This document shows positions 1-44,917 of a stretch of DNA of 44,917 bases, piece by piece. Within the stretch, counting starts at the first letter, position 1. Each line of letters opens with the position of its first letter. The DNA is from a virus. The stretch lies in the IMG/VR virus record IMGVR_UViG_3300007735_000741, positions 1 through 44,917 of that record. One strand, given 5' to 3'. The position numbers and the translations under genes were made by a program. The notes beneath the pieces are model-generated. The model saw only the letters and a program-made list of their open reading frames with translations, did not search any database and had not been told where the DNA came from.

Positions 1-127
1 AACTAAGTTGTTTGAAGTGCTGTCTACGTCAGTAGCAAGCATTTCAAGACAAGTTGCTAGGTTTGTGTTATTAGTAACAAGCGTTTATACTACTGTCGTA
101 AGCTACATTCGTATAGTCCTACCCAAC
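1..127. repeat. Contig-end direct repeat, copy 1 of 2
   Basis: These 127 bases are identical to the last 127 bases of the window (44791-44917). The length equals a common largest assembler k-mer, and the repeat lies inside a gene that stays in frame across the overlap. It is therefore best read as the overlap of a circular contig and not as a true terminal repeat. A circular map is expected of a circularly permuted, headful-packaged genome, which agrees with the P22-like portal. Confidence 0.95.
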
Positions 128-253
128 GTTGTAGACACACTCTTTGTTCCAACAAAGAAGATTGCTGTCAAAGTTGCTGGATTTGTTAGCGTACTAGTTA
201 GACCAAAAAAGACTAATATAGTTGCTTCAAAACAGGATGATATTTATGGCTGA
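1..253 (+). CDS. 3' part of junction-spanning 18-residue-repeat protein
   Basis: This is the C-terminal part of the gene that begins at 43961. Removing the 127-base end overlap joins the two parts in the same frame with no stop, giving about 360 residues in all. The segment contains the last two or three repeat units (STSVASISRQVARFVLLV, TSVYTTVVSYIRIVLPN). These are followed by a different basic tail (VPTKKIAVKVAG, VRPKKTNIV) ending DDIYG. The apparent TTG start at 8 is only an internal codon. The stop at 251-253 overlaps the next gene, which starts at 246. Function unknown; it is probably a virion or tail component given its neighbours. Confidence 0.85.
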   Translation, partial: TKLFEVLSTSVASISRQVARFVLLVTSVYTTVVSYIRIVLPNVVDTLFVPTKKIAVKVAGFVSVLVRPKKTNIVASKQDDIYG

Positions 254-560
254 AAGCTTCTCTTACAAATTTACAACTGAAGTCAAATCTTTATCGTTTG
301 ACTTTAGTCAAGTACTATCTAGTGGAGAAACTATTTCTACAGCTACTTGCACTGTTGTAGTTATAGATGGTACAGATGCAACTCCATCTAGCATATTGTC
401 TGGTGGTACTAGCATCATAGGATCTAAGGTATACCAACAAGTACAGAACGGTATTGCTGGTGTAACTTATAGGCTTGTAGTTACGATAGCAACTAGTGCT
501 AGTAATACATTAGTTGCTATAGGTGACTTACCTGTGTATAGCACAACAGAGGTTGAATAA
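246..560 (+). CDS. Small structural protein, probable tail component
   Basis: A 104-residue protein starting MAESFSYKFT. I chose the ATG at 246 because AGGATGA lies just upstream and because it overlaps the stop of the preceding gene by 8 bases, as is usual in this tightly packed late operon. The earlier in-frame start at 222 lies deep inside that gene. The sequence is rich in Ser, Thr and Val and reads like a single beta-sandwich domain. It contains no motif I recognise. Its place among tail and fibre genes suggests a minor virion protein; function unknown. Confidence 0.75.
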   Translation: MAESFSYKFTTEVKSLSFDFSQVLSSGETISTATCTVVVIDGTDATPSSILSGGTSIIGSKVYQQVQNGIAGVTYRLVVTIATSASNTLVAIGDLPVYSTTEVE

Positions 561-562
561 AC

Positions 563-844
563 ATGTCCTATAGATCTAGATGGGATAACGGTGGTTGGAA
601 CGTCATTTGTGACGTATGTGGTCGTAAGTTTAAAGACAGTGACTTACAACTTCGTTGGGATGGACTAATGACTTGTAGTGCTGATTGGGAAATTAGACAA
701 CCACAAGACTTTGTACGTGGTGTTGCTGACATACAAGCTCCTCCTTTTACTAGACCAGAATCGTCCGATTACTTTATTCCACTATACAATGGACCAACGA
801 ATCCTTTGAATGGTAGTGCTCTTAACTCTTCACAAATAAATTAA
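563..844 (+). CDS. Small Cys-containing phage protein of the tail region
   Basis: A 93-residue protein with CDVCGRKF near residue 16, one further Cys around residue 38 and the block RWDGLMTCSADWE. It also has PQDFVRGVADIQAPPFTRPE. I recognise this arrangement from small conserved phage proteins encoded beside tail genes. Their function is not known to me. With CxxC plus a third Cys it could bind a metal as a small zinc knuckle, but a full ligand set is not evident. It starts 2 bases after the preceding stop, so it is co-translated with its neighbours. Confidence 0.75.
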   Translation: MSYRSRWDNGGWNVICDVCGRKFKDSDLQLRWDGLMTCSADWEIRQPQDFVRGVADIQAPPFTRPESSDYFIPLYNGPTNPLNGSALNSSQIN

Positions 845-862
845 AGCACATAGGAACTTGTT

Positions 863-1504
863 ATGGCAATGAAATTTACTAACAATGCTACCTCTTCCCT
901 AGCGGCTGCTATAACTAGTTCTGCTACTAGTTTGACTGTCACTAGTGGACAAGGAGCATTGTTTCCAACACTTAGTAGTGGTGATTACTTTTATTGCACT
1001 TTAACTAATTACAGCAGTGCTATTGAGATTATCAAAGTAACTGCTAAGTCTACTGATACATTTACTATTGTTCGTGCTCAAGACAATACAAGTGCTAGTG
1101 CTTGGGACTATGGTGATAAGGTTGAGTTACGTGTTGTAGCTGCTAATCTTAATAACATGCCTAAGTTAGATGAAGCTAACACCTTCTCTGCTTTACAAAC
1201 ATTAAGTATTGGTCTTGTTGGTGGTCCTTGGACTACAGCAAGTAGACCTATAACTCCAACAACAGGACAGACTGGTTATAACTCAACTCTCAATAAGAAT
1301 GAAACTTGGAATGGTTCTAACTGGGTTGCTAGTGGTGGTGCTACTGGTGGTAGTGGTGACGATGTGTTCTATGAAAATAGTCTAATTGTTAATAATAGTT
1401 ATACTCTAAGTACAAACAAAAACGCTATGTCTGTTGGTCCTATTACTATAGCTAGTGGTAAAAGTGTTACTATCCCTAGTGGTCAACGCTGGCTAGTCTT
1501 CTAA
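863..1504 (+). CDS. Tail fibre-like / minor tail protein
   Basis: A 213-residue Ser/Thr/Gly-rich protein. The N-terminal half (MAMKFTNNATSSLAAAITSS, then SGDYFYCTL and FTIVRAQDNTSASAWDYGD) is typical of phage proteins that precede receptor-binding fibres. The middle has WNGSNWVASGG. The C-terminus (VGPITIASGKSVTIPSG, ending RWLVF) closely matches the C-terminus of the protein at 43450-43959, so the two share a terminal module. CTAG density here is as high as in the phage backbone, so this gene lies outside the imported cassette that follows. The exact role in the tail is inferred. Confidence 0.75.
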   Translation: MAMKFTNNATSSLAAAITSSATSLTVTSGQGALFPTLSSGDYFYCTLTNYSSAIEIIKVTAKSTDTFTIVRAQDNTSASAWDYGDKVELRVVAANLNNMPKLDEANTFSALQTLSIGLVGGPWTTASRPITPTTGQTGYNSTLNKNETWNGSNWVASGGATGGSGDDVFYENSLIVNNSYTLSTNKNAMSVGPITIASGKSVTIPSGQRWLVF

Positions 1505-1514
1505 AGGATAAAAA

Positions 1515-2645
1515 ATGCCATATGGAACAATCAACGTAGATAGCATAGTTAACTCCGATGGCGTTACATCGGGGGGCGCTTATGGCTTTAAGAATAGAAT
1601 TCTGAACGGCCAAATGGTGATAGACCAGCGTAATGCGGGGGCTAGTGTTACTCCTGTAAACGATGGATATATGCTTGACAGATGGAAATTTAACTGTTCA
1701 CAAGCATCAAAATTTACTGTTCAGCAAAATGCTGGCTCTGTTACACCGCCAGTTGGATTTTCAAATTACATGGGGTTTACTGTTACATCTGCTGTTACTG
1801 TTGGTTCTACTGACAACTTCATGTTTAGTCAGCGCATTGAAGGATTTAACTTTGCTGATATGGCGTGGGGTACTGCATCGGCATCTCCTATTACTTTATC
1901 TTTTTGGGTGCGTAGTTCTTTAACTGGAACATTTGGTGGTTCATTACAGAACTCAGCAGAGAATCGCAGTTATCCATTTACTTACAGTATTTCATCAGCA
2001 AATACTTGGGAACAAAAATCAGTAACTATCGCTGGTGATACAAGTGGAACTTGGATTGGAGCAACTAACGGAGTTGGATTAAAGGCTTGGTTTAGCCTTG
2101 GTATGGGTTCAACTTATTCTGGAACTGCTGGTTCATGGGCTGGTGCTACATACTTCTCAGCAACTGGTGCAACATCGGTAGTCGGCACAAACGGAGCAAC
2201 CTTCTACATCACAGGCGTACAACTAGAAAAAGGCTCAACAGCAACGAGTTTTGATTACCGACCATACGGTACTGAGTTGCAGTTATGTCAGAGGTATTAT
2301 CAGACATACGGAATTGGAAATGGAGTTGGTTCAAATACTCAACGATGCATTTCAGCCACAAACAATTCAGGCAACGTAATTGGCACTTGGAATTTTATTC
2401 AAACTATGCGAGCCGCCCCTTCTGTAACAGTATATGGTTCTGGAACGACAACGGGAAATTTTACGGTGAATTATTCTGCCGCTGGACAATCCCTTGCGGC
2501 TAATACTGCTGTTAGTTTTTCAAGTTTAAGCGTAAATGGTTGGATGTTTAATATGGGTAGCACAATTACATCAAATATAACAAATTGGATTGATATGGGA
2601 ACTGGCGCAAGCATGGGCGCTTTCACTTTCTCAGCGGAGTTATAA
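1515..2645 (+). CDS. Receptor-binding tail fibre protein
   Basis: A 376-residue protein with the layout of a widespread tail-fibre family. It has an N-terminal block with GFKNRILNGQMVIDQRNAG, a beta-sandwich middle and the motif GVQLEKGSTATSFDYRPYG followed by ELQLCQRYY about two thirds along. The variable C-terminal part after that motif probably contacts the host surface. This is the first gene of a four-gene block (1515-5039) whose base usage differs from the backbone: CTAG is rare and GCG or GGG runs are common. The family assignment is from recognised motifs; the receptor is unknown. Confidence 0.85.
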   Translation: MPYGTINVDSIVNSDGVTSGGAYGFKNRILNGQMVIDQRNAGASVTPVNDGYMLDRWKFNCSQASKFTVQQNAGSVTPPVGFSNYMGFTVTSAVTVGSTDNFMFSQRIEGFNFADMAWGTASASPITLSFWVRSSLTGTFGGSLQNSAENRSYPFTYSISSANTWEQKSVTIAGDTSGTWIGATNGVGLKAWFSLGMGSTYSGTAGSWAGATYFSATGATSVVGTNGATFYITGVQLEKGSTATSFDYRPYGTELQLCQRYYQTYGIGNGVGSNTQRCISATNNSGNVIGTWNFIQTMRAAPSVTVYGSGTTTGNFTVNYSAAGQSLAANTAVSFSSLSVNGWMFNMGSTITSNITNWIDMGTGASMGAFTFSAEL

Positions 2646-2819
2646 ATGTATAAATTACTGCAAAAAAATCCTCTAACAAATGAACATAACGCTGTTCAAT
2701 GCCAAACCACTTGGAAAGTTATCCCCTTCGACCCCGCTAACACCGATTACCAGCAATATTTAGCATGGCTTGAGGCGGGAAATACGCCTTTGCCAGCAGA
2801 TGAAGGAACACAACAATGA
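2646..2819 (+). CDS. Small fibre-associated protein
   Basis: A 57-residue protein starting MYKLLQKNPLTNE. It contains DYQQYLAWLEAGNTPLPAD, a block I recognise from short phage proteins and protein tails encoded directly after fibre genes; these are often presumed to help fibre assembly. It begins immediately after the stop of the upstream fibre gene, and its TGA overlaps the next ATG as ATGA. The three fibre-cassette genes are thus translationally linked. No catalytic motif is visible. It belongs to the low-CTAG imported block. The role is inferred from position. Confidence 0.75.
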   Translation: MYKLLQKNPLTNEHNAVQCQTTWKVIPFDPANTDYQQYLAWLEAGNTPLPADEGTQQ

Positions 2820-3847
2820 GTAGCATAACCGCAGGAACAACCTCAACCACTACGCTGATACATAGTGGGGATACGACTGGTTCTTTAGTATTTAAGACAA
2901 ACGATACGGGTAGTGGTGGCACTACTGCGGTAACGCTAGACACTAGCCAGAACGCTACATTTGCTGGAAAAATTACTTCTGCGGGAGCATTAACACTTGC
3001 GTCTAACGGAACTACTACTGCGGTAACTATTGATACTTCACAAAATGTGGGGATTGGTACTAGTTCGCCAAGTTATAAACTTCATATTGCATCTACTCTT
3101 ACTAGTGGAAATATTGGTGCGTTAATAACAAGCCCTACTACTGACGGAACACAGTTTCGTCTAAATAATACTGGTACTGGTGGACATAGTTATACGTTTT
3201 ATTCAACAGGGTCTAGCAATGGGCCAGGTGCTGGATGTTTAGGTATCTATGACGAAACTGCTGGTGCTTATAGGACAGTTATAACCTCAAATGGATACCT
3301 TTGCTTAGGTGGCGCAACTAATACAACCTATAACGAAACTTTACGAATCGCCACAGCAAATCAGCAAGGTATTCATATCAATGACACCACAAGTTCTTCT
3401 TCAATAAATTACCAATATTTCACAAAAGGTTCTGGGCCAACCAATGTAGGAGCAATCTATTACAACGGCACAGTAATGGCGTATCAGTCTACATCTGATT
3501 ACAGATTAAAAGAAAATGTTGCACCAATAACAAACGCCCTTAACAAGATTGCCTTGTTAAAACCAGTTACTTACACATGGAAAGATAACCAGCGAAGTGG
3601 TGAAGGATTTCTTGCACATGAATTACAAGAATATTTTCCAGATGCGGTAAGCGGAACTAAAGATGAAATTGATGAAAATGGCAAACCAAAATATCAAGGT
3701 GTAGATTCATCTGTTCTTATAGCATCAATGGTCAAAGCAATCCAAGAACTCAAGGCTATAAACGACACACAAGCCGAAACAATCAACGCACAATCCGAGG
3801 CAATAGCCTCTCTAACCGCCCGTGTGGTGGCTTTGGAAGGAAAGTAA
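2816..3847 (+). CDS. Tail fibre with C-terminal S74 intramolecular chaperone
   Basis: A 343-residue fibre protein. The N-terminal half is Thr/Gly/Ser-rich with repeated TTAVTLDTSQNATF and TTAVTIDTSQNVGIGT units, typical of trimeric beta-structured fibres. From about residue 226 it becomes a peptidase S74 (endosialidase-type) chaperone domain: TSDYRLKENV, then GEGFLAHELQEYFPDAVSG, VDSSVLIASMVKAIQEL and a terminal coiled coil. In this family the C-terminal domain drives trimer folding and then cleaves itself off, the Ser of the SDYRLK region being the usual site. Together with the next gene it makes two tandem S74 fibres. Confidence 0.9.
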   Translation: MSSITAGTTSTTTLIHSGDTTGSLVFKTNDTGSGGTTAVTLDTSQNATFAGKITSAGALTLASNGTTTAVTIDTSQNVGIGTSSPSYKLHIASTLTSGNIGALITSPTTDGTQFRLNNTGTGGHSYTFYSTGSSNGPGAGCLGIYDETAGAYRTVITSNGYLCLGGATNTTYNETLRIATANQQGIHINDTTSSSSINYQYFTKGSGPTNVGAIYYNGTVMAYQSTSDYRLKENVAPITNALNKIALLKPVTYTWKDNQRSGEGFLAHELQEYFPDAVSGTKDEIDENGKPKYQGVDSSVLIASMVKAIQELKAINDTQAETINAQSEAIASLTARVVALEGK

Positions 3848-3848
3848 T

Positions 3849-5039
3849 ATGAGCGTAGTTATCGATGGCTCAAGTGGAATCACCACTAACTCAGGAACAG
3901 TAGTCTCCACAACTGACGCAACCTTAAATGGTCTAACAGTAGGTAAAGGCGGTGGCTCTGTATCTACTAACACGGCTGTGGGTGTTAGTGCTTTAAATGC
4001 TAATACAAGTGGCACTTTAAATTTGGCGATTGGGTATCAAGCCCTGCAAGCCAATACTAGTGCATCTGGTCAAACTGCTATTGGCGCACAAGCCGCCGCT
4101 TCTGTAACTACTGCGGGTGGCATCACAGCCGTTGGTTACCAAGCATTGACTGCAAACACCTCTGGTTCTTTAAATGTGGCTGTTGGTGGTTCTGCTCTTG
4201 CCGCCAACACCACAGGCTCTAGCAACACAGCAGTAGGGTATCAGGCTGGGTATAGCAATACGACTGGAGGCGCAAACACATTCTTTGGTTATTTAGCTGG
4301 TTACAGTTCAAATGCTGTAAACGGAAGCAACGTATTTATTGGCTATCGTGCTGGTAAAGACATTACAACGGGTGTTTCAAATGTAGTTCTTGGCGGTTTT
4401 CAAGGCAACCAAGGTGGCTTAGACATTCGCACATTATCAAATTGGACTGTTTTATCTGATGGCGATGGTAATGTTAGGGTCGCATTTGGTAGTGATGGCG
4501 GGGCAAGATTCGCGTTTAATAATTTTAACAATAGTCCATCTTCAACAAATCCTGGATTTGCCATTGAAACAAATGGCACACCAACTGCTTATTCTCCTTT
4601 TGTTAACCATGCACAAGTAGGTACAGGCCTAACTACATATTACGTATTTATTAACGGCAATGGTACGGTTGGGTCAATTAAAACAACAGGCTCATCTACA
4701 CAATTTAATACATCATCTGATGTTCGTTTAAAGAAAAATGTTGTTGATGCGCCTTCTGCAATAGCATCTATCCAACAAATTGGCATTAAGTCGTTTGATT
4801 GGAAAGCAGATGACTTGCACCAAGAATATGGAGTGATTGCACAAGAATTGGATGCGGTTGCGCCCGAAGCAGTTTCGTATGGGGCAACAGAAGATGAAAT
4901 GTGGGGCGTGGATTACAGTAAATTAGTTCCCCGCATGATTAAATCCATCCAAGAACTCAAAGCCCTCGTTGACGCACAAGCAACTTTAATAAGCGGACAA
5001 GCCGCAGAGATAGCAGAACTTAAAGCAAAGGTGGGTTAA
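3849..5039 (+). CDS. Second tail fibre with YadA-head-like repeats and S74 chaperone
   Basis: A 396-residue fibre starting MSVVIDGSSGITTNSG one base after the upstream stop. I prefer this ATG to an earlier in-frame start inside the previous gene. Residues about 45-185 carry many short repeats of the form NTAVGYQA and NTTGG, as in the left-handed head repeats of trimeric autotransporter adhesins. From about residue 289 (TSSDVRLKKNV) there is an S74 autoprocessing chaperone with GVIAQELDAVAPEAV and a closing heptad region (LISGQAAEIAELKAKVG). It is probably an alternative or companion receptor-binding fibre. It ends the low-CTAG cassette. Confidence 0.9.
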   Translation: MSVVIDGSSGITTNSGTVVSTTDATLNGLTVGKGGGSVSTNTAVGVSALNANTSGTLNLAIGYQALQANTSASGQTAIGAQAAASVTTAGGITAVGYQALTANTSGSLNVAVGGSALAANTTGSSNTAVGYQAGYSNTTGGANTFFGYLAGYSSNAVNGSNVFIGYRAGKDITTGVSNVVLGGFQGNQGGLDIRTLSNWTVLSDGDGNVRVAFGSDGGARFAFNNFNNSPSSTNPGFAIETNGTPTAYSPFVNHAQVGTGLTTYYVFINGNGTVGSIKTTGSSTQFNTSSDVRLKKNVVDAPSAIASIQQIGIKSFDWKADDLHQEYGVIAQELDAVAPEAVSYGATEDEMWGVDYSKLVPRMIKSIQELKALVDAQATLISGQAAEIAELKAKVG

Positions 5040-5042
5040 ACC

Positions 5043-5807
5043 ATGTCTTCAAACTACTCCATAACGAGGGATCAAATTATCTCTCTAGCTTTACGTAAGC
5101 TAGGAGTGCTTGAGATTGGGGATACACCTGACGCTAATAGCGTATCTAATGCTGCTATGTCTTTAAACTTATTAATCAAACAGTTTAATACAGATGGTTT
5201 AAAGTTATGGAAAGTATCGGAACTTATCATTCCCGTTACTTCTGGACAGACTAGTTATGTCCTAGGTGGTGCTACATCAACACTGATGTATGACTCCCTA
5301 GCTCCTACTGTAGCTATTACAGACAAACCTTTGAAAGTTATTCAAGGGTTCTATCGTAATACAGCGTCTACTCCAGACATAGACACACCAGTGATAGTTA
5401 TATCTAGGCAAGAATACACTGTTCTAGGATCTAAGTTTTCTACTGGTACACCTAACAGTATTTTCTATGATGCTCGTAGACTCAATGGTATTCTCTATGT
5501 GTACTTAACTCCTGATGCTAGTACACAAAGTAATCTAGAACTACATTTGATAGCTCAAATGCCTATCAATGACATAAACTCAGCTAGTGAGCTTCCAGAC
5601 TTTCCTAATGAGTGGATGAATTGTTTGGTATGGAATCTAGCAGATCAACTGTCTCTTGAGTATGGTGTTCCTATGAATACTAGACAAGAGATTGCTATAC
5701 GTGCTACAGCCTATAAAGACAAGATGGTTGATTGGGATGTAGAAGCTTCTAGTACATTTTTTAGTCCTGACTTTAGATCTACATCTGTTAACTCCTATGG
5801 GCGATAA
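5043..5807 (+). CDS. P22 gp4-like tail accessory / head-completion protein
   Basis: A 254-residue protein. Its start (ITRDQIISLALRKLGVL, then NAAMSLNLLIKQFNTDGLKLW) matches the helical N-terminal region of the P22 gp4 tail-accessory and head-completion family, which binds the portal and closes the vertex after packaging. It is longer than P22 gp4 (166 aa). The extra C-terminal half includes a beta region (SGQTSYVLGG) and WNLADQLSLEYGVP. It is followed 2 bases later by a gp10-like gene, the same order as in P22. CTAG density returns to the high backbone level here. Confidence 0.8.
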   Translation: MSSNYSITRDQIISLALRKLGVLEIGDTPDANSVSNAAMSLNLLIKQFNTDGLKLWKVSELIIPVTSGQTSYVLGGATSTLMYDSLAPTVAITDKPLKVIQGFYRNTASTPDIDTPVIVISRQEYTVLGSKFSTGTPNSIFYDARRLNGILYVYLTPDASTQSNLELHLIAQMPINDINSASELPDFPNEWMNCLVWNLADQLSLEYGVPMNTRQEIAIRATAYKDKMVDWDVEASSTFFSPDFRSTSVNSYGR

Positions 5808-5809
5808 GC

Positions 5810-7279
5810 ATGGCTACAGAACGTATACCACTTACCCAGCCTATAGAGAGCAGGAACGGATCTTTTGCTAAAGACTCCTATTCTTCTAACTGTTTCTTTG
5901 AAACTAGAGATCAGAAGAGAGAGTTTATTAAGAGACCTGGTTTAGTTGTAGCTAAACAGGTAATCTCTGTAACTCCTCCTGCTCACACCCCTAGTCAAGG
6001 ACTGGCTGCTTTTAATAACAAGTTGATTGCTGTTATTAATAACACGGTATATAGCGTTAACCCTGCATCCAGCTTTGCTGTAACTAACTTAGGTTCTACT
6101 TCTAGTACAACTAACCAAAGTTATTTTGTTAAGACATTTCTAGATACGTACCTATTCTTTCACAATAAAACTACTGGTTACTTACTAAACCAAGCAGGTT
6201 CATTTGTAACGATGACTTCATTGCCAGCAAGTCCATATGTGTCTGGAACTGTATTTTTAAACAACTACATATTTATTGGTACTAGTAACAATCGTATCTA
6301 TAACTGTAATGTTGGTGATCCAACTACTTGGACTGCTCTTGATTACGTTAGTTTCGAGCAGACTACAGACACATTAGTTGGTATTGCTAAACATCTAAAC
6401 TACCTAGTAGCTTTTGGTTCTACTAGTATTCAGTTCTTCTATGATGCTGCTAATGCTACGGGTTCTCCCTTAGCTGTAGCTCAGAGCTATACGTCTGAAA
6501 TTGGTTGTGCTACTGGTGACAGCATTGTTGCTACTAATAACACTGTGTTGTGGATTGGAACTAGCAAGACCAATGGTCGTGCTGTGTATCTCATGGATGG
6601 TGTGTCTGCTGTTAAGATTTCTACTAATAGCATAGACAAACATATAGAAGCTGATAGTCTAAGCACAGTAACTGCTTACTGCTATACAGTCTCAGGGCAT
6701 ACCCTATATGTTCTATTTCTACATAACACTAGTAAAACTTTGGTTTACGATATAAACGAGAAGATGTGGTACACATGGACTCAGTATTCCATTCAGTCTA
6801 GTGATCAACCTAATCCAGGTACTTATCAAGAGTCCTACTTCAGAGCTGTATTCTTTACTGAGTTAAATGATGTTTCATATGTATTGGATGATGATACTGC
6901 CACTATCTATTACTTAAGTACCACTACTTATCAAGACAATGGACAACCTATTTACTGTAGAACAGTAACCGATATTATTGATAATGGAGTTACTAAACGT
7001 AAGTTCTACGGAAGATTAGAGATTATTGGGGATAAAGTTCCTGGAACAATGATGGTACGACACAGTGGTGATGACTATCAAAATTGGTCTAGTTTTAGAC
7101 CGATAGATCTTAATACCTCTAGATCACAGGTACATCTCAGTGGTGCTGATAGGCGTAGAGCTTGGGAGTTCTTGTGTACTAGCAATGTTCCACTACGTTT
7201 GGATACTGCTGAAATAGATTTCAGGATTGGTGAACTAGATCAGGAGCAAGCAGTTGGTGGTGGACGCTATAGAAGATAA
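5810..7279 (+). CDS. P22 gp10-like packaged-DNA stabilisation / tail hub protein
   Basis: A 489-residue, mostly beta protein. The N-terminus, with IPLTQPIESRNGSFAKDSYS and then KREFIKRPGLVV, is characteristic of the gp10-like family that assembles below the gp4 ring and seals the packaged genome. The middle has repeated blade-like strands (LDTYLFFHN, NYIFIGTSNNRIYNC, VLWIGTSKTNGRAVYL). The C-terminus carries RRRAWEFLCTSNVPLRLD. Length is close to P22 gp10 (472 aa). Its place between the gp4-like gene and the ejection genes supports the call. Confidence 0.82.
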   Translation: MATERIPLTQPIESRNGSFAKDSYSSNCFFETRDQKREFIKRPGLVVAKQVISVTPPAHTPSQGLAAFNNKLIAVINNTVYSVNPASSFAVTNLGSTSSTTNQSYFVKTFLDTYLFFHNKTTGYLLNQAGSFVTMTSLPASPYVSGTVFLNNYIFIGTSNNRIYNCNVGDPTTWTALDYVSFEQTTDTLVGIAKHLNYLVAFGSTSIQFFYDAANATGSPLAVAQSYTSEIGCATGDSIVATNNTVLWIGTSKTNGRAVYLMDGVSAVKISTNSIDKHIEADSLSTVTAYCYTVSGHTLYVLFLHNTSKTLVYDINEKMWYTWTQYSIQSSDQPNPGTYQESYFRAVFFTELNDVSYVLDDDTATIYYLSTTTYQDNGQPIYCRTVTDIIDNGVTKRKFYGRLEIIGDKVPGTMMVRHSGDDYQNWSSFRPIDLNTSRSQVHLSGADRRRAWEFLCTSNVPLRLDTAEIDFRIGELDQEQAVGGGRYRR

Positions 7280-7322
7280 AATAAAAGGAAAGGTACCAAT
7301 ATGTATTCGAAAGGATTATATT

Positions 7323-7574
7323 ATGTACCTAGAGTTCTTTAGAGAACATCTTTGGTTTCACATAAACATTAATAGATGGACTGCTGAAATCAAAAGAAGT
7401 TGTCAAAGGGACTTTGCCCTTGTGCAAAATTTGATTGATAAGCCCATTGTGGCTCTAGTTAGAGAGGATGACATTAAACTTATTAAGTTTGCCCAATCAA
7501 ATGGCTGGCTAGAGAAATGTCAGATAGTTTTACTAGATGGTTCAAAGGCTTTCATCTATGCTTCAAAAGCATAG
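7323..7574 (+). CDS. Small protein between tail hub and ejection genes, possibly GNAT-like
   Basis: An 83-residue protein starting MYLEFFREHLWFHIN. I chose the ATG at 7323 because AAAGGA precedes it by 7 bases. The longer frame from 7254 would overlap the gp10-like gene and lacks such a site. It contains RDFALVQNLIDKPIVALVRE and KFAQSNGWLEKCQIV. The alternating strand and helix pattern resembles truncated acetyltransferase-fold proteins encoded at this position in other podovirus genomes, but no acetyl-CoA-binding motif is clear. Function unknown; the fold is a guess. Confidence 0.65.
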   Translation: MYLEFFREHLWFHININRWTAEIKRSCQRDFALVQNLIDKPIVALVREDDIKLIKFAQSNGWLEKCQIVLLDGSKAFIYASKA

Positions 7575-7590
7575 TACATAAAGGAATGAT

Positions 7591-8598
7591 ATGGGTGGCG
7601 CTGTAAGTGATGTGGTCAGCAGTATTGGCGATATAGGCCAAGGAGCTATCGACATTGTTAGCGATGTCGGTGCAAGTATTGATGATACTGTTAATGAAGT
7701 AATACCAGGTGGTTGGACTACAGCTGCTCTACTTACTGCTGGTTACTACTATGCTCCTGAGATAGGGGCATATATCAATGCCTCTGGTAGTACTGTTCCT
7801 GTTTCTGCAGTAGCTGATGCTGGAGCAGCTGTTGCTGCTGATAATGCCTATCTTGCTAGTCAAGCTCTAACTCCAGCACAAGCTGCAACTGCAGCTGCTG
7901 GTTCAGTAGAAGCATCTCAGTTAGCTGGTATTACTAATGGTACTGGAAGTAGTCTTCCTTCAATTGTAGGTTCTAGTGGGGGTAATATGAATTTATCGGA
8001 TTTTAGTTCTGCTTTGAATATAGCTTCAAGCGTTAACTCTCTTACAGGAGGGGGTGTATCCAATCTTCTAGGTGGTCCAGGGTCTGTATCAGGTTCTGAA
8101 GCACAACAGATGGCTGATCCTTTTGCACCCTACAGATCTAATCTAGCACAAATGTATAGTGGTGCTCTACAGCCTGGAACGACTATGGATGTAACTAGGA
8201 TGCCTGGGTATAGCCAGTACACAAGTGGTGTCTTAAACCCTGCTATGGAGGCTTCTAAGCGTAGTGCTGGGGCTTCTGGTATGTTGTACTCTGGTAGAGA
8301 AGCTGCTGCCCTACAAGATATTGGTCAGAGAGGTTACTATAGTTTTATGACTGATTACTTGAATCGTCTTGCTCAGGGTTCTGGGGCTGTTGTTAATCCT
8401 GCCCAAGCTGCTGGTTTAGGATTAAGTCAAACTACTGCTAATCAACAAGCTTTCTCTCAAGGTCTAGGTGGTTTGGGTCAAGGTATAGCTGGTTTATTTG
8501 GTAGTAACCCTAATTCTAATTACATAGGTGGTTCAAATATGTCCAATCTATTTACTGGTCCGTCTAATTATTCTGGTGGTGAGGGCGGTTACGCTTAA
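7591..8598 (+). CDS. DNA ejection / internal virion protein (small)
   Basis: A 335-residue protein rich in Ala, Gly and Ser. The N-terminal region is hydrophobic, and the conserved-looking block QMADPFAPYRSNLAQMYSG runs on to PGYSQYTSGVLNPAMEASKR. ASGMLYSGREAAALQDIGQR follows. This composition and block are common in proteins released from the virion ahead of the DNA in P22-like podoviruses. It is the first of three consecutive ejection-type genes. No enzymatic motif is visible. The assignment rests on composition, these blocks and gene order. Confidence 0.72.
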   Translation: MGGAVSDVVSSIGDIGQGAIDIVSDVGASIDDTVNEVIPGGWTTAALLTAGYYYAPEIGAYINASGSTVPVSAVADAGAAVAADNAYLASQALTPAQAATAAAGSVEASQLAGITNGTGSSLPSIVGSSGGNMNLSDFSSALNIASSVNSLTGGGVSNLLGGPGSVSGSEAQQMADPFAPYRSNLAQMYSGALQPGTTMDVTRMPGYSQYTSGVLNPAMEASKRSAGASGMLYSGREAAALQDIGQRGYYSFMTDYLNRLAQGSGAVVNPAQAAGLGLSQTTANQQAFSQGLGGLGQGIAGLFGSNPNSNYIGGSNMSNLFTGPSNYSGGEGGYA

Positions 8599-8607
8599 GG
8601 ATTAAAT

Positions 8608-9972
8608 ATGGCATTCCTAATGAGTGATGTAGCAGCTGGTAGTAATGCCGCTCTACAACTACAACGAAACATGGCTGCTGCACCTGATGTGCAACAGACT
8701 CAGGCTAATGTTATGCAAGAGCAAGCTAATACCTTGCAACAGCAACAACAGAATGTAGAGAAGACTAGACTAGCTAATATCATTGCTGATACAGGTATCA
8801 AGACTGATGCTGATATTAGAAATAAGATTCAGAATCTTGTAAAGGACGACAGCTACATCAAGTCTAGTCCATCTGACCAAGTTCTTAAGATGGCTTCATT
8901 AGTTGGTGAGTCTGGTAAACCAGAAGACATGGCTAAGTTGATAGAAGCTTCTGAAAGAATTTCTACTAGAGATCTTGTTAATCAGACAAAGAAAGCAGAC
9001 ATCGAACGCCAGTCAATAGCTGATGCTTCTAGTGTTTTAGAGACTATTCCTGAAGATCAAGTTAACGATAGATTCAATAGCCTTCCAGAAGCAACTAGGA
9101 ATCTTGTTATTGGTAGAGTGGGAGAAGCCAACTGGAATAACTTCTCTCCTAAAGAAAAGAAAGCTGTTGTTCAGAATCTATTTGAAACTGCTAACTCAAA
9201 ACTACAAGAACAAAAGATACAGGCTAATATCCAAATGGCACAGATACGTGCTGCTGCTGATGTACAAAAGACACAACTTAGGTTAGCTGCTAGTGAAAGA
9301 GCAAAAGCACTAGGTGATGATAAGGTTGTACGAATTTGGGGTACTGTTAACACACAACTTGAAAAAGTTCAACGTGATCCTGCTACTGTTGCAGAATTTA
9401 AACGTCTTAACGAAGAAGTTGATAAAGCACTAACTGCTACTACTAGACCAACTACTTTTGGAAGTCTTACTTCTTATAAACCAGAGGGTTCTGATACACA
9501 GTTTTATAGCAAAGACTCGTTTGATAAATGGCAACAAGCCACAATTAAACGAGACAAGTTTATTCAAGGACAACTCCTTGAAGAAAGAGCTCTTGTTGAG
9601 TCCTTGCCTACAGAAGCTGGGTCTATAAAAAATAATATGTTGAAAAAGATTGATACACAGTTATCAACTCTTCAAGTAGAACCACCTAAAGCAGAGAAGC
9701 CAGCTGGTACTCCAACACCTACACCAACTAAACCTGCTGTTCCTAGTAACAAACCACCTACATTTAGACCTCTTGAATTAAAAAGTGATGGTACACCTGC
9801 TAGAACAGGCTTAGGTTTTCCTAATTCAGATGTTCTTGATAAAGCTAATGCTGCTATTGCTAATGGTGCTGATGTAGAAGCAGTAACAAAAAGAATGAGA
9901 GATGCTGGATACGACATAACTACAAAAGATTTAAATCCAGAGTGGGTTAAATTACAAAACCAAAAGAAATAA
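8608..9972 (+). CDS. DNA ejection / internal virion protein (coiled coil)
   Basis: A 454-residue hydrophilic protein. A Gln-rich coiled coil occupies about residues 30-55 (QANTLQQQQQNVEKTRL), with further long helices through about residue 240. A Pro/Thr linker (GTPTPTPTKPAVPSNKPPT, about residues 368-386) leads to a small C-terminal domain ending DLNPEWVKLQNQKK. The linker includes a near copy of the dispersed palindrome (9739-9750). It sits between two other internal virion genes and shows no catalytic motif, so an ejection or scaffold role inside the head is inferred. Confidence 0.7.
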   Translation: MAFLMSDVAAGSNAALQLQRNMAAAPDVQQTQANVMQEQANTLQQQQQNVEKTRLANIIADTGIKTDADIRNKIQNLVKDDSYIKSSPSDQVLKMASLVGESGKPEDMAKLIEASERISTRDLVNQTKKADIERQSIADASSVLETIPEDQVNDRFNSLPEATRNLVIGRVGEANWNNFSPKEKKAVVQNLFETANSKLQEQKIQANIQMAQIRAAADVQKTQLRLAASERAKALGDDKVVRIWGTVNTQLEKVQRDPATVAEFKRLNEEVDKALTATTRPTTFGSLTSYKPEGSDTQFYSKDSFDKWQQATIKRDKFIQGQLLEERALVESLPTEAGSIKNNMLKKIDTQLSTLQVEPPKAEKPAGTPTPTPTKPAVPSNKPPTFRPLELKSDGTPARTGLGFPNSDVLDKANAAIANGADVEAVTKRMRDAGYDITTKDLNPEWVKLQNQKK

Positions 9973-9975
9973 TAT

Positions 9976-12900
9976 ATGGCTACTAACATTTCTTTTGATG
10001 ATTTGATGCCATCTAAACAAACTTCAGCTCTCACTAAAGAGGCTGATATTTCTTTTGATGATTTAATTTCTAAACCAGTATCTGCTCCTGCTACATCTGC
10101 ATCTGCTCCTATAGATAGTCGTGGTGGTGCTGCTTTTGGTATGTACCCTAGACCTGGTATGAAACCAATGGGAGAAGGTGAGACAAGTAGTCTTGGTGCT
10201 TTTGGTGCTTCTGCTCTTGAGTCAGTTGCTGCTACTCCAGCAGCTCTTCTTGGAGCTAGAGGAGCTATGGCTGTTACTCCTCCTGTTCTTCCTGTTGTTG
10301 GTCCTCTTGCTAAGCCTATTGCTGGTATTGCTGGTGGTATTGCTGGTGGTATTCTTGGACAGTTTGGTGTCAATAGTCTTGAAGATGCTGTTGACCAAGT
10401 GTTTGGTACGAATATCGTAAAGACAAGAGAGCAGCAACGTAGAGAGAATCCAATGGCATCTCTTGCTGGTCAAGTTGCAGGTGGATCTCTCAATCCTTTT
10501 ATGCGTCCAGGTCTACCTAGTACTGTCAAAGAAGGTTTGTTTGGTGCTGGAATCATGTCTGGTATTGGTGCTGGTCAACGTGCTATAGCGGGAGAAGACA
10601 TTCTTGATCCCAAGATGATGGCTATTGATGTTGCTACTGGTGCATTTACTAAGCCTACTAAGTTGGGTGAAAGAGTATTAGGGGTTACACCTACTACACC
10701 TACAGCTAAAAAAGAAACAGTACCTCCACCTCCTCCTATAAAAGAAGAAGTTGTAACACCAGAACAAAAGGCTGGATTTGTTAAGAAGGTTTCTGAAGAA
10801 GTTGCTAAAGACAAGGCTATTGCTGATGCAAAAATACCTTTAGTTCAATCTGCTCTTAGAAACAAAGATACTGGTGAAATAGAACTGCTAGGTCCTAAGA
10901 GTCCTGAAACTCGTAAGACTGCTACTAAGGATACCCATGAACAAGGGTTTGTAGATGAGGCTGGTACATTTTTAAATCGTAAAGAGGCTTGGAACAGAGC
11001 TAAGAGTGCTGGTCAGATACCAGAAGGACAAGCCTTATCTTCTGTTAAAGAAGGTCTACGTAGTGATGACTTACGTATAGCTGGTGACGAACGTTTTAAA
11101 CTTGCTGACGTACCTACAGAAGCCAATGGTGTTCCTATTAAAGAGGGAACTACTGGTAGAACTCGTCCTGATGGTAGACCTATTGGAGCTAGTTTCAATA
11201 AAGAAACTAAGACCATAACCATAGATACACCAACTCTGTACGAACAGTATGGAGAGAAGCCTTGGACTAAACCAAAGGTAGAGGGTGTGTACCCTATTGC
11301 TGAGAATGCTTTCCCAACATTCCAAGACTATGTAGACTTTGTTGTTGCTCACGAAGCTGAGCACACTATAACTCCTAGAGCAGAAGGTCAAACCAAGGCT
11401 CAGTATGAGAACCAAGTTAACCAAACAGCTCTAAAACAACTTGCTGAGAAGAGAGCAGCTGCTCCTAAAGAACCAGTTGCTACTCCTGAAACTGTTCCTC
11501 TTGAACAAAAAGTAGATCGCACTACAACAAATCCTCGTGATGTCAAGACTGAGCAAGAGATGTTTGACATTGCTAAAGAGATCTATGCTACTCGTGGTGA
11601 AGCAGAGGCTATCAAGTTCTATGAAGAATATAGAAACTACGAAAAGACTTGGGGAGAACCTGTTAAAGAAACAGAGAAGTTTGTAGGTGCAAACCTTAGA
11701 AACAAAGATGCTAATGATCGTGTCATCCACAACCAAAGAGATGAGATTGTTAAAGACATCCCAGATCCTGCTCGTAGAGAAGCCATTGCTGTAGCTGTTG
11801 ACAAGGGTGACCTAACTGGTCTTACACCAGAAGAAGTTGTTGTTGCTAAGAAGTATGAAGCTTTAGCCAAAGACATTGGTGATCGTGCTGTAAAGCAAGG
11901 TGTTGTCAAAGGACTGTTAGAAGACTACGTAACCCACATCCTTGATTGGACTGGTGCTCCAAAGGGTCTTCGTGAAGAATTCATAGCTAAGTTACTAGGA
12001 ACATCTAGTGCTGATCCTACTATGCGTGGTATGGATACTACGTCTAAGTTCAGTAAAGAGCGTAAGTTCAAAACCTTTGCAGATCTACAAGCATTTATAG
12101 ATGATGCTAACGCTCGTATAGCAGCTTCTGGTAAATCAGAGTGGCGACTCAACATCAAGACAAAAGACATTGCTGAAATCTACAAAGAGTACGCCTTGTC
12201 TATGGAAAAAGCTATTGAGAATAAAACCTTAGTAGACAATCTAAAGCAGATACGCAATGTTGCTGGTGAAACTCTAATCAAAGAAGTCAACAAAGATAAT
12301 CCTCTGCCTCCTGGTTGGGAGATGATGGATAGTCCTCAGTTTGCTGGCTATGCTGTTCATCCAGATCTAAAACCAGCTTTAAAGTTTGTGTTTGATGCAG
12401 GTCCTGGGGACTTTATGAATGCTATTGGGCAATTGTCCCAAGTAGTCAAGCGTGTTAACGTTGTTGGTTCTTTCTTCCATGCTAAGTCTCTGATGGAAGT
12501 TTTATCTAGCACTGGTATACCTATTTATACGCCCCTTAAAGAGGCCATTGTTCTTCCATTAGTGGAGAAGGGTGTTAAGGCTGTTACTGGTAAAGACATT
12601 CAGTTGTCTGCTATCTCTAAAGCTGTCGAGCAATTTAAGAATGGTGGACTAGGTGACAACGTAGACACTTGGATTAGACAAGATGGTTTAAAACTTGAGA
12701 TGCCAGAAGATGTCTCTCAAGGAATACTAACTCTTACTGGTAAGTTTGCTGATGAAATGATTGGCAAGTTTGGTCCTAAGACTCGTGCTCTAGAGAAGAC
12801 ACTTAGCACTGTAGAAAAATATACCCTGGGATACTTTGATCAGTACACATGGAATTACTTGCATACTGGTGGCAAGATCATGGTGGCTGATGCTTATTTA

Positions 12901-13785
12901 GAGAAGGCACGTAGACAAGCTACACAAGAAGGCAAACCCTTTGATGAACCTGCTGTTCGTAAAGAGATTGCTAGGTTTGTTAACGATAGCTTTGGTGGTT
13001 TGAATTGGTTTGATGCTGCTACTAGTGCTAACACAGAGTTTGGTAAGCGTATGGCTATGGCTGTTTACAGTCCTGAAGGTCGTAGAGCTTTGCAAGTTCT
13101 TCTGTTTGCTCCTGATTGGACTCTATCCACTGTTAGAGCGTTCACCTCTGCTCTTCCAAAACAGTTAAATCCAACTAAGTGGCAGCCTATAGAGGGTATC
13201 AAAGGCATGATGTCTCCTACAACCAAGGCAGACTATGCTAGGTTGTATCAGTTTAAGACTGCATTGACTTATCTCACTCTAGTTAATGGCATTAACATGA
13301 TTACTGCTGATCGTCCTATCTGGGAAAACAAAGATCCAACTCGTGTTGAGTATCCAGATGGCACATCTATGCAAGCTATGAAACACGCTATGGAGCCATA
13401 TCACTGGATCATGGATCCTGATAAAACATTGGCTAATAAACTAGGGTTTATACCCAAGGCTGCAATCATTGGTATTGCTGGTACTGAGTACGCTTCTCCA
13501 CAAGCACCTAAGATTGTTCCTCCAGATGTAACTGGTATTAGTAGCATTGACTCTGCTATTGGTAGAGGACAAGCTGTTGCTAGTATGGCTACTCCATTCC
13601 AGATACAAGCTGCTGCTACTGCTCCTGAAGGAGAAGGTGCTAAGAGAGCGTTACTAGGAACATTAGGCTTTCCTGTTTATGGTGGAACACCAGAACAGAA
13701 GAAAGCTGCTAGAGCAGAACGTGAGAAGAAGCTCAAAGAAAATGCTAAGCGCTATCGTGAAAGAGAAAAGGAAGCGGGTAGATAA
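9976..13785 (+). CDS. Large internal virion / ejection protein with HEAEH motif
   Basis: A 1,269-residue protein, the longest in the genome. Its N-terminus holds two copies of ISFDDL (residues 5-10 and 25-30). A Gly/Ile-rich segment (IAGIAGGIAGGILGQFG, about 115-131) could insert in membrane. At residues 459-463 VAHEAEHT gives the HExxH pattern of zinc metallopeptidases. The remainder is long, helical and charged, with a basic C-terminus (ENAKRYREREKEAGR). Size, order and composition fit the large ejected protein of podoviruses that helps DNA cross the envelope. A peptidase activity is suggested only by the motif; no third ligand has been identified. Confidence 0.75.
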   Translation: MATNISFDDLMPSKQTSALTKEADISFDDLISKPVSAPATSASAPIDSRGGAAFGMYPRPGMKPMGEGETSSLGAFGASALESVAATPAALLGARGAMAVTPPVLPVVGPLAKPIAGIAGGIAGGILGQFGVNSLEDAVDQVFGTNIVKTREQQRRENPMASLAGQVAGGSLNPFMRPGLPSTVKEGLFGAGIMSGIGAGQRAIAGEDILDPKMMAIDVATGAFTKPTKLGERVLGVTPTTPTAKKETVPPPPPIKEEVVTPEQKAGFVKKVSEEVAKDKAIADAKIPLVQSALRNKDTGEIELLGPKSPETRKTATKDTHEQGFVDEAGTFLNRKEAWNRAKSAGQIPEGQALSSVKEGLRSDDLRIAGDERFKLADVPTEANGVPIKEGTTGRTRPDGRPIGASFNKETKTITIDTPTLYEQYGEKPWTKPKVEGVYPIAENAFPTFQDYVDFVVAHEAEHTITPRAEGQTKAQYENQVNQTALKQLAEKRAAAPKEPVATPETVPLEQKVDRTTTNPRDVKTEQEMFDIAKEIYATRGEAEAIKFYEEYRNYEKTWGEPVKETEKFVGANLRNKDANDRVIHNQRDEIVKDIPDPARREAIAVAVDKGDLTGLTPEEVVVAKKYEALAKDIGDRAVKQGVVKGLLEDYVTHILDWTGAPKGLREEFIAKLLGTSSADPTMRGMDTTSKFSKERKFKTFADLQAFIDDANARIAASGKSEWRLNIKTKDIAEIYKEYALSMEKAIENKTLVDNLKQIRNVAGETLIKEVNKDNPLPPGWEMMDSPQFAGYAVHPDLKPALKFVFDAGPGDFMNAIGQLSQVVKRVNVVGSFFHAKSLMEVLSSTGIPIYTPLKEAIVLPLVEKGVKAVTGKDIQLSAISKAVEQFKNGGLGDNVDTWIRQDGLKLEMPEDVSQGILTLTGKFADEMIGKFGPKTRALEKTLSTVEKYTLGYFDQYTWNYLHTGGKIMVADAYLEKARRQATQEGKPFDEPAVRKEIARFVNDSFGGLNWFDAATSANTEFGKRMAMAVYSPEGRRALQVLLFAPDWTLSTVRAFTSALPKQLNPTKWQPIEGIKGMMSPTTKADYARLYQFKTALTYLTLVNGINMITADRPIWENKDPTRVEYPDGTSMQAMKHAMEPYHWIMDPDKTLANKLGFIPKAAIIGIAGTEYASPQAPKIVPPDVTGISSIDSAIGRGQAVASMATPFQIQAAATAPEGEGAKRALLGTLGFPVYGGTPEQKKAARAEREKKLKENAKRYREREKEAGR

Positions 13786-14726
13786 TGGCTGTTCAAACCC
13801 CTATTCCACCAAATCCCATTGGTGAAAACTTTGCTTGGAGAGATTGGCTTCAGAAACTTAGTGATAGAGTTTTTGGTACTGCTGCTACGTTAGACGTTCC
13901 TATTCAACCTGAGTATGGTGGTACTGGTCTTACTACTTACAACGCAGGAGACTTAATCTATTGCAACTCTACTAACAATTTAACTAGGTTACCTGCTCCT
14001 GCTGTTAGTTCTTACCTAACAGTCCCTGGATCAGGTTTACCTACTTGGACAGCTAGTGGTGGTATTGGAACTGTTACTGCTGTAACTGGTACTTCTCCTG
14101 TTGTTTCTAGTGGTGGTACTGCACCAGCTATTTCATTGGCTGCTGCTTATGGAGATACATTAAATCCCTATGCCTCTAAGACTGCTAAGTTTGTTTTAGC
14201 TGCACCCAATGCTAGTAATGGAGTGCCTACTTTTAGAGCACTAGTTGCCTCTGATATTCCTACTAAAGCATATGGTGCTTTTTCTGATTACACATCTCAG
14301 ACTATAGCTAGTACTACTACAGCTTATGCAATGACTTTTGATACTACTGACTTAGGTAGTGGAGTCTCTGTTGTTAGTAATTCTAGATTAACTGTAACCA
14401 CAACTGGTATCTACAACTTTCAATGGTCTGGACAGTTTGAGAGTAATGATGTTGCACCACAAGATGCGTATGTGTGGATAAGAATTAATGGCACAGATGT
14501 AACTGGATCTACTGGTCGTATTGGATTACCTGCAAGAAAGAGTGCTGGTGATTTGTATCACTCTATTGCTGGATGGAATTTTTTATTAAGCCTTACTGCC
14601 AATGATTATGTAGAGTTAGTTTGGTCTGCAACTGCAACAACAATTGCTATTAGAACTTATGCAGCTGGAACATCTCCAACGAGACCATCCACTGCTTCTT
14701 TGATTGCTACTTTCCAACAACTATAA
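13785..14726 (+). CDS. Tail fibre or spike protein with jelly-roll C-terminus
   Basis: A 313-residue protein whose ATG overlaps the stop of the ejection gene by one base. The N-terminus (FAWRDWLQKLSDRVFG) may be the virion anchor. It is followed by QPEYGGTGLTTYNAGDLIY, a block seen in many fibre proteins, and TVTAVTGTSPVVSSGGT. The C-terminal 140 residues (TTTGIYNFQWSGQFES, YVWIRINGTDV, YVELVWSA) look like a C1q/TNF-type jelly roll, a common trimeric fibre tip. It is probably an additional receptor-binding or decoration fibre. CTAG use is backbone-like. Confidence 0.75.
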   Translation: MAVQTPIPPNPIGENFAWRDWLQKLSDRVFGTAATLDVPIQPEYGGTGLTTYNAGDLIYCNSTNNLTRLPAPAVSSYLTVPGSGLPTWTASGGIGTVTAVTGTSPVVSSGGTAPAISLAAAYGDTLNPYASKTAKFVLAAPNASNGVPTFRALVASDIPTKAYGAFSDYTSQTIASTTTAYAMTFDTTDLGSGVSVVSNSRLTVTTTGIYNFQWSGQFESNDVAPQDAYVWIRINGTDVTGSTGRIGLPARKSAGDLYHSIAGWNFLLSLTANDYVELVWSATATTIAIRTYAAGTSPTRPSTASLIATFQQL

Positions 14727-14738
14727 AGCTAAGTAGAT

Positions 14739-15491
14739 GTGTTTGATCCACTTACAATTGGCCTTGCTTTTAAAGCCATGCAAGCCGCCTATGATGGCAT
14801 CACCTATTGTTGTGAAGCCCTATCAGAAGGCAAAGTTGCTGTCCAAAAAATAAAGAAAGCTACAGATGATGCAAAAACTATTGTCAATGATGCGAAAACT
14901 ATTTGGTCAACCATCGCCAACCTCTTTGGTATCGGAGCCAAAACCAGTGGTGGAGCAGCCTCCACTAGTAGTGGAAGTTCCAAAGAAAAGTCTGTCGAGA
15001 AAAAGAAAGCCAGTAGCAAAGAGCAGTACACCACGCACATCCCGAACGAAAGTGAAATAGTCCAACAATTTATTGGACATCTAGGTGCTTTCTTTAGGCA
15101 CCATAAAGAGTTAACTGAGTACGTTGAGTTCAAATACGAAGAGGTCTTTGCTAGTGCAGATCCTAATCCCGAAGACATACTTGAACTGAGCGTATACAAA
15201 AACGAGTTAGACCAGGCTTACGTTAAGTTAAGTGGCATGATGAGAGGAGCTAATGTTCCCTATCAACTCGGACCATTGTGGGACAACTACAATCAAATCT
15301 ACTCTAAAGTCCAAGCCGAACAACAGAAACGTAAAGAACAGATTCGTATCAAACGACAGATTGAGAACTACAAACGTGAAAGGTTTAAACAAGAAAAGAT
15401 TGAACTAGTATCAGGACTGTTCCTCACACTGGTCATAGTTTCTTGGTTATGGGCAGTATGGATAAATTCATTTACCGAGGGATACTCATAA
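14739..15491 (+). CDS. Membrane-anchored protein at the start of the lysis region
   Basis: A 250-residue protein beginning with GTG (MFDPLTIGLAFKAMQAAYDG). An internal ATG at 14778 is the alternative start. It has an N-terminal helix, a Lys/Ser-rich linker (SSGSSKEKSVEKKKASSKEQ), a central folded domain (IVQQFIGHLGAFFRHHKEL), a basic coiled coil (QQKRKEQIRIKRQIENYKRE) and a C-terminal membrane span (VSGLFLTLVIVSWLWAVWI). Its TAA overlaps the next ATG (TAATG). Similar proteins sit beside lysis genes in other phages; the function is unknown. Confidence 0.75.
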   Translation: MFDPLTIGLAFKAMQAAYDGITYCCEALSEGKVAVQKIKKATDDAKTIVNDAKTIWSTIANLFGIGAKTSGGAASTSSGSSKEKSVEKKKASSKEQYTTHIPNESEIVQQFIGHLGAFFRHHKELTEYVEFKYEEVFASADPNPEDILELSVYKNELDQAYVKLSGMMRGANVPYQLGPLWDNYNQIYSKVQAEQQKRKEQIRIKRQIENYKRERFKQEKIELVSGLFLTLVIVSWLWAVWINSFTEGYS

Positions 15492-15643
15492 TGCTTTGTC
15501 TAATCTTGACAATTGTTTTGATTATGTCTCCTGTAATGATTATGATGTGGATCAAGATCCATAGAACAGAGATCCGTATTGAAAAGAAAGAGAAGCAGTT
15601 GGATAGAAAGATTCAGCTGCTGCAACAAAAGGATAAACAATGA
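15491..15643 (+). CDS. Small single-span membrane protein
   Basis: About 50 residues. It has one hydrophobic span (MLCLILTIVLIMSPVMIMMW) followed by a highly charged coiled coil (RTEIRIEKKEKQLDRKIQLL). I chose the ATG at 15491 because it overlaps the upstream stop as TAATG and has GAGG 10 bases upstream. An in-frame ATG at 15458 would add MDKFIYRGILI. It lies between a membrane protein and a lipoprotein in the lysis block, so a role in lysis timing or membrane disruption is possible. There is no family match that I recognise. Confidence 0.65.
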   Translation: MLCLILTIVLIMSPVMIMMWIKIHRTEIRIEKKEKQLDRKIQLLQQKDKQ

Positions 15644-15858
15644 AGTATGTACTGTTGCTTTTGTTACTAGTAGCATGTAATGATAGGTACAGATATTTTT
15701 GCCAGAATCCTAAGAACTTCTCGGCTAAACAATGTCAGCGCCCAGACTGTATGTTCACTCAAGACTGTCCCGATTATTTAGTAGCACCTATATTGGAGAA
15801 ATCAATTGTCCAACAACCCCCACAAATTCCAAGTCAATCGGCTTCTGACGCAAGATGA
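15640..15858 (+). CDS. Small outer-membrane-type lipoprotein
   Basis: A 72-residue protein with a short lipoprotein signal, MKYVLLLLLLVAC, giving a lipobox LVAC with lipidated Cys13. The mature part is Cys-rich (FCQNP, KQCQRPDCMFTQDCP), probably disulphide-bonded in the periplasm. A one-mismatch copy of the dispersed palindrome overlaps the signal sequence (15663-15674). Comparable short lipoproteins lie next to holin genes in many phages, but I know no assigned function. It overlaps both neighbours, so it is co-translated with the lysis genes. Confidence 0.75.
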   Translation: MKYVLLLLLLVACNDRYRYFCQNPKNFSAKQCQRPDCMFTQDCPDYLVAPILEKSIVQQPPQIPSQSASDAR

Positions 15859-16303
15859 GATAGAGGTCAGGGTTTGGGCGTTAGTCGTCCTTATCGTGAC
15901 TGTTATCTTGGCTGGCATTGTCTTCTTTATGCTTTATAGCGTTACCTTTGTAACGCAACCCATTAAGAGCATGGCTCCCATTGACCAAGGGTATCTGAAG
16001 ATGCTCAATGATATTGTGCTGCTCATTGTTGGTGGCATTGGTGGTGTGATGTCTCGCAAGGGTGTGCAAACCTTAGCTGAGAAGATGAGTTCATCTACAA
16101 CAACACCACCTACTGCAACATTTACACCTGGCATGACAACTACACCAGCAGTTGTTCCTAATAACAGTATGCCTGTGTGGGTGAACCCTCCTCTTGATGA
16201 GGAGTGGAGAGCACCTCCTCCTCCTACAACTCCCCCAGATTTCATTGATCCAGCTAAGGAAGAGATTGCTCACGAAAGAGCTGCTGCTAGGAGTGAGACA
16301 TGA
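15806..16303 (+). CDS. Holin-like two-span membrane protein (TTG start)
   Basis: A 165-residue protein. The start is TTG at 15806 with a good GGAG 7 bases upstream (15795-15798); no ATG is available nearby. Span 1 is about residues 23-46 (WALVVLIVTVILAGIVFFML) and span 2 about 68-82 (DIVLLIVGGIGGVM), joined by a loop with KSMAPIDQGYLKMLN. A Pro/Thr-rich hydrophilic tail follows. Two spans, a polar tail and position just before spanins and endolysin fit a holin. Direct evidence for pore formation is absent. It overlaps the lipoprotein gene by 53 bases. Confidence 0.72.
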   Translation: MSNNPHKFQVNRLLTQDEIEVRVWALVVLIVTVILAGIVFFMLYSVTFVTQPIKSMAPIDQGYLKMLNDIVLLIVGGIGGVMSRKGVQTLAEKMSSSTTTPPTATFTPGMTTTPAVVPNNSMPVWVNPPLDEEWRAPPPPTTPPDFIDPAKEEIAHERAAARSET

Positions 16304-16764
16304 TTCCTAATCCTTGGGTCATACTAGGTGTTCTATTAGCTCTTGGTGCTTTCTATGGTTATGGACACCATAAAGGTTGGGATGAGCGTGATCAAGAGAT
16401 GCAACTTGAGATTGCATCTAAAAACGAAGAGGCTCGCACTAAGGAACAAGAGTTAAATAAACAGATTAACGACCAATCGTACAAACTTCAGGAGGCTAAC
16501 AATGCTATCTCTCAAAAGCAAACTGACATTACTAAGCTTATTAATGCTGGTAGGGTGCGGATCAGCCCCCAAGGTTGCCCACAAAACAGTCCAAGTACCA
16601 CCACTCCCAGCGGAAGTGGGAACACCGAGACAAGTGAATCTGAGCGACAGACTCTTGCAGCTATTGCAGAAATCATCGCCCAAGGAGACAGGAATACAGA
16701 GCAACTCAACGCCTGTATCGCAGCCTACAACCAAGTAAGGGAGACTGTAAATGGTCAGCGTTGA
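16300..16764 (+). CDS. Rz: Rz-like inner-membrane spanin
   Basis: A 154-residue protein with an N-terminal signal-anchor (PWVILGVLLALGAFYGYGHH) followed by a long periplasmic coiled coil (QLEIASKNEEARTKEQELNK and onward). This is the standard architecture of the inner-membrane spanin. It works with an outer-membrane lipoprotein, encoded here inside the same DNA in another frame, to fuse the two membranes at the end of lysis in Gram-negative hosts. The start overlaps the holin stop (ATGA). Rz proteins vary in sequence, so the call rests on architecture, the nested partner and the neighbours. Confidence 0.88.
   Translation: MIPNPWVILGVLLALGAFYGYGHHKGWDERDQEMQLEIASKNEEARTKEQELNKQINDQSYKLQEANNAISQKQTDITKLINAGRVRISPQGCPQNSPSTTTPSGSGNTETSESERQTLAAIAEIIAQGDRNTEQLNACIAAYNQVRETVNGQR
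16502..16738 (+). CDS. Rz1: Rz1-like outer-membrane spanin lipoprotein, nested in Rz
   Basis: A 78-residue protein read in a different frame wholly within the Rz gene. It starts MLSLKSKLTLLSLLMLVGCG, a lipoprotein signal with lipobox LVGC and lipidated Cys19. The mature part is Pro-rich (VQVPPLPAEVGTPRQV), as expected of Rz1 proteins that span from the outer membrane to Rz. Fully embedded Rz1 genes are well known from phage lambda. This nesting is the clearest evidence for a Gram-negative host. Confidence 0.9.
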   Translation: MLSLKSKLTLLSLLMLVGCGSAPKVAHKTVQVPPLPAEVGTPRQVNLSDRLLQLLQKSSPKETGIQSNSTPVSQPTTK

Positions 16765-17344
16765 TAAATTACAAAGACTAGGTATCGGTCCCCAATGGGT
16801 CGATCCTCTTAATGAAACGTTCCAACGTTTTAATATTGTTACTAGTAACCAACAGGCTATGTTCATAGGACAGTGCTCCCATGAGTGTGGCAACTTTAGA
16901 TTGTTGGAAGAGAACCTTAACTACAAGGCTGCTACTTTAATGAAGCTATGGCCTAGAAGGTTTCCAACACTGGAGAAGGCTAATGAGTATTCGGGAAATC
17001 CTCGTAAGATCGCAAATTCTGTATATAGTTCGCGTATGGGTAACCGTGACGAAGCTAGTGGTGACGGTTTTCGTTTCCGTGGTCGTGGAATCATACAACT
17101 CACTGGACATAGCGGTTATTTTCACGCAGGTAAAGCCCTGGGTGTGGACTTTGTTAAAGATCCTGATCTTGTTTCTACTCCTCAGTATGCTGCTCTTACT
17201 GGTGGATGGTTTTGGTCTACCCACAACCTCAATGCTCCAGCGGATGCCCTTGACTACATTAAATGTACCAAGATAATTAATGGTGGCACTATTGGTTTAG
17301 ATGATCGTATTAAACACGTTCAACAAGCTCTGTCAGTCCTCTAG
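16751..17344 (+). CDS. Endolysin, GH19 chitinase-like lysozyme
   Basis: A 197-residue muralytic enzyme. FIGQCSHECGNFRLLEENLNY carries the HE catalytic segment of the GH19 (chitinase/lysozyme-like) fold. FRGRGIIQLTGHSGYFHAGKALG is the conserved substrate-cleft block, and TGGWFWSTHNLN and KIINGG follow. It has no signal peptide, so release through the holin is expected. Its ATG overlaps the Rz stop. An exact copy of the palindrome GTTACTAGTAAC lies at 16838-16849, encoding VTSN. It is the last late gene, and its 3' end overlaps the tiny minus-strand gene 17333-17431. Confidence 0.92.
   Translation: MVSVDKLQRLGIGPQWVDPLNETFQRFNIVTSNQQAMFIGQCSHECGNFRLLEENLNYKAATLMKLWPRRFPTLEKANEYSGNPRKIANSVYSSRMGNRDEASGDGFRFRGRGIIQLTGHSGYFHAGKALGVDFVKDPDLVSTPQYAALTGGWFWSTHNLNAPADALDYIKCTKIINGGTIGLDDRIKHVQQALSVL
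16838..16849. repeat. Dispersed palindrome GTTACTAGTAAC, exact copy
   Basis: One of five exact copies of a 12-bp perfect palindrome, within the endolysin gene. The others are at 19794, 34103, 38221 and 44423; ten one-mismatch copies are listed in the findings. Confidence 0.85.
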
Positions 17345-17431
17345 GTTAAGGAAATAGATAGCAGTTAGAACTACTATGCCTATACAAATGCCTATGCCTA
17401 GTAGAACAAAGAGGATTAATAGAACATCCAT
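17333..17431 (-). CDS. 32-residue single-span membrane protein
   Basis: Minus-strand ORF of 32 codons: MDVLLILFVLLGIGICIGIV followed by VLTAIYFLNLED. Almost the whole protein is one hydrophobic span with a short acidic C-terminus. Its ATG shares a base with the stop of the upstream gene (TAATG), so translation is probably coupled. The ORF fills the only gap between the convergent early and late blocks and overlaps the endolysin stop region by 12 bases. It is the last gene of the early operon. The function is unknown. Confidence 0.6.
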   Translation of the reverse strand: MDVLLILFVLLGIGICIGIVVLTAIYFLNLED

Positions 17432-17646
17432 TATCTAGACTCTAGTTCTTTAACCCTATCTGCTAGAACTCTAACTGTTTCGGTTAGTATGGCTACTTCA
17501 GCTATCAGTTGAGCTTCTTTAGATGGGTTGCGGATGATCTCTTGTTTGATCTTAGACTTCCGTTCTATGTCATTGAAAGCTTCTTCCTCTTCAATGGTAC
17601 TAGTAACAAGTCTATGTGGCACTGATATACCTATGTGTCTAGTCAT
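17431..17646 (-). CDS. Small coiled-coil protein
   Basis: A 71-residue protein starting MTRHIGISVPHRLVTSTIEE. The C-terminal half is a regular heptad coiled coil (EAQLIAEVAILTETVRVLAD, RVKELESR). There is no catalytic motif and no membrane segment. It overlaps its upstream neighbour (ATGA) and its downstream neighbour (TAATG), so it belongs to the tightly packed end of the early operon. A one-mismatch copy of the dispersed palindrome lies at 17596-17607. Function unknown. Confidence 0.7.
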   Translation of the reverse strand: MTRHIGISVPHRLVTSTIEEEEAFNDIERKSKIKQEIIRNPSKEAQLIAEVAILTETVRVLADRVKELESR

Positions 17647-17900
17647 GTGCTCTTCTCCTTGAGTTTGGCTTCAAAACCAACAACAGCAAGTGCCGCAAGT
17701 TCTTTGAAATCACCTGCATCCATCGTTATGGATACGCTACTGTCTTTGCCAATGCCCACAACACTTGTAATCCAACCATCGCCCCAATACTCTGTCTTCT
17801 TAGCGGCTCTTTGAAAACCGTTGCGTCTGACTAACTCAAACAGCAACTGCTCATCTGAAAAAGTCTCGATGCTTCTTTCCCATCTAGTGTCTTTGCTCAT
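17643..17900 (-). CDS. Hypothetical early protein
   Basis: An 85-residue protein starting MSKDTRWERSIETFSDEQLL. It has a helical start, a central beta region (YWGDGWITSVVGIGKDSSVS) and a helical end (DFKELAALAVVGFEAKLKEK). I do not recognise a family. The gene overlaps both neighbours by the ATGA arrangement. CTAG is less frequent across 17643-18196 than in most of the backbone, so these two or three small genes may be recent acquisitions, though the stretch is too short to be sure. Confidence 0.7.
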   Translation of the reverse strand: MSKDTRWERSIETFSDEQLLFELVRRNGFQRAAKKTEYWGDGWITSVVGIGKDSSVSITMDAGDFKELAALAVVGFEAKLKEKST

Positions 17901-18196
17901 GTATTTCCCCTTGCTCTAATTTCTTTTGCAATCTCAACAGATACAAAAACTAGCGGGTCACTATTGTATTTATCACACAACTTTGCACAGGCTTCACGCT
18001 CTGCCCTGACTGCGGCTTCACGGGATTCATGCAATTCACGCATCACTTCAATGACCGCCAACTCATGCTTGAGCATGATGGCTTTAATCATCTCAATGGG
18101 TTTCTCAATCATCGCAAGTGCCGCAGCTTTATTTTGGTCAGTTTCGTTTTGGGCTTGAATGATTGCCTTCTTGTGTAACTCGCTCAGTGATTTCAT
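17897..18196 (-). CDS. Hypothetical helical early protein
   Basis: About 99 residues starting MKSLSELHKKAIIQAQNETD. I chose the start at 18196, where ATGA overlaps the upstream stop; an earlier in-frame codon at 18223 lies inside that gene. The protein is nearly all helical and charged (IKAIMLKHELAVIEVMRELH). Its end, REAAVRAEREACAKLCDKYN and then IAKEIRARG, is of a kind common in short phage proteins of unknown function. A single CAKLC pair is too little for a metal site. Confidence 0.7.
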   Translation of the reverse strand: MKSLSELHKKAIIQAQNETDQNKAAALAMIEKPIEMIKAIMLKHELAVIEVMRELHESREAAVRAEREACAKLCDKYNSDPLVFVSVEIAKEIRARGNT

Positions 18197-18405
18197 GTGT
18201 TCTTCTCCATCGGTGGTGTGCAAGTGTGAATAGATCCATCGACAAGACGTTTGCCACAGCGAGAGCAGAAGTTACGTTCTTGTTCTAGACAACATTCTTC
18301 CTTCTGCCATTCAGCTCCCATTTCCCAAGCATTAGTCGCCAAGGTGACAGCATTCTCGTCTACTCCTGCACTACGTAGCAGGATAATCATCTCTTGTTTC
18401 TTCAT
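18193..18405 (-). CDS. Small zinc-ribbon-like protein
   Basis: A 70-residue protein. The N-terminal half is helical (KKQEMIILLRSAGVDENAVT, with GAEWQKEECCLEQE). It is followed by NFCSRCGKRLVDGSIHTC, in which CxxC plus His and Cys could form a zinc knuckle. Such short Cys-rich proteins are frequent in phage early regions, some acting as DNA or RNA binders or anti-host factors, but nothing here shows which. It overlaps the neighbouring genes on both sides (ATGA at 18194-18196). Confidence 0.68.
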   Translation of the reverse strand: MKKQEMIILLRSAGVDENAVTLATNAWEMGAEWQKEECCLEQERNFCSRCGKRLVDGSIHTCTPPMEKNT

Positions 18406-18695
18406 TGGAGCTTCTTATAAGGAGAGTTGTTCTGCCACAAGGTTGTTGGTTTAGGTAAGTACCTGTCTGTAGGATGTGGCACATCATCGGGTACTTCAAC
18501 ACACATCCATACCGCTGCAAACTGACCACGCCTAGGTACATCCCATCGGTCTATGTAGACACCATAGATGTTGTTCATAGTCTTTTGAACACTCTTATAG
18601 GTTGATCCTAGCTGCTTAGCTATCTGAGAAGTTGTTAACCCGTCAGAAGAGTTTAAGAGCATCACCCTTATCTTGTCATGTCTAGATTCCTTCAT
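18402..18695 (-). CDS. Winged-helix / HTH DNA-binding protein
   Basis: A 97-residue protein. Residues 5-45 (DKIRVMLLNSSDGLTTSQIA, KQLGSTYKSVQKTMNNIYG) form a winged helix-turn-helix of the MarR or replication-regulator type: a short helix, TTSQIAKQLG, then the recognition helix TYKSVQKTMN. The following IDRWDVPRRGQFAAVWM fits the wing strands. It is the clearest candidate DNA-binding regulator in the genome, so it is a reasonable candidate reader of the palindromes found here, but no direct link is shown. It overlaps the neighbouring genes. Confidence 0.72.
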   Translation of the reverse strand: MKESRHDKIRVMLLNSSDGLTTSQIAKQLGSTYKSVQKTMNNIYGVYIDRWDVPRRGQFAAVWMCVEVPDDVPHPTDRYLPKPTTLWQNNSPYKKLQ

Positions 18696-18903
18696 TGCTA
18701 TTTGCCTTTGCTAGGTAGGTTGTTAGTCGTTTGATCCTGTCAAGGTGGTATTCCACCATTCTCTTGGAGTAGTCTTGGGCGGTAAGCATGTTGAGAAGCT
18801 CACGCTTTGCACCTTCCAACTCTTTGAGTGCCATTTCTTCAGCAGTTGGAGCACGTAGTGCCTCTGCTAAAGCATTAAAGATGTTTTTAGTAACGTTAGT
18901 CAT
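18682..18903 (-). CDS. Small helical early protein
   Basis: About 73 residues starting MTNVTKNIFNALAEALRAPT. I use the ATG at 18903, which overlaps the end of the upstream gene, and not the much earlier start at 18996 inside it. The core AEEMALKELEGAKRELLNML and EYHLDRIKRLTTYLAKA is a two-helix, charged sequence of a type found widely in phage early operons next to replication genes. The function of that type is unknown to me; a coiled-coil dimer is likely. Confidence 0.68.
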   Translation of the reverse strand: MTNVTKNIFNALAEALRAPTAEEMALKELEGAKRELLNMLTAQDYSKRMVEYHLDRIKRLTTYLAKANSNEGI

Positions 18904-19096
18904 ACTTCTGGATGTCGTCTTTATCATCGGTATAGGTTTGAATGTCATCATCTTCATTGTCCTCACATAAATCGCAGCCAGGATGATCAGGGTCATTACA
19001 TTTGGGATGTGCTCTTAGTATTGAGCGATATCTATTTTTGTAGAAGTTTGTAGCTTTCATCTCTACATGGTCTAGATTGTCTGGATCGTATTTCAT
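18896..19096 (-). CDS. Small acidic protein with clustered cysteines
   Basis: About 66 residues starting MKYDPDNLDHVEMKATNFYK. The ATG at 19096 is preceded by GGAG at 6 bases; the upstream TTG codon is part of that ribosome site, so it is not the start. The middle, HPKCNDPDHPGCDLC, has three Cys and two His that could bind zinc. The tail is strongly acidic (EDNEDDDIQTYTDDKDDIQ). Acidic mini-proteins can act as DNA mimics, but this is only a possibility. Function unknown. Confidence 0.62.
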   Translation of the reverse strand: MKYDPDNLDHVEMKATNFYKNRYRSILRAHPKCNDPDHPGCDLCEDNEDDDIQTYTDDKDDIQKYD

Positions 19097-19114
19097 TTGT
19101 GTCTCCAATATAAA

Positions 19115-19384
19115 TTACGAAGTTTTTGATTTGTATTTCTTGTGGTCCATAGCACCAGGTCTAACTGCATTCATAGTCTCACTTGGTACGTAGGTTTCTC
19201 TATCAAAAGCACTGTCATGTGGAAATGTAGCCACCTCAAAAGAAACTTCAGTAGTTGCTTTGATTTCATCTAAGTACTCTAGTGGAGACTTCTTGTTCAT
19301 GTTCTCCTCGTGCTTCTGCCAACGAGTTTTAACCTCATTGATTATTTCTTTGTTTTTATTTACTTCTTCTACTGAGATTTTCAT
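19115..19384 (-). CDS. Hypothetical early protein
   Basis: An 89-residue hydrophilic protein starting MKISVEEVNKNKEIINEVKT. It has a helical, charged N-terminal half and a looser C-terminal part (FPHDSAFDRETYVPSETMNA) ending in a Lys-rich tail (MDHKKYKSKTS). I do not recognise the family. Its ATG overlaps the stop of the upstream membrane-type gene (ATGA). Its position in the run of small genes after the nuclease gene suggests an accessory early function. Confidence 0.65.
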   Translation of the reverse strand: MKISVEEVNKNKEIINEVKTRWQKHEENMNKKSPLEYLDEIKATTEVSFEVATFPHDSAFDRETYVPSETMNAVRPGAMDHKKYKSKTS

Positions 19385-19569
19385 AGTGACTCCAATTTAA
19401 AACCATCTCCAACATCCACAATCTTTATCTTACCTTTGTGGATACCATACAGCATCACTGCCATAGCAGTGTTTTGTTTCTTTAAGTCGCTAGTCAATTG
19501 GTAGTTGAAGTAGGCTAAACCTAAATTCAATGCTATCAATGTAGCTTCTAATATAGTTAGTTCGATCAT
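19381..19569 (-). CDS. Small hydrophobic early protein
   Basis: About 62 residues starting MIELTILEATLIALNLGLAY. The N-terminal half could form a single membrane or surface helix, followed by FNYQLTSDLKKQNTAMAVML and a short beta-like end (KIKIVDVGDGFKLESL). I chose the ATG at 19569 because it overlaps the endonuclease stop as ATGA; the start at 19620 would lie well inside that gene. No family is recognised. Confidence 0.62.
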   Translation of the reverse strand: MIELTILEATLIALNLGLAYFNYQLTSDLKKQNTAMAVMLYGIHKGKIKIVDVGDGFKLESL

Positions 19570-19967
19570 AAGTACCTCATTATGTAATCTTGCCAATGTG
19601 TTGTATCTGAGAATAGACAAGCATCTATCTCTTGTTTAGCTGCCCAGTCCAAGTATGTGGTGTTACTCTTCTTAGACAGTCCCTGGTTGCGTTGTAGCAC
19701 GTAGAGAATGGTGATCTCTGGATGCTGCTGTTTGATGAGCACAGCCTTCTTCCTATCTGCTCCAGTCCATAGACCTTTGGTTTCTATGTAGACGTTACTA
19801 GTAACAGTGAAGTCAGGTGTGTAGGTGTGATTGCTTGCAGGTATTACGTACTTGATCTTGTCTTGTTCGTACCCTAGCTTCCATCCCTTTGCTTCGCAAG
19901 CTGCTTGGAATCTAGACTCTAAGCCACTGCGATACCCTGCTGGGTTATGTCGTTTAGGTCTTGGCAT
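19566..19967 (-). CDS. T7 endonuclease I-like Holliday-junction resolvase
   Basis: A 133-residue nuclease. Residues E17 (YRSGLESRF), D52 (TYTPDF) and E62-x-K64 (YIETKG) have the same spacing as the catalytic E20, D55, E65 and K67 of T7 endonuclease I. The motif IETKGLWTGADRKK is typical. It resolves branched DNA and supports recombination and host DNA degradation. It sits with the exonuclease, SSB and polymerase. An exact copy of GTTACTAGTAAC (19794-19805) lies between D52 and E62 and encodes VTSN. Confidence 0.92.
   Translation of the reverse strand: MPRPKRHNPAGYRSGLESRFQAACEAKGWKLGYEQDKIKYVIPASNHTYTPDFTVTSNVYIETKGLWTGADRKKAVLIKQQHPEITILYVLQRNQGLSKKSNTTYLDWAAKQEIDACLFSDTTHWQDYIMRYL
19794..19805. 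repeat. Dispersed palindrome GTTACTAGTAAC, exact copy
   Basis: Exact copy within the endonuclease I gene on the minus strand, encoding VTSN between catalytic residues D52 and E62. Confidence 0.85.
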
Positions 19968-20157
19968 TAAGTCTTTCTTCTCGTACAGTCATAAAATTAT
20001 CTGCCCAGGTAAAGCAAGTCTCTATGACTTTAGTTGAAGACACTTCTCCTTCGCTAATCATCTTAAGTACAGCATCTTTACTGCCTAGTTCTGTGAGCAT
20101 AGCTATAGCTACGTACTCACGCATAGTCATGTGCTGCATGTTTATGTCTTTAGTCAT
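19954..20157 (-). CDS. Small hypothetical protein between exonuclease and endonuclease I
   Basis: A 67-residue protein starting MTKDINMQHMTMREYVAIAM. Most of it is helical (LTELGSKDAVLKMISEGEVS, TKVIETCFTWADNFM), with a basic C-terminus. It overlaps the exonuclease gene upstream and the endonuclease gene downstream, so all three are translated together. I do not recognise the family; the linkage suggests a role with one of the nucleases. Internal Met codons leave the exact start uncertain by a few residues. Confidence 0.68.
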   Translation of the reverse strand: MTKDINMQHMTMREYVAIAMLTELGSKDAVLKMISEGEVSSTKVIETCFTWADNFMTVREERLNAKT

Positions 20158-20827
20158 GTTGTTCCTGTGTGATTGGTGGTTCCCAACTGTCGTTGGGTTT
20201 CTGCCATATGTATAGCAGCTTCATGTTGAGGTGAAAGCGTTCATCATCGCTATAGAGTTCACGGCACTTGTCGTACCACTCTTCAGGCAATAGCTCTTCT
20301 AGTGCTCGCTCTGCCTTTACTGGTCCTAAGCCAGCTACGCCAATGATGTTGTCACTGCGATCTCCTATGAGGCTTTGCATGTACAAGAACTTTAAGCCTT
20401 GATCTGGAGTTATCTCCTGAAAAACTTTCTTTACAAAGTTGTAATGCTTACCTGGGATCTGTAATAAATCTTTGTCTATGCTACAAATAACTGTTGTTCC
20501 ACCTACCTTGTCTTGTTGTATGCCCATCTCATCGTCTGCTTCGTAGCCGTTACAGATGATTGCTTTGTGCTGTGTTACTAGGAACTCTCGTACTGCTTGC
20601 CAGTGTGTTGGTCGCTCGTCAGGTCTGTTAGCTTTGTAGCTAGGTGCTATCTCTCTACGGAAGTTGTCTGAACCTGTTAGGTACACACTGTAGGAGTCTG
20701 CTTTGGTGTCAGCTAGGATGTCTTGAATCATCTGATCAGCCCTGGCTTGGGCTATCCACTGTTCATCTTCGTTAGCTGATGCTGCTCCACGATAGACAAT
20801 AATGTCTCCGTCAATTAGTGCTCTCAT
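20150..20827 (-). CDS. 5'-3' exonuclease (FEN / PolA N-terminal type)
   Basis: A 225-residue nuclease of the flap endonuclease family, standing apart from the polymerase. It starts MRALIDGDIIVYRGA, with the first catalytic Asp pair, and continues through DSYSVYLTGSDNFRREIAPS and YKANRPDERPTHW. The acidic cluster YEADDEMG and then CSIDKDLLQIPG follow. The helix-hairpin segment is LIGDRSDNIIGVAGLGPVKA. It probably removes RNA primers and degrades host DNA, as T7 gp6 does. It lies downstream of a strong terminator (20840-20869), so its expression needs read-through or a separate start. Confidence 0.92.
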   Translation of the reverse strand: MRALIDGDIIVYRGAASANEDEQWIAQARADQMIQDILADTKADSYSVYLTGSDNFRREIAPSYKANRPDERPTHWQAVREFLVTQHKAIICNGYEADDEMGIQQDKVGGTTVICSIDKDLLQIPGKHYNFVKKVFQEITPDQGLKFLYMQSLIGDRSDNIIGVAGLGPVKAERALEELLPEEWYDKCRELYSDDERFHLNMKLLYIWQKPNDSWEPPITQEQHD

Positions 20828-20839
20828 TTATATCTTTCT

Positions 20840-20869
20840 AAAAAAATGGGAGCGTATTGCTACGCCCCC
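20840..20869 (-). terminator. Intrinsic terminator after SSB gene
   Basis: On the minus strand the RNA forms GGGGGCGUA-GCAA-UACGCUCCC, a 9-bp stem with one G-U pair closed by a GNRA-type GCAA tetraloop, followed at once by a tract of seven U. It lies 6 bases after the SSB stop codon and before the exonuclease start. It would lower transcription of the downstream nuclease genes relative to SSB. Confidence 0.9.
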
Positions 20870-20874
20870 TAAGA

Positions 20875-21390
20875 TCACTCAACTGCAGATTCTGCTTCAG
20901 CTTCTGCTAAGTCTAAATCACCTGCTGTGTAAGCTTCAAACTTACGAGCAAGAGAAATAACAAAGTCAAGATTGCTTCCTTCTAACTCAAAAGGCTTGCC
21001 ACCACGAGCAGCAATGTAGATGTCAGTAGCACGAGCTAGTGCGTTCTGACGAACAATTGCACGATCTCCGTGTAGAGGAGGGATTGGAAACACCTTAGCT
21101 GCATAGCCGCTGCCAGTTGTTCTAGGTACTGCTACTGCAGTGTTACTAGTAGCTTCTGGTGGAGGTGTTGCTGCTCCTTTACGGAGAACGTTGACTGCTT
21201 TGGTTTCAAGACCATAAGTACCTGTGTTGCCATCAAACTCTACTTCATCTCCCGCACCTGCGTTAGGGTTCTTAAAGCCACATTTAACCCATGTACCGTT
21301 AACTTTAAGAGAATAAGTAGGTTTGCTACCAAACTTAGTATTTACGTCTTTTGTAGAGATTGCCTCTACGATGCCTGTCATCATTGTCAT
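20875..21390 (-). CDS. Single-stranded DNA-binding protein (OB fold)
   Basis: A 171-residue protein. The N-terminal 65 residues (TGIVEAISTKDVNTKFGSKP, TYSLKVNGTWVKCGF) read as an OB-fold. This is followed by a Pro/Thr linker, a second folded segment (NALARATDIYIAARGGKPFE) and an acidic C-terminus (DLDLAEAEAESAVE). The acidic tail of SSB proteins recruits polymerase and helicase. It is directly upstream of the strong terminator and directly downstream of PolA. The start is one of three clustered Met codons. A one-mismatch palindrome copy is at 21142-21153. Confidence 0.8.
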   Translation of the reverse strand: MTMMTGIVEAISTKDVNTKFGSKPTYSLKVNGTWVKCGFKNPNAGAGDEVEFDGNTGTYGLETKAVNVLRKGAATPPPEATSNTAVAVPRTTGSGYAAKVFPIPPLHGDRAIVRQNALARATDIYIAARGGKPFELEGSNLDFVISLARKFEAYTAGDLDLAEAEAESAVE

Positions 21391-21391
21391 T

Positions 21392-23332
21392 TCATAACTC
21401 TTTCATATCGAACCAATTTTTACCAACTGAGACTCCTGCATTGAGCTTCAGAGCCAGTGGCACCTTAAATTTTTCCTCAAAGTACTTGTGCGTGTCTTTG
21501 AGTATTGTTGTTATCTCCTTTATAAAAGCATCCGCAGCATCGCCTTGGACATCAAACATTAGAGAGTCGTGAATAGTGTTAACCATCTTCACATCATCTC
21601 TGCCTTCTAAGCTTCTGAAGATAATGCCCAACATCATTGGGACAATATCGCCAGTTGCTAGACCTTGGATTGGGTAGTTCTTCAATTCAGTTGGGCTGAA
21701 ATTGTAGGTCCTAGCAGACCAACTACTCTCGTTAAAATATTCCTTAAACAAAAATTTACGTCCTGTCTCAGTGTTTAAAACAAACGTCTTTACTTTCTCT
21801 CGGAATCCATCGTCATCTAATTCGTATGTAGAGTTACGTTCTACCTCTTCAGCGAACTTAGTATGCCACTCTCCTACTTGGGGATAGCGTGTATAGAACA
21901 CATCTACAAACTTCTTAGCTTCATCTAGGCTACACCCTGCTTGCTTAGCAATGGCTTTAGCACCAGCACCATAGATCAATTGGAATGTTCTTGCCTTGAA
22001 TGGTTTACGTTCCTCCTTTGTTGGTGGTCTACCAAACATACCTTCGTACAAAGCACTGTGTATATCAATGCCACCTGATATATCTTTGATGAGTTGTTTG
22101 TCTCTAGTAACATGAGCTAGAGCTACAACTTCTAGTTGATTGAAGTCAACCTCGACAATCACACCATCATTAAACCTTGAATCAAAGATTTGTTTAATAG
22201 GGTTGTTGCTAATGTTTTGTAGATTGGGATTGGTTGAAGACAAGCGACCTGTGACAGTTGCTGTGTGATTCAACTTACCATGTATGAAGTCACCTATAAC
22301 GTGCTTGCTAAGCCCTTGTACATAGGTTGAGAGCTGCTTTGATAGCTCACGATACTCCAGTAGTTTCTGAATGATCTTGATAGCTTCTGGATCGAACGTA
22401 TGCTTGAGCATGTCATTCAACACAGAGTCATCTACCGAGATCTGTCCAGTCTTAGCAGACACCTTGTCAGGGTCTGGTGTGTACCTAATGAATGGTTTGA
22501 CATCTATGGTTTTATCCATGAGCTTGTACTTAGTCTTACCATTCTTGTAGATACCAACTTCTTCCTTAACTCTGATCTTCTTCTTACCACCAAAGAAGAA
22601 CTGAGACCATTGCTTAGGACTGTTGATATCTTCGATCATGTGTTTGAAAGCTAGATCCTCTAAGTCAAGCTTGCATTCAACATACACATTAACAACTTCT
22701 ACTGTGTATTCATCAAGCCTTGCTTTGTCAATGTGTAAGCCATTGAACTGCATCTCTGTTGTTGCGTGGAGTGCTTCCATCTGAGAGAGTATGAGAGGCA
22801 ACTGTTCGTTTGCTAGTGCTCGTTTGTACTGCATCATTGCAATCTGCACAGTGTTCTGTACGTCTTGTTCTAGATACGGAATGAGTTCTTCTTCAGGTAT
22901 CTTGTCAGAGCCAAGACCTGCCTGAAAGTATTTCTTAATACCATCATCCTTGATAGGCAAGCCATACTTAACTGACAGTTCATCAAGACTTGAGAACTTA
23001 GTTTGCTGAGCACTTAAGATGTACTCTGCTAACTGTGTGTCCCAAATCTTTCTACGTTGTAGTTCATACTGCAAGTCAGTGCTAGTTTTGTAGAGATACA
23101 TCAGATCAAAGGATATGTTGTGTCCACAGATAAAAGCATCTGGTCTTTGTACTCGTAGTAAGTATTCAAACTTCTCTTGATCAAATGTACAGAATGTGTT
23201 GGTTATGTCACTACTGCCACACATACCAAAGGCTACAGCTCTGTTGTCTGGGTGCATAGGATGAGCTAGTCCTATGTCATCATTGCCGTTGAGTGTTGTC
23301 TCAACGTCAATTGCTACAAATGTTTTGGTCAT
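21392..23332 (-). CDS. polA: Family A DNA polymerase with 3'-5' exonuclease
   Basis: A 646-residue replicative polymerase. The proofreading domain has D9-x-E11 (AIDVETT), HNISFDLMYL (71-80) and YLEQDVQNT with D157. The polymerase domain has TGRLSSTNPNLQNI (361-374), motif A EVDFNQLEVVALAH with D396, O-helix RKPFKARTFQLIYGAG and motif C MVNTIHDSLMFDV. The O-helix residue aligned with E. coli 762 is Phe (F450). Motif C has HDS in place of the usual HDE. There is no 5'-3' exonuclease domain; that is a separate gene. The stop lies one base from the SSB start. Confidence 0.97.
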   Translation of the reverse strand: MTKTFVAIDVETTLNGNDDIGLAHPMHPDNRAVAFGMCGSSDITNTFCTFDQEKFEYLLRVQRPDAFICGHNISFDLMYLYKTSTDLQYELQRRKIWDTQLAEYILSAQQTKFSSLDELSVKYGLPIKDDGIKKYFQAGLGSDKIPEEELIPYLEQDVQNTVQIAMMQYKRALANEQLPLILSQMEALHATTEMQFNGLHIDKARLDEYTVEVVNVYVECKLDLEDLAFKHMIEDINSPKQWSQFFFGGKKKIRVKEEVGIYKNGKTKYKLMDKTIDVKPFIRYTPDPDKVSAKTGQISVDDSVLNDMLKHTFDPEAIKIIQKLLEYRELSKQLSTYVQGLSKHVIGDFIHGKLNHTATVTGRLSSTNPNLQNISNNPIKQIFDSRFNDGVIVEVDFNQLEVVALAHVTRDKQLIKDISGGIDIHSALYEGMFGRPPTKEERKPFKARTFQLIYGAGAKAIAKQAGCSLDEAKKFVDVFYTRYPQVGEWHTKFAEEVERNSTYELDDDGFREKVKTFVLNTETGRKFLFKEYFNESSWSARTYNFSPTELKNYPIQGLATGDIVPMMLGIIFRSLEGRDDVKMVNTIHDSLMFDVQGDAADAFIKEITTILKDTHKYFEEKFKVPLALKLNAGVSVGKNWFDMKEL

Positions 23333-23358
23333 GGTTTTCCAAAAGCTTTCTTTAAAGG

Positions 23359-24621
23359 TTACTCGTATCTAGCCCTGATGGGGTCGATGGTTACTAGAAA
23401 TTGTCCGTGTCTATCTGACTCGACTTGTTTGCTTCCTCCTCCTGGTAGTTTGTTCTTAGGAACATTTATGGTACGTATCATTTCTTCCTCTGGACTCTTT
23501 GGTTCTTTGTACTTGCCAATAGTAATGACGACATCTGCTTCACCTGGTTTGTCAGTCTTGGAGCCACGCAGTGCATCCAAGCCTATGAATGGTGGGTCTT
23601 TCATTTCTACTGCTGACGCAGACAATTGTGATGCTGCAATAACTGGGCCATACGATCTTGCAAGTTCTCTTGCCCATTTGTATATTTTGCCCAGCTTAAG
23701 ATCCTCACGTTCATCTGACTTGAAGCCATCAACCTTGTCGAGCTGGTCAAAGATGATCAGTCCTGGGTTAACTTCTCTGAAGAGTGTCTCAAGGTCACGC
23801 ACATTGTTCATGTCCTTAGTAACACGGATCTTGTCTTTGTTACCACCCATCAATGCTGCGTAGTCAACCATTGCTTTCTTGGAGTCAGCAATGATTACTT
23901 TGCTCTCTATTCCTAGTGCTGCTTGAACAATCCTGAAGAATACAACTGAAGACTCTTCTTCGTTGTTGACCCACACAACTGGTCTGTCCTTTGGCAACTG
24001 CTGTGCTAGGTAGCTGACCTCACTCGCTAAGAATGTGGTCTTACCTACTTCTACACGAGCAGCAACAATAACGAAATTCCCAGTACGTAGAGGACCAAGA
24101 GAACGATTGAGTGCATCCAATCTCCATTCATAACCAGAGCTAGTGATCCTGTCAGCAATAGCAGACAAGTCAGCAGATACAAATAACTCATCTTTTTCTA
24201 TGTACCTTTCTACATCTTTGAGTGCGTTGGTTGCTAGTATGTGTACGTGCTCTAAGTCACTAGAGCCTTCCTTAACTTTCTCACACTCTTCCATGATGAG
24301 AGCCAAGTAGTCCAACTCAATGAGAGTCTTGACAACTTCTTCGTGTGCATGGTGTGGAACAAACGACTTAGCTTTGCTAAGCATCATTCGTAGTTTCACA
24401 ATAGAGTCGTCTGTAAGACGCTTACTCTGATCTGCTATTAGGAACGCACTGAATGAGTCCCAAGCAAAGTCTGTAACTGAAGGAAAGGTTTTGTAGTACT
24501 TGTCCATTCCGTCAAGGATGGTGTTGGTTTCTTTCATAACTACATGCGGTTTGATGTACCGCCTGTACTTTGAGAGGTTCTCTTTGCTCTTAGCGCAAAG
24601 GTATAGAACATCGTAGTCCAT
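23359..24621 (-). CDS. DnaB-type replicative helicase
   Basis: A 420-residue RecA-fold helicase. The N-terminal 165 residues are helical and would contact the primase. The motor has a variant Walker A, VAARVEVGKTTF, with G193-K194-T195; the usual first Gly is Ala. It continues with VVWVNNEEE and Walker B LIIFDQLDKV with D292. The later block VIAASQLSASAVEMKDPP is the DnaB sensor region. Unlike T7 gp4, primase is a separate gene directly upstream. Good SD sites (AAAGGA) precede both genes. Confidence 0.92.
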   Translation of the reverse strand: MDYDVLYLCAKSKENLSKYRRYIKPHVVMKETNTILDGMDKYYKTFPSVTDFAWDSFSAFLIADQSKRLTDDSIVKLRMMLSKAKSFVPHHAHEEVVKTLIELDYLALIMEECEKVKEGSSDLEHVHILATNALKDVERYIEKDELFVSADLSAIADRITSSGYEWRLDALNRSLGPLRTGNFVIVAARVEVGKTTFLASEVSYLAQQLPKDRPVVWVNNEEESSVVFFRIVQAALGIESKVIIADSKKAMVDYAALMGGNKDKIRVTKDMNNVRDLETLFREVNPGLIIFDQLDKVDGFKSDEREDLKLGKIYKWARELARSYGPVIAASQLSASAVEMKDPPFIGLDALRGSKTDKPGEADVVITIGKYKEPKSPEEEMIRTINVPKNKLPGGGSKQVESDRHGQFLVTIDPIRARYE

Positions 24622-24630
24622 CTATTTCCT

Positions 24631-25425
24631 TTAAATTAGTATGCTCACAAGCTCTGCTGGTGTGCATTCTTTTGGTTCTTTATCTATACCAAACATTGCT
24701 AGTTTGGTTTCTGCTGGTAAGAAGTGTTGTAGTTTCTTGAATGCTTTAGTTGTTCCCTCCATTCCTGCTTCATCTGGATCTAGCCAAATACATACTGTGT
24801 CGAACTCAAGCTCATAGATTTGAGCTAGTGTTCTATCTGAGATAGTTGTTCTTAGTAACGCCACAGAGCTGAGCTTTGTGTTCTTGTGTACTCTGTAAGC
24901 ACTGAGGTAGTCTTCACAAAGCACCAACGTCTTACCTCCTGTATGAAACCAGCTTGCATCTCCTTTGGAGTTGCTGTTTGTGTAGTACGTGATGTACTTT
25001 GGTTCTGCTTTGAGGTTGCGTATCTGCCAGCCTATCGGCTGTTGTTCTGGGTCGTAGAGGGTCAAGGCTACTTTGTGCCTTTCCCCTTCTATGCCGTTGA
25101 AGTTGCTGTCTTCTGCGTTGCAGAAGTTGCTGCGTAGCCACACCCTACCTTCGGTAGATAGAGCCGCTAGACGCGGCTTTGTGGCTGCTGTTGTTGTGGT
25201 TGCTTTTTTGTTTACCCAGCTAGACAATCTGTCTTGGGATAGTCCGTCTGAAGCAAAGCCAGACTCAGTGCAATGGTGGCAATACGCCACCAATCCTTTC
25301 TCTGTACGCTTGATGTATAGCCTACGCTTAGTATCATCACCTGCTGAGCATCCAATGTGATTGACATGGATCTGCTGTCCCATGTTACTAGGAGCATTTG
25401 CTAGTATTAGTTTGCGATCAATCAT
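24631..25425 (-). CDS. DNA primase (zinc finger + TOPRIM)
   Basis: A 264-residue primase. An N-terminal zinc-binding site is formed by H23-x2-C26 and C49-x2-C52 (HIGC...CHHC), close to the T7-type arrangement but with one His in place of a Cys. The TOPRIM core has E171 (LVLCEDYLSAYRV) and D216-x-D218 (IWLDPDEAG), which bind metal for primer synthesis. It is followed 9 bases later by the helicase gene, so the two probably act as a complex. A likely terminator (25443-25476) separates it from the CobS/CobT-like genes upstream. Confidence 0.92.
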   Translation of the reverse strand: MIDRKLILANAPSNMGQQIHVNHIGCSAGDDTKRRLYIKRTEKGLVAYCHHCTESGFASDGLSQDRLSSWVNKKATTTTAATKPRLAALSTEGRVWLRSNFCNAEDSNFNGIEGERHKVALTLYDPEQQPIGWQIRNLKAEPKYITYYTNSNSKGDASWFHTGGKTLVLCEDYLSAYRVHKNTKLSSVALLRTTISDRTLAQIYELEFDTVCIWLDPDEAGMEGTTKAFKKLQHFLPAETKLAMFGIDKEPKECTPAELVSILI

Positions 25426-25442
25426 GTATTTCTTTAAAGCAC

Positions 25443-25476
25443 AAAATAGATAGCCTTCCCATTACAGGAAGACTAT
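25443..25476 (-). terminator. Probable intrinsic terminator between CobS-like gene and primase
   Basis: On the minus strand AUAGUCUUCC and GGAAGGCUAU form a 10-bp stem with one G-U pair around a 7-base loop (UGUAAUG), followed by CUAUUUUG. It lies 13 bases after the CobS-like stop. The U tract is short, so termination may be partial. Confidence 0.65.
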
Positions 25477-25489
25477 GTGGTTTTATGTT

Positions 25490-26617
25490 TTAGTTTTCGG
25501 AGGTTCCATATACCTTAGCAAAAAGCTCGCCAGCAACTTTACGTTGTGTGTCGTTCAATTTGTTGAGGTATACAAGTGTGAATGCTGACTTGAGAGTACA
25601 GCCAGCAGTTACTTTTCTACAGATACCAAACAAGGTACGTGGTGAAACAGTGAGACTGAACTGACCTGACTTGTAACCTTGACGAATAAGGTTAGCAAGC
25701 TTGACGAGTTCCTTAGCTGCTTTACCAGTGACTGTTGTTGGATACTTAGATGTGATGATCTTCTCTTCCACTGCTGCTGGTAGATAGTCAATGAACACTG
25801 CTGTACCAAATCTGTCAAGAGTTGCTGAGTTCTGTACGTTAGTACCTGCATGAGCACCTGTGTCATCACCTTGACCTTGTGTGTTACCGATAGCAACAAG
25901 CCTAAAGTCCTTGTGAGGAATGATTTGCTTGTCCTTGGTACTACCTGGCATCTCCTTCAAGAAAAGCTTGCCATCGTCCTCTAAGAGCCACTGTAGACCC
26001 ATTGAAATCTCTGGTGGTGTTACATCCCACTCATCCCATGCAAAGACAGCACCATACTTGACTGCTTCTGTTGCTGCACCATCTACCCAGATTGTTGAAC
26101 CATCCTTAGCCGTTAGCTGACCAAAGATCATTGAGGAATCCATATCCCCAGTGCAATTAACCCGAACAAAAGGACGATAAGTACGAGCACACAACTGCTC
26201 AATAAGACTAGATTTACCAGCGCCTGTAGGACCGTAACAAAGTACTTTCTCATTTAACTCCCATGCTTGAAGAATGTTAGAAGCAAGTTTTGCATCAATG
26301 ACGTATGTTGGATTGATACTAGGAACAAATGCAGCGATACGCTCATCCCAATCAGACTCTTGGAATACTGTGACTCCAAAGTCGTGATCAACTCTCTGAT
26401 CGATAACCTCTGAGAGGTAGATTTGATTGGGTTTAAGACCTGTATGAGGTGATGCTGCCATTAGTTCTGTAGCTGTGTCTTCTGTGATTGTTTCACATGA
26501 AACATCTGTTGATGCTTCTACTGCTTTTGGTGGCTTACGTTTGTCAAGAGCTTCTTTCAAAGCTTTCTTAACAAGGTCTTCCACCTTCGGTGATGGTGGT
26601 TTTACTACAGTTGTCAT
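25490..26617 (-). CDS. cobS: CobS / MoxR-like AAA+ ATPase
   Basis: A 375-residue protein. Residues 1-100 are a variable, partly disordered region. The AAA+ core has Walker A CYGPTGAGKSSLI (G129-S136), VRVNCTGDMDSSMIFGQL, Walker B AVFAWDEWDVTPP (191-201), sensor I region FRLVAIGNTQGQGDDTGAH and TLDRFGTAVFIDYLP. This is the CobS subtype of MoxR ATPases, which in bacteria pairs with CobT to drive the CobN cobalt chelatase. No CobN or other cobalamin gene is in the genome. A chaperone-type remodelling role with the adjacent VWA protein is therefore as likely. Its ATG overlaps the CobT-like stop (ATGA). Confidence 0.9.
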   Translation of the reverse strand: MTTVVKPPSPKVEDLVKKALKEALDKRKPPKAVEASTDVSCETITEDTATELMAASPHTGLKPNQIYLSEVIDQRVDHDFGVTVFQESDWDERIAAFVPSINPTYVIDAKLASNILQAWELNEKVLCYGPTGAGKSSLIEQLCARTYRPFVRVNCTGDMDSSMIFGQLTAKDGSTIWVDGAATEAVKYGAVFAWDEWDVTPPEISMGLQWLLEDDGKLFLKEMPGSTKDKQIIPHKDFRLVAIGNTQGQGDDTGAHAGTNVQNSATLDRFGTAVFIDYLPAAVEEKIITSKYPTTVTGKAAKELVKLANLIRQGYKSGQFSLTVSPRTLFGICRKVTAGCTLKSAFTLVYLNKLNDTQRKVAGELFAKVYGTSEN

Positions 26618-28410
26618 TTAAGAATTTTCCTTTCTATTAACTCAATCAACTTGCTCGGTATTTCTTCTGGTTCTCTGACAACACTGTGAGCTTTGTAGTA
26701 GTGCGTAACTGCATCACTACACAAACCTAACCCGTATATGTCAATAGACTTCAACGCTTCTATTTCTTTAATAACTTTCTCAGTGAACTCTTCTAAGCCA
26801 TGTGATGACTTAGATGCTGCTGGTGAACCATCAGACATCACAATCAACAGCTTCTTCTTCTCTTTACGTTTGTTCAAACGATCATAAGCCCACAAAATAT
26901 TCTCACCATCAGGGTTGCCGATCATAAATGCACTGCTGAGAGCAAAATATTCTTTAAGACTATCCTCGTTTACCCTTAGATCATTGAAGCCTTTGTATAC
27001 AAACATCAATGGTTTAGGTTCTGTGTATCCTTCAACACGATCAGTGAAGCCAAGAATCTCAAGAGGTATGTTTAGTGTTGAACAAACTTCGTTAACAAGC
27101 AGTGTAGAAGCCAAAGCGTTTAGCACTTTGTCTCCACCCATTGAACCAGACATATCTACCAACACTGTGATAGCAGCATCTAGTGTCTTGTTATCTATCT
27201 TGTTCTTAAACACACGTTCATTGAACCCTGGTGCATTGAAACAGATACGAGACAGTCGAGACTGATCTAGTTTCCCTTTCTTAACACCATACTGAGTCTG
27301 AGATTTAGCTCTGATCTGAATGAGTCTGCGTACTTGCTGTGCGAAGTTCTCCTGTGACACAAGATTTGGAGTTATCCTCTTCTCATACTCTTGCAAGAAG
27401 TTTCTTCTGTAAGGAGTTGGTTCAAAGTATTTGTCTGCACCCTTTCTACGTGGGTAGTCAACAACAATAAACTCTGAATAGTCCGTCATGTCCCAAGAAC
27501 CTCTAGAACCAGTTGGTGCAAAGTTAACACCAGTCTTGCTCATCTCTGAACCTTCTTCAGGCATAGACATTGAGAAAGACTCTATGTCTTCAGGTGTGAG
27601 AATGATGTCTATGACTTTGTACTCTGTAGCTGGATCAGTAGCCTCTTTACCATCAGACTTAATAGCTTCAGCAACCTCACCAGCTGCTTCACCATCAGCT
27701 TTCTCTGTAGTCTTACCACCCATCTTGCCTTCACCACTAGCTTCTTTAGGCTTAGCTGGGATCGGTAGTTCTTTGGGACATTGATCACCTAGTTCTTTGA
27801 GGATGTCTTCTGCTAGTTTGTACGTAGCTTCTGTACCTATCTTCTTATCCAGAATCGAATGACAATGAACAAGACGATCAGAGAAGTTATTAAGAACATC
27901 CATTACCTTTTTATTGGGAGTTGTTGTTGATGCAGCGAGTTCAATCTTTGGAAAACTACTTGCTGATAACTCAGCTTCCCAACACATCATGGCTGTAGTG
28001 AGTTTTGCAATGGCTGATGTGTTCTTACTAGCACGAACAAGGATCTGTTCTACTAGAGTTGAACTACAGTCATCCCAGTTCTCTCTGAAACCCTGATACT
28101 CCTTGGCTTCTATGACATTGATACGTGAATCTTCTAAGAAGTTCCATACAAACATCAAGATGCCTTTAGGATTTAGGTCTTTGCTCTTAAGAACATCAAA
28201 GCTACTGAAGCGATCATGTGCAACTTCATGGTCAACGGATGCCATCAGTTGCTGCAGTTCTTCGTCAGTAGTCTTATGAGTAATCCTAGGTAGATAGATG
28301 GTTTTGCCATCATGCCTAGGCTCATTAGCGTCTTCAAATACTATAGATATACCAGCCCTACCTGCACTGGCTCTAATGTATTTCTGAACTTCTATGGCTT
28401 TTGTTAGCAT
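26614..28410 (-). CDS. cobT: CobT-like VWA protein with HExxH motif
   Basis: A 598-residue partner of the downstream AAA+ ATPase. Near the N-terminus, ASVDHEVAHDRF contains HEVAH (61-65), followed at 90-96 by NFLEDSR. This is an HExxH plus acidic pair as in zinc metallopeptidase-like domains. Residues about 220-260 are a Lys/Glu/Gly linker. The C-terminal von Willebrand A domain has a complete MIDAS start DMSGSM (419-424), then VMSDGSPAASKS and IYGLGLCSDAVTHYYK. GKLDQSRLSRICF before the VWA domain is typical of CobT. Its target in a phage is unknown. Confidence 0.88.
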   Translation of the reverse strand: MLTKAIEVQKYIRASAGRAGISIVFEDANEPRHDGKTIYLPRITHKTTDEELQQLMASVDHEVAHDRFSSFDVLKSKDLNPKGILMFVWNFLEDSRINVIEAKEYQGFRENWDDCSSTLVEQILVRASKNTSAIAKLTTAMMCWEAELSASSFPKIELAASTTTPNKKVMDVLNNFSDRLVHCHSILDKKIGTEATYKLAEDILKELGDQCPKELPIPAKPKEASGEGKMGGKTTEKADGEAAGEVAEAIKSDGKEATDPATEYKVIDIILTPEDIESFSMSMPEEGSEMSKTGVNFAPTGSRGSWDMTDYSEFIVVDYPRRKGADKYFEPTPYRRNFLQEYEKRITPNLVSQENFAQQVRRLIQIRAKSQTQYGVKKGKLDQSRLSRICFNAPGFNERVFKNKIDNKTLDAAITVLVDMSGSMGGDKVLNALASTLLVNEVCSTLNIPLEILGFTDRVEGYTEPKPLMFVYKGFNDLRVNEDSLKEYFALSSAFMIGNPDGENILWAYDRLNKRKEKKKLLIVMSDGSPAASKSSHGLEEFTEKVIKEIEALKSIDIYGLGLCSDAVTHYYKAHSVVREPEEIPSKLIELIERKILK

Positions 28411-28413
28411 AGA

Positions 28414-28851
28414 TTAAGAGAAAATCATCTTCTTAACTTCCATGTGGATAGTCTTAGCATCGAGATGCTCTGGTATATCCATGAGAAGCTTTAGTACTTT
28501 GTCAATGTACTGTTGGTTGGTGATCTCTTCTTTATCAGGCTTCATCTCTTTGATTTTGTTTTGCAGATAAGTCTTACCGCAATAGCTGCCATTGTCATCA
28601 ACTAGGCTGATACTGAGCTTCATAGCAGTATGGATAACTGATTTAGCTGATCGCCAAGGTCCAGGCATAGACGATATTTCAAAGTCTTTTTTGATCAGTC
28701 TTTCAGTGTCTTTCAATTCCTTTGTGAAGGTATCTACAGTGCTATGCGTATACGCAACCTGTATCATCTTCTCAAAGGTGCTAGTAGCTGAAGCATCTGA
28801 AACTAACGATTCAGTTGCAGCAGCATACAAGGGTGAGGAAGTAGTTTCCAC
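28414..28851 (-). CDS. First gene of the CobT/CobS-like trio, unknown
   Basis: About 145 residues. I prefer the GTG at 28851, because GGAG stands 6 bases upstream; a GTG at 28863 is the alternative and has no such site. It has a Ser/Ala-rich start, then helical segments (STFEKMIQVAYTHSTVDTFT, KELKDTERLIKKDFEI), PGPWRSAKSVIHTAMKLSIS and LMDIPEHLDAKTIHMEVKKM. I do not recognise a family. It ends 3 bases before the CobT-like gene, so it is probably part of the same functional unit, perhaps as substrate or adaptor. Confidence 0.72.
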   Translation of the reverse strand: METTSSPLYAAATESLVSDASATSTFEKMIQVAYTHSTVDTFTKELKDTERLIKKDFEISSMPGPWRSAKSVIHTAMKLSISLVDDNGSYCGKTYLQNKIKEMKPDKEEITNQQYIDKVLKLLMDIPEHLDAKTIHMEVKKMIFS

Positions 28852-28885
28852 TTGTTTCTCCACAGTTACGGCAAGATTGCCACCA

Positions 28886-28909
28886 TAGCAAGCTCGTTAG
28901 AACTTGCTA
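28886..28909 (-). other. Intergenic hairpin upstream of the CobT/CobS-like trio
   Basis: TAGCAAG and CTTGCTA form a perfect 7-bp stem around a 10-base loop. A shorter GGCAA-TC-TTGCC hairpin follows toward the gene. No U tract follows on the minus strand, so it is not a terminator. It may affect stability or translation of the trio mRNA. Confidence 0.45.
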
Positions 28910-28920
28910 CAGAAGTAAAC

Positions 28921-29634
28921 TTATTCTTCTTCATGTAGCCCACGACTGATGTACTCTTCTTTGAGTTGATCTTCGGTCATGTCTTTGTATCCAGTTACAC
29001 CATTCATAGCTGTATGTTCAACATAGTTTTTTAAATCTTCTATGTTTGACCAGTTACTAACATCGTCATTTAACAGTTTGTCGATTAGCTCTTGTCTAGT
29101 TAACTCAATAACAGGAACATCAAATCCAAACTGTTCTTGGATTTCTTCTGGAGCTTGACCTGTACTGTATTGATGGTCTTCACCATCCTTGAACACACCA
29201 CAGAAGCCCATACCAGGCTCGTAATAGTAGTTAGTGACATCAAAGCCCATAGCTACTAGCTTGAAACAGGCAGCCTCTGGTGGTGACCAAGCAGAGTTGT
29301 ATCTAACTGTGAACTCAGCTTGGTTCTCATTGTATGGAGCGTTGTCTTCACTTTCGTTATAGCCAATGTCCCACTTAGTACCCCATTCATTGACACAGTA
29401 TGTATACCAGTCTTGATAGCCATACTTCTTTAGGTTGGCTTCTTGCTGTGCTACTAGTAACATTTGTTCAGGGTTGTCATCAGCTCCTACACGACCTGAA
29501 ACTATGGCTAGTTCTTGTGGGATAGGGATGAATTCTTTAAGGAATCTACGATCCATCCAAGCATCTCGTGCTCGTTTAATCATCGAAGGATCTGAATGAC
29601 TGATAGTCATTTTGTTTTCACACCAATTTGGCAT
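28921..29634 (-). CDS. YubB/Api92-like ferredoxin-like fold protein (DUF1281 type)
   Basis: A 237-residue protein beginning MPNWCENKMTISHSDPSMIK. The MPNWCxN start is the signature of the YubB/Api92 (DUF1281) family found on plasmids and phages. YTYCVNEWGTKWDIGYNES and EFTVRYNSAWSPPEAACFKL follow, ending in an acidic helical tail. The family is predicted to adopt a ferredoxin-like fold and its biochemical role is not settled. A good AAAGG site precedes the ATG. A near copy of the dispersed palindrome lies at 29450-29461. Confidence 0.85.
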   Translation of the reverse strand: MPNWCENKMTISHSDPSMIKRARDAWMDRRFLKEFIPIPQELAIVSGRVGADDNPEQMLLVAQQEANLKKYGYQDWYTYCVNEWGTKWDIGYNESEDNAPYNENQAEFTVRYNSAWSPPEAACFKLVAMGFDVTNYYYEPGMGFCGVFKDGEDHQYSTGQAPEEIQEQFGFDVPVIELTRQELIDKLLNDDVSNWSNIEDLKNYVEHTAMNGVTGYKDMTEDQLKEEYISRGLHEEE

Positions 29635-29645
29635 AACTACCTTTC

Positions 29646-29807
29646 TTAAGCATCTAGTGCTTCTCTGAGTTGAGTGAATTCTTTAATTTGAGCTACTGAT
29701 AGTTCAGTAGGTTCTTCAGTACTGGCAAAGGGGTTGGGGATGATAACCTCAACCAATACATCGTCAAACTCATTTGTTTCTATCATCCAGTACTTAGTAA
29801 TCGTCAT
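29646..29807 (-). CDS. Small early protein (53 aa)
   Basis: A 53-codon minus-strand ORF: MTITKYWMIETNEFDDVLVE, then VIIPNPFASTEEPTELSVAQ and IKEFTQLREALDA. It starts inside the 3' end of the upstream gene (14-base overlap) and ends 11 bases before the next gene, which fits the tight packing of this operon. It has a beta-like first half and a helical second half. No family is recognised. Coding is supported by fit and spacing only. Confidence 0.6.
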   Translation of the reverse strand: MTITKYWMIETNEFDDVLVEVIIPNPFASTEEPTELSVAQIKEFTQLREALDA

Positions 29808-30000
29808 TTTCTATTGACCCGTCATAGAACCAATCAAGGTATGAATGAATGCCGTTACGAAACACATGACCATGTAGATGTGTCTCTTCAGCTAACGCTG
29901 GCTCTTCCAAACCAGCATCTTCCAATGACACCATCTCTACCTTGCCACTGTCTTCCCATTGCATCTCATCAACTAAATCTAACTGAGTATCTAAATTCAT
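29794..30000 (-). CDS. Small acidic early protein
   Basis: A 68-residue, strongly acidic protein: MNLDTQLDLVDEMQWEDSGK, VEMVSLEDAGLEEPALAEET and HLHGHVFRNGIHSYLDWFYD, ending SIENDDY. A ribosome site (AGGAG, 30006-30010) lies 5 bases upstream of the ATG. The net negative charge and small size recall DNA-mimic or host-takeover proteins of other phages, but there is no sequence match I recognise. Upstream lies a structured GC-rich spacer (30034-30135). Confidence 0.65.
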   Translation of the reverse strand: MNLDTQLDLVDEMQWEDSGKVEMVSLEDAGLEEPALAEETHLHGHVFRNGIHSYLDWFYDGSIENDDY

Positions 30001-30033
30001 AGCTAACTCCTATTGAGTGAAACAAAGGGCGAA

Positions 30034-30135
30034 GCCGATCTGCCCCCGCTCAAGGCGGGCAGTCGGCAAGTCCCGCTTATCTATCCAAGCGAAGGCTAAG
30101 CAAGCAAGTGCCAACGTAGTTGGCGCACAGCTTGC
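30034..30135 (-). other. GC-rich structured intergenic element (three hairpins)
   Basis: The 149-base gap between two early genes is much richer in G and C than its neighbours. It holds three consecutive inverted repeats. At 30034-30067, GCCGA and CTGCC pair with GGCAG and TCGGC around CGC-TCAAG-GCG. At 30074-30091, CGCTT pairs with AAGCG. At 30104-30135, GCAAG and GCCAAC pair with GTTGGC and CTTGC around GTA. No U tract follows and no ORF is evident. It could be a structured RNA in the early transcript, a small RNA, or a processing site. Confidence 0.5.
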
Positions 30136-30149
30136 CAGACTGAGCGTTG

Positions 30150-30365
30150 TTATTGAGTAGCTGACCATTTGTTGTACTCATCCAGTTGTTCTTGGATAAG
30201 GATGGCTTGGTCTTGTGGATACAAACTGCTGAAGGGAACAAAGTGGTACTCCTCACAACAAGTCATCTTGTCATTCTTAGGCTCAGTGCAATAGACACAG
30301 TACTTAGTGTCTGATTGCATGAACTCTTGACGTATCTCTGACTCAAAGTCTTTCATCTTGGTCAT
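30150..30365 (-). CDS. Small Cys-rich protein
   Basis: A 71-residue protein starting MTKMKDFESEIRQEFMQSDT. The middle KYCVYCTEPKNDKMTCCEEY holds CxxC and CC, enough for a four-Cys zinc site. The second half is helical (SSLYPQDQAILIQEQLDEYN). The start at 30365 is supported by AGAGGA 7 bases upstream and by ATGA overlap with the upstream gene. No family is assigned; a nucleic-acid or protein-binding zinc knuckle is plausible. Confidence 0.7.
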   Translation of the reverse strand: MTKMKDFESEIRQEFMQSDTKYCVYCTEPKNDKMTCCEEYHFVPFSSLYPQDQAILIQEQLDEYNKWSATQ

Positions 30366-30577
30366 GGTGTTGTCCTCTTAGGATTGAGTTGGGTTAATAG
30401 ACTACGATCAGTGACAAGCATGTAACTGCTTTTGTCCATAGCAACAACAGTATGTTTAACTTGTTGAGATAGTTTTTCACCACAAGCAGCACACGTTGGT
30501 CGTGGTCTATTAGCTCGCTGTGGTTCAACACGCACTGCATAGCAGTGAGTACATATAGGTAAATAGCGTTCATTCAT
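30362..30577 (-). CDS. Zinc-ribbon protein
   Basis: A 71-residue protein with two CxxC pairs, ICTHCYAVRV and TCAACGEKL, 20 residues apart, a clear zinc ribbon. Between and after them are EPQRANRPRPTC and VKHTVVAMDKSSYMLVTDRS. The second is a block I recognise from small conserved phage proteins of unknown role. It overlaps the next gene by 4 bases. It is probably a nucleic-acid-binding or adaptor protein made early in infection. Confidence 0.75.
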   Translation of the reverse strand: MNERYLPICTHCYAVRVEPQRANRPRPTCAACGEKLSQQVKHTVVAMDKSSYMLVTDRSLLTQLNPKRTTP

Positions 30578-30587
30578 AGGTTACCTT

Positions 30588-30869
30588 TCAATAGATAGTT
30601 CTATCTGCATCCCATTTATCTTTGACATAACGGGTTGATATGAATTTGTTACTAGGAACATTGACAGGCTCATCCAGTGAGCTTATGAGTTCAGACCATT
30701 CTTCTTTAGTCAGAACATCCAGTCTGTCTTTCAAAGCCCTGGTCAATTTGTACTCAGAGAGTGAGTGTTCTACACAACGGCATCCATGAAACCATTCGGC
30801 ATCAGTGATCCCATCAGTCATAGGTCGTACAACGACCTTGCCATCAAAATGTATAGCGTGGTAAAGCAT
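30588..30869 (-). CDS. Hypothetical early protein
   Basis: A 93-residue protein starting MLYHAIHFDGKVVVRPMTDG, then ITDAEWFHGCRCVEHSLSEY and LTKEEWSELISSLDEPVNVP. The mixture of strands and helices suggests one small domain, with a CRC pair in the middle. I do not recognise the family. A one-mismatch copy of the dispersed palindrome (30648-30659) encodes VPSN near the C-terminus. AGGACTAGAG just upstream of the ATG includes a usable ribosome site. Confidence 0.7.
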   Translation of the reverse strand: MLYHAIHFDGKVVVRPMTDGITDAEWFHGCRCVEHSLSEYKLTRALKDRLDVLTKEEWSELISSLDEPVNVPSNKFISTRYVKDKWDADRTIY

Positions 30870-30878
30870 CTCTAGTCC

Positions 30879-31007
30879 TTACCAGATGTAGATGATGAAT
30901 GGGACTGCTACAGCAGCAGCCATGACTACACAAGCAGCGTAGTCCTTCCAGGAATACTTGATCTCTGGTTGTTGAAAGATATTAGTAACATCGTAGTGTT
31001 TAGGCAT
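30879..31007 (-). CDS. 42-residue membrane mini-protein
   Basis: A minus-strand ORF with GGAG 6 bases before the ATG. The sequence begins MPKHYDVTNIFQQPEIKYSW and continues KDYAACVVMAAAVAVPFIIY, ending IW. A hydrophilic N-terminus is followed by a single C-terminal membrane span. It starts just below the strong terminator at 31034-31066, so it is the first gene of the read-through part of the early operon. Function unknown; small early membrane proteins of phages often act on the host. Confidence 0.65.
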   Translation of the reverse strand: MPKHYDVTNIFQQPEIKYSWKDYAACVVMAAAVAVPFIIYIW

Positions 31008-31033
31008 AACTATCTCCAAGAATGTAAGTAAAC

Positions 31034-31066
31034 AAAAAAAAGGTAGTAGATTGAACTACTACCTTT
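31034..31066 (-). terminator. Strong intrinsic terminator after the first early gene
   Basis: On the minus strand AAAGGUAGUAG and CUACUACCUUU form a perfect 11-bp stem with loop UUCAAU, followed by a run of U (complement of A at 31034-31041). It lies 8 bases after the stop of the 71-aa gene. It would end most transcripts from the leader promoter, so the rest of the early operon needs read-through, antitermination or another promoter. Confidence 0.92.
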
Positions 31067-31074
31067 GATTAAGG

Positions 31075-31290
31075 TTAAGCACGTGCGAGTGCATCAGCCT
31101 TGAGCTTCGCACGAAGTGCTTTAACTTCGTTGAAGATGTTGTTGACTTCCTCAGTACGAGGATTGTCATACTTAGTCATAGACCAAAGAGCATTACTCAA
31201 TAACTGCTGTGCCAGAAAAATCTGCAACCCAGCTGGTTTGTGCTCTACGAGACTGCTGAAAGCGTTGAAATCGAAGTTACTTTGAGACAT
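31075..31290 (-). CDS. First early gene, 71-aa protein of unknown function
   Basis: A 71-residue protein starting MSQSNFDFNAFSSLVEHKPA. I chose the ATG at 31290 because AAAGGA stands 6 bases upstream. The longer in-frame reading from 31404 runs through the structured leader and is not believable. It contains GLQIFLAQQLLSNALWSMTK and a basic helical end (EVKALRAKLKADALARA). It is isolated between a complex structured leader and a strong terminator, the position of an immediate-early or antitermination-type gene, but no such family is recognised. Confidence 0.75.
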   Translation of the reverse strand: MSQSNFDFNAFSSLVEHKPAGLQIFLAQQLLSNALWSMTKYDNPRTEEVNNIFNEVKALRAKLKADALARA

Positions 31291-31302
31291 TTTGAATCCT
31301 TT

Positions 31303-31377
31303 GTTTCGTTGATAAAGCGAGGGGGTTTTCATCCCCCTCACAGGGTGCGGGGGTGAAAATCTCCGAGCCAACGAAAC
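31303..31377 (-). promoter_or_regulatory. Leader RNA with mutually exclusive hairpins
   Basis: On the minus strand an outer 9-bp stem GUUUCGUUG/CAACGAAAC (31377-31369 with 31311-31303) ends directly next to the AAAGGA ribosome site (31302-31297). Inside it, GGGGG (31337-31333) can pair upstream with CCCCC (31353-31349), extended by UUUUCA/UGAAAA to 11 bp with one bulge. It can instead pair downstream within GAGGGGG/CCCCCUC (31339-31333 with 31325-31319, 7 bp). The two forms cannot coexist. This is the layout of a regulatory RNA switch; the trigger is unknown. Confidence 0.65.
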
Positions 31378-31407
31378 CCAGACCGACCCGCGAGCACTAC
31401 ACAACTA

Positions 31408-31457
31408 CCCCACGCTTGACACATGACAGGTTCCGCGAAGCGGGTTCTGGCGTGGGG
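31408..31457 (-). other. GC-rich stem-loop in the early leader
   Basis: CCCCACGC (31408-31415) pairs with GCGTGGGG (31450-31457), 8 bp. The enclosed loop folds again around CCGC-GAA-GCGG. A perfect 12-base palindrome TGCTGCGCAGCA (31460-31471) and a 6-bp stem ACTGCG/CGCAGT (31489-31507) follow toward the promoter. All would lie in the untranslated leader of the early transcript, or could act as DNA structures near an origin. Confidence 0.55.
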
Positions 31458-31510
31458 CATGCTGCGCAGCAGCGTAGGCTAACCACAGACTGCGGGGCGG
31501 ACGCAGTAGG

Positions 31511-31540
31511 ATACTAAATGTCACCACAGTAACTTCTCAA
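31511..31540 (-). promoter_or_regulatory. Candidate sigma-70-type early promoter
   Basis: On the minus strand TTGAGA (31540-31535) and TAGTAT (31516-31511) are separated by 18 bases, matching the -35 and -10 consensus at 5 and 4 of 6 positions. Transcription would start near 31504, at the first leader hairpin, and run into the 71-aa gene. A second minus-strand candidate (TTGTTT, 18 bases, TATAAG; 31888-31859) lies further upstream. Both are by-eye matches only. Confidence 0.4.
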
Positions 31541-31616
31541 CGCCTTCGGCTAACGAGTGGCACTAACCAGCCTACAACCAATAAAAGTGGCACGAAGTTG
31601 TATGAATGCACACACA

Positions 31617-31635
31617 TCAAACAATGGCTGTTTGA
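31617..31635. promoter_or_regulatory. Operator-like inverted repeat TCAAACA-N5-TGTTTGA
   Basis: A perfect 7-bp inverted repeat with a 5-base spacer (ATGGC) in the control region, upstream of both early promoter candidates' start sites by 75 bases or more. The size and symmetry suit a dimeric repressor or activator. No second copy was noticed. Confidence 0.4.
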
Positions 31636-31729
31636 GTACTAAATAGTAGCGGTAGTAAACAACAGTGGGGGCAGATAAGTTGTTGATGTGTAAGGTTGTG
31701 TAATAAAGTGCCTATAAAAGAGGCATATT

Positions 31730-31766
31730 GCTTAATATTTAAGCAGATTGCCTATTATTTAAGCAG
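31730..31766. repeat. AT-rich iteron-like repeats, possible origin
   Basis: TATTTAAGCAG occurs at 31736-31746 and again at 31756-31766, exactly 20 bp (about two helical turns) apart. The first copy overlaps a perfect inverted repeat GCTTAA-TAT-TTAAGC (31730-31744). A clearly AT-rich stretch follows at 31827-31866. Phased repeats next to an AT-rich region are the usual form of initiator-binding origins. No initiator protein gene was identified. Confidence 0.45.
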
Positions 31767-32092
31767 TTGATACTCGTTATGTTGTTTAGCCCTGATGTTA
31801 TGGTAGTTTATGGGTAGGAGGGGGCAAATATATTTTTCTTAATTATTACTTATGGCAACTTATAACGCTGCTACAACTTTTTAAACAAGAGGGGGTTATT
31901 GCTAATCTGAACACCTGTAAGGGTAACTGTGTATTAGATGCTCGTCTTTACTAAGACTCGCATAGAACCTTCTATAGTGCTGTTATATACCTGAACCTAA
32001 GAAAGAAAAACAGTAAAAAGAAAGAAGCCCGTAGTGTCCTCGTTTTACAAAACCCTTGTCAAGTCCATAGAAAGTATTCAATCAATCCTTTG

Positions 32093-32110
32093 TTGTCACA
32101 TACGTGACAA
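32093..32110. promoter_or_regulatory. Operator-like inverted repeat TTGTCAC-N4-GTGACAA
   Basis: A perfect 7-bp inverted repeat with a 4-base spacer, centred about 63 bases before the candidate late start site. That is a usual place for an upstream activator. It overlaps an alternative 6-bp inverted repeat ATACGT/ACGTAT (32100-32119). It may bind a host or phage regulator of the late operon. Confidence 0.45.
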
Positions 32111-32149
32111 TGTACGTATTCCATAGGAGTAGGCTTCCTACAAATAGGA

Positions 32150-32158
32150 TGATATAGT
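32150..32158 (+). promoter_or_regulatory. Candidate extended -10 late promoter
   Basis: TGATATAGT matches an extended -10 element (TGnTATAAT with one change). The -35 region (TAGGCT, 32130-32135) is weak, as allowed for extended -10 promoters. Start would fall near 32165, precisely where the first large leader stem begins, and the first late gene starts 250 bases downstream. Identified by eye. Confidence 0.4.
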
Positions 32159-32165
32159 CCGCTCC

Positions 32166-32296
32166 GTAGGGACTTGAAGATAATCTTTGGCTCGGACTCT
32201 AGAGGCGGTCTTCACAATAGGAGTCCCTACACTTACACGCATGGAGACTGGCTATTGTCATGACAGTAGTTCCTAGTTAACAGTCTCCAGCCGTGT
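32166..32296 (+). promoter_or_regulatory. Two large stem-loops in the late mRNA leader
   Basis: Stem-loop 1: GTAGGGACT (32166-32174) pairs with AGTCCCTAC (32222-32230), continued inward by TGAAGA/TCTTCA (32175-32180 with 32209-32214). Stem-loop 2: ACACG and TGGAGACTG (32235-32250) pair with CAGTCTCCA and CGTGT (32281-32296), 14 bp with one small internal loop. Its 30-base loop holds the palindrome TGTCATGACA. A smaller hairpin ATAAGG/CCTTAT follows at 32309-32327. They probably stabilise or regulate the late transcript. Confidence 0.6.
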
Positions 32297-32415
32297 TGGT
32301 AATATGTAATAAGGGTTAGCGCCTTATCTTCCTAGTTTTTGTGCAAATACAAAGGAAATCGAATAACACTGCTTTATGTGAAACATATTTCCAACAACCT
32401 CTATAGGAGATCAAT

Positions 32416-32709
32416 GTGGCTACAGCTAAGAAATCAAGTGGAAAGAGTGTCAGCGGAAAGAAGAGTCCAGCTTGGCAACGTAAAGAAGGTAAGTCTCCTT
32501 CAGGTGGATTGAATGCTAAAGGTAGAGCTTCTTACAATGCTGCTAATCCTGGTAAACCAGGTTTGAAAGCTCCTCAACCTGAAGGTGGTTCTAGGAGAGA
32601 TTCATTCTGTGCTCGTATGGGTGGAATGAAGAAGAAACTTACGTCTGCTAAAACAGCTAACGATCCTAATAGCAGAATTAATAAAGCCCTTCGTGCTTGG
32701 AAGTGTTGA
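32416..32709 (+). CDS. Small basic protein, DUF6321-like
   Basis: A 97-residue Lys-rich protein. It starts with GTG at 32416, five bases after AGGAGA; an ATG two bases earlier is in another frame. The block KSPSGGLNAKGRASYNAANP, then GLKAPQPEGGSRRDSFCARM and GGMKKKL, ending NKALRAWKC, matches a conserved small phage and cyanophage protein family that I recall as DUF6321. Function unknown. It is the first late gene and opens a run of five small basic proteins that may bind DNA or RNA. Confidence 0.82.
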   Translation: MATAKKSSGKSVSGKKSPAWQRKEGKSPSGGLNAKGRASYNAANPGKPGLKAPQPEGGSRRDSFCARMGGMKKKLTSAKTANDPNSRINKALRAWKC

Positions 32710-32712
32710 TAT

Positions 32713-32892
32713 ATGGCAACCAAGTCTACTGTCAATGCTGCTGGTAACTACACCAAGCCTAGTCTTCGTAAGAAAATTGTCAGCCAAGTAAAGGCTGCTG
32801 CAACTCAAGGTACTAAGGCTGGACAATGGTCAGCTCGTAAAGCTCAGCTTGTTGCTAAGAAATACAAAGCCGCAGGAGGTGGTTATAAATGA
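32713..32892 (+). CDS. Small basic protein (59 aa), conserved phage family
   Basis: A 59-codon ORF: MATKSTVNAAGNYTKPSLRK, KIVSQVKAAATQGTKAGQWS and ARKAQLVAKKYKAAGGGYK. The blocks GNYTKP, GQWSARKAQ and YKxxGGGYK are familiar from short phage proteins encoded near terminase and capsid genes. It has no acidic region. It starts 3 bases after the upstream stop, and its TGA overlaps the next ATG (ATGA). It is probably a nucleic-acid-binding virion or packaging accessory; the role is inferred. Confidence 0.78.
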   Translation: MATKSTVNAAGNYTKPSLRKKIVSQVKAAATQGTKAGQWSARKAQLVAKKYKAAGGGYK

Positions 32893-33038
32893 GTAAATCA
32901 GCAACCCACTATTTGCCTGATGGCAAAATCTACAAAGGTGCTATGCACAAAGTTGGATCTACTTTGATGACTGGTGCAAAGCACACAGCACAGAGTAAGA
33001 AGCTTAGCCACACACCTCCTAAGAAACCAAAGAAATGA
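32889..33038 (+). CDS. Small basic protein (49 aa)
   Basis: A 49-codon ORF: MSKSATHYLPDGKIYKGAMH, KVGSTLMTGAKHTAQSKKLS and HTPPKKPKK. It has a short beta-like start (HYLPDGKIYKGAMHK) and a Lys/Pro-rich tail. Overlapping ATGA junctions on both sides make it part of a translationally coupled string. I have seen similar short sequences beside the neighbouring families in phages but know no function. Confidence 0.75.
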   Translation: MSKSATHYLPDGKIYKGAMHKVGSTLMTGAKHTAQSKKLSHTPPKKPKK

Positions 33039-33268
33039 AAAAGCCTCAACAATCTTTAAAAGACTGGAGCGACCAAAAATGGCGTACTAAGTCGGGTAAA
33101 CCCTCATCTAAAACAGGAGAGAGATATCTTCCAGAAGCTGCGATTAAAAGTCTAAGCTCCTCAGAATATGCTGCTACTACCCGTGCTAAGCGTAAAGGTA
33201 AGGCACAAGGTAAACAATTCGTAGCTCAACCTAAAACAATTGCAAAGAAAACAGCGAGGTTTCGATAA
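33035..33268 (+). CDS. Small basic protein (77 aa), conserved phage family
   Basis: A 77-residue protein with the distinctive block SLKDWSDQKWRTKSGKPSSK followed by TGERYLPEAAIKSLSSSEYA and KGKAQGKQFVAQPKTIAKKT, ending ARFR. It matches a small, highly basic family common in phages and some giant-virus or algal-virus contigs. I think it has a DUF entry but do not recall the number with certainty. Function unknown; DNA binding is likely from charge. It is coupled to both neighbours (ATGA, TAATG). Confidence 0.8.
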   Translation: MKKPQQSLKDWSDQKWRTKSGKPSSKTGERYLPEAAIKSLSSSEYAATTRAKRKGKAQGKQFVAQPKTIAKKTARFR

Positions 33269-33447
33269 TGGCTAAAGAAAATTGGATTGCTAAAGCAACT
33301 AAGAACAAAGGTGGTCTCCATCGTAGTCTGGGTATACCCCTAGGTACAAAAATACCAGGTCCCAAGATAGCTGCTGCTGTTAAAAAAGGTGGCAAAGTTG
33401 GTAGACAAGCAAGATTAGCACAAACCCTAGCTAAGATGCGTAAATAA
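33268..33447 (+). CDS. Small basic protein (59 aa)
   Basis: A 59-codon ORF: MAKENWIAKATKNKGGLHRS, LGIPLGTKIPGPKIAAAVKK and GGKVGRQARLAQTLAKMRK. The pattern KGGLHRxLGIPxGxKIP with a Lys/Arg helical tail is a recognisable short phage family, often placed near terminase genes. Its ATG overlaps the stop of the preceding gene (TAATG). It is the last of five consecutive basic mini-proteins before the terminase. Function unknown. Confidence 0.78.
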   Translation: MAKENWIAKATKNKGGLHRSLGIPLGTKIPGPKIAAAVKKGGKVGRQARLAQTLAKMRK

Positions 33448-33456
33448 TAGGCAGTT

Positions 33457-34005
33457 ATGCGTAGAAAAACATCTCACGACAAGCGGTATAAGAAGTCCCA
33501 TTGGACTCAAAACCAAAAACTACAGGCTGTTAGTACGTATCTTATGCTTGGAAACATGGCTGAGACAGCTGTTGTTACGGGTATACCCTTAGCTACCCTA
33601 AAAATCTGGAAAGCAACAGATTGGTTTAAGGAATATTGTCTCCAACTTCAGTCTGAAGACGTTCAACAGATGGATTCCAACCTTAAAAGGGTTATAACCA
33701 AAGCTCTTAAGGCTACAGAAGACAGATTAGATCTAGGTGACGCTCAGTTTGACCAGAAAACTGGAGAGATTATCCGTATTCCAGTCAAAGCTCATGTGGC
33801 TTTGAAGATTTCTACAGAACTAATGACCAAGCAGCAGAAGCTTTATGAGAATCCTATCAAAGAGGAAGTAGAAAGAACGATTGATGATCGTTTACTAAAG
33901 CTTTCTGAGGAGTTTGCTAGGTTTGCTACCATGAAAAAGAACACCATAGATGTAGAGACTAGAGTGGTAACGGATAGGGTAATCCCTGATAATGTCCAGA
34001 CTTAA
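33457..34005 (+). CDS. Terminase small subunit
   Basis: A 182-residue protein directly before the large terminase and overlapping it by 14 bases. The N-terminal region (WTQNQKLQAVSTYLMLGNMA, then ETAVVTGIPLATLKIWKATD) is a helix-turn-helix of the kind that recognises the packaging site. A helical oligomerisation region follows (KRVITKALKATEDRLDLGDA), with a basic end. Position plus HTH makes the call firm, although small terminases diverge greatly in sequence. Confidence 0.85.
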   Translation: MRRKTSHDKRYKKSHWTQNQKLQAVSTYLMLGNMAETAVVTGIPLATLKIWKATDWFKEYCLQLQSEDVQQMDSNLKRVITKALKATEDRLDLGDAQFDQKTGEIIRIPVKAHVALKISTELMTKQQKLYENPIKEEVERTIDDRLLKLSEEFARFATMKKNTIDVETRVVTDRVIPDNVQT

Positions 34006-35506
34006 CGCAGAGGTTATGGAGGGATTTGTCAACTCGGTTCTTAGAAAGAACTTTGATAAACCTGCTCCTACTCCCACCTTCCACAAAGAGATTTGGGAAC
34101 TTGTTACTAGTAACAGCAAGCAAGTAGCCATAGCTGCTCCTCGTTATCACGCTAAGTCTACGGCTGTAACCCATGCCTATACCCTAGCTTCAGTTCTATT
34201 TAGGGAATCTCGTTATGTCCTTATCGTCAGCGATACGGTTACGCAAGCAGTCCAGTTCCTTGGGGATATCAAGAAAGAACTCCTTGATAATGACGACCTT
34301 CGGTCCCTGTTCTCCGTTTCCTCCTTCCCTAAAGATACGGAAGACGACCTCATTGTCGAGATGGAAGATGGCTACACCTTCCGCATCCAAGCCAAAGGTT
34401 CAGAGCAAAAACTCCGTGGTCTCAAATGGGCGAACCTTAGACCAGATCTCATCATTGGTGACGACATGGAGAACGATGAGATTGTTATGAATAAGGATAG
34501 GAGACAGAAGTTTAAGAGGTGGTTTTATGGTGCTCTTATTCCCTGTATCTCCTCTTCTGGCAAAATTAGGATTGTTGGAACTATCCTTCACCTAGATAGT
34601 CTTTTAGAAAATCTGATGCCAGCTACTCTGGTCAACTCCCATAGAGGAGTCAAAAGCCTTATCAGAGAAGACTTGAAAGAGTATTCCCTCAATGTTCTCC
34701 CTTGGAAATCTGTCAAATATCGTGCTCATACGGATGACTTTAAGGTTCTACTCTGGCCTGAGATGAAGACTGCTGCCGAGTTTAGACTCCAAAAAGAAGA
34801 CTACGTGAGGCAAGGATTAGCTGATGTCTACTCTCAAGAAATGCTTAATGTCCCCCTAGATGTGGGAGACACCTTCTTTAAGAAGACTGACTTTGTGCCT
34901 ATGAAGCCAGAAGATCAAAAGAAGAAACTTGTTTTCTATGCTACTTGTGACCTAGCCGTATCCCAATCCCAAAGGGCTGACTTCTCAGCCTTTGCTGTTG
35001 GAGGTATGGACGAAGATGGCAAGTTGTACTGTAAACATATCATTGAAGCACGTATGGATGGTCTTGAGATCATAGATACAATCTTTATGATTCAGAAGAT
35101 ATATAAGCCCGTACTCTTTGGATTTGAGCAAGGTGTCATTCAAAAAGCTTTGGGTCCCTTCTTTAATGAGGAGATGCTTAAGCGGGGCGAGTTCATCAAC
35201 ACTGTCCTACTCAAGCCTAGTGGTGACAAACTTACCCGTGCTAGAAGCATCCAAGCTCGTATGAGAAGCGGAGCCTGTAGGTTCGATAAGGACGCTGAGT
35301 GGTACCAAAACTTTGAAGATCAGCTTCTTAGGTTTCCTAGGGATAAACATGACGACCAGGTTGATGCTTGGGCATACCTGGGGTTAATGCTAGATAAGAT
35401 GTGGGAAGCCCCATCTGAAAAAGAGCTTGAAGAAGAAGAGTACGAGGCTTATGTTCGGGATAGTAATGTAGTAGACTCTGGGCGTTCTACAGTCTGTGGG
35501 TACTGA
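33992..35506 (+). CDS. terL: Terminase large subunit
   Basis: A 504-residue packaging motor. The ATPase has a deviant Walker A APRYHAKST (49-57) and Walker B DLIIGDDME (152-160, D157-D158-E160), followed by GTILHLDS. The RNase H-like nuclease has YATCDLAVSQSQRADF with its first Asp and the closing DDQVDAWAYLG. The length is normal for the family. An exact GTTACTAGTAAC (34103-34114) encodes VTSN at residues 38-41. With a P22-like portal and a circular contig, headful packaging is likely. Confidence 0.95.
   Translation: MSRLNAEVMEGFVNSVLRKNFDKPAPTPTFHKEIWELVTSNSKQVAIAAPRYHAKSTAVTHAYTLASVLFRESRYVLIVSDTVTQAVQFLGDIKKELLDNDDLRSLFSVSSFPKDTEDDLIVEMEDGYTFRIQAKGSEQKLRGLKWANLRPDLIIGDDMENDEIVMNKDRRQKFKRWFYGALIPCISSSGKIRIVGTILHLDSLLENLMPATLVNSHRGVKSLIREDLKEYSLNVLPWKSVKYRAHTDDFKVLLWPEMKTAAEFRLQKEDYVRQGLADVYSQEMLNVPLDVGDTFFKKTDFVPMKPEDQKKKLVFYATCDLAVSQSQRADFSAFAVGGMDEDGKLYCKHIIEARMDGLEIIDTIFMIQKIYKPVLFGFEQGVIQKALGPFFNEEMLKRGEFINTVLLKPSGDKLTRARSIQARMRSGACRFDKDAEWYQNFEDQLLRFPRDKHDDQVDAWAYLGLMLDKMWEAPSEKELEEEEYEAYVRDSNVVDSGRSTVCGY
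34103..34114. repeat. Dispersed palindrome GTTACTAGTAAC, exact copy
   Basis: Exact copy within the large terminase gene, encoding VTSN just before the Walker A segment. Confidence 0.85.
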
Positions 35507-35507
35507 A

Positions 35508-37583
35508 ATGAATTTAAAAAATACGTTTAATATTAACGAGCTTGTATATGAGCCAAATATAGCAAATCTTTTATCTAAAGAAGATCTTGAAACAATTGGT
35601 GTACAAGTTGTTAGAGATTTTGATAACGACTTACTATCTAGAAGTTCTTGGGAAAAGAGAACTGAAGCTTCTTTAAAGCTTGCACTACAAGTAGCTGAGA
35701 ACAAAAACTTTCCTTGGGCTAATGCTAGTAACGTTAAGTTTCCTCTCATCACTATTGCTGCTCTGCAATACCATGCTCGTAGTTATCCTGTTCTCATAGA
35801 TAGCGATCTACCTGTTAAATGTAGAGTTGTAGGTGAAGATAAAGATGGACTACGTGCTCTCCGTGCTTCTCGTGTAGAACAACATATGTCCTACCAACTT
35901 CTTGAAGAAGATGAAGATTGGGAATCAGAGATGGACAAGGTTCTCATTACACAACCTATCATTGGTTGTGCATTTAAAAAGAGTTACTACGATCCAATAC
36001 GTAAACACAATGTTTCTGAGAATGTACTAGCTAAAGATTTAGTAGTTAACTACTGGACTAAAAGTTTAGAAACAGCTAGTCGTGTTACTCACATTCTTCA
36101 AATGACTAAGAATGAAATCTATGAGCGTACTGCTCGTGGATTGTGGTTAGAAGATGTAAGCGAAGGTAGACCACAACAATACTCTTCTGTTGCTATGGGT
36201 AATGGACTGCAAACGCTACAAGATAAAGCTCAAGGTCTACAACCTCCTGAACCAAATGACTCTAGCACTCCTATCGAGATGTTAGAACAACATTGCCATA
36301 TTGACTTTGATGGTGATGGTTACGCTGAACCCTACATTGTGTATGTACGTAGAGACAACAAAAAGGTTGCTCGTATTGTTGCTAGGTACACAACAAAAGA
36401 TATCGAACTTAATGAGAGTGGTGTTGTTCTTAGTATCAAAGCAGAACAATACTTTACTAAGTATCCATTCATCCCGTCACCAGATGGAGGTTTCTATGAC
36501 CTTGGGTTTGGAGTTCTTCTTGGGCCTCTCAATGAGTCTATTAATACAATTATCAATCAGCTTGTTGATGCTGGGACGATGGCTAACACTGCTGGTGGTT
36601 TCCTCAGTCGTGGCATTAAGCTACGTGGTGGTAACTACACCTTCAACCCTATGGAGTGGAAGCATGTAGATACTACGGGAGATGATCTACGTAAAGGTAT
36701 TGTTCCTTTACCAGTACGTGAACCTTCACAAGTTATGTTCACGCTACTGAATTTATTGATCAATTATGGTGAACGTATAGGTGGTTCTGTAGATATTCTT
36801 TCAGGACAAAACCCTGGGCAGAATACTCCTGCTGAAACTACTCGTACTATGGCTGAGCAAGGAATGAAGATCTTTAATGGCATCTTCAAACGTACTCATC
36901 GTAGTTTAAAACAAGAGTTTCGTAAGCTCTATCGTTTGAATCAGATATTTGTTAGTGAGAACACACCATACGTATCTGACTCAAATGGTTCAGGTATTGT
37001 TCTAGCAACTGATTACGAAGGACCCGTAACTGATGTTATGCCAACTTCTGATCCAAGCATCACATCTGATGCACAACGTATAAGCCAAGCCTCTGCTATC
37101 GCTTCTCGTGTTGCTGCAACTCCAGGTCTATACAACAGATACGAAGCTGAGTACGCATTCCTTAAAGCACTCAAGGTTACCAACATTGACAAGTTGTTAC
37201 CTGATCCTAATGGTCCAAATGCTATACCAGTGCCACCTAATCCAAAACTTCAGATAGAACAAATGAAGTTACAAGCTAAACAAGCTTCTGACCAACTGAA
37301 TATGAAGGTAGCTCTGCTCAAATTAATGGGAGAAGCAGAACTAAACCAAGCACAAATACAAAAGCTAGAAGCAGAGATAGAAGAAATCAGAATTGGCATT
37401 GTTACCGAAGGCGAGAGAATGCGTATTCAAGAAATCAATATGCAAATTGGCTTACAGAGAGAACGTAGAGAAGGTGTAATGAATGCTATCAAAACTATGA
37501 ATTCTGCTTTTGACAAAATGGTAGTTGGTAGTCAACAAGATTTAGGTGAGTTCAATGTGGAGATGCCAGAACCACCACAGTAA
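35508..37583 (+). CDS. Portal protein, P22-like
   Basis: A 691-residue portal starting MNLKNTFNINELVYEPNIAN one base after the terminase stop; an upstream in-frame GTG at 35496 lies inside terL. Conserved parts are WEKRTEASLKLALQVAENKN, FPWANASNVKFPLITIAALQ, VLLGPLNESINTIINQLVDA and GQNTPAETTRTMAEQGMK. A long C-terminal coiled coil follows (from about residue 580, AELNQAQIQKLEAEIEEI), like the barrel of P22 gp1. It forms the dodecameric DNA channel. The size is close to P22 portal (725 aa). Confidence 0.92.
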   Translation: MNLKNTFNINELVYEPNIANLLSKEDLETIGVQVVRDFDNDLLSRSSWEKRTEASLKLALQVAENKNFPWANASNVKFPLITIAALQYHARSYPVLIDSDLPVKCRVVGEDKDGLRALRASRVEQHMSYQLLEEDEDWESEMDKVLITQPIIGCAFKKSYYDPIRKHNVSENVLAKDLVVNYWTKSLETASRVTHILQMTKNEIYERTARGLWLEDVSEGRPQQYSSVAMGNGLQTLQDKAQGLQPPEPNDSSTPIEMLEQHCHIDFDGDGYAEPYIVYVRRDNKKVARIVARYTTKDIELNESGVVLSIKAEQYFTKYPFIPSPDGGFYDLGFGVLLGPLNESINTIINQLVDAGTMANTAGGFLSRGIKLRGGNYTFNPMEWKHVDTTGDDLRKGIVPLPVREPSQVMFTLLNLLINYGERIGGSVDILSGQNPGQNTPAETTRTMAEQGMKIFNGIFKRTHRSLKQEFRKLYRLNQIFVSENTPYVSDSNGSGIVLATDYEGPVTDVMPTSDPSITSDAQRISQASAIASRVAATPGLYNRYEAEYAFLKALKVTNIDKLLPDPNGPNAIPVPPNPKLQIEQMKLQAKQASDQLNMKVALLKLMGEAELNQAQIQKLEAEIEEIRIGIVTEGERMRIQEINMQIGLQRERREGVMNAIKTMNSAFDKMVVGSQQDLGEFNVEMPEPPQ

Positions 37584-37603
37584 GGGTTTTTTAAGGAGAG
37601 AGA

Positions 37604-37834
37604 ATGGAAATAGTAAGTTCCGATAACTTTGATGAGTGGAAACATCATCCAGTAACTAAACGTCTGATGAAGATGCTTAGTAATGATCGTGAGTCCATGA
37701 AAGAAGGGTTAGTCAACAATGCGTTTGACGATGAACAAGAAGTTAAAGGTAGATGTCGAGCAATCGCAATCATCCTTAACTTAGAGTATGAAGATTTATT
37801 TGAAACAATTCAAAAGAAAGAGACCAATGAGTAA
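37604..37834 (+). CDS. Small hypothetical protein between portal and GroES
   Basis: A 76-residue, largely helical, acidic protein: MEIVSSDNFDEWKHHPVTKR, LMKMLSNDRESMKEGLVNNA and CRAIAIILNLEYEDLFETIQ. It has a strong ribosome site (AAGGAGAGAGA). Its 3' end overlaps the GroES-like gene by 8 bases. Similar short proteins follow the portal in other podoviruses. I do not know their function; a chaperone or assembly role would fit the position. Confidence 0.72.
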   Translation: MEIVSSDNFDEWKHHPVTKRLMKMLSNDRESMKEGLVNNAFDDEQEVKGRCRAIAIILNLEYEDLFETIQKKETNE

Positions 37835-38174
37835 CGATAGTGGTATTAATCCTGTAGGTTGGCGGGTGCTTATTAAGCCCCAAGAAGTAAAGGAGGTCTC
37901 CCAAGGGGGAATTATCCTTACAACAGAAAAGTCCAAAGAACGAGAACAGATGGCTAACACCACTGGAATTGTTGTTTCTATGGGCGACCAATGTTATGCC
38001 GATGAACCTGCACCTTGGTGTAAGGTTGGGGATAAGGTAATCTTTGCTAAGTATGCAGGTTTGTTGTACTTAGGTAAAGACGGACAAGGGTATCGAATGG
38101 TTAACGACAAGGACATTACAGGGACGTTAGATGCTGACGTAGACTTAGTTGATCCTTACCTAGCTAAAACGTAA
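37827..38174 (+). CDS. groES: GroES-like co-chaperonin (Cpn10)
   Basis: A 115-residue protein starting MSNDSGINPVGWRVLIKPQE. I reject the start at 37788, which lies inside the upstream gene. SQGGIILTTEKSKEREQM contains the mobile loop with the hydrophobic triad GGIIL (residues 27-31), matching GGIVL of bacterial GroES. WCKVGDKVIFAKYAGLLYLG and VNDKDI complete the Cpn10 fold. No GroEL is encoded, so it would work with the host chaperonin, as T4 gp31 does, to fold the major capsid protein encoded downstream. Confidence 0.93.
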   Translation: MSNDSGINPVGWRVLIKPQEVKEVSQGGIILTTEKSKEREQMANTTGIVVSMGDQCYADEPAPWCKVGDKVIFAKYAGLLYLGKDGQGYRMVNDKDITGTLDADVDLVDPYLAKT

Positions 38175-38205
38175 GTTGACATTCTTTAAAATTTAGGAGT
38201 AAGAT

Positions 38206-39039
38206 ATGAGTGAAGAAAATGTTACTAGTAACGAAATAGCCCCAGAAATTCGTCAAGAGGCTGAGTCTCAAGGATGGGTTCCTAAAGAAAGATTTCGTGG
38301 AAACGAGTCTGACTGGGTTGATGCTGATACCTTTGTAAAGCGTGGTAGAGAGATTCTTCCTATTCTGCGTAAGAATAATGAGAACCTTATCAAAGACCTA
38401 AACTCTACAAAAGAACAGTTAAAAGAGTTTCGTGAAGCAGCAGAAGAGTTTAAGAAGTTTCAGAAAGATGCCTACGAACGTAAAGCTCAAGAGTATGAGT
38501 TACGTATCCAAGCAATAAAAGAAAGCCGTGCTCAAGCTATTAGCGATGGGGATGGGCAGAAAGTCAATGCTTTAGATGATGCTCTAGATCAAGCTAAAGA
38601 TGAACTTAAAGATGCTAAGCAAGCAGTTAAAGATGCTGAAAAGACACCGATTAGTACTGCACCAGTAAGCGAAGAGGTTGATCCAGGACTACAACAGTGG
38701 TTGGATAAAAACTCTTGGTTTGGTCAGGATAAACGGATGACTGGCATAGTTAACGGTATTGGCGAAAGTCTTCGATTAGAGTTCCCTTTGCTTAAAGGAC
38801 AAGCATTTCTAAATAAGCTTGATGAAGTGTTAGCAGAAGAGTTTCCAAATAAGTTTGGTAATAAGCAAGTACCAACCAGTCGTGTTGAATCTGGAGCTGG
38901 TAGAGCAGGTCGTGGTAATAGCAGCAATGCTCCTAGCTATGACAACTTACCCCCAGAAGCAAAGGCTGCATGTGATCGGTTTGTTAAGCAAAAGCTTATG
39001 ACTCGTGAACAGTATGTAGCTGACTTTGACTGGAACTAA
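38206..39039 (+). CDS. Scaffolding protein
   Basis: A 277-residue, highly charged protein between the co-chaperonin and capsid genes. It begins with EIRQEAESQGWVPKERFRGN and WVDADTFVKRGREILPILRK, a conserved start for phage scaffolds of this type. A long coiled coil follows (about residues 65-150), then QQWLDKNSWFGQDKRMTGIV and a Gly/Ser-rich basic stretch near the end. Such proteins template procapsid assembly and then leave. An exact GTTACTAGTAAC (38221-38232) encodes VTSN at residues 6-9. Confidence 0.85.
   Translation: MSEENVTSNEIAPEIRQEAESQGWVPKERFRGNESDWVDADTFVKRGREILPILRKNNENLIKDLNSTKEQLKEFREAAEEFKKFQKDAYERKAQEYELRIQAIKESRAQAISDGDGQKVNALDDALDQAKDELKDAKQAVKDAEKTPISTAPVSEEVDPGLQQWLDKNSWFGQDKRMTGIVNGIGESLRLEFPLLKGQAFLNKLDEVLAEEFPNKFGNKQVPTSRVESGAGRAGRGNSSNAPSYDNLPPEAKAACDRFVKQKLMTREQYVADFDWN
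38221..38232. repeat. Dispersed palindrome GTTACTAGTAAC, exact copy
   Basis: Exact copy near the start of the scaffold gene, 15 bases after its ATG. Confidence 0.85.
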
Positions 39040-39067
39040 TTGTTTATTAACTTGAAAGGAAATTAAT

Positions 39068-39580
39068 ATGCCCCGCGCACTAAATGAGTTTGAAAAACGT
39101 GATCGTTTAATTGAGAAGATGGAAGAACGTAAAGCAGCAGAGTCTGCTCCTACGCCATCGTTAAGCGGTACAACTCGTAAAAAACGTAACGTGTTTAACG
39201 GCACGGAAGCTAAGATAAGTGTCCAATCACAGATACCAGGTTATCACCTACATGTCTTTACAGACGCAGGTGGTCGCATACAACAAGCCCTAGATAACGG
39301 CTATGAGTTTGTAAAACCTGTTGAAGTAGGAGGCGTGAGTGAGAATGTGATTAGCCGTAATGGTGATCTTGGAGAAAGAATTAGGTATCTTGTAAACCCT
39401 CGTGCTGATGGCACGGATCAATACGGATATTTAATGAAGATTCGGCAAGAATGGTATGAGGAAGATCAAGCTGAACTTCAAGCAAAAAACAATCTTATTG
39501 ACGCTGCAGTCCGTAAGGGTAGGATCACTGGAGATAATCCATCGTTCTACACCCCTAGGGACGGGATCAAACTTAACTAA
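39068..39580 (+). CDS. Capsid-region structural protein (scaffold-to-capsid interval)
   Basis: A 170-residue protein with a basic start (MPRALNEFEKRDRLIEKMEE, TRKKRNVFNG). The folded part carries QIPGYHLHVFTDAGGRIQQA, LDNGYEFVKPVEVGGVSENV and GERIRYLVNPRADGTDQYGY, ending in a charged helix and ITGDNPSFYTPRDGIKLN. I recognise this type from the same position in other podovirus genomes. It is presumed to be a capsid assembly or minor head protein. There is no enzymatic motif. Confidence 0.75.
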   Translation: MPRALNEFEKRDRLIEKMEERKAAESAPTPSLSGTTRKKRNVFNGTEAKISVQSQIPGYHLHVFTDAGGRIQQALDNGYEFVKPVEVGGVSENVISRNGDLGERIRYLVNPRADGTDQYGYLMKIRQEWYEEDQAELQAKNNLIDAAVRKGRITGDNPSFYTPRDGIKLN

Positions 39581-39599
39581 CGTTTTAAAGGAGTCTTAA

Positions 39600-40265
39600 A
39601 TGGCTAACGTAAACAAAGCCAACGGGTTTAGTCCTGTTGGTAACTTGCTAGGTGGCAAGTGGAATGAGCAGGGTCGCTTGTATGCGATTCCTACTTCTGA
39701 CACTACCAATAGCTATGCTATCGGTGATTGTGTGATGTCTGCTTCTGGTTCGGATGCCAATGGTGTTCGTAATATCCAGAAGTGGGGTGGTGCAACTACT
39801 ACCTCTGCTTTGCCTTTGGGCATTATCGTGGGCATTCGTGTTGCTGATCCAGGTGTAAGCTTGGTTGGTAACTCTTTGTCTTTAGAGAAGGCATATATTG
39901 CTGCTGGTTCCCGTACTAGCACCCGTTATGTCTATGTTGTAGATGATCCTTTCGTCTTGTTCGAAGCTCAATTTGATGCTACGGGTGCTACCCAAGCTCA
40001 GTTGTCTATGAACGCTGCCGTGACTATCTCTGCTGCTAATCAAACGTCTTTGGGTAATAGCTCGCCTTTTTCTGACATGGTTCTTACAGCACCAGCAGTT
40101 ACGGCTACTTTGCCTATCCGTTTGTTGGGTGCTGTACAACGTGGTGACAATCAAGTAACTAGCGCAGCTAGTCCTTATGTTCGCGTGTTGTGCAAGTTTA
40201 ACTATCACGAATACGGTACTATCGGCTCTGCTTCAGGCACTGTCGTTAACTACCTTGCAGTCTAA
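39600..40265 (+). CDS. Probable capsid decoration / head protein
   Basis: A 221-residue beta-rich protein directly before the major capsid gene: NVNKANGFSPVGNLLGGKWN, YAIGDCVMSASGSDANGVRN, LEKAYIAAGSRTSTRYVYVV and VRVLCKFNYHEYGTIGSAS. The start and the fold pattern resemble head decoration or cement proteins that bind the capsid surface of expanded heads. A good SD (AAAGGAG) suggests high expression. No family name can be assigned from the sequence alone. Confidence 0.72.
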   Translation: MANVNKANGFSPVGNLLGGKWNEQGRLYAIPTSDTTNSYAIGDCVMSASGSDANGVRNIQKWGGATTTSALPLGIIVGIRVADPGVSLVGNSLSLEKAYIAAGSRTSTRYVYVVDDPFVLFEAQFDATGATQAQLSMNAAVTISAANQTSLGNSSPFSDMVLTAPAVTATLPIRLLGAVQRGDNQVTSAASPYVRVLCKFNYHEYGTIGSASGTVVNYLAV

Positions 40266-40280
40266 TTAAGGAGATAAATC

Positions 40281-41201
40281 ATGGCTGGAGTAATTACAAC
40301 CGCATCCCATCCCAAAGCACTATGGCCTGGAATCAAGGCTTGGTGGGGACAGACTTATAACGAGCATCCTGAGCAGTATGTAGATTTGTTTGATAAAGAC
40401 ACATCTAACATGAACTACGAAGAAGATGTTCAGTTGTCTGGCTTTGGCTTAGTCCCAGTTAAATCTGAAGGACAAGGTACTGCTTACGATTCTGAAATCC
40501 AAGGCTTCACAACTCGCTATACACACGTTGCATATGCAATGGGTTATATCGTGACCAAAGAAGAAATGGATGACAACTTGTATGAGCAAGTATCCAAGAA
40601 ACGTGCTGCAGCATTGGCTATGTCTTTCCGTCAAACGAAAGAAAACATTGGTGCTAACGTTTATAACCGTGCATTTAACACCTCTTATTTAGGTGGTGAT
40701 GGAGTAGCCCTGTGCTCTGCATCTCATCCAAATACTTCTGGTGGCACTTGGTCTAACAAGGCAGCAGTTGATGTTGACTTGTCTGAAGCCGCTTTGGAAG
40801 ATGCAGTAATCGCAATCATGGGCATTCAAAATGACCGTGGTTTGCTAGTTGCTATTCAACCAAATAGCTTGCACATTGCTCGTCAAGAAGTGTTTAATGC
40901 TCAACGTATTTTACAAACTGAGTACCAAGTAGGTAATGCTAATAATGATATCAACGTCATTAAATCTGGCAACTACATCCCTGGTGGCTTTAAAGTAAAC
41001 AACTACTTCACAAGCCCACATGCTTGGTTTATCCGTAACACCATCCCTGGTGGTACTGGTATGAAGTACTATGAGCGTGTTGCTGTTTCGTTTGATCAAG
41101 ACAATGACTTCGATACTATGAACGTTAAAGCCAAAGGCTACGAGCGTTATAGTTTTGGATGGTCTGATCCACGTGCAGTATGGGGTTCTAACGGTCCTTA
41201 A
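40281..41201 (+). CDS. Major capsid protein
   Basis: A 306-residue protein starting MAGVITTASHPKALWPGIKA. It has YAMGYIVTKEEMDDNLYEQV, then SKKRAAALAMSFRQTKENIG, ALCSASHPNTSGG and LLVAIQPNSLHIARQEVFNA, ending with YSFGWSDPRAVWGSNGP. These blocks are characteristic of the HK97-fold major capsid family related to Mu gpT-type heads. A strong SD (AAGGAG) and the intrinsic terminator just downstream indicate high expression. Folding may depend on the phage GroES encoded 2.1 kb upstream. Confidence 0.9.
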   Translation: MAGVITTASHPKALWPGIKAWWGQTYNEHPEQYVDLFDKDTSNMNYEEDVQLSGFGLVPVKSEGQGTAYDSEIQGFTTRYTHVAYAMGYIVTKEEMDDNLYEQVSKKRAAALAMSFRQTKENIGANVYNRAFNTSYLGGDGVALCSASHPNTSGGTWSNKAAVDVDLSEAALEDAVIAIMGIQNDRGLLVAIQPNSLHIARQEVFNAQRILQTEYQVGNANNDINVIKSGNYIPGGFKVNNYFTSPHAWFIRNTIPGGTGMKYYERVAVSFDQDNDFDTMNVKAKGYERYSFGWSDPRAVWGSNGP

Positions 41202-41203
41202 TT

Positions 41204-41215
41204 GTTATTAGTAAC
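41204..41215. repeat. Dispersed palindrome, one-mismatch intergenic copy
   Basis: GTTATTAGTAAC between the capsid stop codon and the terminator hairpin. It is the one near copy outside any gene, so protein sequence cannot explain it. Confidence 0.7.
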
Positions 41216-41217
41216 AT

Positions 41218-41247
41218 CCCCCTCCCTAAAAAGAGGGGGTTCTTTTT
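41218..41247 (+). terminator. Intrinsic terminator after the major capsid gene
   Basis: CCCCCTC (41218-41224) pairs with GAGGGGG (41233-41239), 7 bp with an 8-base loop, followed by TTCTTTTT. It lies 17 bases after the capsid stop. A one-mismatch copy of the dispersed palindrome, GTTATTAGTAAC (41204-41215), sits between the stop codon and the hairpin. It would lower transcription of the tail genes relative to the capsid. Confidence 0.92.
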
Positions 41248-41263
41248 ATAAAGGAAACTTATC

Positions 41264-41410
41264 ATGGCTTATGGATTGCAAAAGAAAAGAATGATGCCAG
41301 CATCAGCAGCACTTAAAAAAATGGCACCTGCTAAGAAGATGATGGGATCAAAGATGATGGCTGCCAAGAAGATGGCTCCAAAAGCATCTATGTACAAAAA
41401 GAAAATGTAA
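41264..41410 (+). CDS. Met/Lys-rich 48-aa basic peptide
   Basis: A 48-codon ORF with a good AAAGGAAA site: MAYGLQKKRMMPASAALKKM, APAKKMMGSKMMAAKKMAPK and ASMYKKKM. Eleven residues are Met and thirteen are Lys, with KKMAP-type repeats. It lies right after the capsid terminator. The composition recalls small basic virion core peptides that condense DNA. No family is recognised, and coding is supported by the ribosome site, the clean fit of start and stop and the non-random composition. Confidence 0.7.
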   Translation: MAYGLQKKRMMPASAALKKMAPAKKMMGSKMMAAKKMAPKASMYKKKM

Positions 41411-41423
41411 TATAGAATGTGGT

Positions 41424-41468
41424 CTCCAATGACGCTCTAGCAATAGGGCGTTGTTTTAAACAACGTCA
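41424..41468 (+). other. Overlapping hairpins before the next structural gene
   Basis: In the 72-base gap, ACGCTC can pair with GGGCGT around 8 bases. Alternatively CGTTGTT can pair with AACAACG around TTA. The two share bases and exclude one another. TTTT in the second arm would make the first a weak terminator. Regulatory meaning is uncertain. Confidence 0.35.
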
Positions 41469-41482
41469 AAGGAATATTTATC

Positions 41483-42256
41483 ATGGCTTCTCCTACCCGT
41501 TTCCCCGCTGGTGTATCAACACAAGCAGTTGGTTCTACATTAGGTCAATTTCCCCTTCCTGATCCCACAGATATCTGTGTTGATTTCCATGAATTTAACG
41601 AGTATGTTGCTGGTGACTGGACTGTTACCAATACAACTACTCACCAAACAATTGGTTTAGTTGCTGGTGCTGGTGGTTTAATTTCCACTGTTGGTGGTGC
41701 TTCTAGCGTTACTAACGATATTGGTGCTGTTCAAACTAACCCATTGAACTTTAATATTGCTACTAACACTGTAGTAGCAACTGCTCCTCCTACACAATCA
41801 GCTTGGTTCTATACAGCATTCAAAGCTACTACTGCTATTAACAATCAACTGCAAGTTGGTGTAGCTAGTTCTATTGCTGCTTTAACTCCTACTGATGGTA
41901 TCTACTTCAACAAAGCTGCTGGTTCTACTTCCATTACTTTTGTTGTTCGTAAAGGTAGTGTTTCATTAGCTGCTACTGCTTATTCAACTGGTTCTACAAC
42001 TATTGCTACTCTTGCTAACAATACCTTTGTCAAACTTGGTTGGTACTATGATGGCAAAGGTAACATTGACGTATTTGTTGATGATGCAAAAGTTTGTTCT
42101 GTTGACGTAGGTGTGTCTACAGGTACTATGGTTGCTACCTTCCCCAATGCTACAAACTTAGGTATGGGCTTTGGTTGTAAAGCTGCTTCTACTGCTCCTA
42201 CTACTGCGGATATGGTTGTTGACTTTATGCTAGCTGCTCAAACTCGTTCCTATTAA
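41483..42256 (+). CDS. Virion structural protein, lectin-like beta sandwich
   Basis: A 257-residue beta-rich protein: FPLPDPTDICVDFHEFNEYV, AGDWTVTNTTTHQTIGLVAG, QSAWFYTAFKATTAINNQLQ and LGWYYDGKGNIDVFVDDAKV, ending VVDFMLAAQTRSY. The pattern of strands around WYYDGKGNIDVFVDD resembles concanavalin-like (LamG-type) domains found in capsid decoration and fibre proteins. Placement after the capsid block supports a head or tail surface role. The exact family is not identified. Confidence 0.72.
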   Translation: MASPTRFPAGVSTQAVGSTLGQFPLPDPTDICVDFHEFNEYVAGDWTVTNTTTHQTIGLVAGAGGLISTVGGASSVTNDIGAVQTNPLNFNIATNTVVATAPPTQSAWFYTAFKATTAINNQLQVGVASSIAALTPTDGIYFNKAAGSTSITFVVRKGSVSLAATAYSTGSTTIATLANNTFVKLGWYYDGKGNIDVFVDDAKVCSVDVGVSTGTMVATFPNATNLGMGFGCKAASTAPTTADMVVDFMLAAQTRSY

Positions 42257-42269
42257 TTAGGAGAGTCAT

Positions 42270-42680
42270 ATGGCTAACTCATTTACAACACAAATCCTTG
42301 AAGAAGGTCCACGTAATGTGTCTGTGAAGTTAGTAGGGGTGCTAGATACTTCGGATCTAGCTCTTACTACTGCACTTGCTATGTCTAGCATCAATCAAAG
42401 TGGTTCTGGTCCTACTCCAGAGCAAGTAAGGATTGACCACATTGAGTATGTTATTGGTTCTCAACTAACAGTACAACTATTGTGGGATGCTACGACTGAT
42501 GTTGTAGCTGTCCCTTTAGTTGGATCTGGACTATCTTATGTAAGAGAACTAGGTGGACTAACAAATAATGCTGGTGCTGGTAAAACAGGCACTATCAACA
42601 TTAAGACTACTGGTTGGACATCTGGTACACAGACCTTTCTTATTATCTTAAGATTAGTCAAACAGGGTGCTAACCTTTAA
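42270..42680 (+). CDS. Virion-associated protein, unknown
   Basis: A 136-residue mostly beta protein: MANSFTTQILEEGPRNVSVK, LVGVLDTSDLALTTALAMSS and VRIDHIEYVIGSQLTVQLLW, with GTINIKTTGWTSGTQTFLII near the end. It has the look of a single beta-sandwich phage structural domain. I have seen this type beside decoration genes in other phages, without a function. AGGAG upstream gives a strong ribosome site. Confidence 0.72.
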   Translation: MANSFTTQILEEGPRNVSVKLVGVLDTSDLALTTALAMSSINQSGSGPTPEQVRIDHIEYVIGSQLTVQLLWDATTDVVAVPLVGSGLSYVRELGGLTNNAGAGKTGTINIKTTGWTSGTQTFLIILRLVKQGANL

Positions 42681-42692
42681 GGATTCCCCAAT

Positions 42693-42926
42693 ATGGATAA
42701 CCAACAACTATTCAATCTAGTTGTCTCCATAGCGGGGTTTCTAGCTATGTTTGTGTTCTATCAAGTTATGCAAAGACTTCAGAGATCTGAAGATGCTGTG
42801 ACTTCTTTGAAAGAAAAGTTATCTGGTGAATACGTTCACAAAGAAGACTACCGCAACGATATCAAAGAGTTGAAAGATATGCTCCGACAAATCTTTGATA
42901 AGCTAGATAACAAGCAGGACAAATAG
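42693..42926 (+). CDS. Small membrane protein with coiled coil
   Basis: A 77-residue protein with one N-terminal membrane span (LFNLVVSIAGFLAMFVFYQV) and a charged coiled coil (LQRSEDAVTSLKEKLSGEYV, DIKELKDMLRQIFDKLDNKQ). The architecture resembles small holin or antiholin-like or virion membrane-associated proteins. A separate holin candidate lies in the lysis cassette, so a different role is possible. It sits between virion genes, 1 base before the next small ORF. Confidence 0.72.
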   Translation: MDNQQLFNLVVSIAGFLAMFVFYQVMQRLQRSEDAVTSLKEKLSGEYVHKEDYRNDIKELKDMLRQIFDKLDNKQDK

Positions 42927-42927
42927 T

Positions 42928-43089
42928 ATGTCTCAAATGATTGTTCCTTCTAACGCTAAAGAAGCTCAGATTAGTGCTGTCATCACTCGTGCTGATGGTA
43001 CTGTTGAGCATCTTGGTATTGTTAGTTACTGGCACAAGAATCCCCTTAAACGTATTTTTTGGAGTATTAAAAAATGGCTACTCTCCTAG
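42928..43089 (+). CDS. Small protein (53 aa)
   Basis: A 53-codon ORF: MSQMIVPSNAKEAQISAVIT, RADGTVEHLGIVSYWHKNPL and KRIFWSIKKWLLS. The C-terminus is a basic, Trp-rich amphipathic helix that could sit on a membrane. The block VPSNAKEA, TRADGTVExLG and HKNPLKR is one I recognise from short conserved phage ORFs. It overlaps the next gene by 16 bases. Function unknown. Confidence 0.72.
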   Translation: MSQMIVPSNAKEAQISAVITRADGTVEHLGIVSYWHKNPLKRIFWSIKKWLLS

Positions 43090-43439
43090 TTAATGCTGGA
43101 AAAGCTATAGTAACTAACCGTATCAAAGGTTCTGGAACAGAGCCTGTATACGTTGCTTATGGTACTGGTGCTGGCACTACTGCTGCTACTGATACCACTT
43201 TGTTTTCAGAGACTGGTTCTCGTGTATCTGGCACTAGTACACAACAAACTACATCTGTAACTAATGATACATATCAAGTAGTTGGAACACAGACTGCTGG
43301 TGGTACTCTTGCTATTACTAATGCTGGTTTATTTGATGCGTCTACTTCTGGCAACTTGTTTGTTAAAGGTGACTTCTCAACAATCAACCTCAGTTCTGGC
43401 GACTCAATTCAGTTTACATTTAAGACTCAATTTAGTTAA
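43074..43439 (+). CDS. Tail-associated structural protein
   Basis: A 121-residue Thr/Ser/Gly-rich beta protein: ATLLVNAGKAIVTNRIKGSG, TEPVYVAYGTGAGTTAATDT and TLAITNAGLFDASTSGNLFV, then SGDSIQFTFKTQFS. NAGLFDASTSGNL is a block common to small phage tail proteins that precede fibre genes. GGAG stands upstream of the ATG, inside the previous ORF. It is likely to be part of the tail or fibre attachment complex. Confidence 0.75.
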   Translation: MATLLVNAGKAIVTNRIKGSGTEPVYVAYGTGAGTTAATDTTLFSETGSRVSGTSTQQTTSVTNDTYQVVGTQTAGGTLAITNAGLFDASTSGNLFVKGDFSTINLSSGDSIQFTFKTQFS

Positions 43440-43449
43440 GGAGTCCTAG

Positions 43450-43959
43450 ATGGCTCTAGCCCTTAATGATCGGGTACAACAAACAGGTACGGCTAACACT
43501 ACTGTTAGCTTTACTTTGTCTGGTTCTGTTACTGGGTTTCAGTCTTTTGCTGTTATAGGTAACGGAAATACAACCTACTACACTGGTACAGATGCTTCTG
43601 GTAACTGGGAAGTAGGCATAGGTACGTACTCGACTACTGGTCCAACTCTTACACGTACAACCATACTTGCTTCTAGCAATTCTGGAAGTGCTGTTACATT
43701 TTCTGGAACAGTCAATGTTTTTGTTACCTATCCTTCTGGGAAATCTGTAAACCAAGATGCTAGTGGGAATGTTACTAATGCTGGAAATATTACTGGCACT
43801 AATCTAATTGCTAGTAATGGGATATTTGTAAATAATAAAACTGTCTCTGCTAGTTACACAATAGCTACTGGATACAACGGACAATCTGTAGGTCCTGTAA
43901 CTGTTGCATCTGGACAATCTGTAACTGTATCTAGTGGATCACGTTGGTTAGTGCTTTAA
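43450..43959 (+). CDS. Tail fibre-like protein sharing a C-terminal module
   Basis: A 169-residue protein: NDRVQQTGTANTTVSFTLSG, TDASGNWEVGIGTYSTTGPT and LTRTTILASSNSGSAVTFSG, then VNVFVTYPSGKSVNQDASGN. These blocks are very common in phage tail proteins that precede fibres. The C-terminus (VGPVTVASGQSVTVSSGSRW) matches that of the protein at 863-1504 almost residue for residue. This suggests a repeated attachment or trimerisation module. Its stop lies one base before the repeat-protein gene. Confidence 0.78.
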   Translation: MALALNDRVQQTGTANTTVSFTLSGSVTGFQSFAVIGNGNTTYYTGTDASGNWEVGIGTYSTTGPTLTRTTILASSNSGSAVTFSGTVNVFVTYPSGKSVNQDASGNVTNAGNITGTNLIASNGIFVNNKTVSASYTIATGYNGQSVGPVTVASGQSVTVSSGSRWLVL

Positions 43960-43960
43960 G

Positions 43961-44917
43961 ATGTTTGGAATCTCTGCCCTAGCCCAAGCACCTTTTGCTT
44001 CACTTGGGACAACTACTACTCTACAGACTATCTCTGCTGCTGTAACTTCTACTGTTACTTTTATTAAGTATGTTCAGAAGTATGTAACTAGTAGTGCTAC
44101 TACCTCTATAGCCAATGTGATAAAAGCTTTATCTAAAACTTTATCTTTTTCTTCTACATCTACATCATCACTTTCCAGACTTATATCTAAAACTTTAAAT
44201 GTTATTTCTATAAGCACTGCTACTTTAGTAAAAAATACTTTAAAAGTATTGTCTATAGCCATTACGTCTACAGTCAATATTGTTAAAGACATTGCAAAGT
44301 ACATAACTATTACTAGTACTTCTACTAATACAGTATTGAAAGCTATTACAAAAACTGCTTTTAATACGGCATCTACTGCTACAGCTACTTTGATAAGAGA
44401 AGCTCAGTTAGTACTATCAGTTGTTACTAGTAACACTATCTCCACTATCAAAGATATTGGCAAGATTGTTGATTCTGGAGTAGACAATGTAATTGTGATT
44501 ATTTTAGATATAGAGATGTATTTAGTTAGCATAAGTTACGCTATTACAACTAATGTGTCTCTGTATAAATCTATTATTAAATCTTTTGTTGCAAGTAGTA
44601 CAGCTTCTGTAGTCGTTAGTTTTGGTTATCTTAAAACATTAGTACTAACATCTACTGTAGTTGCTTCTTTAGTTAAAGCAGTAGACGTAATCAAATCCAT
44701 AGCATCTAGTACAACCACTGTGGTATCTAGTTTTAGGACTAAGCTATTAGAGGTTGCTATAACTTCTACAGCTACTGTACTTAAAGAAATAACTAAGTTG
44801 TTTGAAGTGCTGTCTACGTCAGTAGCAAGCATTTCAAGACAAGTTGCTAGGTTTGTGTTATTAGTAACAAGCGTTTATACTACTGTCGTAAGCTACATTC
44901 GTATAGTCCTACCCAAC
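43961..44917 (+). CDS. 5' part of junction-spanning 18-residue-repeat protein
   Basis: An open frame from the ATG at 43961 (MFGISALAQAPFASLGTTTT) to the window end, continuing at 1-253 for about 360 residues in total. The sequence is built of about 16 tandem units of 17-20 residues, such as TSTVNIVKDIAKYITI and STATATLIREAQLVLSV. Each has a Ser/Thr cluster followed by an amphipathic hydrophobic stretch with a Lys or Arg near its middle. Eighteen residues equal five alpha-helical turns, so the units could stack as helices. It lacks any enzyme motif. It lies between tail genes, suggesting a long tail or ejected component. Confidence 0.85.
   Translation, partial: MFGISALAQAPFASLGTTTTLQTISAAVTSTVTFIKYVQKYVTSSATTSIANVIKALSKTLSFSSTSTSSLSRLISKTLNVISISTATLVKNTLKVLSIAITSTVNIVKDIAKYITITSTSTNTVLKAITKTAFNTASTATATLIREAQLVLSVVTSNTISTIKDIGKIVDSGVDNVIVIILDIEMYLVSISYAITTNVSLYKSIIKSFVASSTASVVVSFGYLKTLVLTSTVVASLVKAVDVIKSIASSTTTVVSSFRTKLLEVAITSTATVLKEITKLFEVLSTSVASISRQVARFVLLVTSVYTTVVSYIRIVLPN
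44423..44434. repeat. Dispersed palindrome GTTACTAGTAAC, exact copy
   Basis: Exact copy within the 18-residue-repeat protein gene, encoding VTSN. Confidence 0.85.
44791..44917. repeat. Contig-end direct repeat, copy 2 of 2
   Basis: Identical to bases 1-127. It should be removed once when the circle is closed. The copy includes a one-mismatch palindrome (GTTATTAGTAAC) at 44857-44868, the same site as 67-78. Confidence 0.95.

Follow-up and report, generated by a model that had tools for sequence, protein, structure and literature searches.

Location and content of the early transcription unit

The window is the whole stretch of DNA that was analysed, a 44.9-kb record of an uncultivated virus (44,917 nucleotides). 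The terminase and structural genes were found on its plus strand, while the early genes were on the minus strand and ran away from position 31290. The first early gene (gene 1) starts with AUG at 31290 (-) and is preceded by AAAGGA at 31302-31297 (-). The 87 bases upstream of it that an earlier note had picked out were the 3' portion of an approximately 250-nt leader RNA, and the element reaches approximately 31533 (-). The features of the leader and of the first transcription unit, in the order of transcription, are as follows:

31508..31533, minus strand: 5' strand of helix P0, GUUACUGUGGUGACAUUUAGUAUCCU, an anti-ribosome-site strand that closes the leader; predicted to pair with the Shine-Dalgarno sequence (SD) and the AUG region with probabilities of 0.98 and 1.00
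31422..31454, minus strand: hairpin P3, CACGCCAG-AACC..GGAACC-UGUCAUG with C.A and C.U mismatches; CGCCAG invariant in 41/41 leaders
31369..31377, minus strand: 5' strand of the outer stem (P0c), GUUUCGUUG; 99% of cells paired among 11 distinct relatives, with compensatory changes at two pairs
31349..31359, minus strand: 5' strand of P1, UUUUCACCCCC; own duplex -19.0 against -11.8 kcal/mol when swapped, p ≤ 5e-5
31326..31339, minus strand: shared middle strand, GAGGGGGAUGAAAA, which pairs in either P1 or T
31319..31325, minus strand: 3' strand of T, CCCCCUC, the competitor of P1; weaker covariation, kept with a different sequence in L118/L137 and L033
31303..31311, minus strand: 3' strand of the outer stem (P0c), CAACGAAAC; covariation with the 5' strand
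31276..31300, minus strand: 3' strand of P0, made up of AGGA of the ribosome site, the start codon and the first codons
31075..31290, minus strand: first early gene, 71 aa, a conserved small helical-hairpin protein with approximately 50 relatives; pLDDT of the predicted model 89.6
31039..31066, minus strand: intrinsic terminator, beginning approximately 10 nt past the gene 1 stop codon, present in 41/41 loci

The leader was found directly before the first early gene in approximately 50 related contigs of uncultivated phages in IMG/VR, and the structured part adjoined the start codon in every relative with sufficient upstream sequence. The comparison set (n = 41) consisted of 38 non-redundant leaders and the diverged L137, L138 and L143, all metagenomic; L137 is the same locus as L118 and L138 the same locus as L120. 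In the diverged L118 the element still heads the early operon though gene 1 encodes a different protein there. No family was found for the 71-aa protein in PHROG or Pfam, and it had no match in a phage collection (tblastn) or among bacterial genome contigs. The leaders had no match among phages and plasmids (blastn), and the element was absent from Manatee Spring MW202796 and Alcaligenes phage QDWS535, which have related terminases and the same genome plan. A structure search with the 71-aa model gave no significant match; a Rop-like fold was considered and rejected, the likeness being that of a generic helical hairpin only (E ~7).

The terminator after gene 1, defined as a hairpin followed by a T run, was identified by script in 38 loci and by eye in the other 3. 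Gene 2 of the window starts at 31007 (-), 26 nt past the terminator. A promoter between the two is unlikely because gene 2 begins so soon; unless gene 1 itself contains a promoter, transcription of the early operon must depend on read-through. The match to a sigma70-like promoter at 31540-31511 was not above chance, and no conserved promoter was seen among the leaders. In the intergenic region between the divergent early and late genes, an inverted repeat (GGAGACTG...CAGTCTCC) was observed at 32243-32290 of the window, perhaps an operator or origin feature.

The predicted folding of the leader was more stable than expected for its composition. A 101-nt piece had a folding energy of -36.4 kcal/mol and, compared with dinucleotide shuffles, a z value of -2.8; for the full 291-nt leader the z value was -5.2, with 0/200 shuffles equally stable.

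Mutually exclusive stems of the leader

Three stems had been claimed for the 3' part of the leader, and all of them were found in the minus-strand transcript where the earlier note had placed them. In the window, P1 is formed by UUUUCACCCCC at 31359-31349 with GGGGGAUGAAAA at 31337-31326 (11 bp, one bulged A), and T is formed by GAGGGGG at 31339-31333 with CCCCCUC at 31325-31319. The note had proposed a leader for the first early gene in which stems compete next to the ribosome site, and this proposal was supported.

P1 was the best-supported helix. Across 24 leaders, the duplex of the P1 strand with its own middle strand had a mean energy of -19.0 kcal/mol compared with -11.8 kcal/mol for the middle strands of other leaders (permutation p ≤ 5e-5), and the portion of P1 beyond the G/C run gave the same strand-swap p value (≤ 5e-5). 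In the leaders of the window's form (group A, described below), the conservation and covariation that the note had proposed to look for were strong for P1 with the outer stem: 98.2% of cells were paired, seven pairs had changes on both sides and the covariation score was 0.315 compared with at most 0.096 for slid pairings. For T the evidence was weaker but positive, so that the competition between the stems survived the refuting outcome named in the note. T was kept and its strand-swap test was positive (p = 6e-4), while its covariation was positive but weaker; T with the outer stem had 93.2% of cells paired and a score of 0.207 compared with at most 0.136 for slid pairings, with two-sided change in 1/7 T pairs.

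The diverged leaders showed how the two pairings are kept. At the three positions, L033 has CCCUCUC, GAGAGGG and CCCUCUC (T = GAGAGGG/CCCUCUC), and L137/L118 have ACCUGAC, GAGUCAGGU and CCUACUC, where both pairings survive on wholly different bases. In L118, P1 is formed by AAAUUACCUGAC/GUCAGGUAAUUU and T is still kept, as GAGU(c)AGG/CCUACUC in both L118 and L137; in L138 T is weak. By these sequence comparisons, T is supported more weakly than P1 and the outer stem, yet is kept even where all three strands changed.

In the predicted folds, P1 was the ground state. The ratio of P1 to T was approximately 0.95 : 0.05 in the full-leader ensemble of the window, and forced folds placed T 1-7 kcal/mol higher than P1 in most loci and 2.8 kcal/mol higher in the window. 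The competing stems do not have the form of an intrinsic-terminator attenuator: GCUUUAUC comes next after T with no U tract, and no minus-strand terminator was listed at T.

Pairing of the ribosome site and start codon

A long-range helix of the leader that the note did not mention, P0, is predicted to join the 5' strand to the ribosome site and the start codon of gene 1, and in most leaders the partner strand lies 216-290 nt upstream of these. In partition-function calculations, the SD and the AUG were both paired more than 150 nt upstream (P > 0.5) in 33/41 leaders compared with 15/123 controls, which were leaders with the upstream part alone shuffled. The same closure of SD and AUG from far upstream was found for 5/34 other genes of the window. 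The complement upstream of the SD thus closes a branched leader.

Four loci gave clear examples. P0 was formed by CUGAGACAAAGUUCCUA with UAGGAACUUUUUAUGUCUCAG in L010, by GACAUUUAGUUCCUUUA with UAAAGGAACUUUCAAAUGUC in L047, by GGUUCA(AG)UCUAACUCUUA with UAAGGAGUUAGA(AA)UGAACC in L137, and by UGUGCCA, GCUAAC and CCU with AGG, GUUAGC and UGGCACA in L138. P0 also tracks codon 2, with GCC...GGC in L036/L042 where others have GACA...UGUC. Significance was not reached for the individual P0 duplex in every locus.

When P1 or T was forced, P0 stayed in both folds in most loci. In the predicted folds, the choice between P1 and T alone therefore neither exposes nor hides the ribosome site, which at most loci is covered by P0 whichever of the two forms, and the idea in the note that P1 and T switch the ribosome site finds no support in these folds as it stands.

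Structure and conservation of the P3 hairpin

P3 sits in the domain enclosed by P0. Its 3' side, UGKCA, is nearly invariant, mismatches included. The upper part was found in three versions, namely AACC/GGAACC, UCG/CUUUG and AGGGG.../AAAGUC; the third (CCAGAGGGGCCCC..CCCCAAAGUCCUGG) was present in L002, L011 and L036 with the lower part unchanged. A pattern search of 22 whole contigs located P3 in the expected place in 20, once per contig except for two chance-like extras, and the two whole contigs with no pattern match have loops longer than the pattern permits. In the window and in L003, the P3 strand CCCCACGC can also pair with the downstream GCGUGGGG (31450-31457 and 31408-31415 of the window), and the lowest-energy fold favours this pairing over the conserved P3.

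Permuted forms of the leader

The leaders were of two architectures. Group A, which includes the window, has P1 as a local hairpin preceded on its 5' side by the P3 domain. In group B, P1 is a long-range helix whose loop of 141-195 nt holds the P3 domain. The group B domain had 91.6% of cells paired, two-sided changes in 16/33 pairs and a covariation score of 0.277 compared with at most 0.066 for slid pairings. A covariance model built from group B (R1) aligned the local hairpins of the group A leaders L143 and L035 as P1 minus the domain (E = 0.007 and 0.03, respectively).

Groups A and B interleave on the tree of the 71-aa protein. The most parsimonious reconstruction needed 11 changes and the well-supported branches force at least 5, the exact counts being soft because the tree rests on 76 columns. 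Examples of the alternation are L026 with L030, and L020 with L015/L016. The two forms therefore replace one another before similar genes, which suggests that they do the same job, and the leader has by this evidence been repeatedly exchanged or rearranged, with at least five forced changes. Such a recurrent swap before near-identical genes amounts to a natural experiment that can tell essential from dispensable parts of a regulatory RNA.

Comparison with described RNAs

The earlier note could name no class for this RNA, and the searches agreed: the window and ten relatives gave 0 matches in Rfam 15 at the gathering score, and a permissive Rfam search gave a single sub-threshold, chance-level match (STnc350, 19.3 bits compared with a cut-off of 60). 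No report of this RNA was found in the open-access PMC literature, a scope that leaves most subscription papers outside. Genes for a CobS-like AAA+ ATPase and a CobT-like VWA protein were observed in the early region (window 25490-28410 (-)) and also in L118. A cobalamin riboswitch was considered because of these downstream genes and was rejected, there being no Rfam match.

By anatomy, the nearest described system is the maturation-gene leader of phage MS2, in which the SD is closed by a complementary strand further upstream, with a branched domain between them (PMC6071253), and whose behaviour has also been described in a second source (PMC6733600). The leader here is alike in having an upstream strand that closes the SD around a branched domain, and transient alternative hairpins have been proposed for MS2. 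However, the MS2 leader belongs to the genomic RNA of an ssRNA phage, is unrelated in sequence and has neither a conserved P3 nor permuted forms.

By its exclusive stems, the leader is nearest to that of lambda cIII, which adopts two mutually exclusive conformations near the ribosome site of an early phage mRNA (PMC4166951). In cIII one of the conformations itself occludes the site and the choice is set by temperature, whereas here a separate long-range helix is predicted to close both states. By position, the nearest is the HK022 put RNA, which follows closely on an early promoter and consists of two stem-loops in approximately 70 nt (PMC9378689). As with put and the nutL-N-tL1 region of lambda, a structured RNA starts the early transcripts and the early genes lie beyond terminators. 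The put anatomy was not found, the leader here being branched, approximately 250 nt long and closed by a long-range helix, with no promoter identified.

By long-distance control of the SD, the nearest is aapA3 of Helicobacter, a type I toxin mRNA in which long-distance pairing and metastable hairpins control access to the SD (PMC6733600). There the distant partner is the 3' end of the mRNA, unlike here, where no antisense RNA was identified either. Translational riboswitches are alike in that their domain is conserved, one of their stems has a competing partner strand and their ribosome site is sequestered; the leader, too, keeps a structured domain ahead of an ORF, and its alternative pairings lie close to the ribosome site. 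They differ in that the leader has no Rfam match and no known ligand, and its domain is permutable relative to P1. Because the leader lacks, or may not share, a defining feature of each of the four systems (MS2, cIII, put and aapA3), it was kept outside all of them as a ribosome-site-occluding RNA of its own.

Proposed function and alternative explanations

The region is proposed to be a cis-acting control leader that heads the early operon and occludes the ribosome site, a reading drawn from comparative sequence data to which we give roughly even credence. The comparison of relatives shows gene 1 with its ribosome site and start codon paired to the 5' strand of P0, and with the P3 domain and the G-rich strand, which can pair in P1 or in T, enclosed between them. 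With P1 formed, the leader would close and gene 1 would be left untranslated. With P1 absent, either because T forms instead or because a factor or ligand acts through P3, P0 would close poorly or late and gene 1 would be translated. P1 and T would thus tune the ease of P0 closure, and P3 may be the recognition site. A ribosome that ends gene 1 beside the terminator could in addition aid read-through by the polymerase into the early operon.

The excess of P0 over controls, the strand-swap p values of P1 and T, the near-invariance of P3 and the terminator in all loci argue for this reading, as does the position of the element at the head of the early operon even when gene 1 is replaced (L118). 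The survival of P0 in both the forced P1 and the forced T folds argues against it, as do the minor share of T at equilibrium, its modest column-wise covariation, and the P0 duplexes that individually fall short of significance at some loci. Since P0 survives both forced folds in most loci, the link from the P1/T choice to the ribosome site is one that we infer.

Four alternatives were weighed, which rank in the order given here. The first, considered rather unlikely, is a kinetic timer in which gene 1 is translated on new RNA only: T-like local hairpins would form first, P1 and P0 would form slowly, and equilibrium would shut the gene. This would follow the MS2 plan, with an upstream strand sequestering the SD around a branched domain and a competing local hairpin present, and it would suit group B, where T pairs locally and P1 over a span of 141-195 nt. 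In group A, the form of the window, T would have no kinetic advantage, because P1 is itself a local hairpin and is transcribed before T. The 5' strand of P0 also seemed free of any metastable trap until the SD is transcribed (54% unpaired on average), and a timer leaves the near-invariance of P3 unexplained.

The order of leader, gene 1 and terminator resembles the plan of the PL-nutL-N-tL1 region of lambda, and this likeness raises a second alternative, that the leader or the translation of gene 1 controls read-through. The leader would act on the polymerase as an antitermination RNA of the put or nut kind to pass the gene 1 terminator, with P3 as a hairpin that binds the polymerase or a factor. 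This would account for the terminator that follows gene 1 at every one of the 41 loci and leaves no room for a promoter before gene 2, and for a P3 that is invariant, single-copy and also present in two unrelated elements (L114 and L115, described below); the put RNA, which lies just downstream of its early promoter, needs no phage protein (PMC9378689). An antitermination RNA, however, gives no reason for the ribosome site and start codon to be the partners of the 5' strand, its match to the anatomy of put (~70 nt, two stem-loops) or to any Rfam family fails, and partial termination alone could account for the terminator. Its probability is accordingly rated as low.

The third alternative is a processing or stability element. 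Its long helices would be cut by RNase III or would protect the 5' end, and the pairing would be conserved for cleavage or for the lifetime of the mRNA instead of for switching. P0 and P1 are indeed long continuous helices, but such an element would predict neither two alternative partners for one middle strand nor that the closure should centre, as it does in most loci, on the start codon, and it is considered very unlikely. The most improbable alternative is a structure at the DNA level, such as an origin stem for replication or a palindrome bound by a protein, in the space that separates the divergent early and late genes, with the ribosome-site pairing as a by-product; the element does adjoin the divergent intergenic region and G-U pairs are rare (4 G-U cells in the group B domain, none in P1 and the outer stem of group A), so that RNA-specific wobble evidence is thin, but in most loci the SD, start codon and codon 2 are among the pairing partners, and the element keeps its place immediately ahead of gene 1 throughout, even when gene 1 is replaced (L118).

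Occurrence of P3 in other contigs

Hairpins of the AACC type of P3 (ACGCCAGAACC..GGAACCTGTCATG) were also found at L115:5567-5596 and L114:633-662, both with extra complementary flanks. L115 is a contig of a Nitrospirae metagenome-assembled genome (MAG), where P3 precedes an SSB-like gene and has secretin and resolvase genes nearby; L114 is a contig of a Lentisphaerae MAG. The chance expectation for the scan of MAGs was approximately 0.06 matches (hand estimate), which suggests that the P3 motif may occur in contigs of other phyla beyond chance. A third match of that scan, in L113, was inside a coding sequence, which makes this evidence suggestive only; it and the match in L123, likewise inside a coding sequence, looked like chance. 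L115 was also considered as a full homolog, P1-like and T-like hairpins being visible by eye; model R1 failed to recognise it, and so only the P3 motif is claimed there.

A wider and more tentative proposal, which we hold to be possible rather than probable, is that the leader represents a new class of regulatory RNA of phages and possibly of other mobile elements. In such a class, a portable P3 for a widespread factor or ligand would be wired to a three-strand switch and to occlusion of the start codon; the P3 module could be permuted, lying inside or upstream of the switch helix, without loss of function, and the RNA would control entry into the early operon by way of gene 1 translation and terminator read-through. 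If this is true, a whole group of uncultivated phages decides the start of its early programme by an RNA structure with no Rfam match. The near-invariance of P3 and its presence in two contigs from other bacterial phyla point to a binding partner that could be captured directly.

Finally, a look-alike of the UCG-type P3 was observed at L125:3690-3715 (-) in an otherwise unrelated viral contig (17.7 bits, E ~0.1), and this may be chance.
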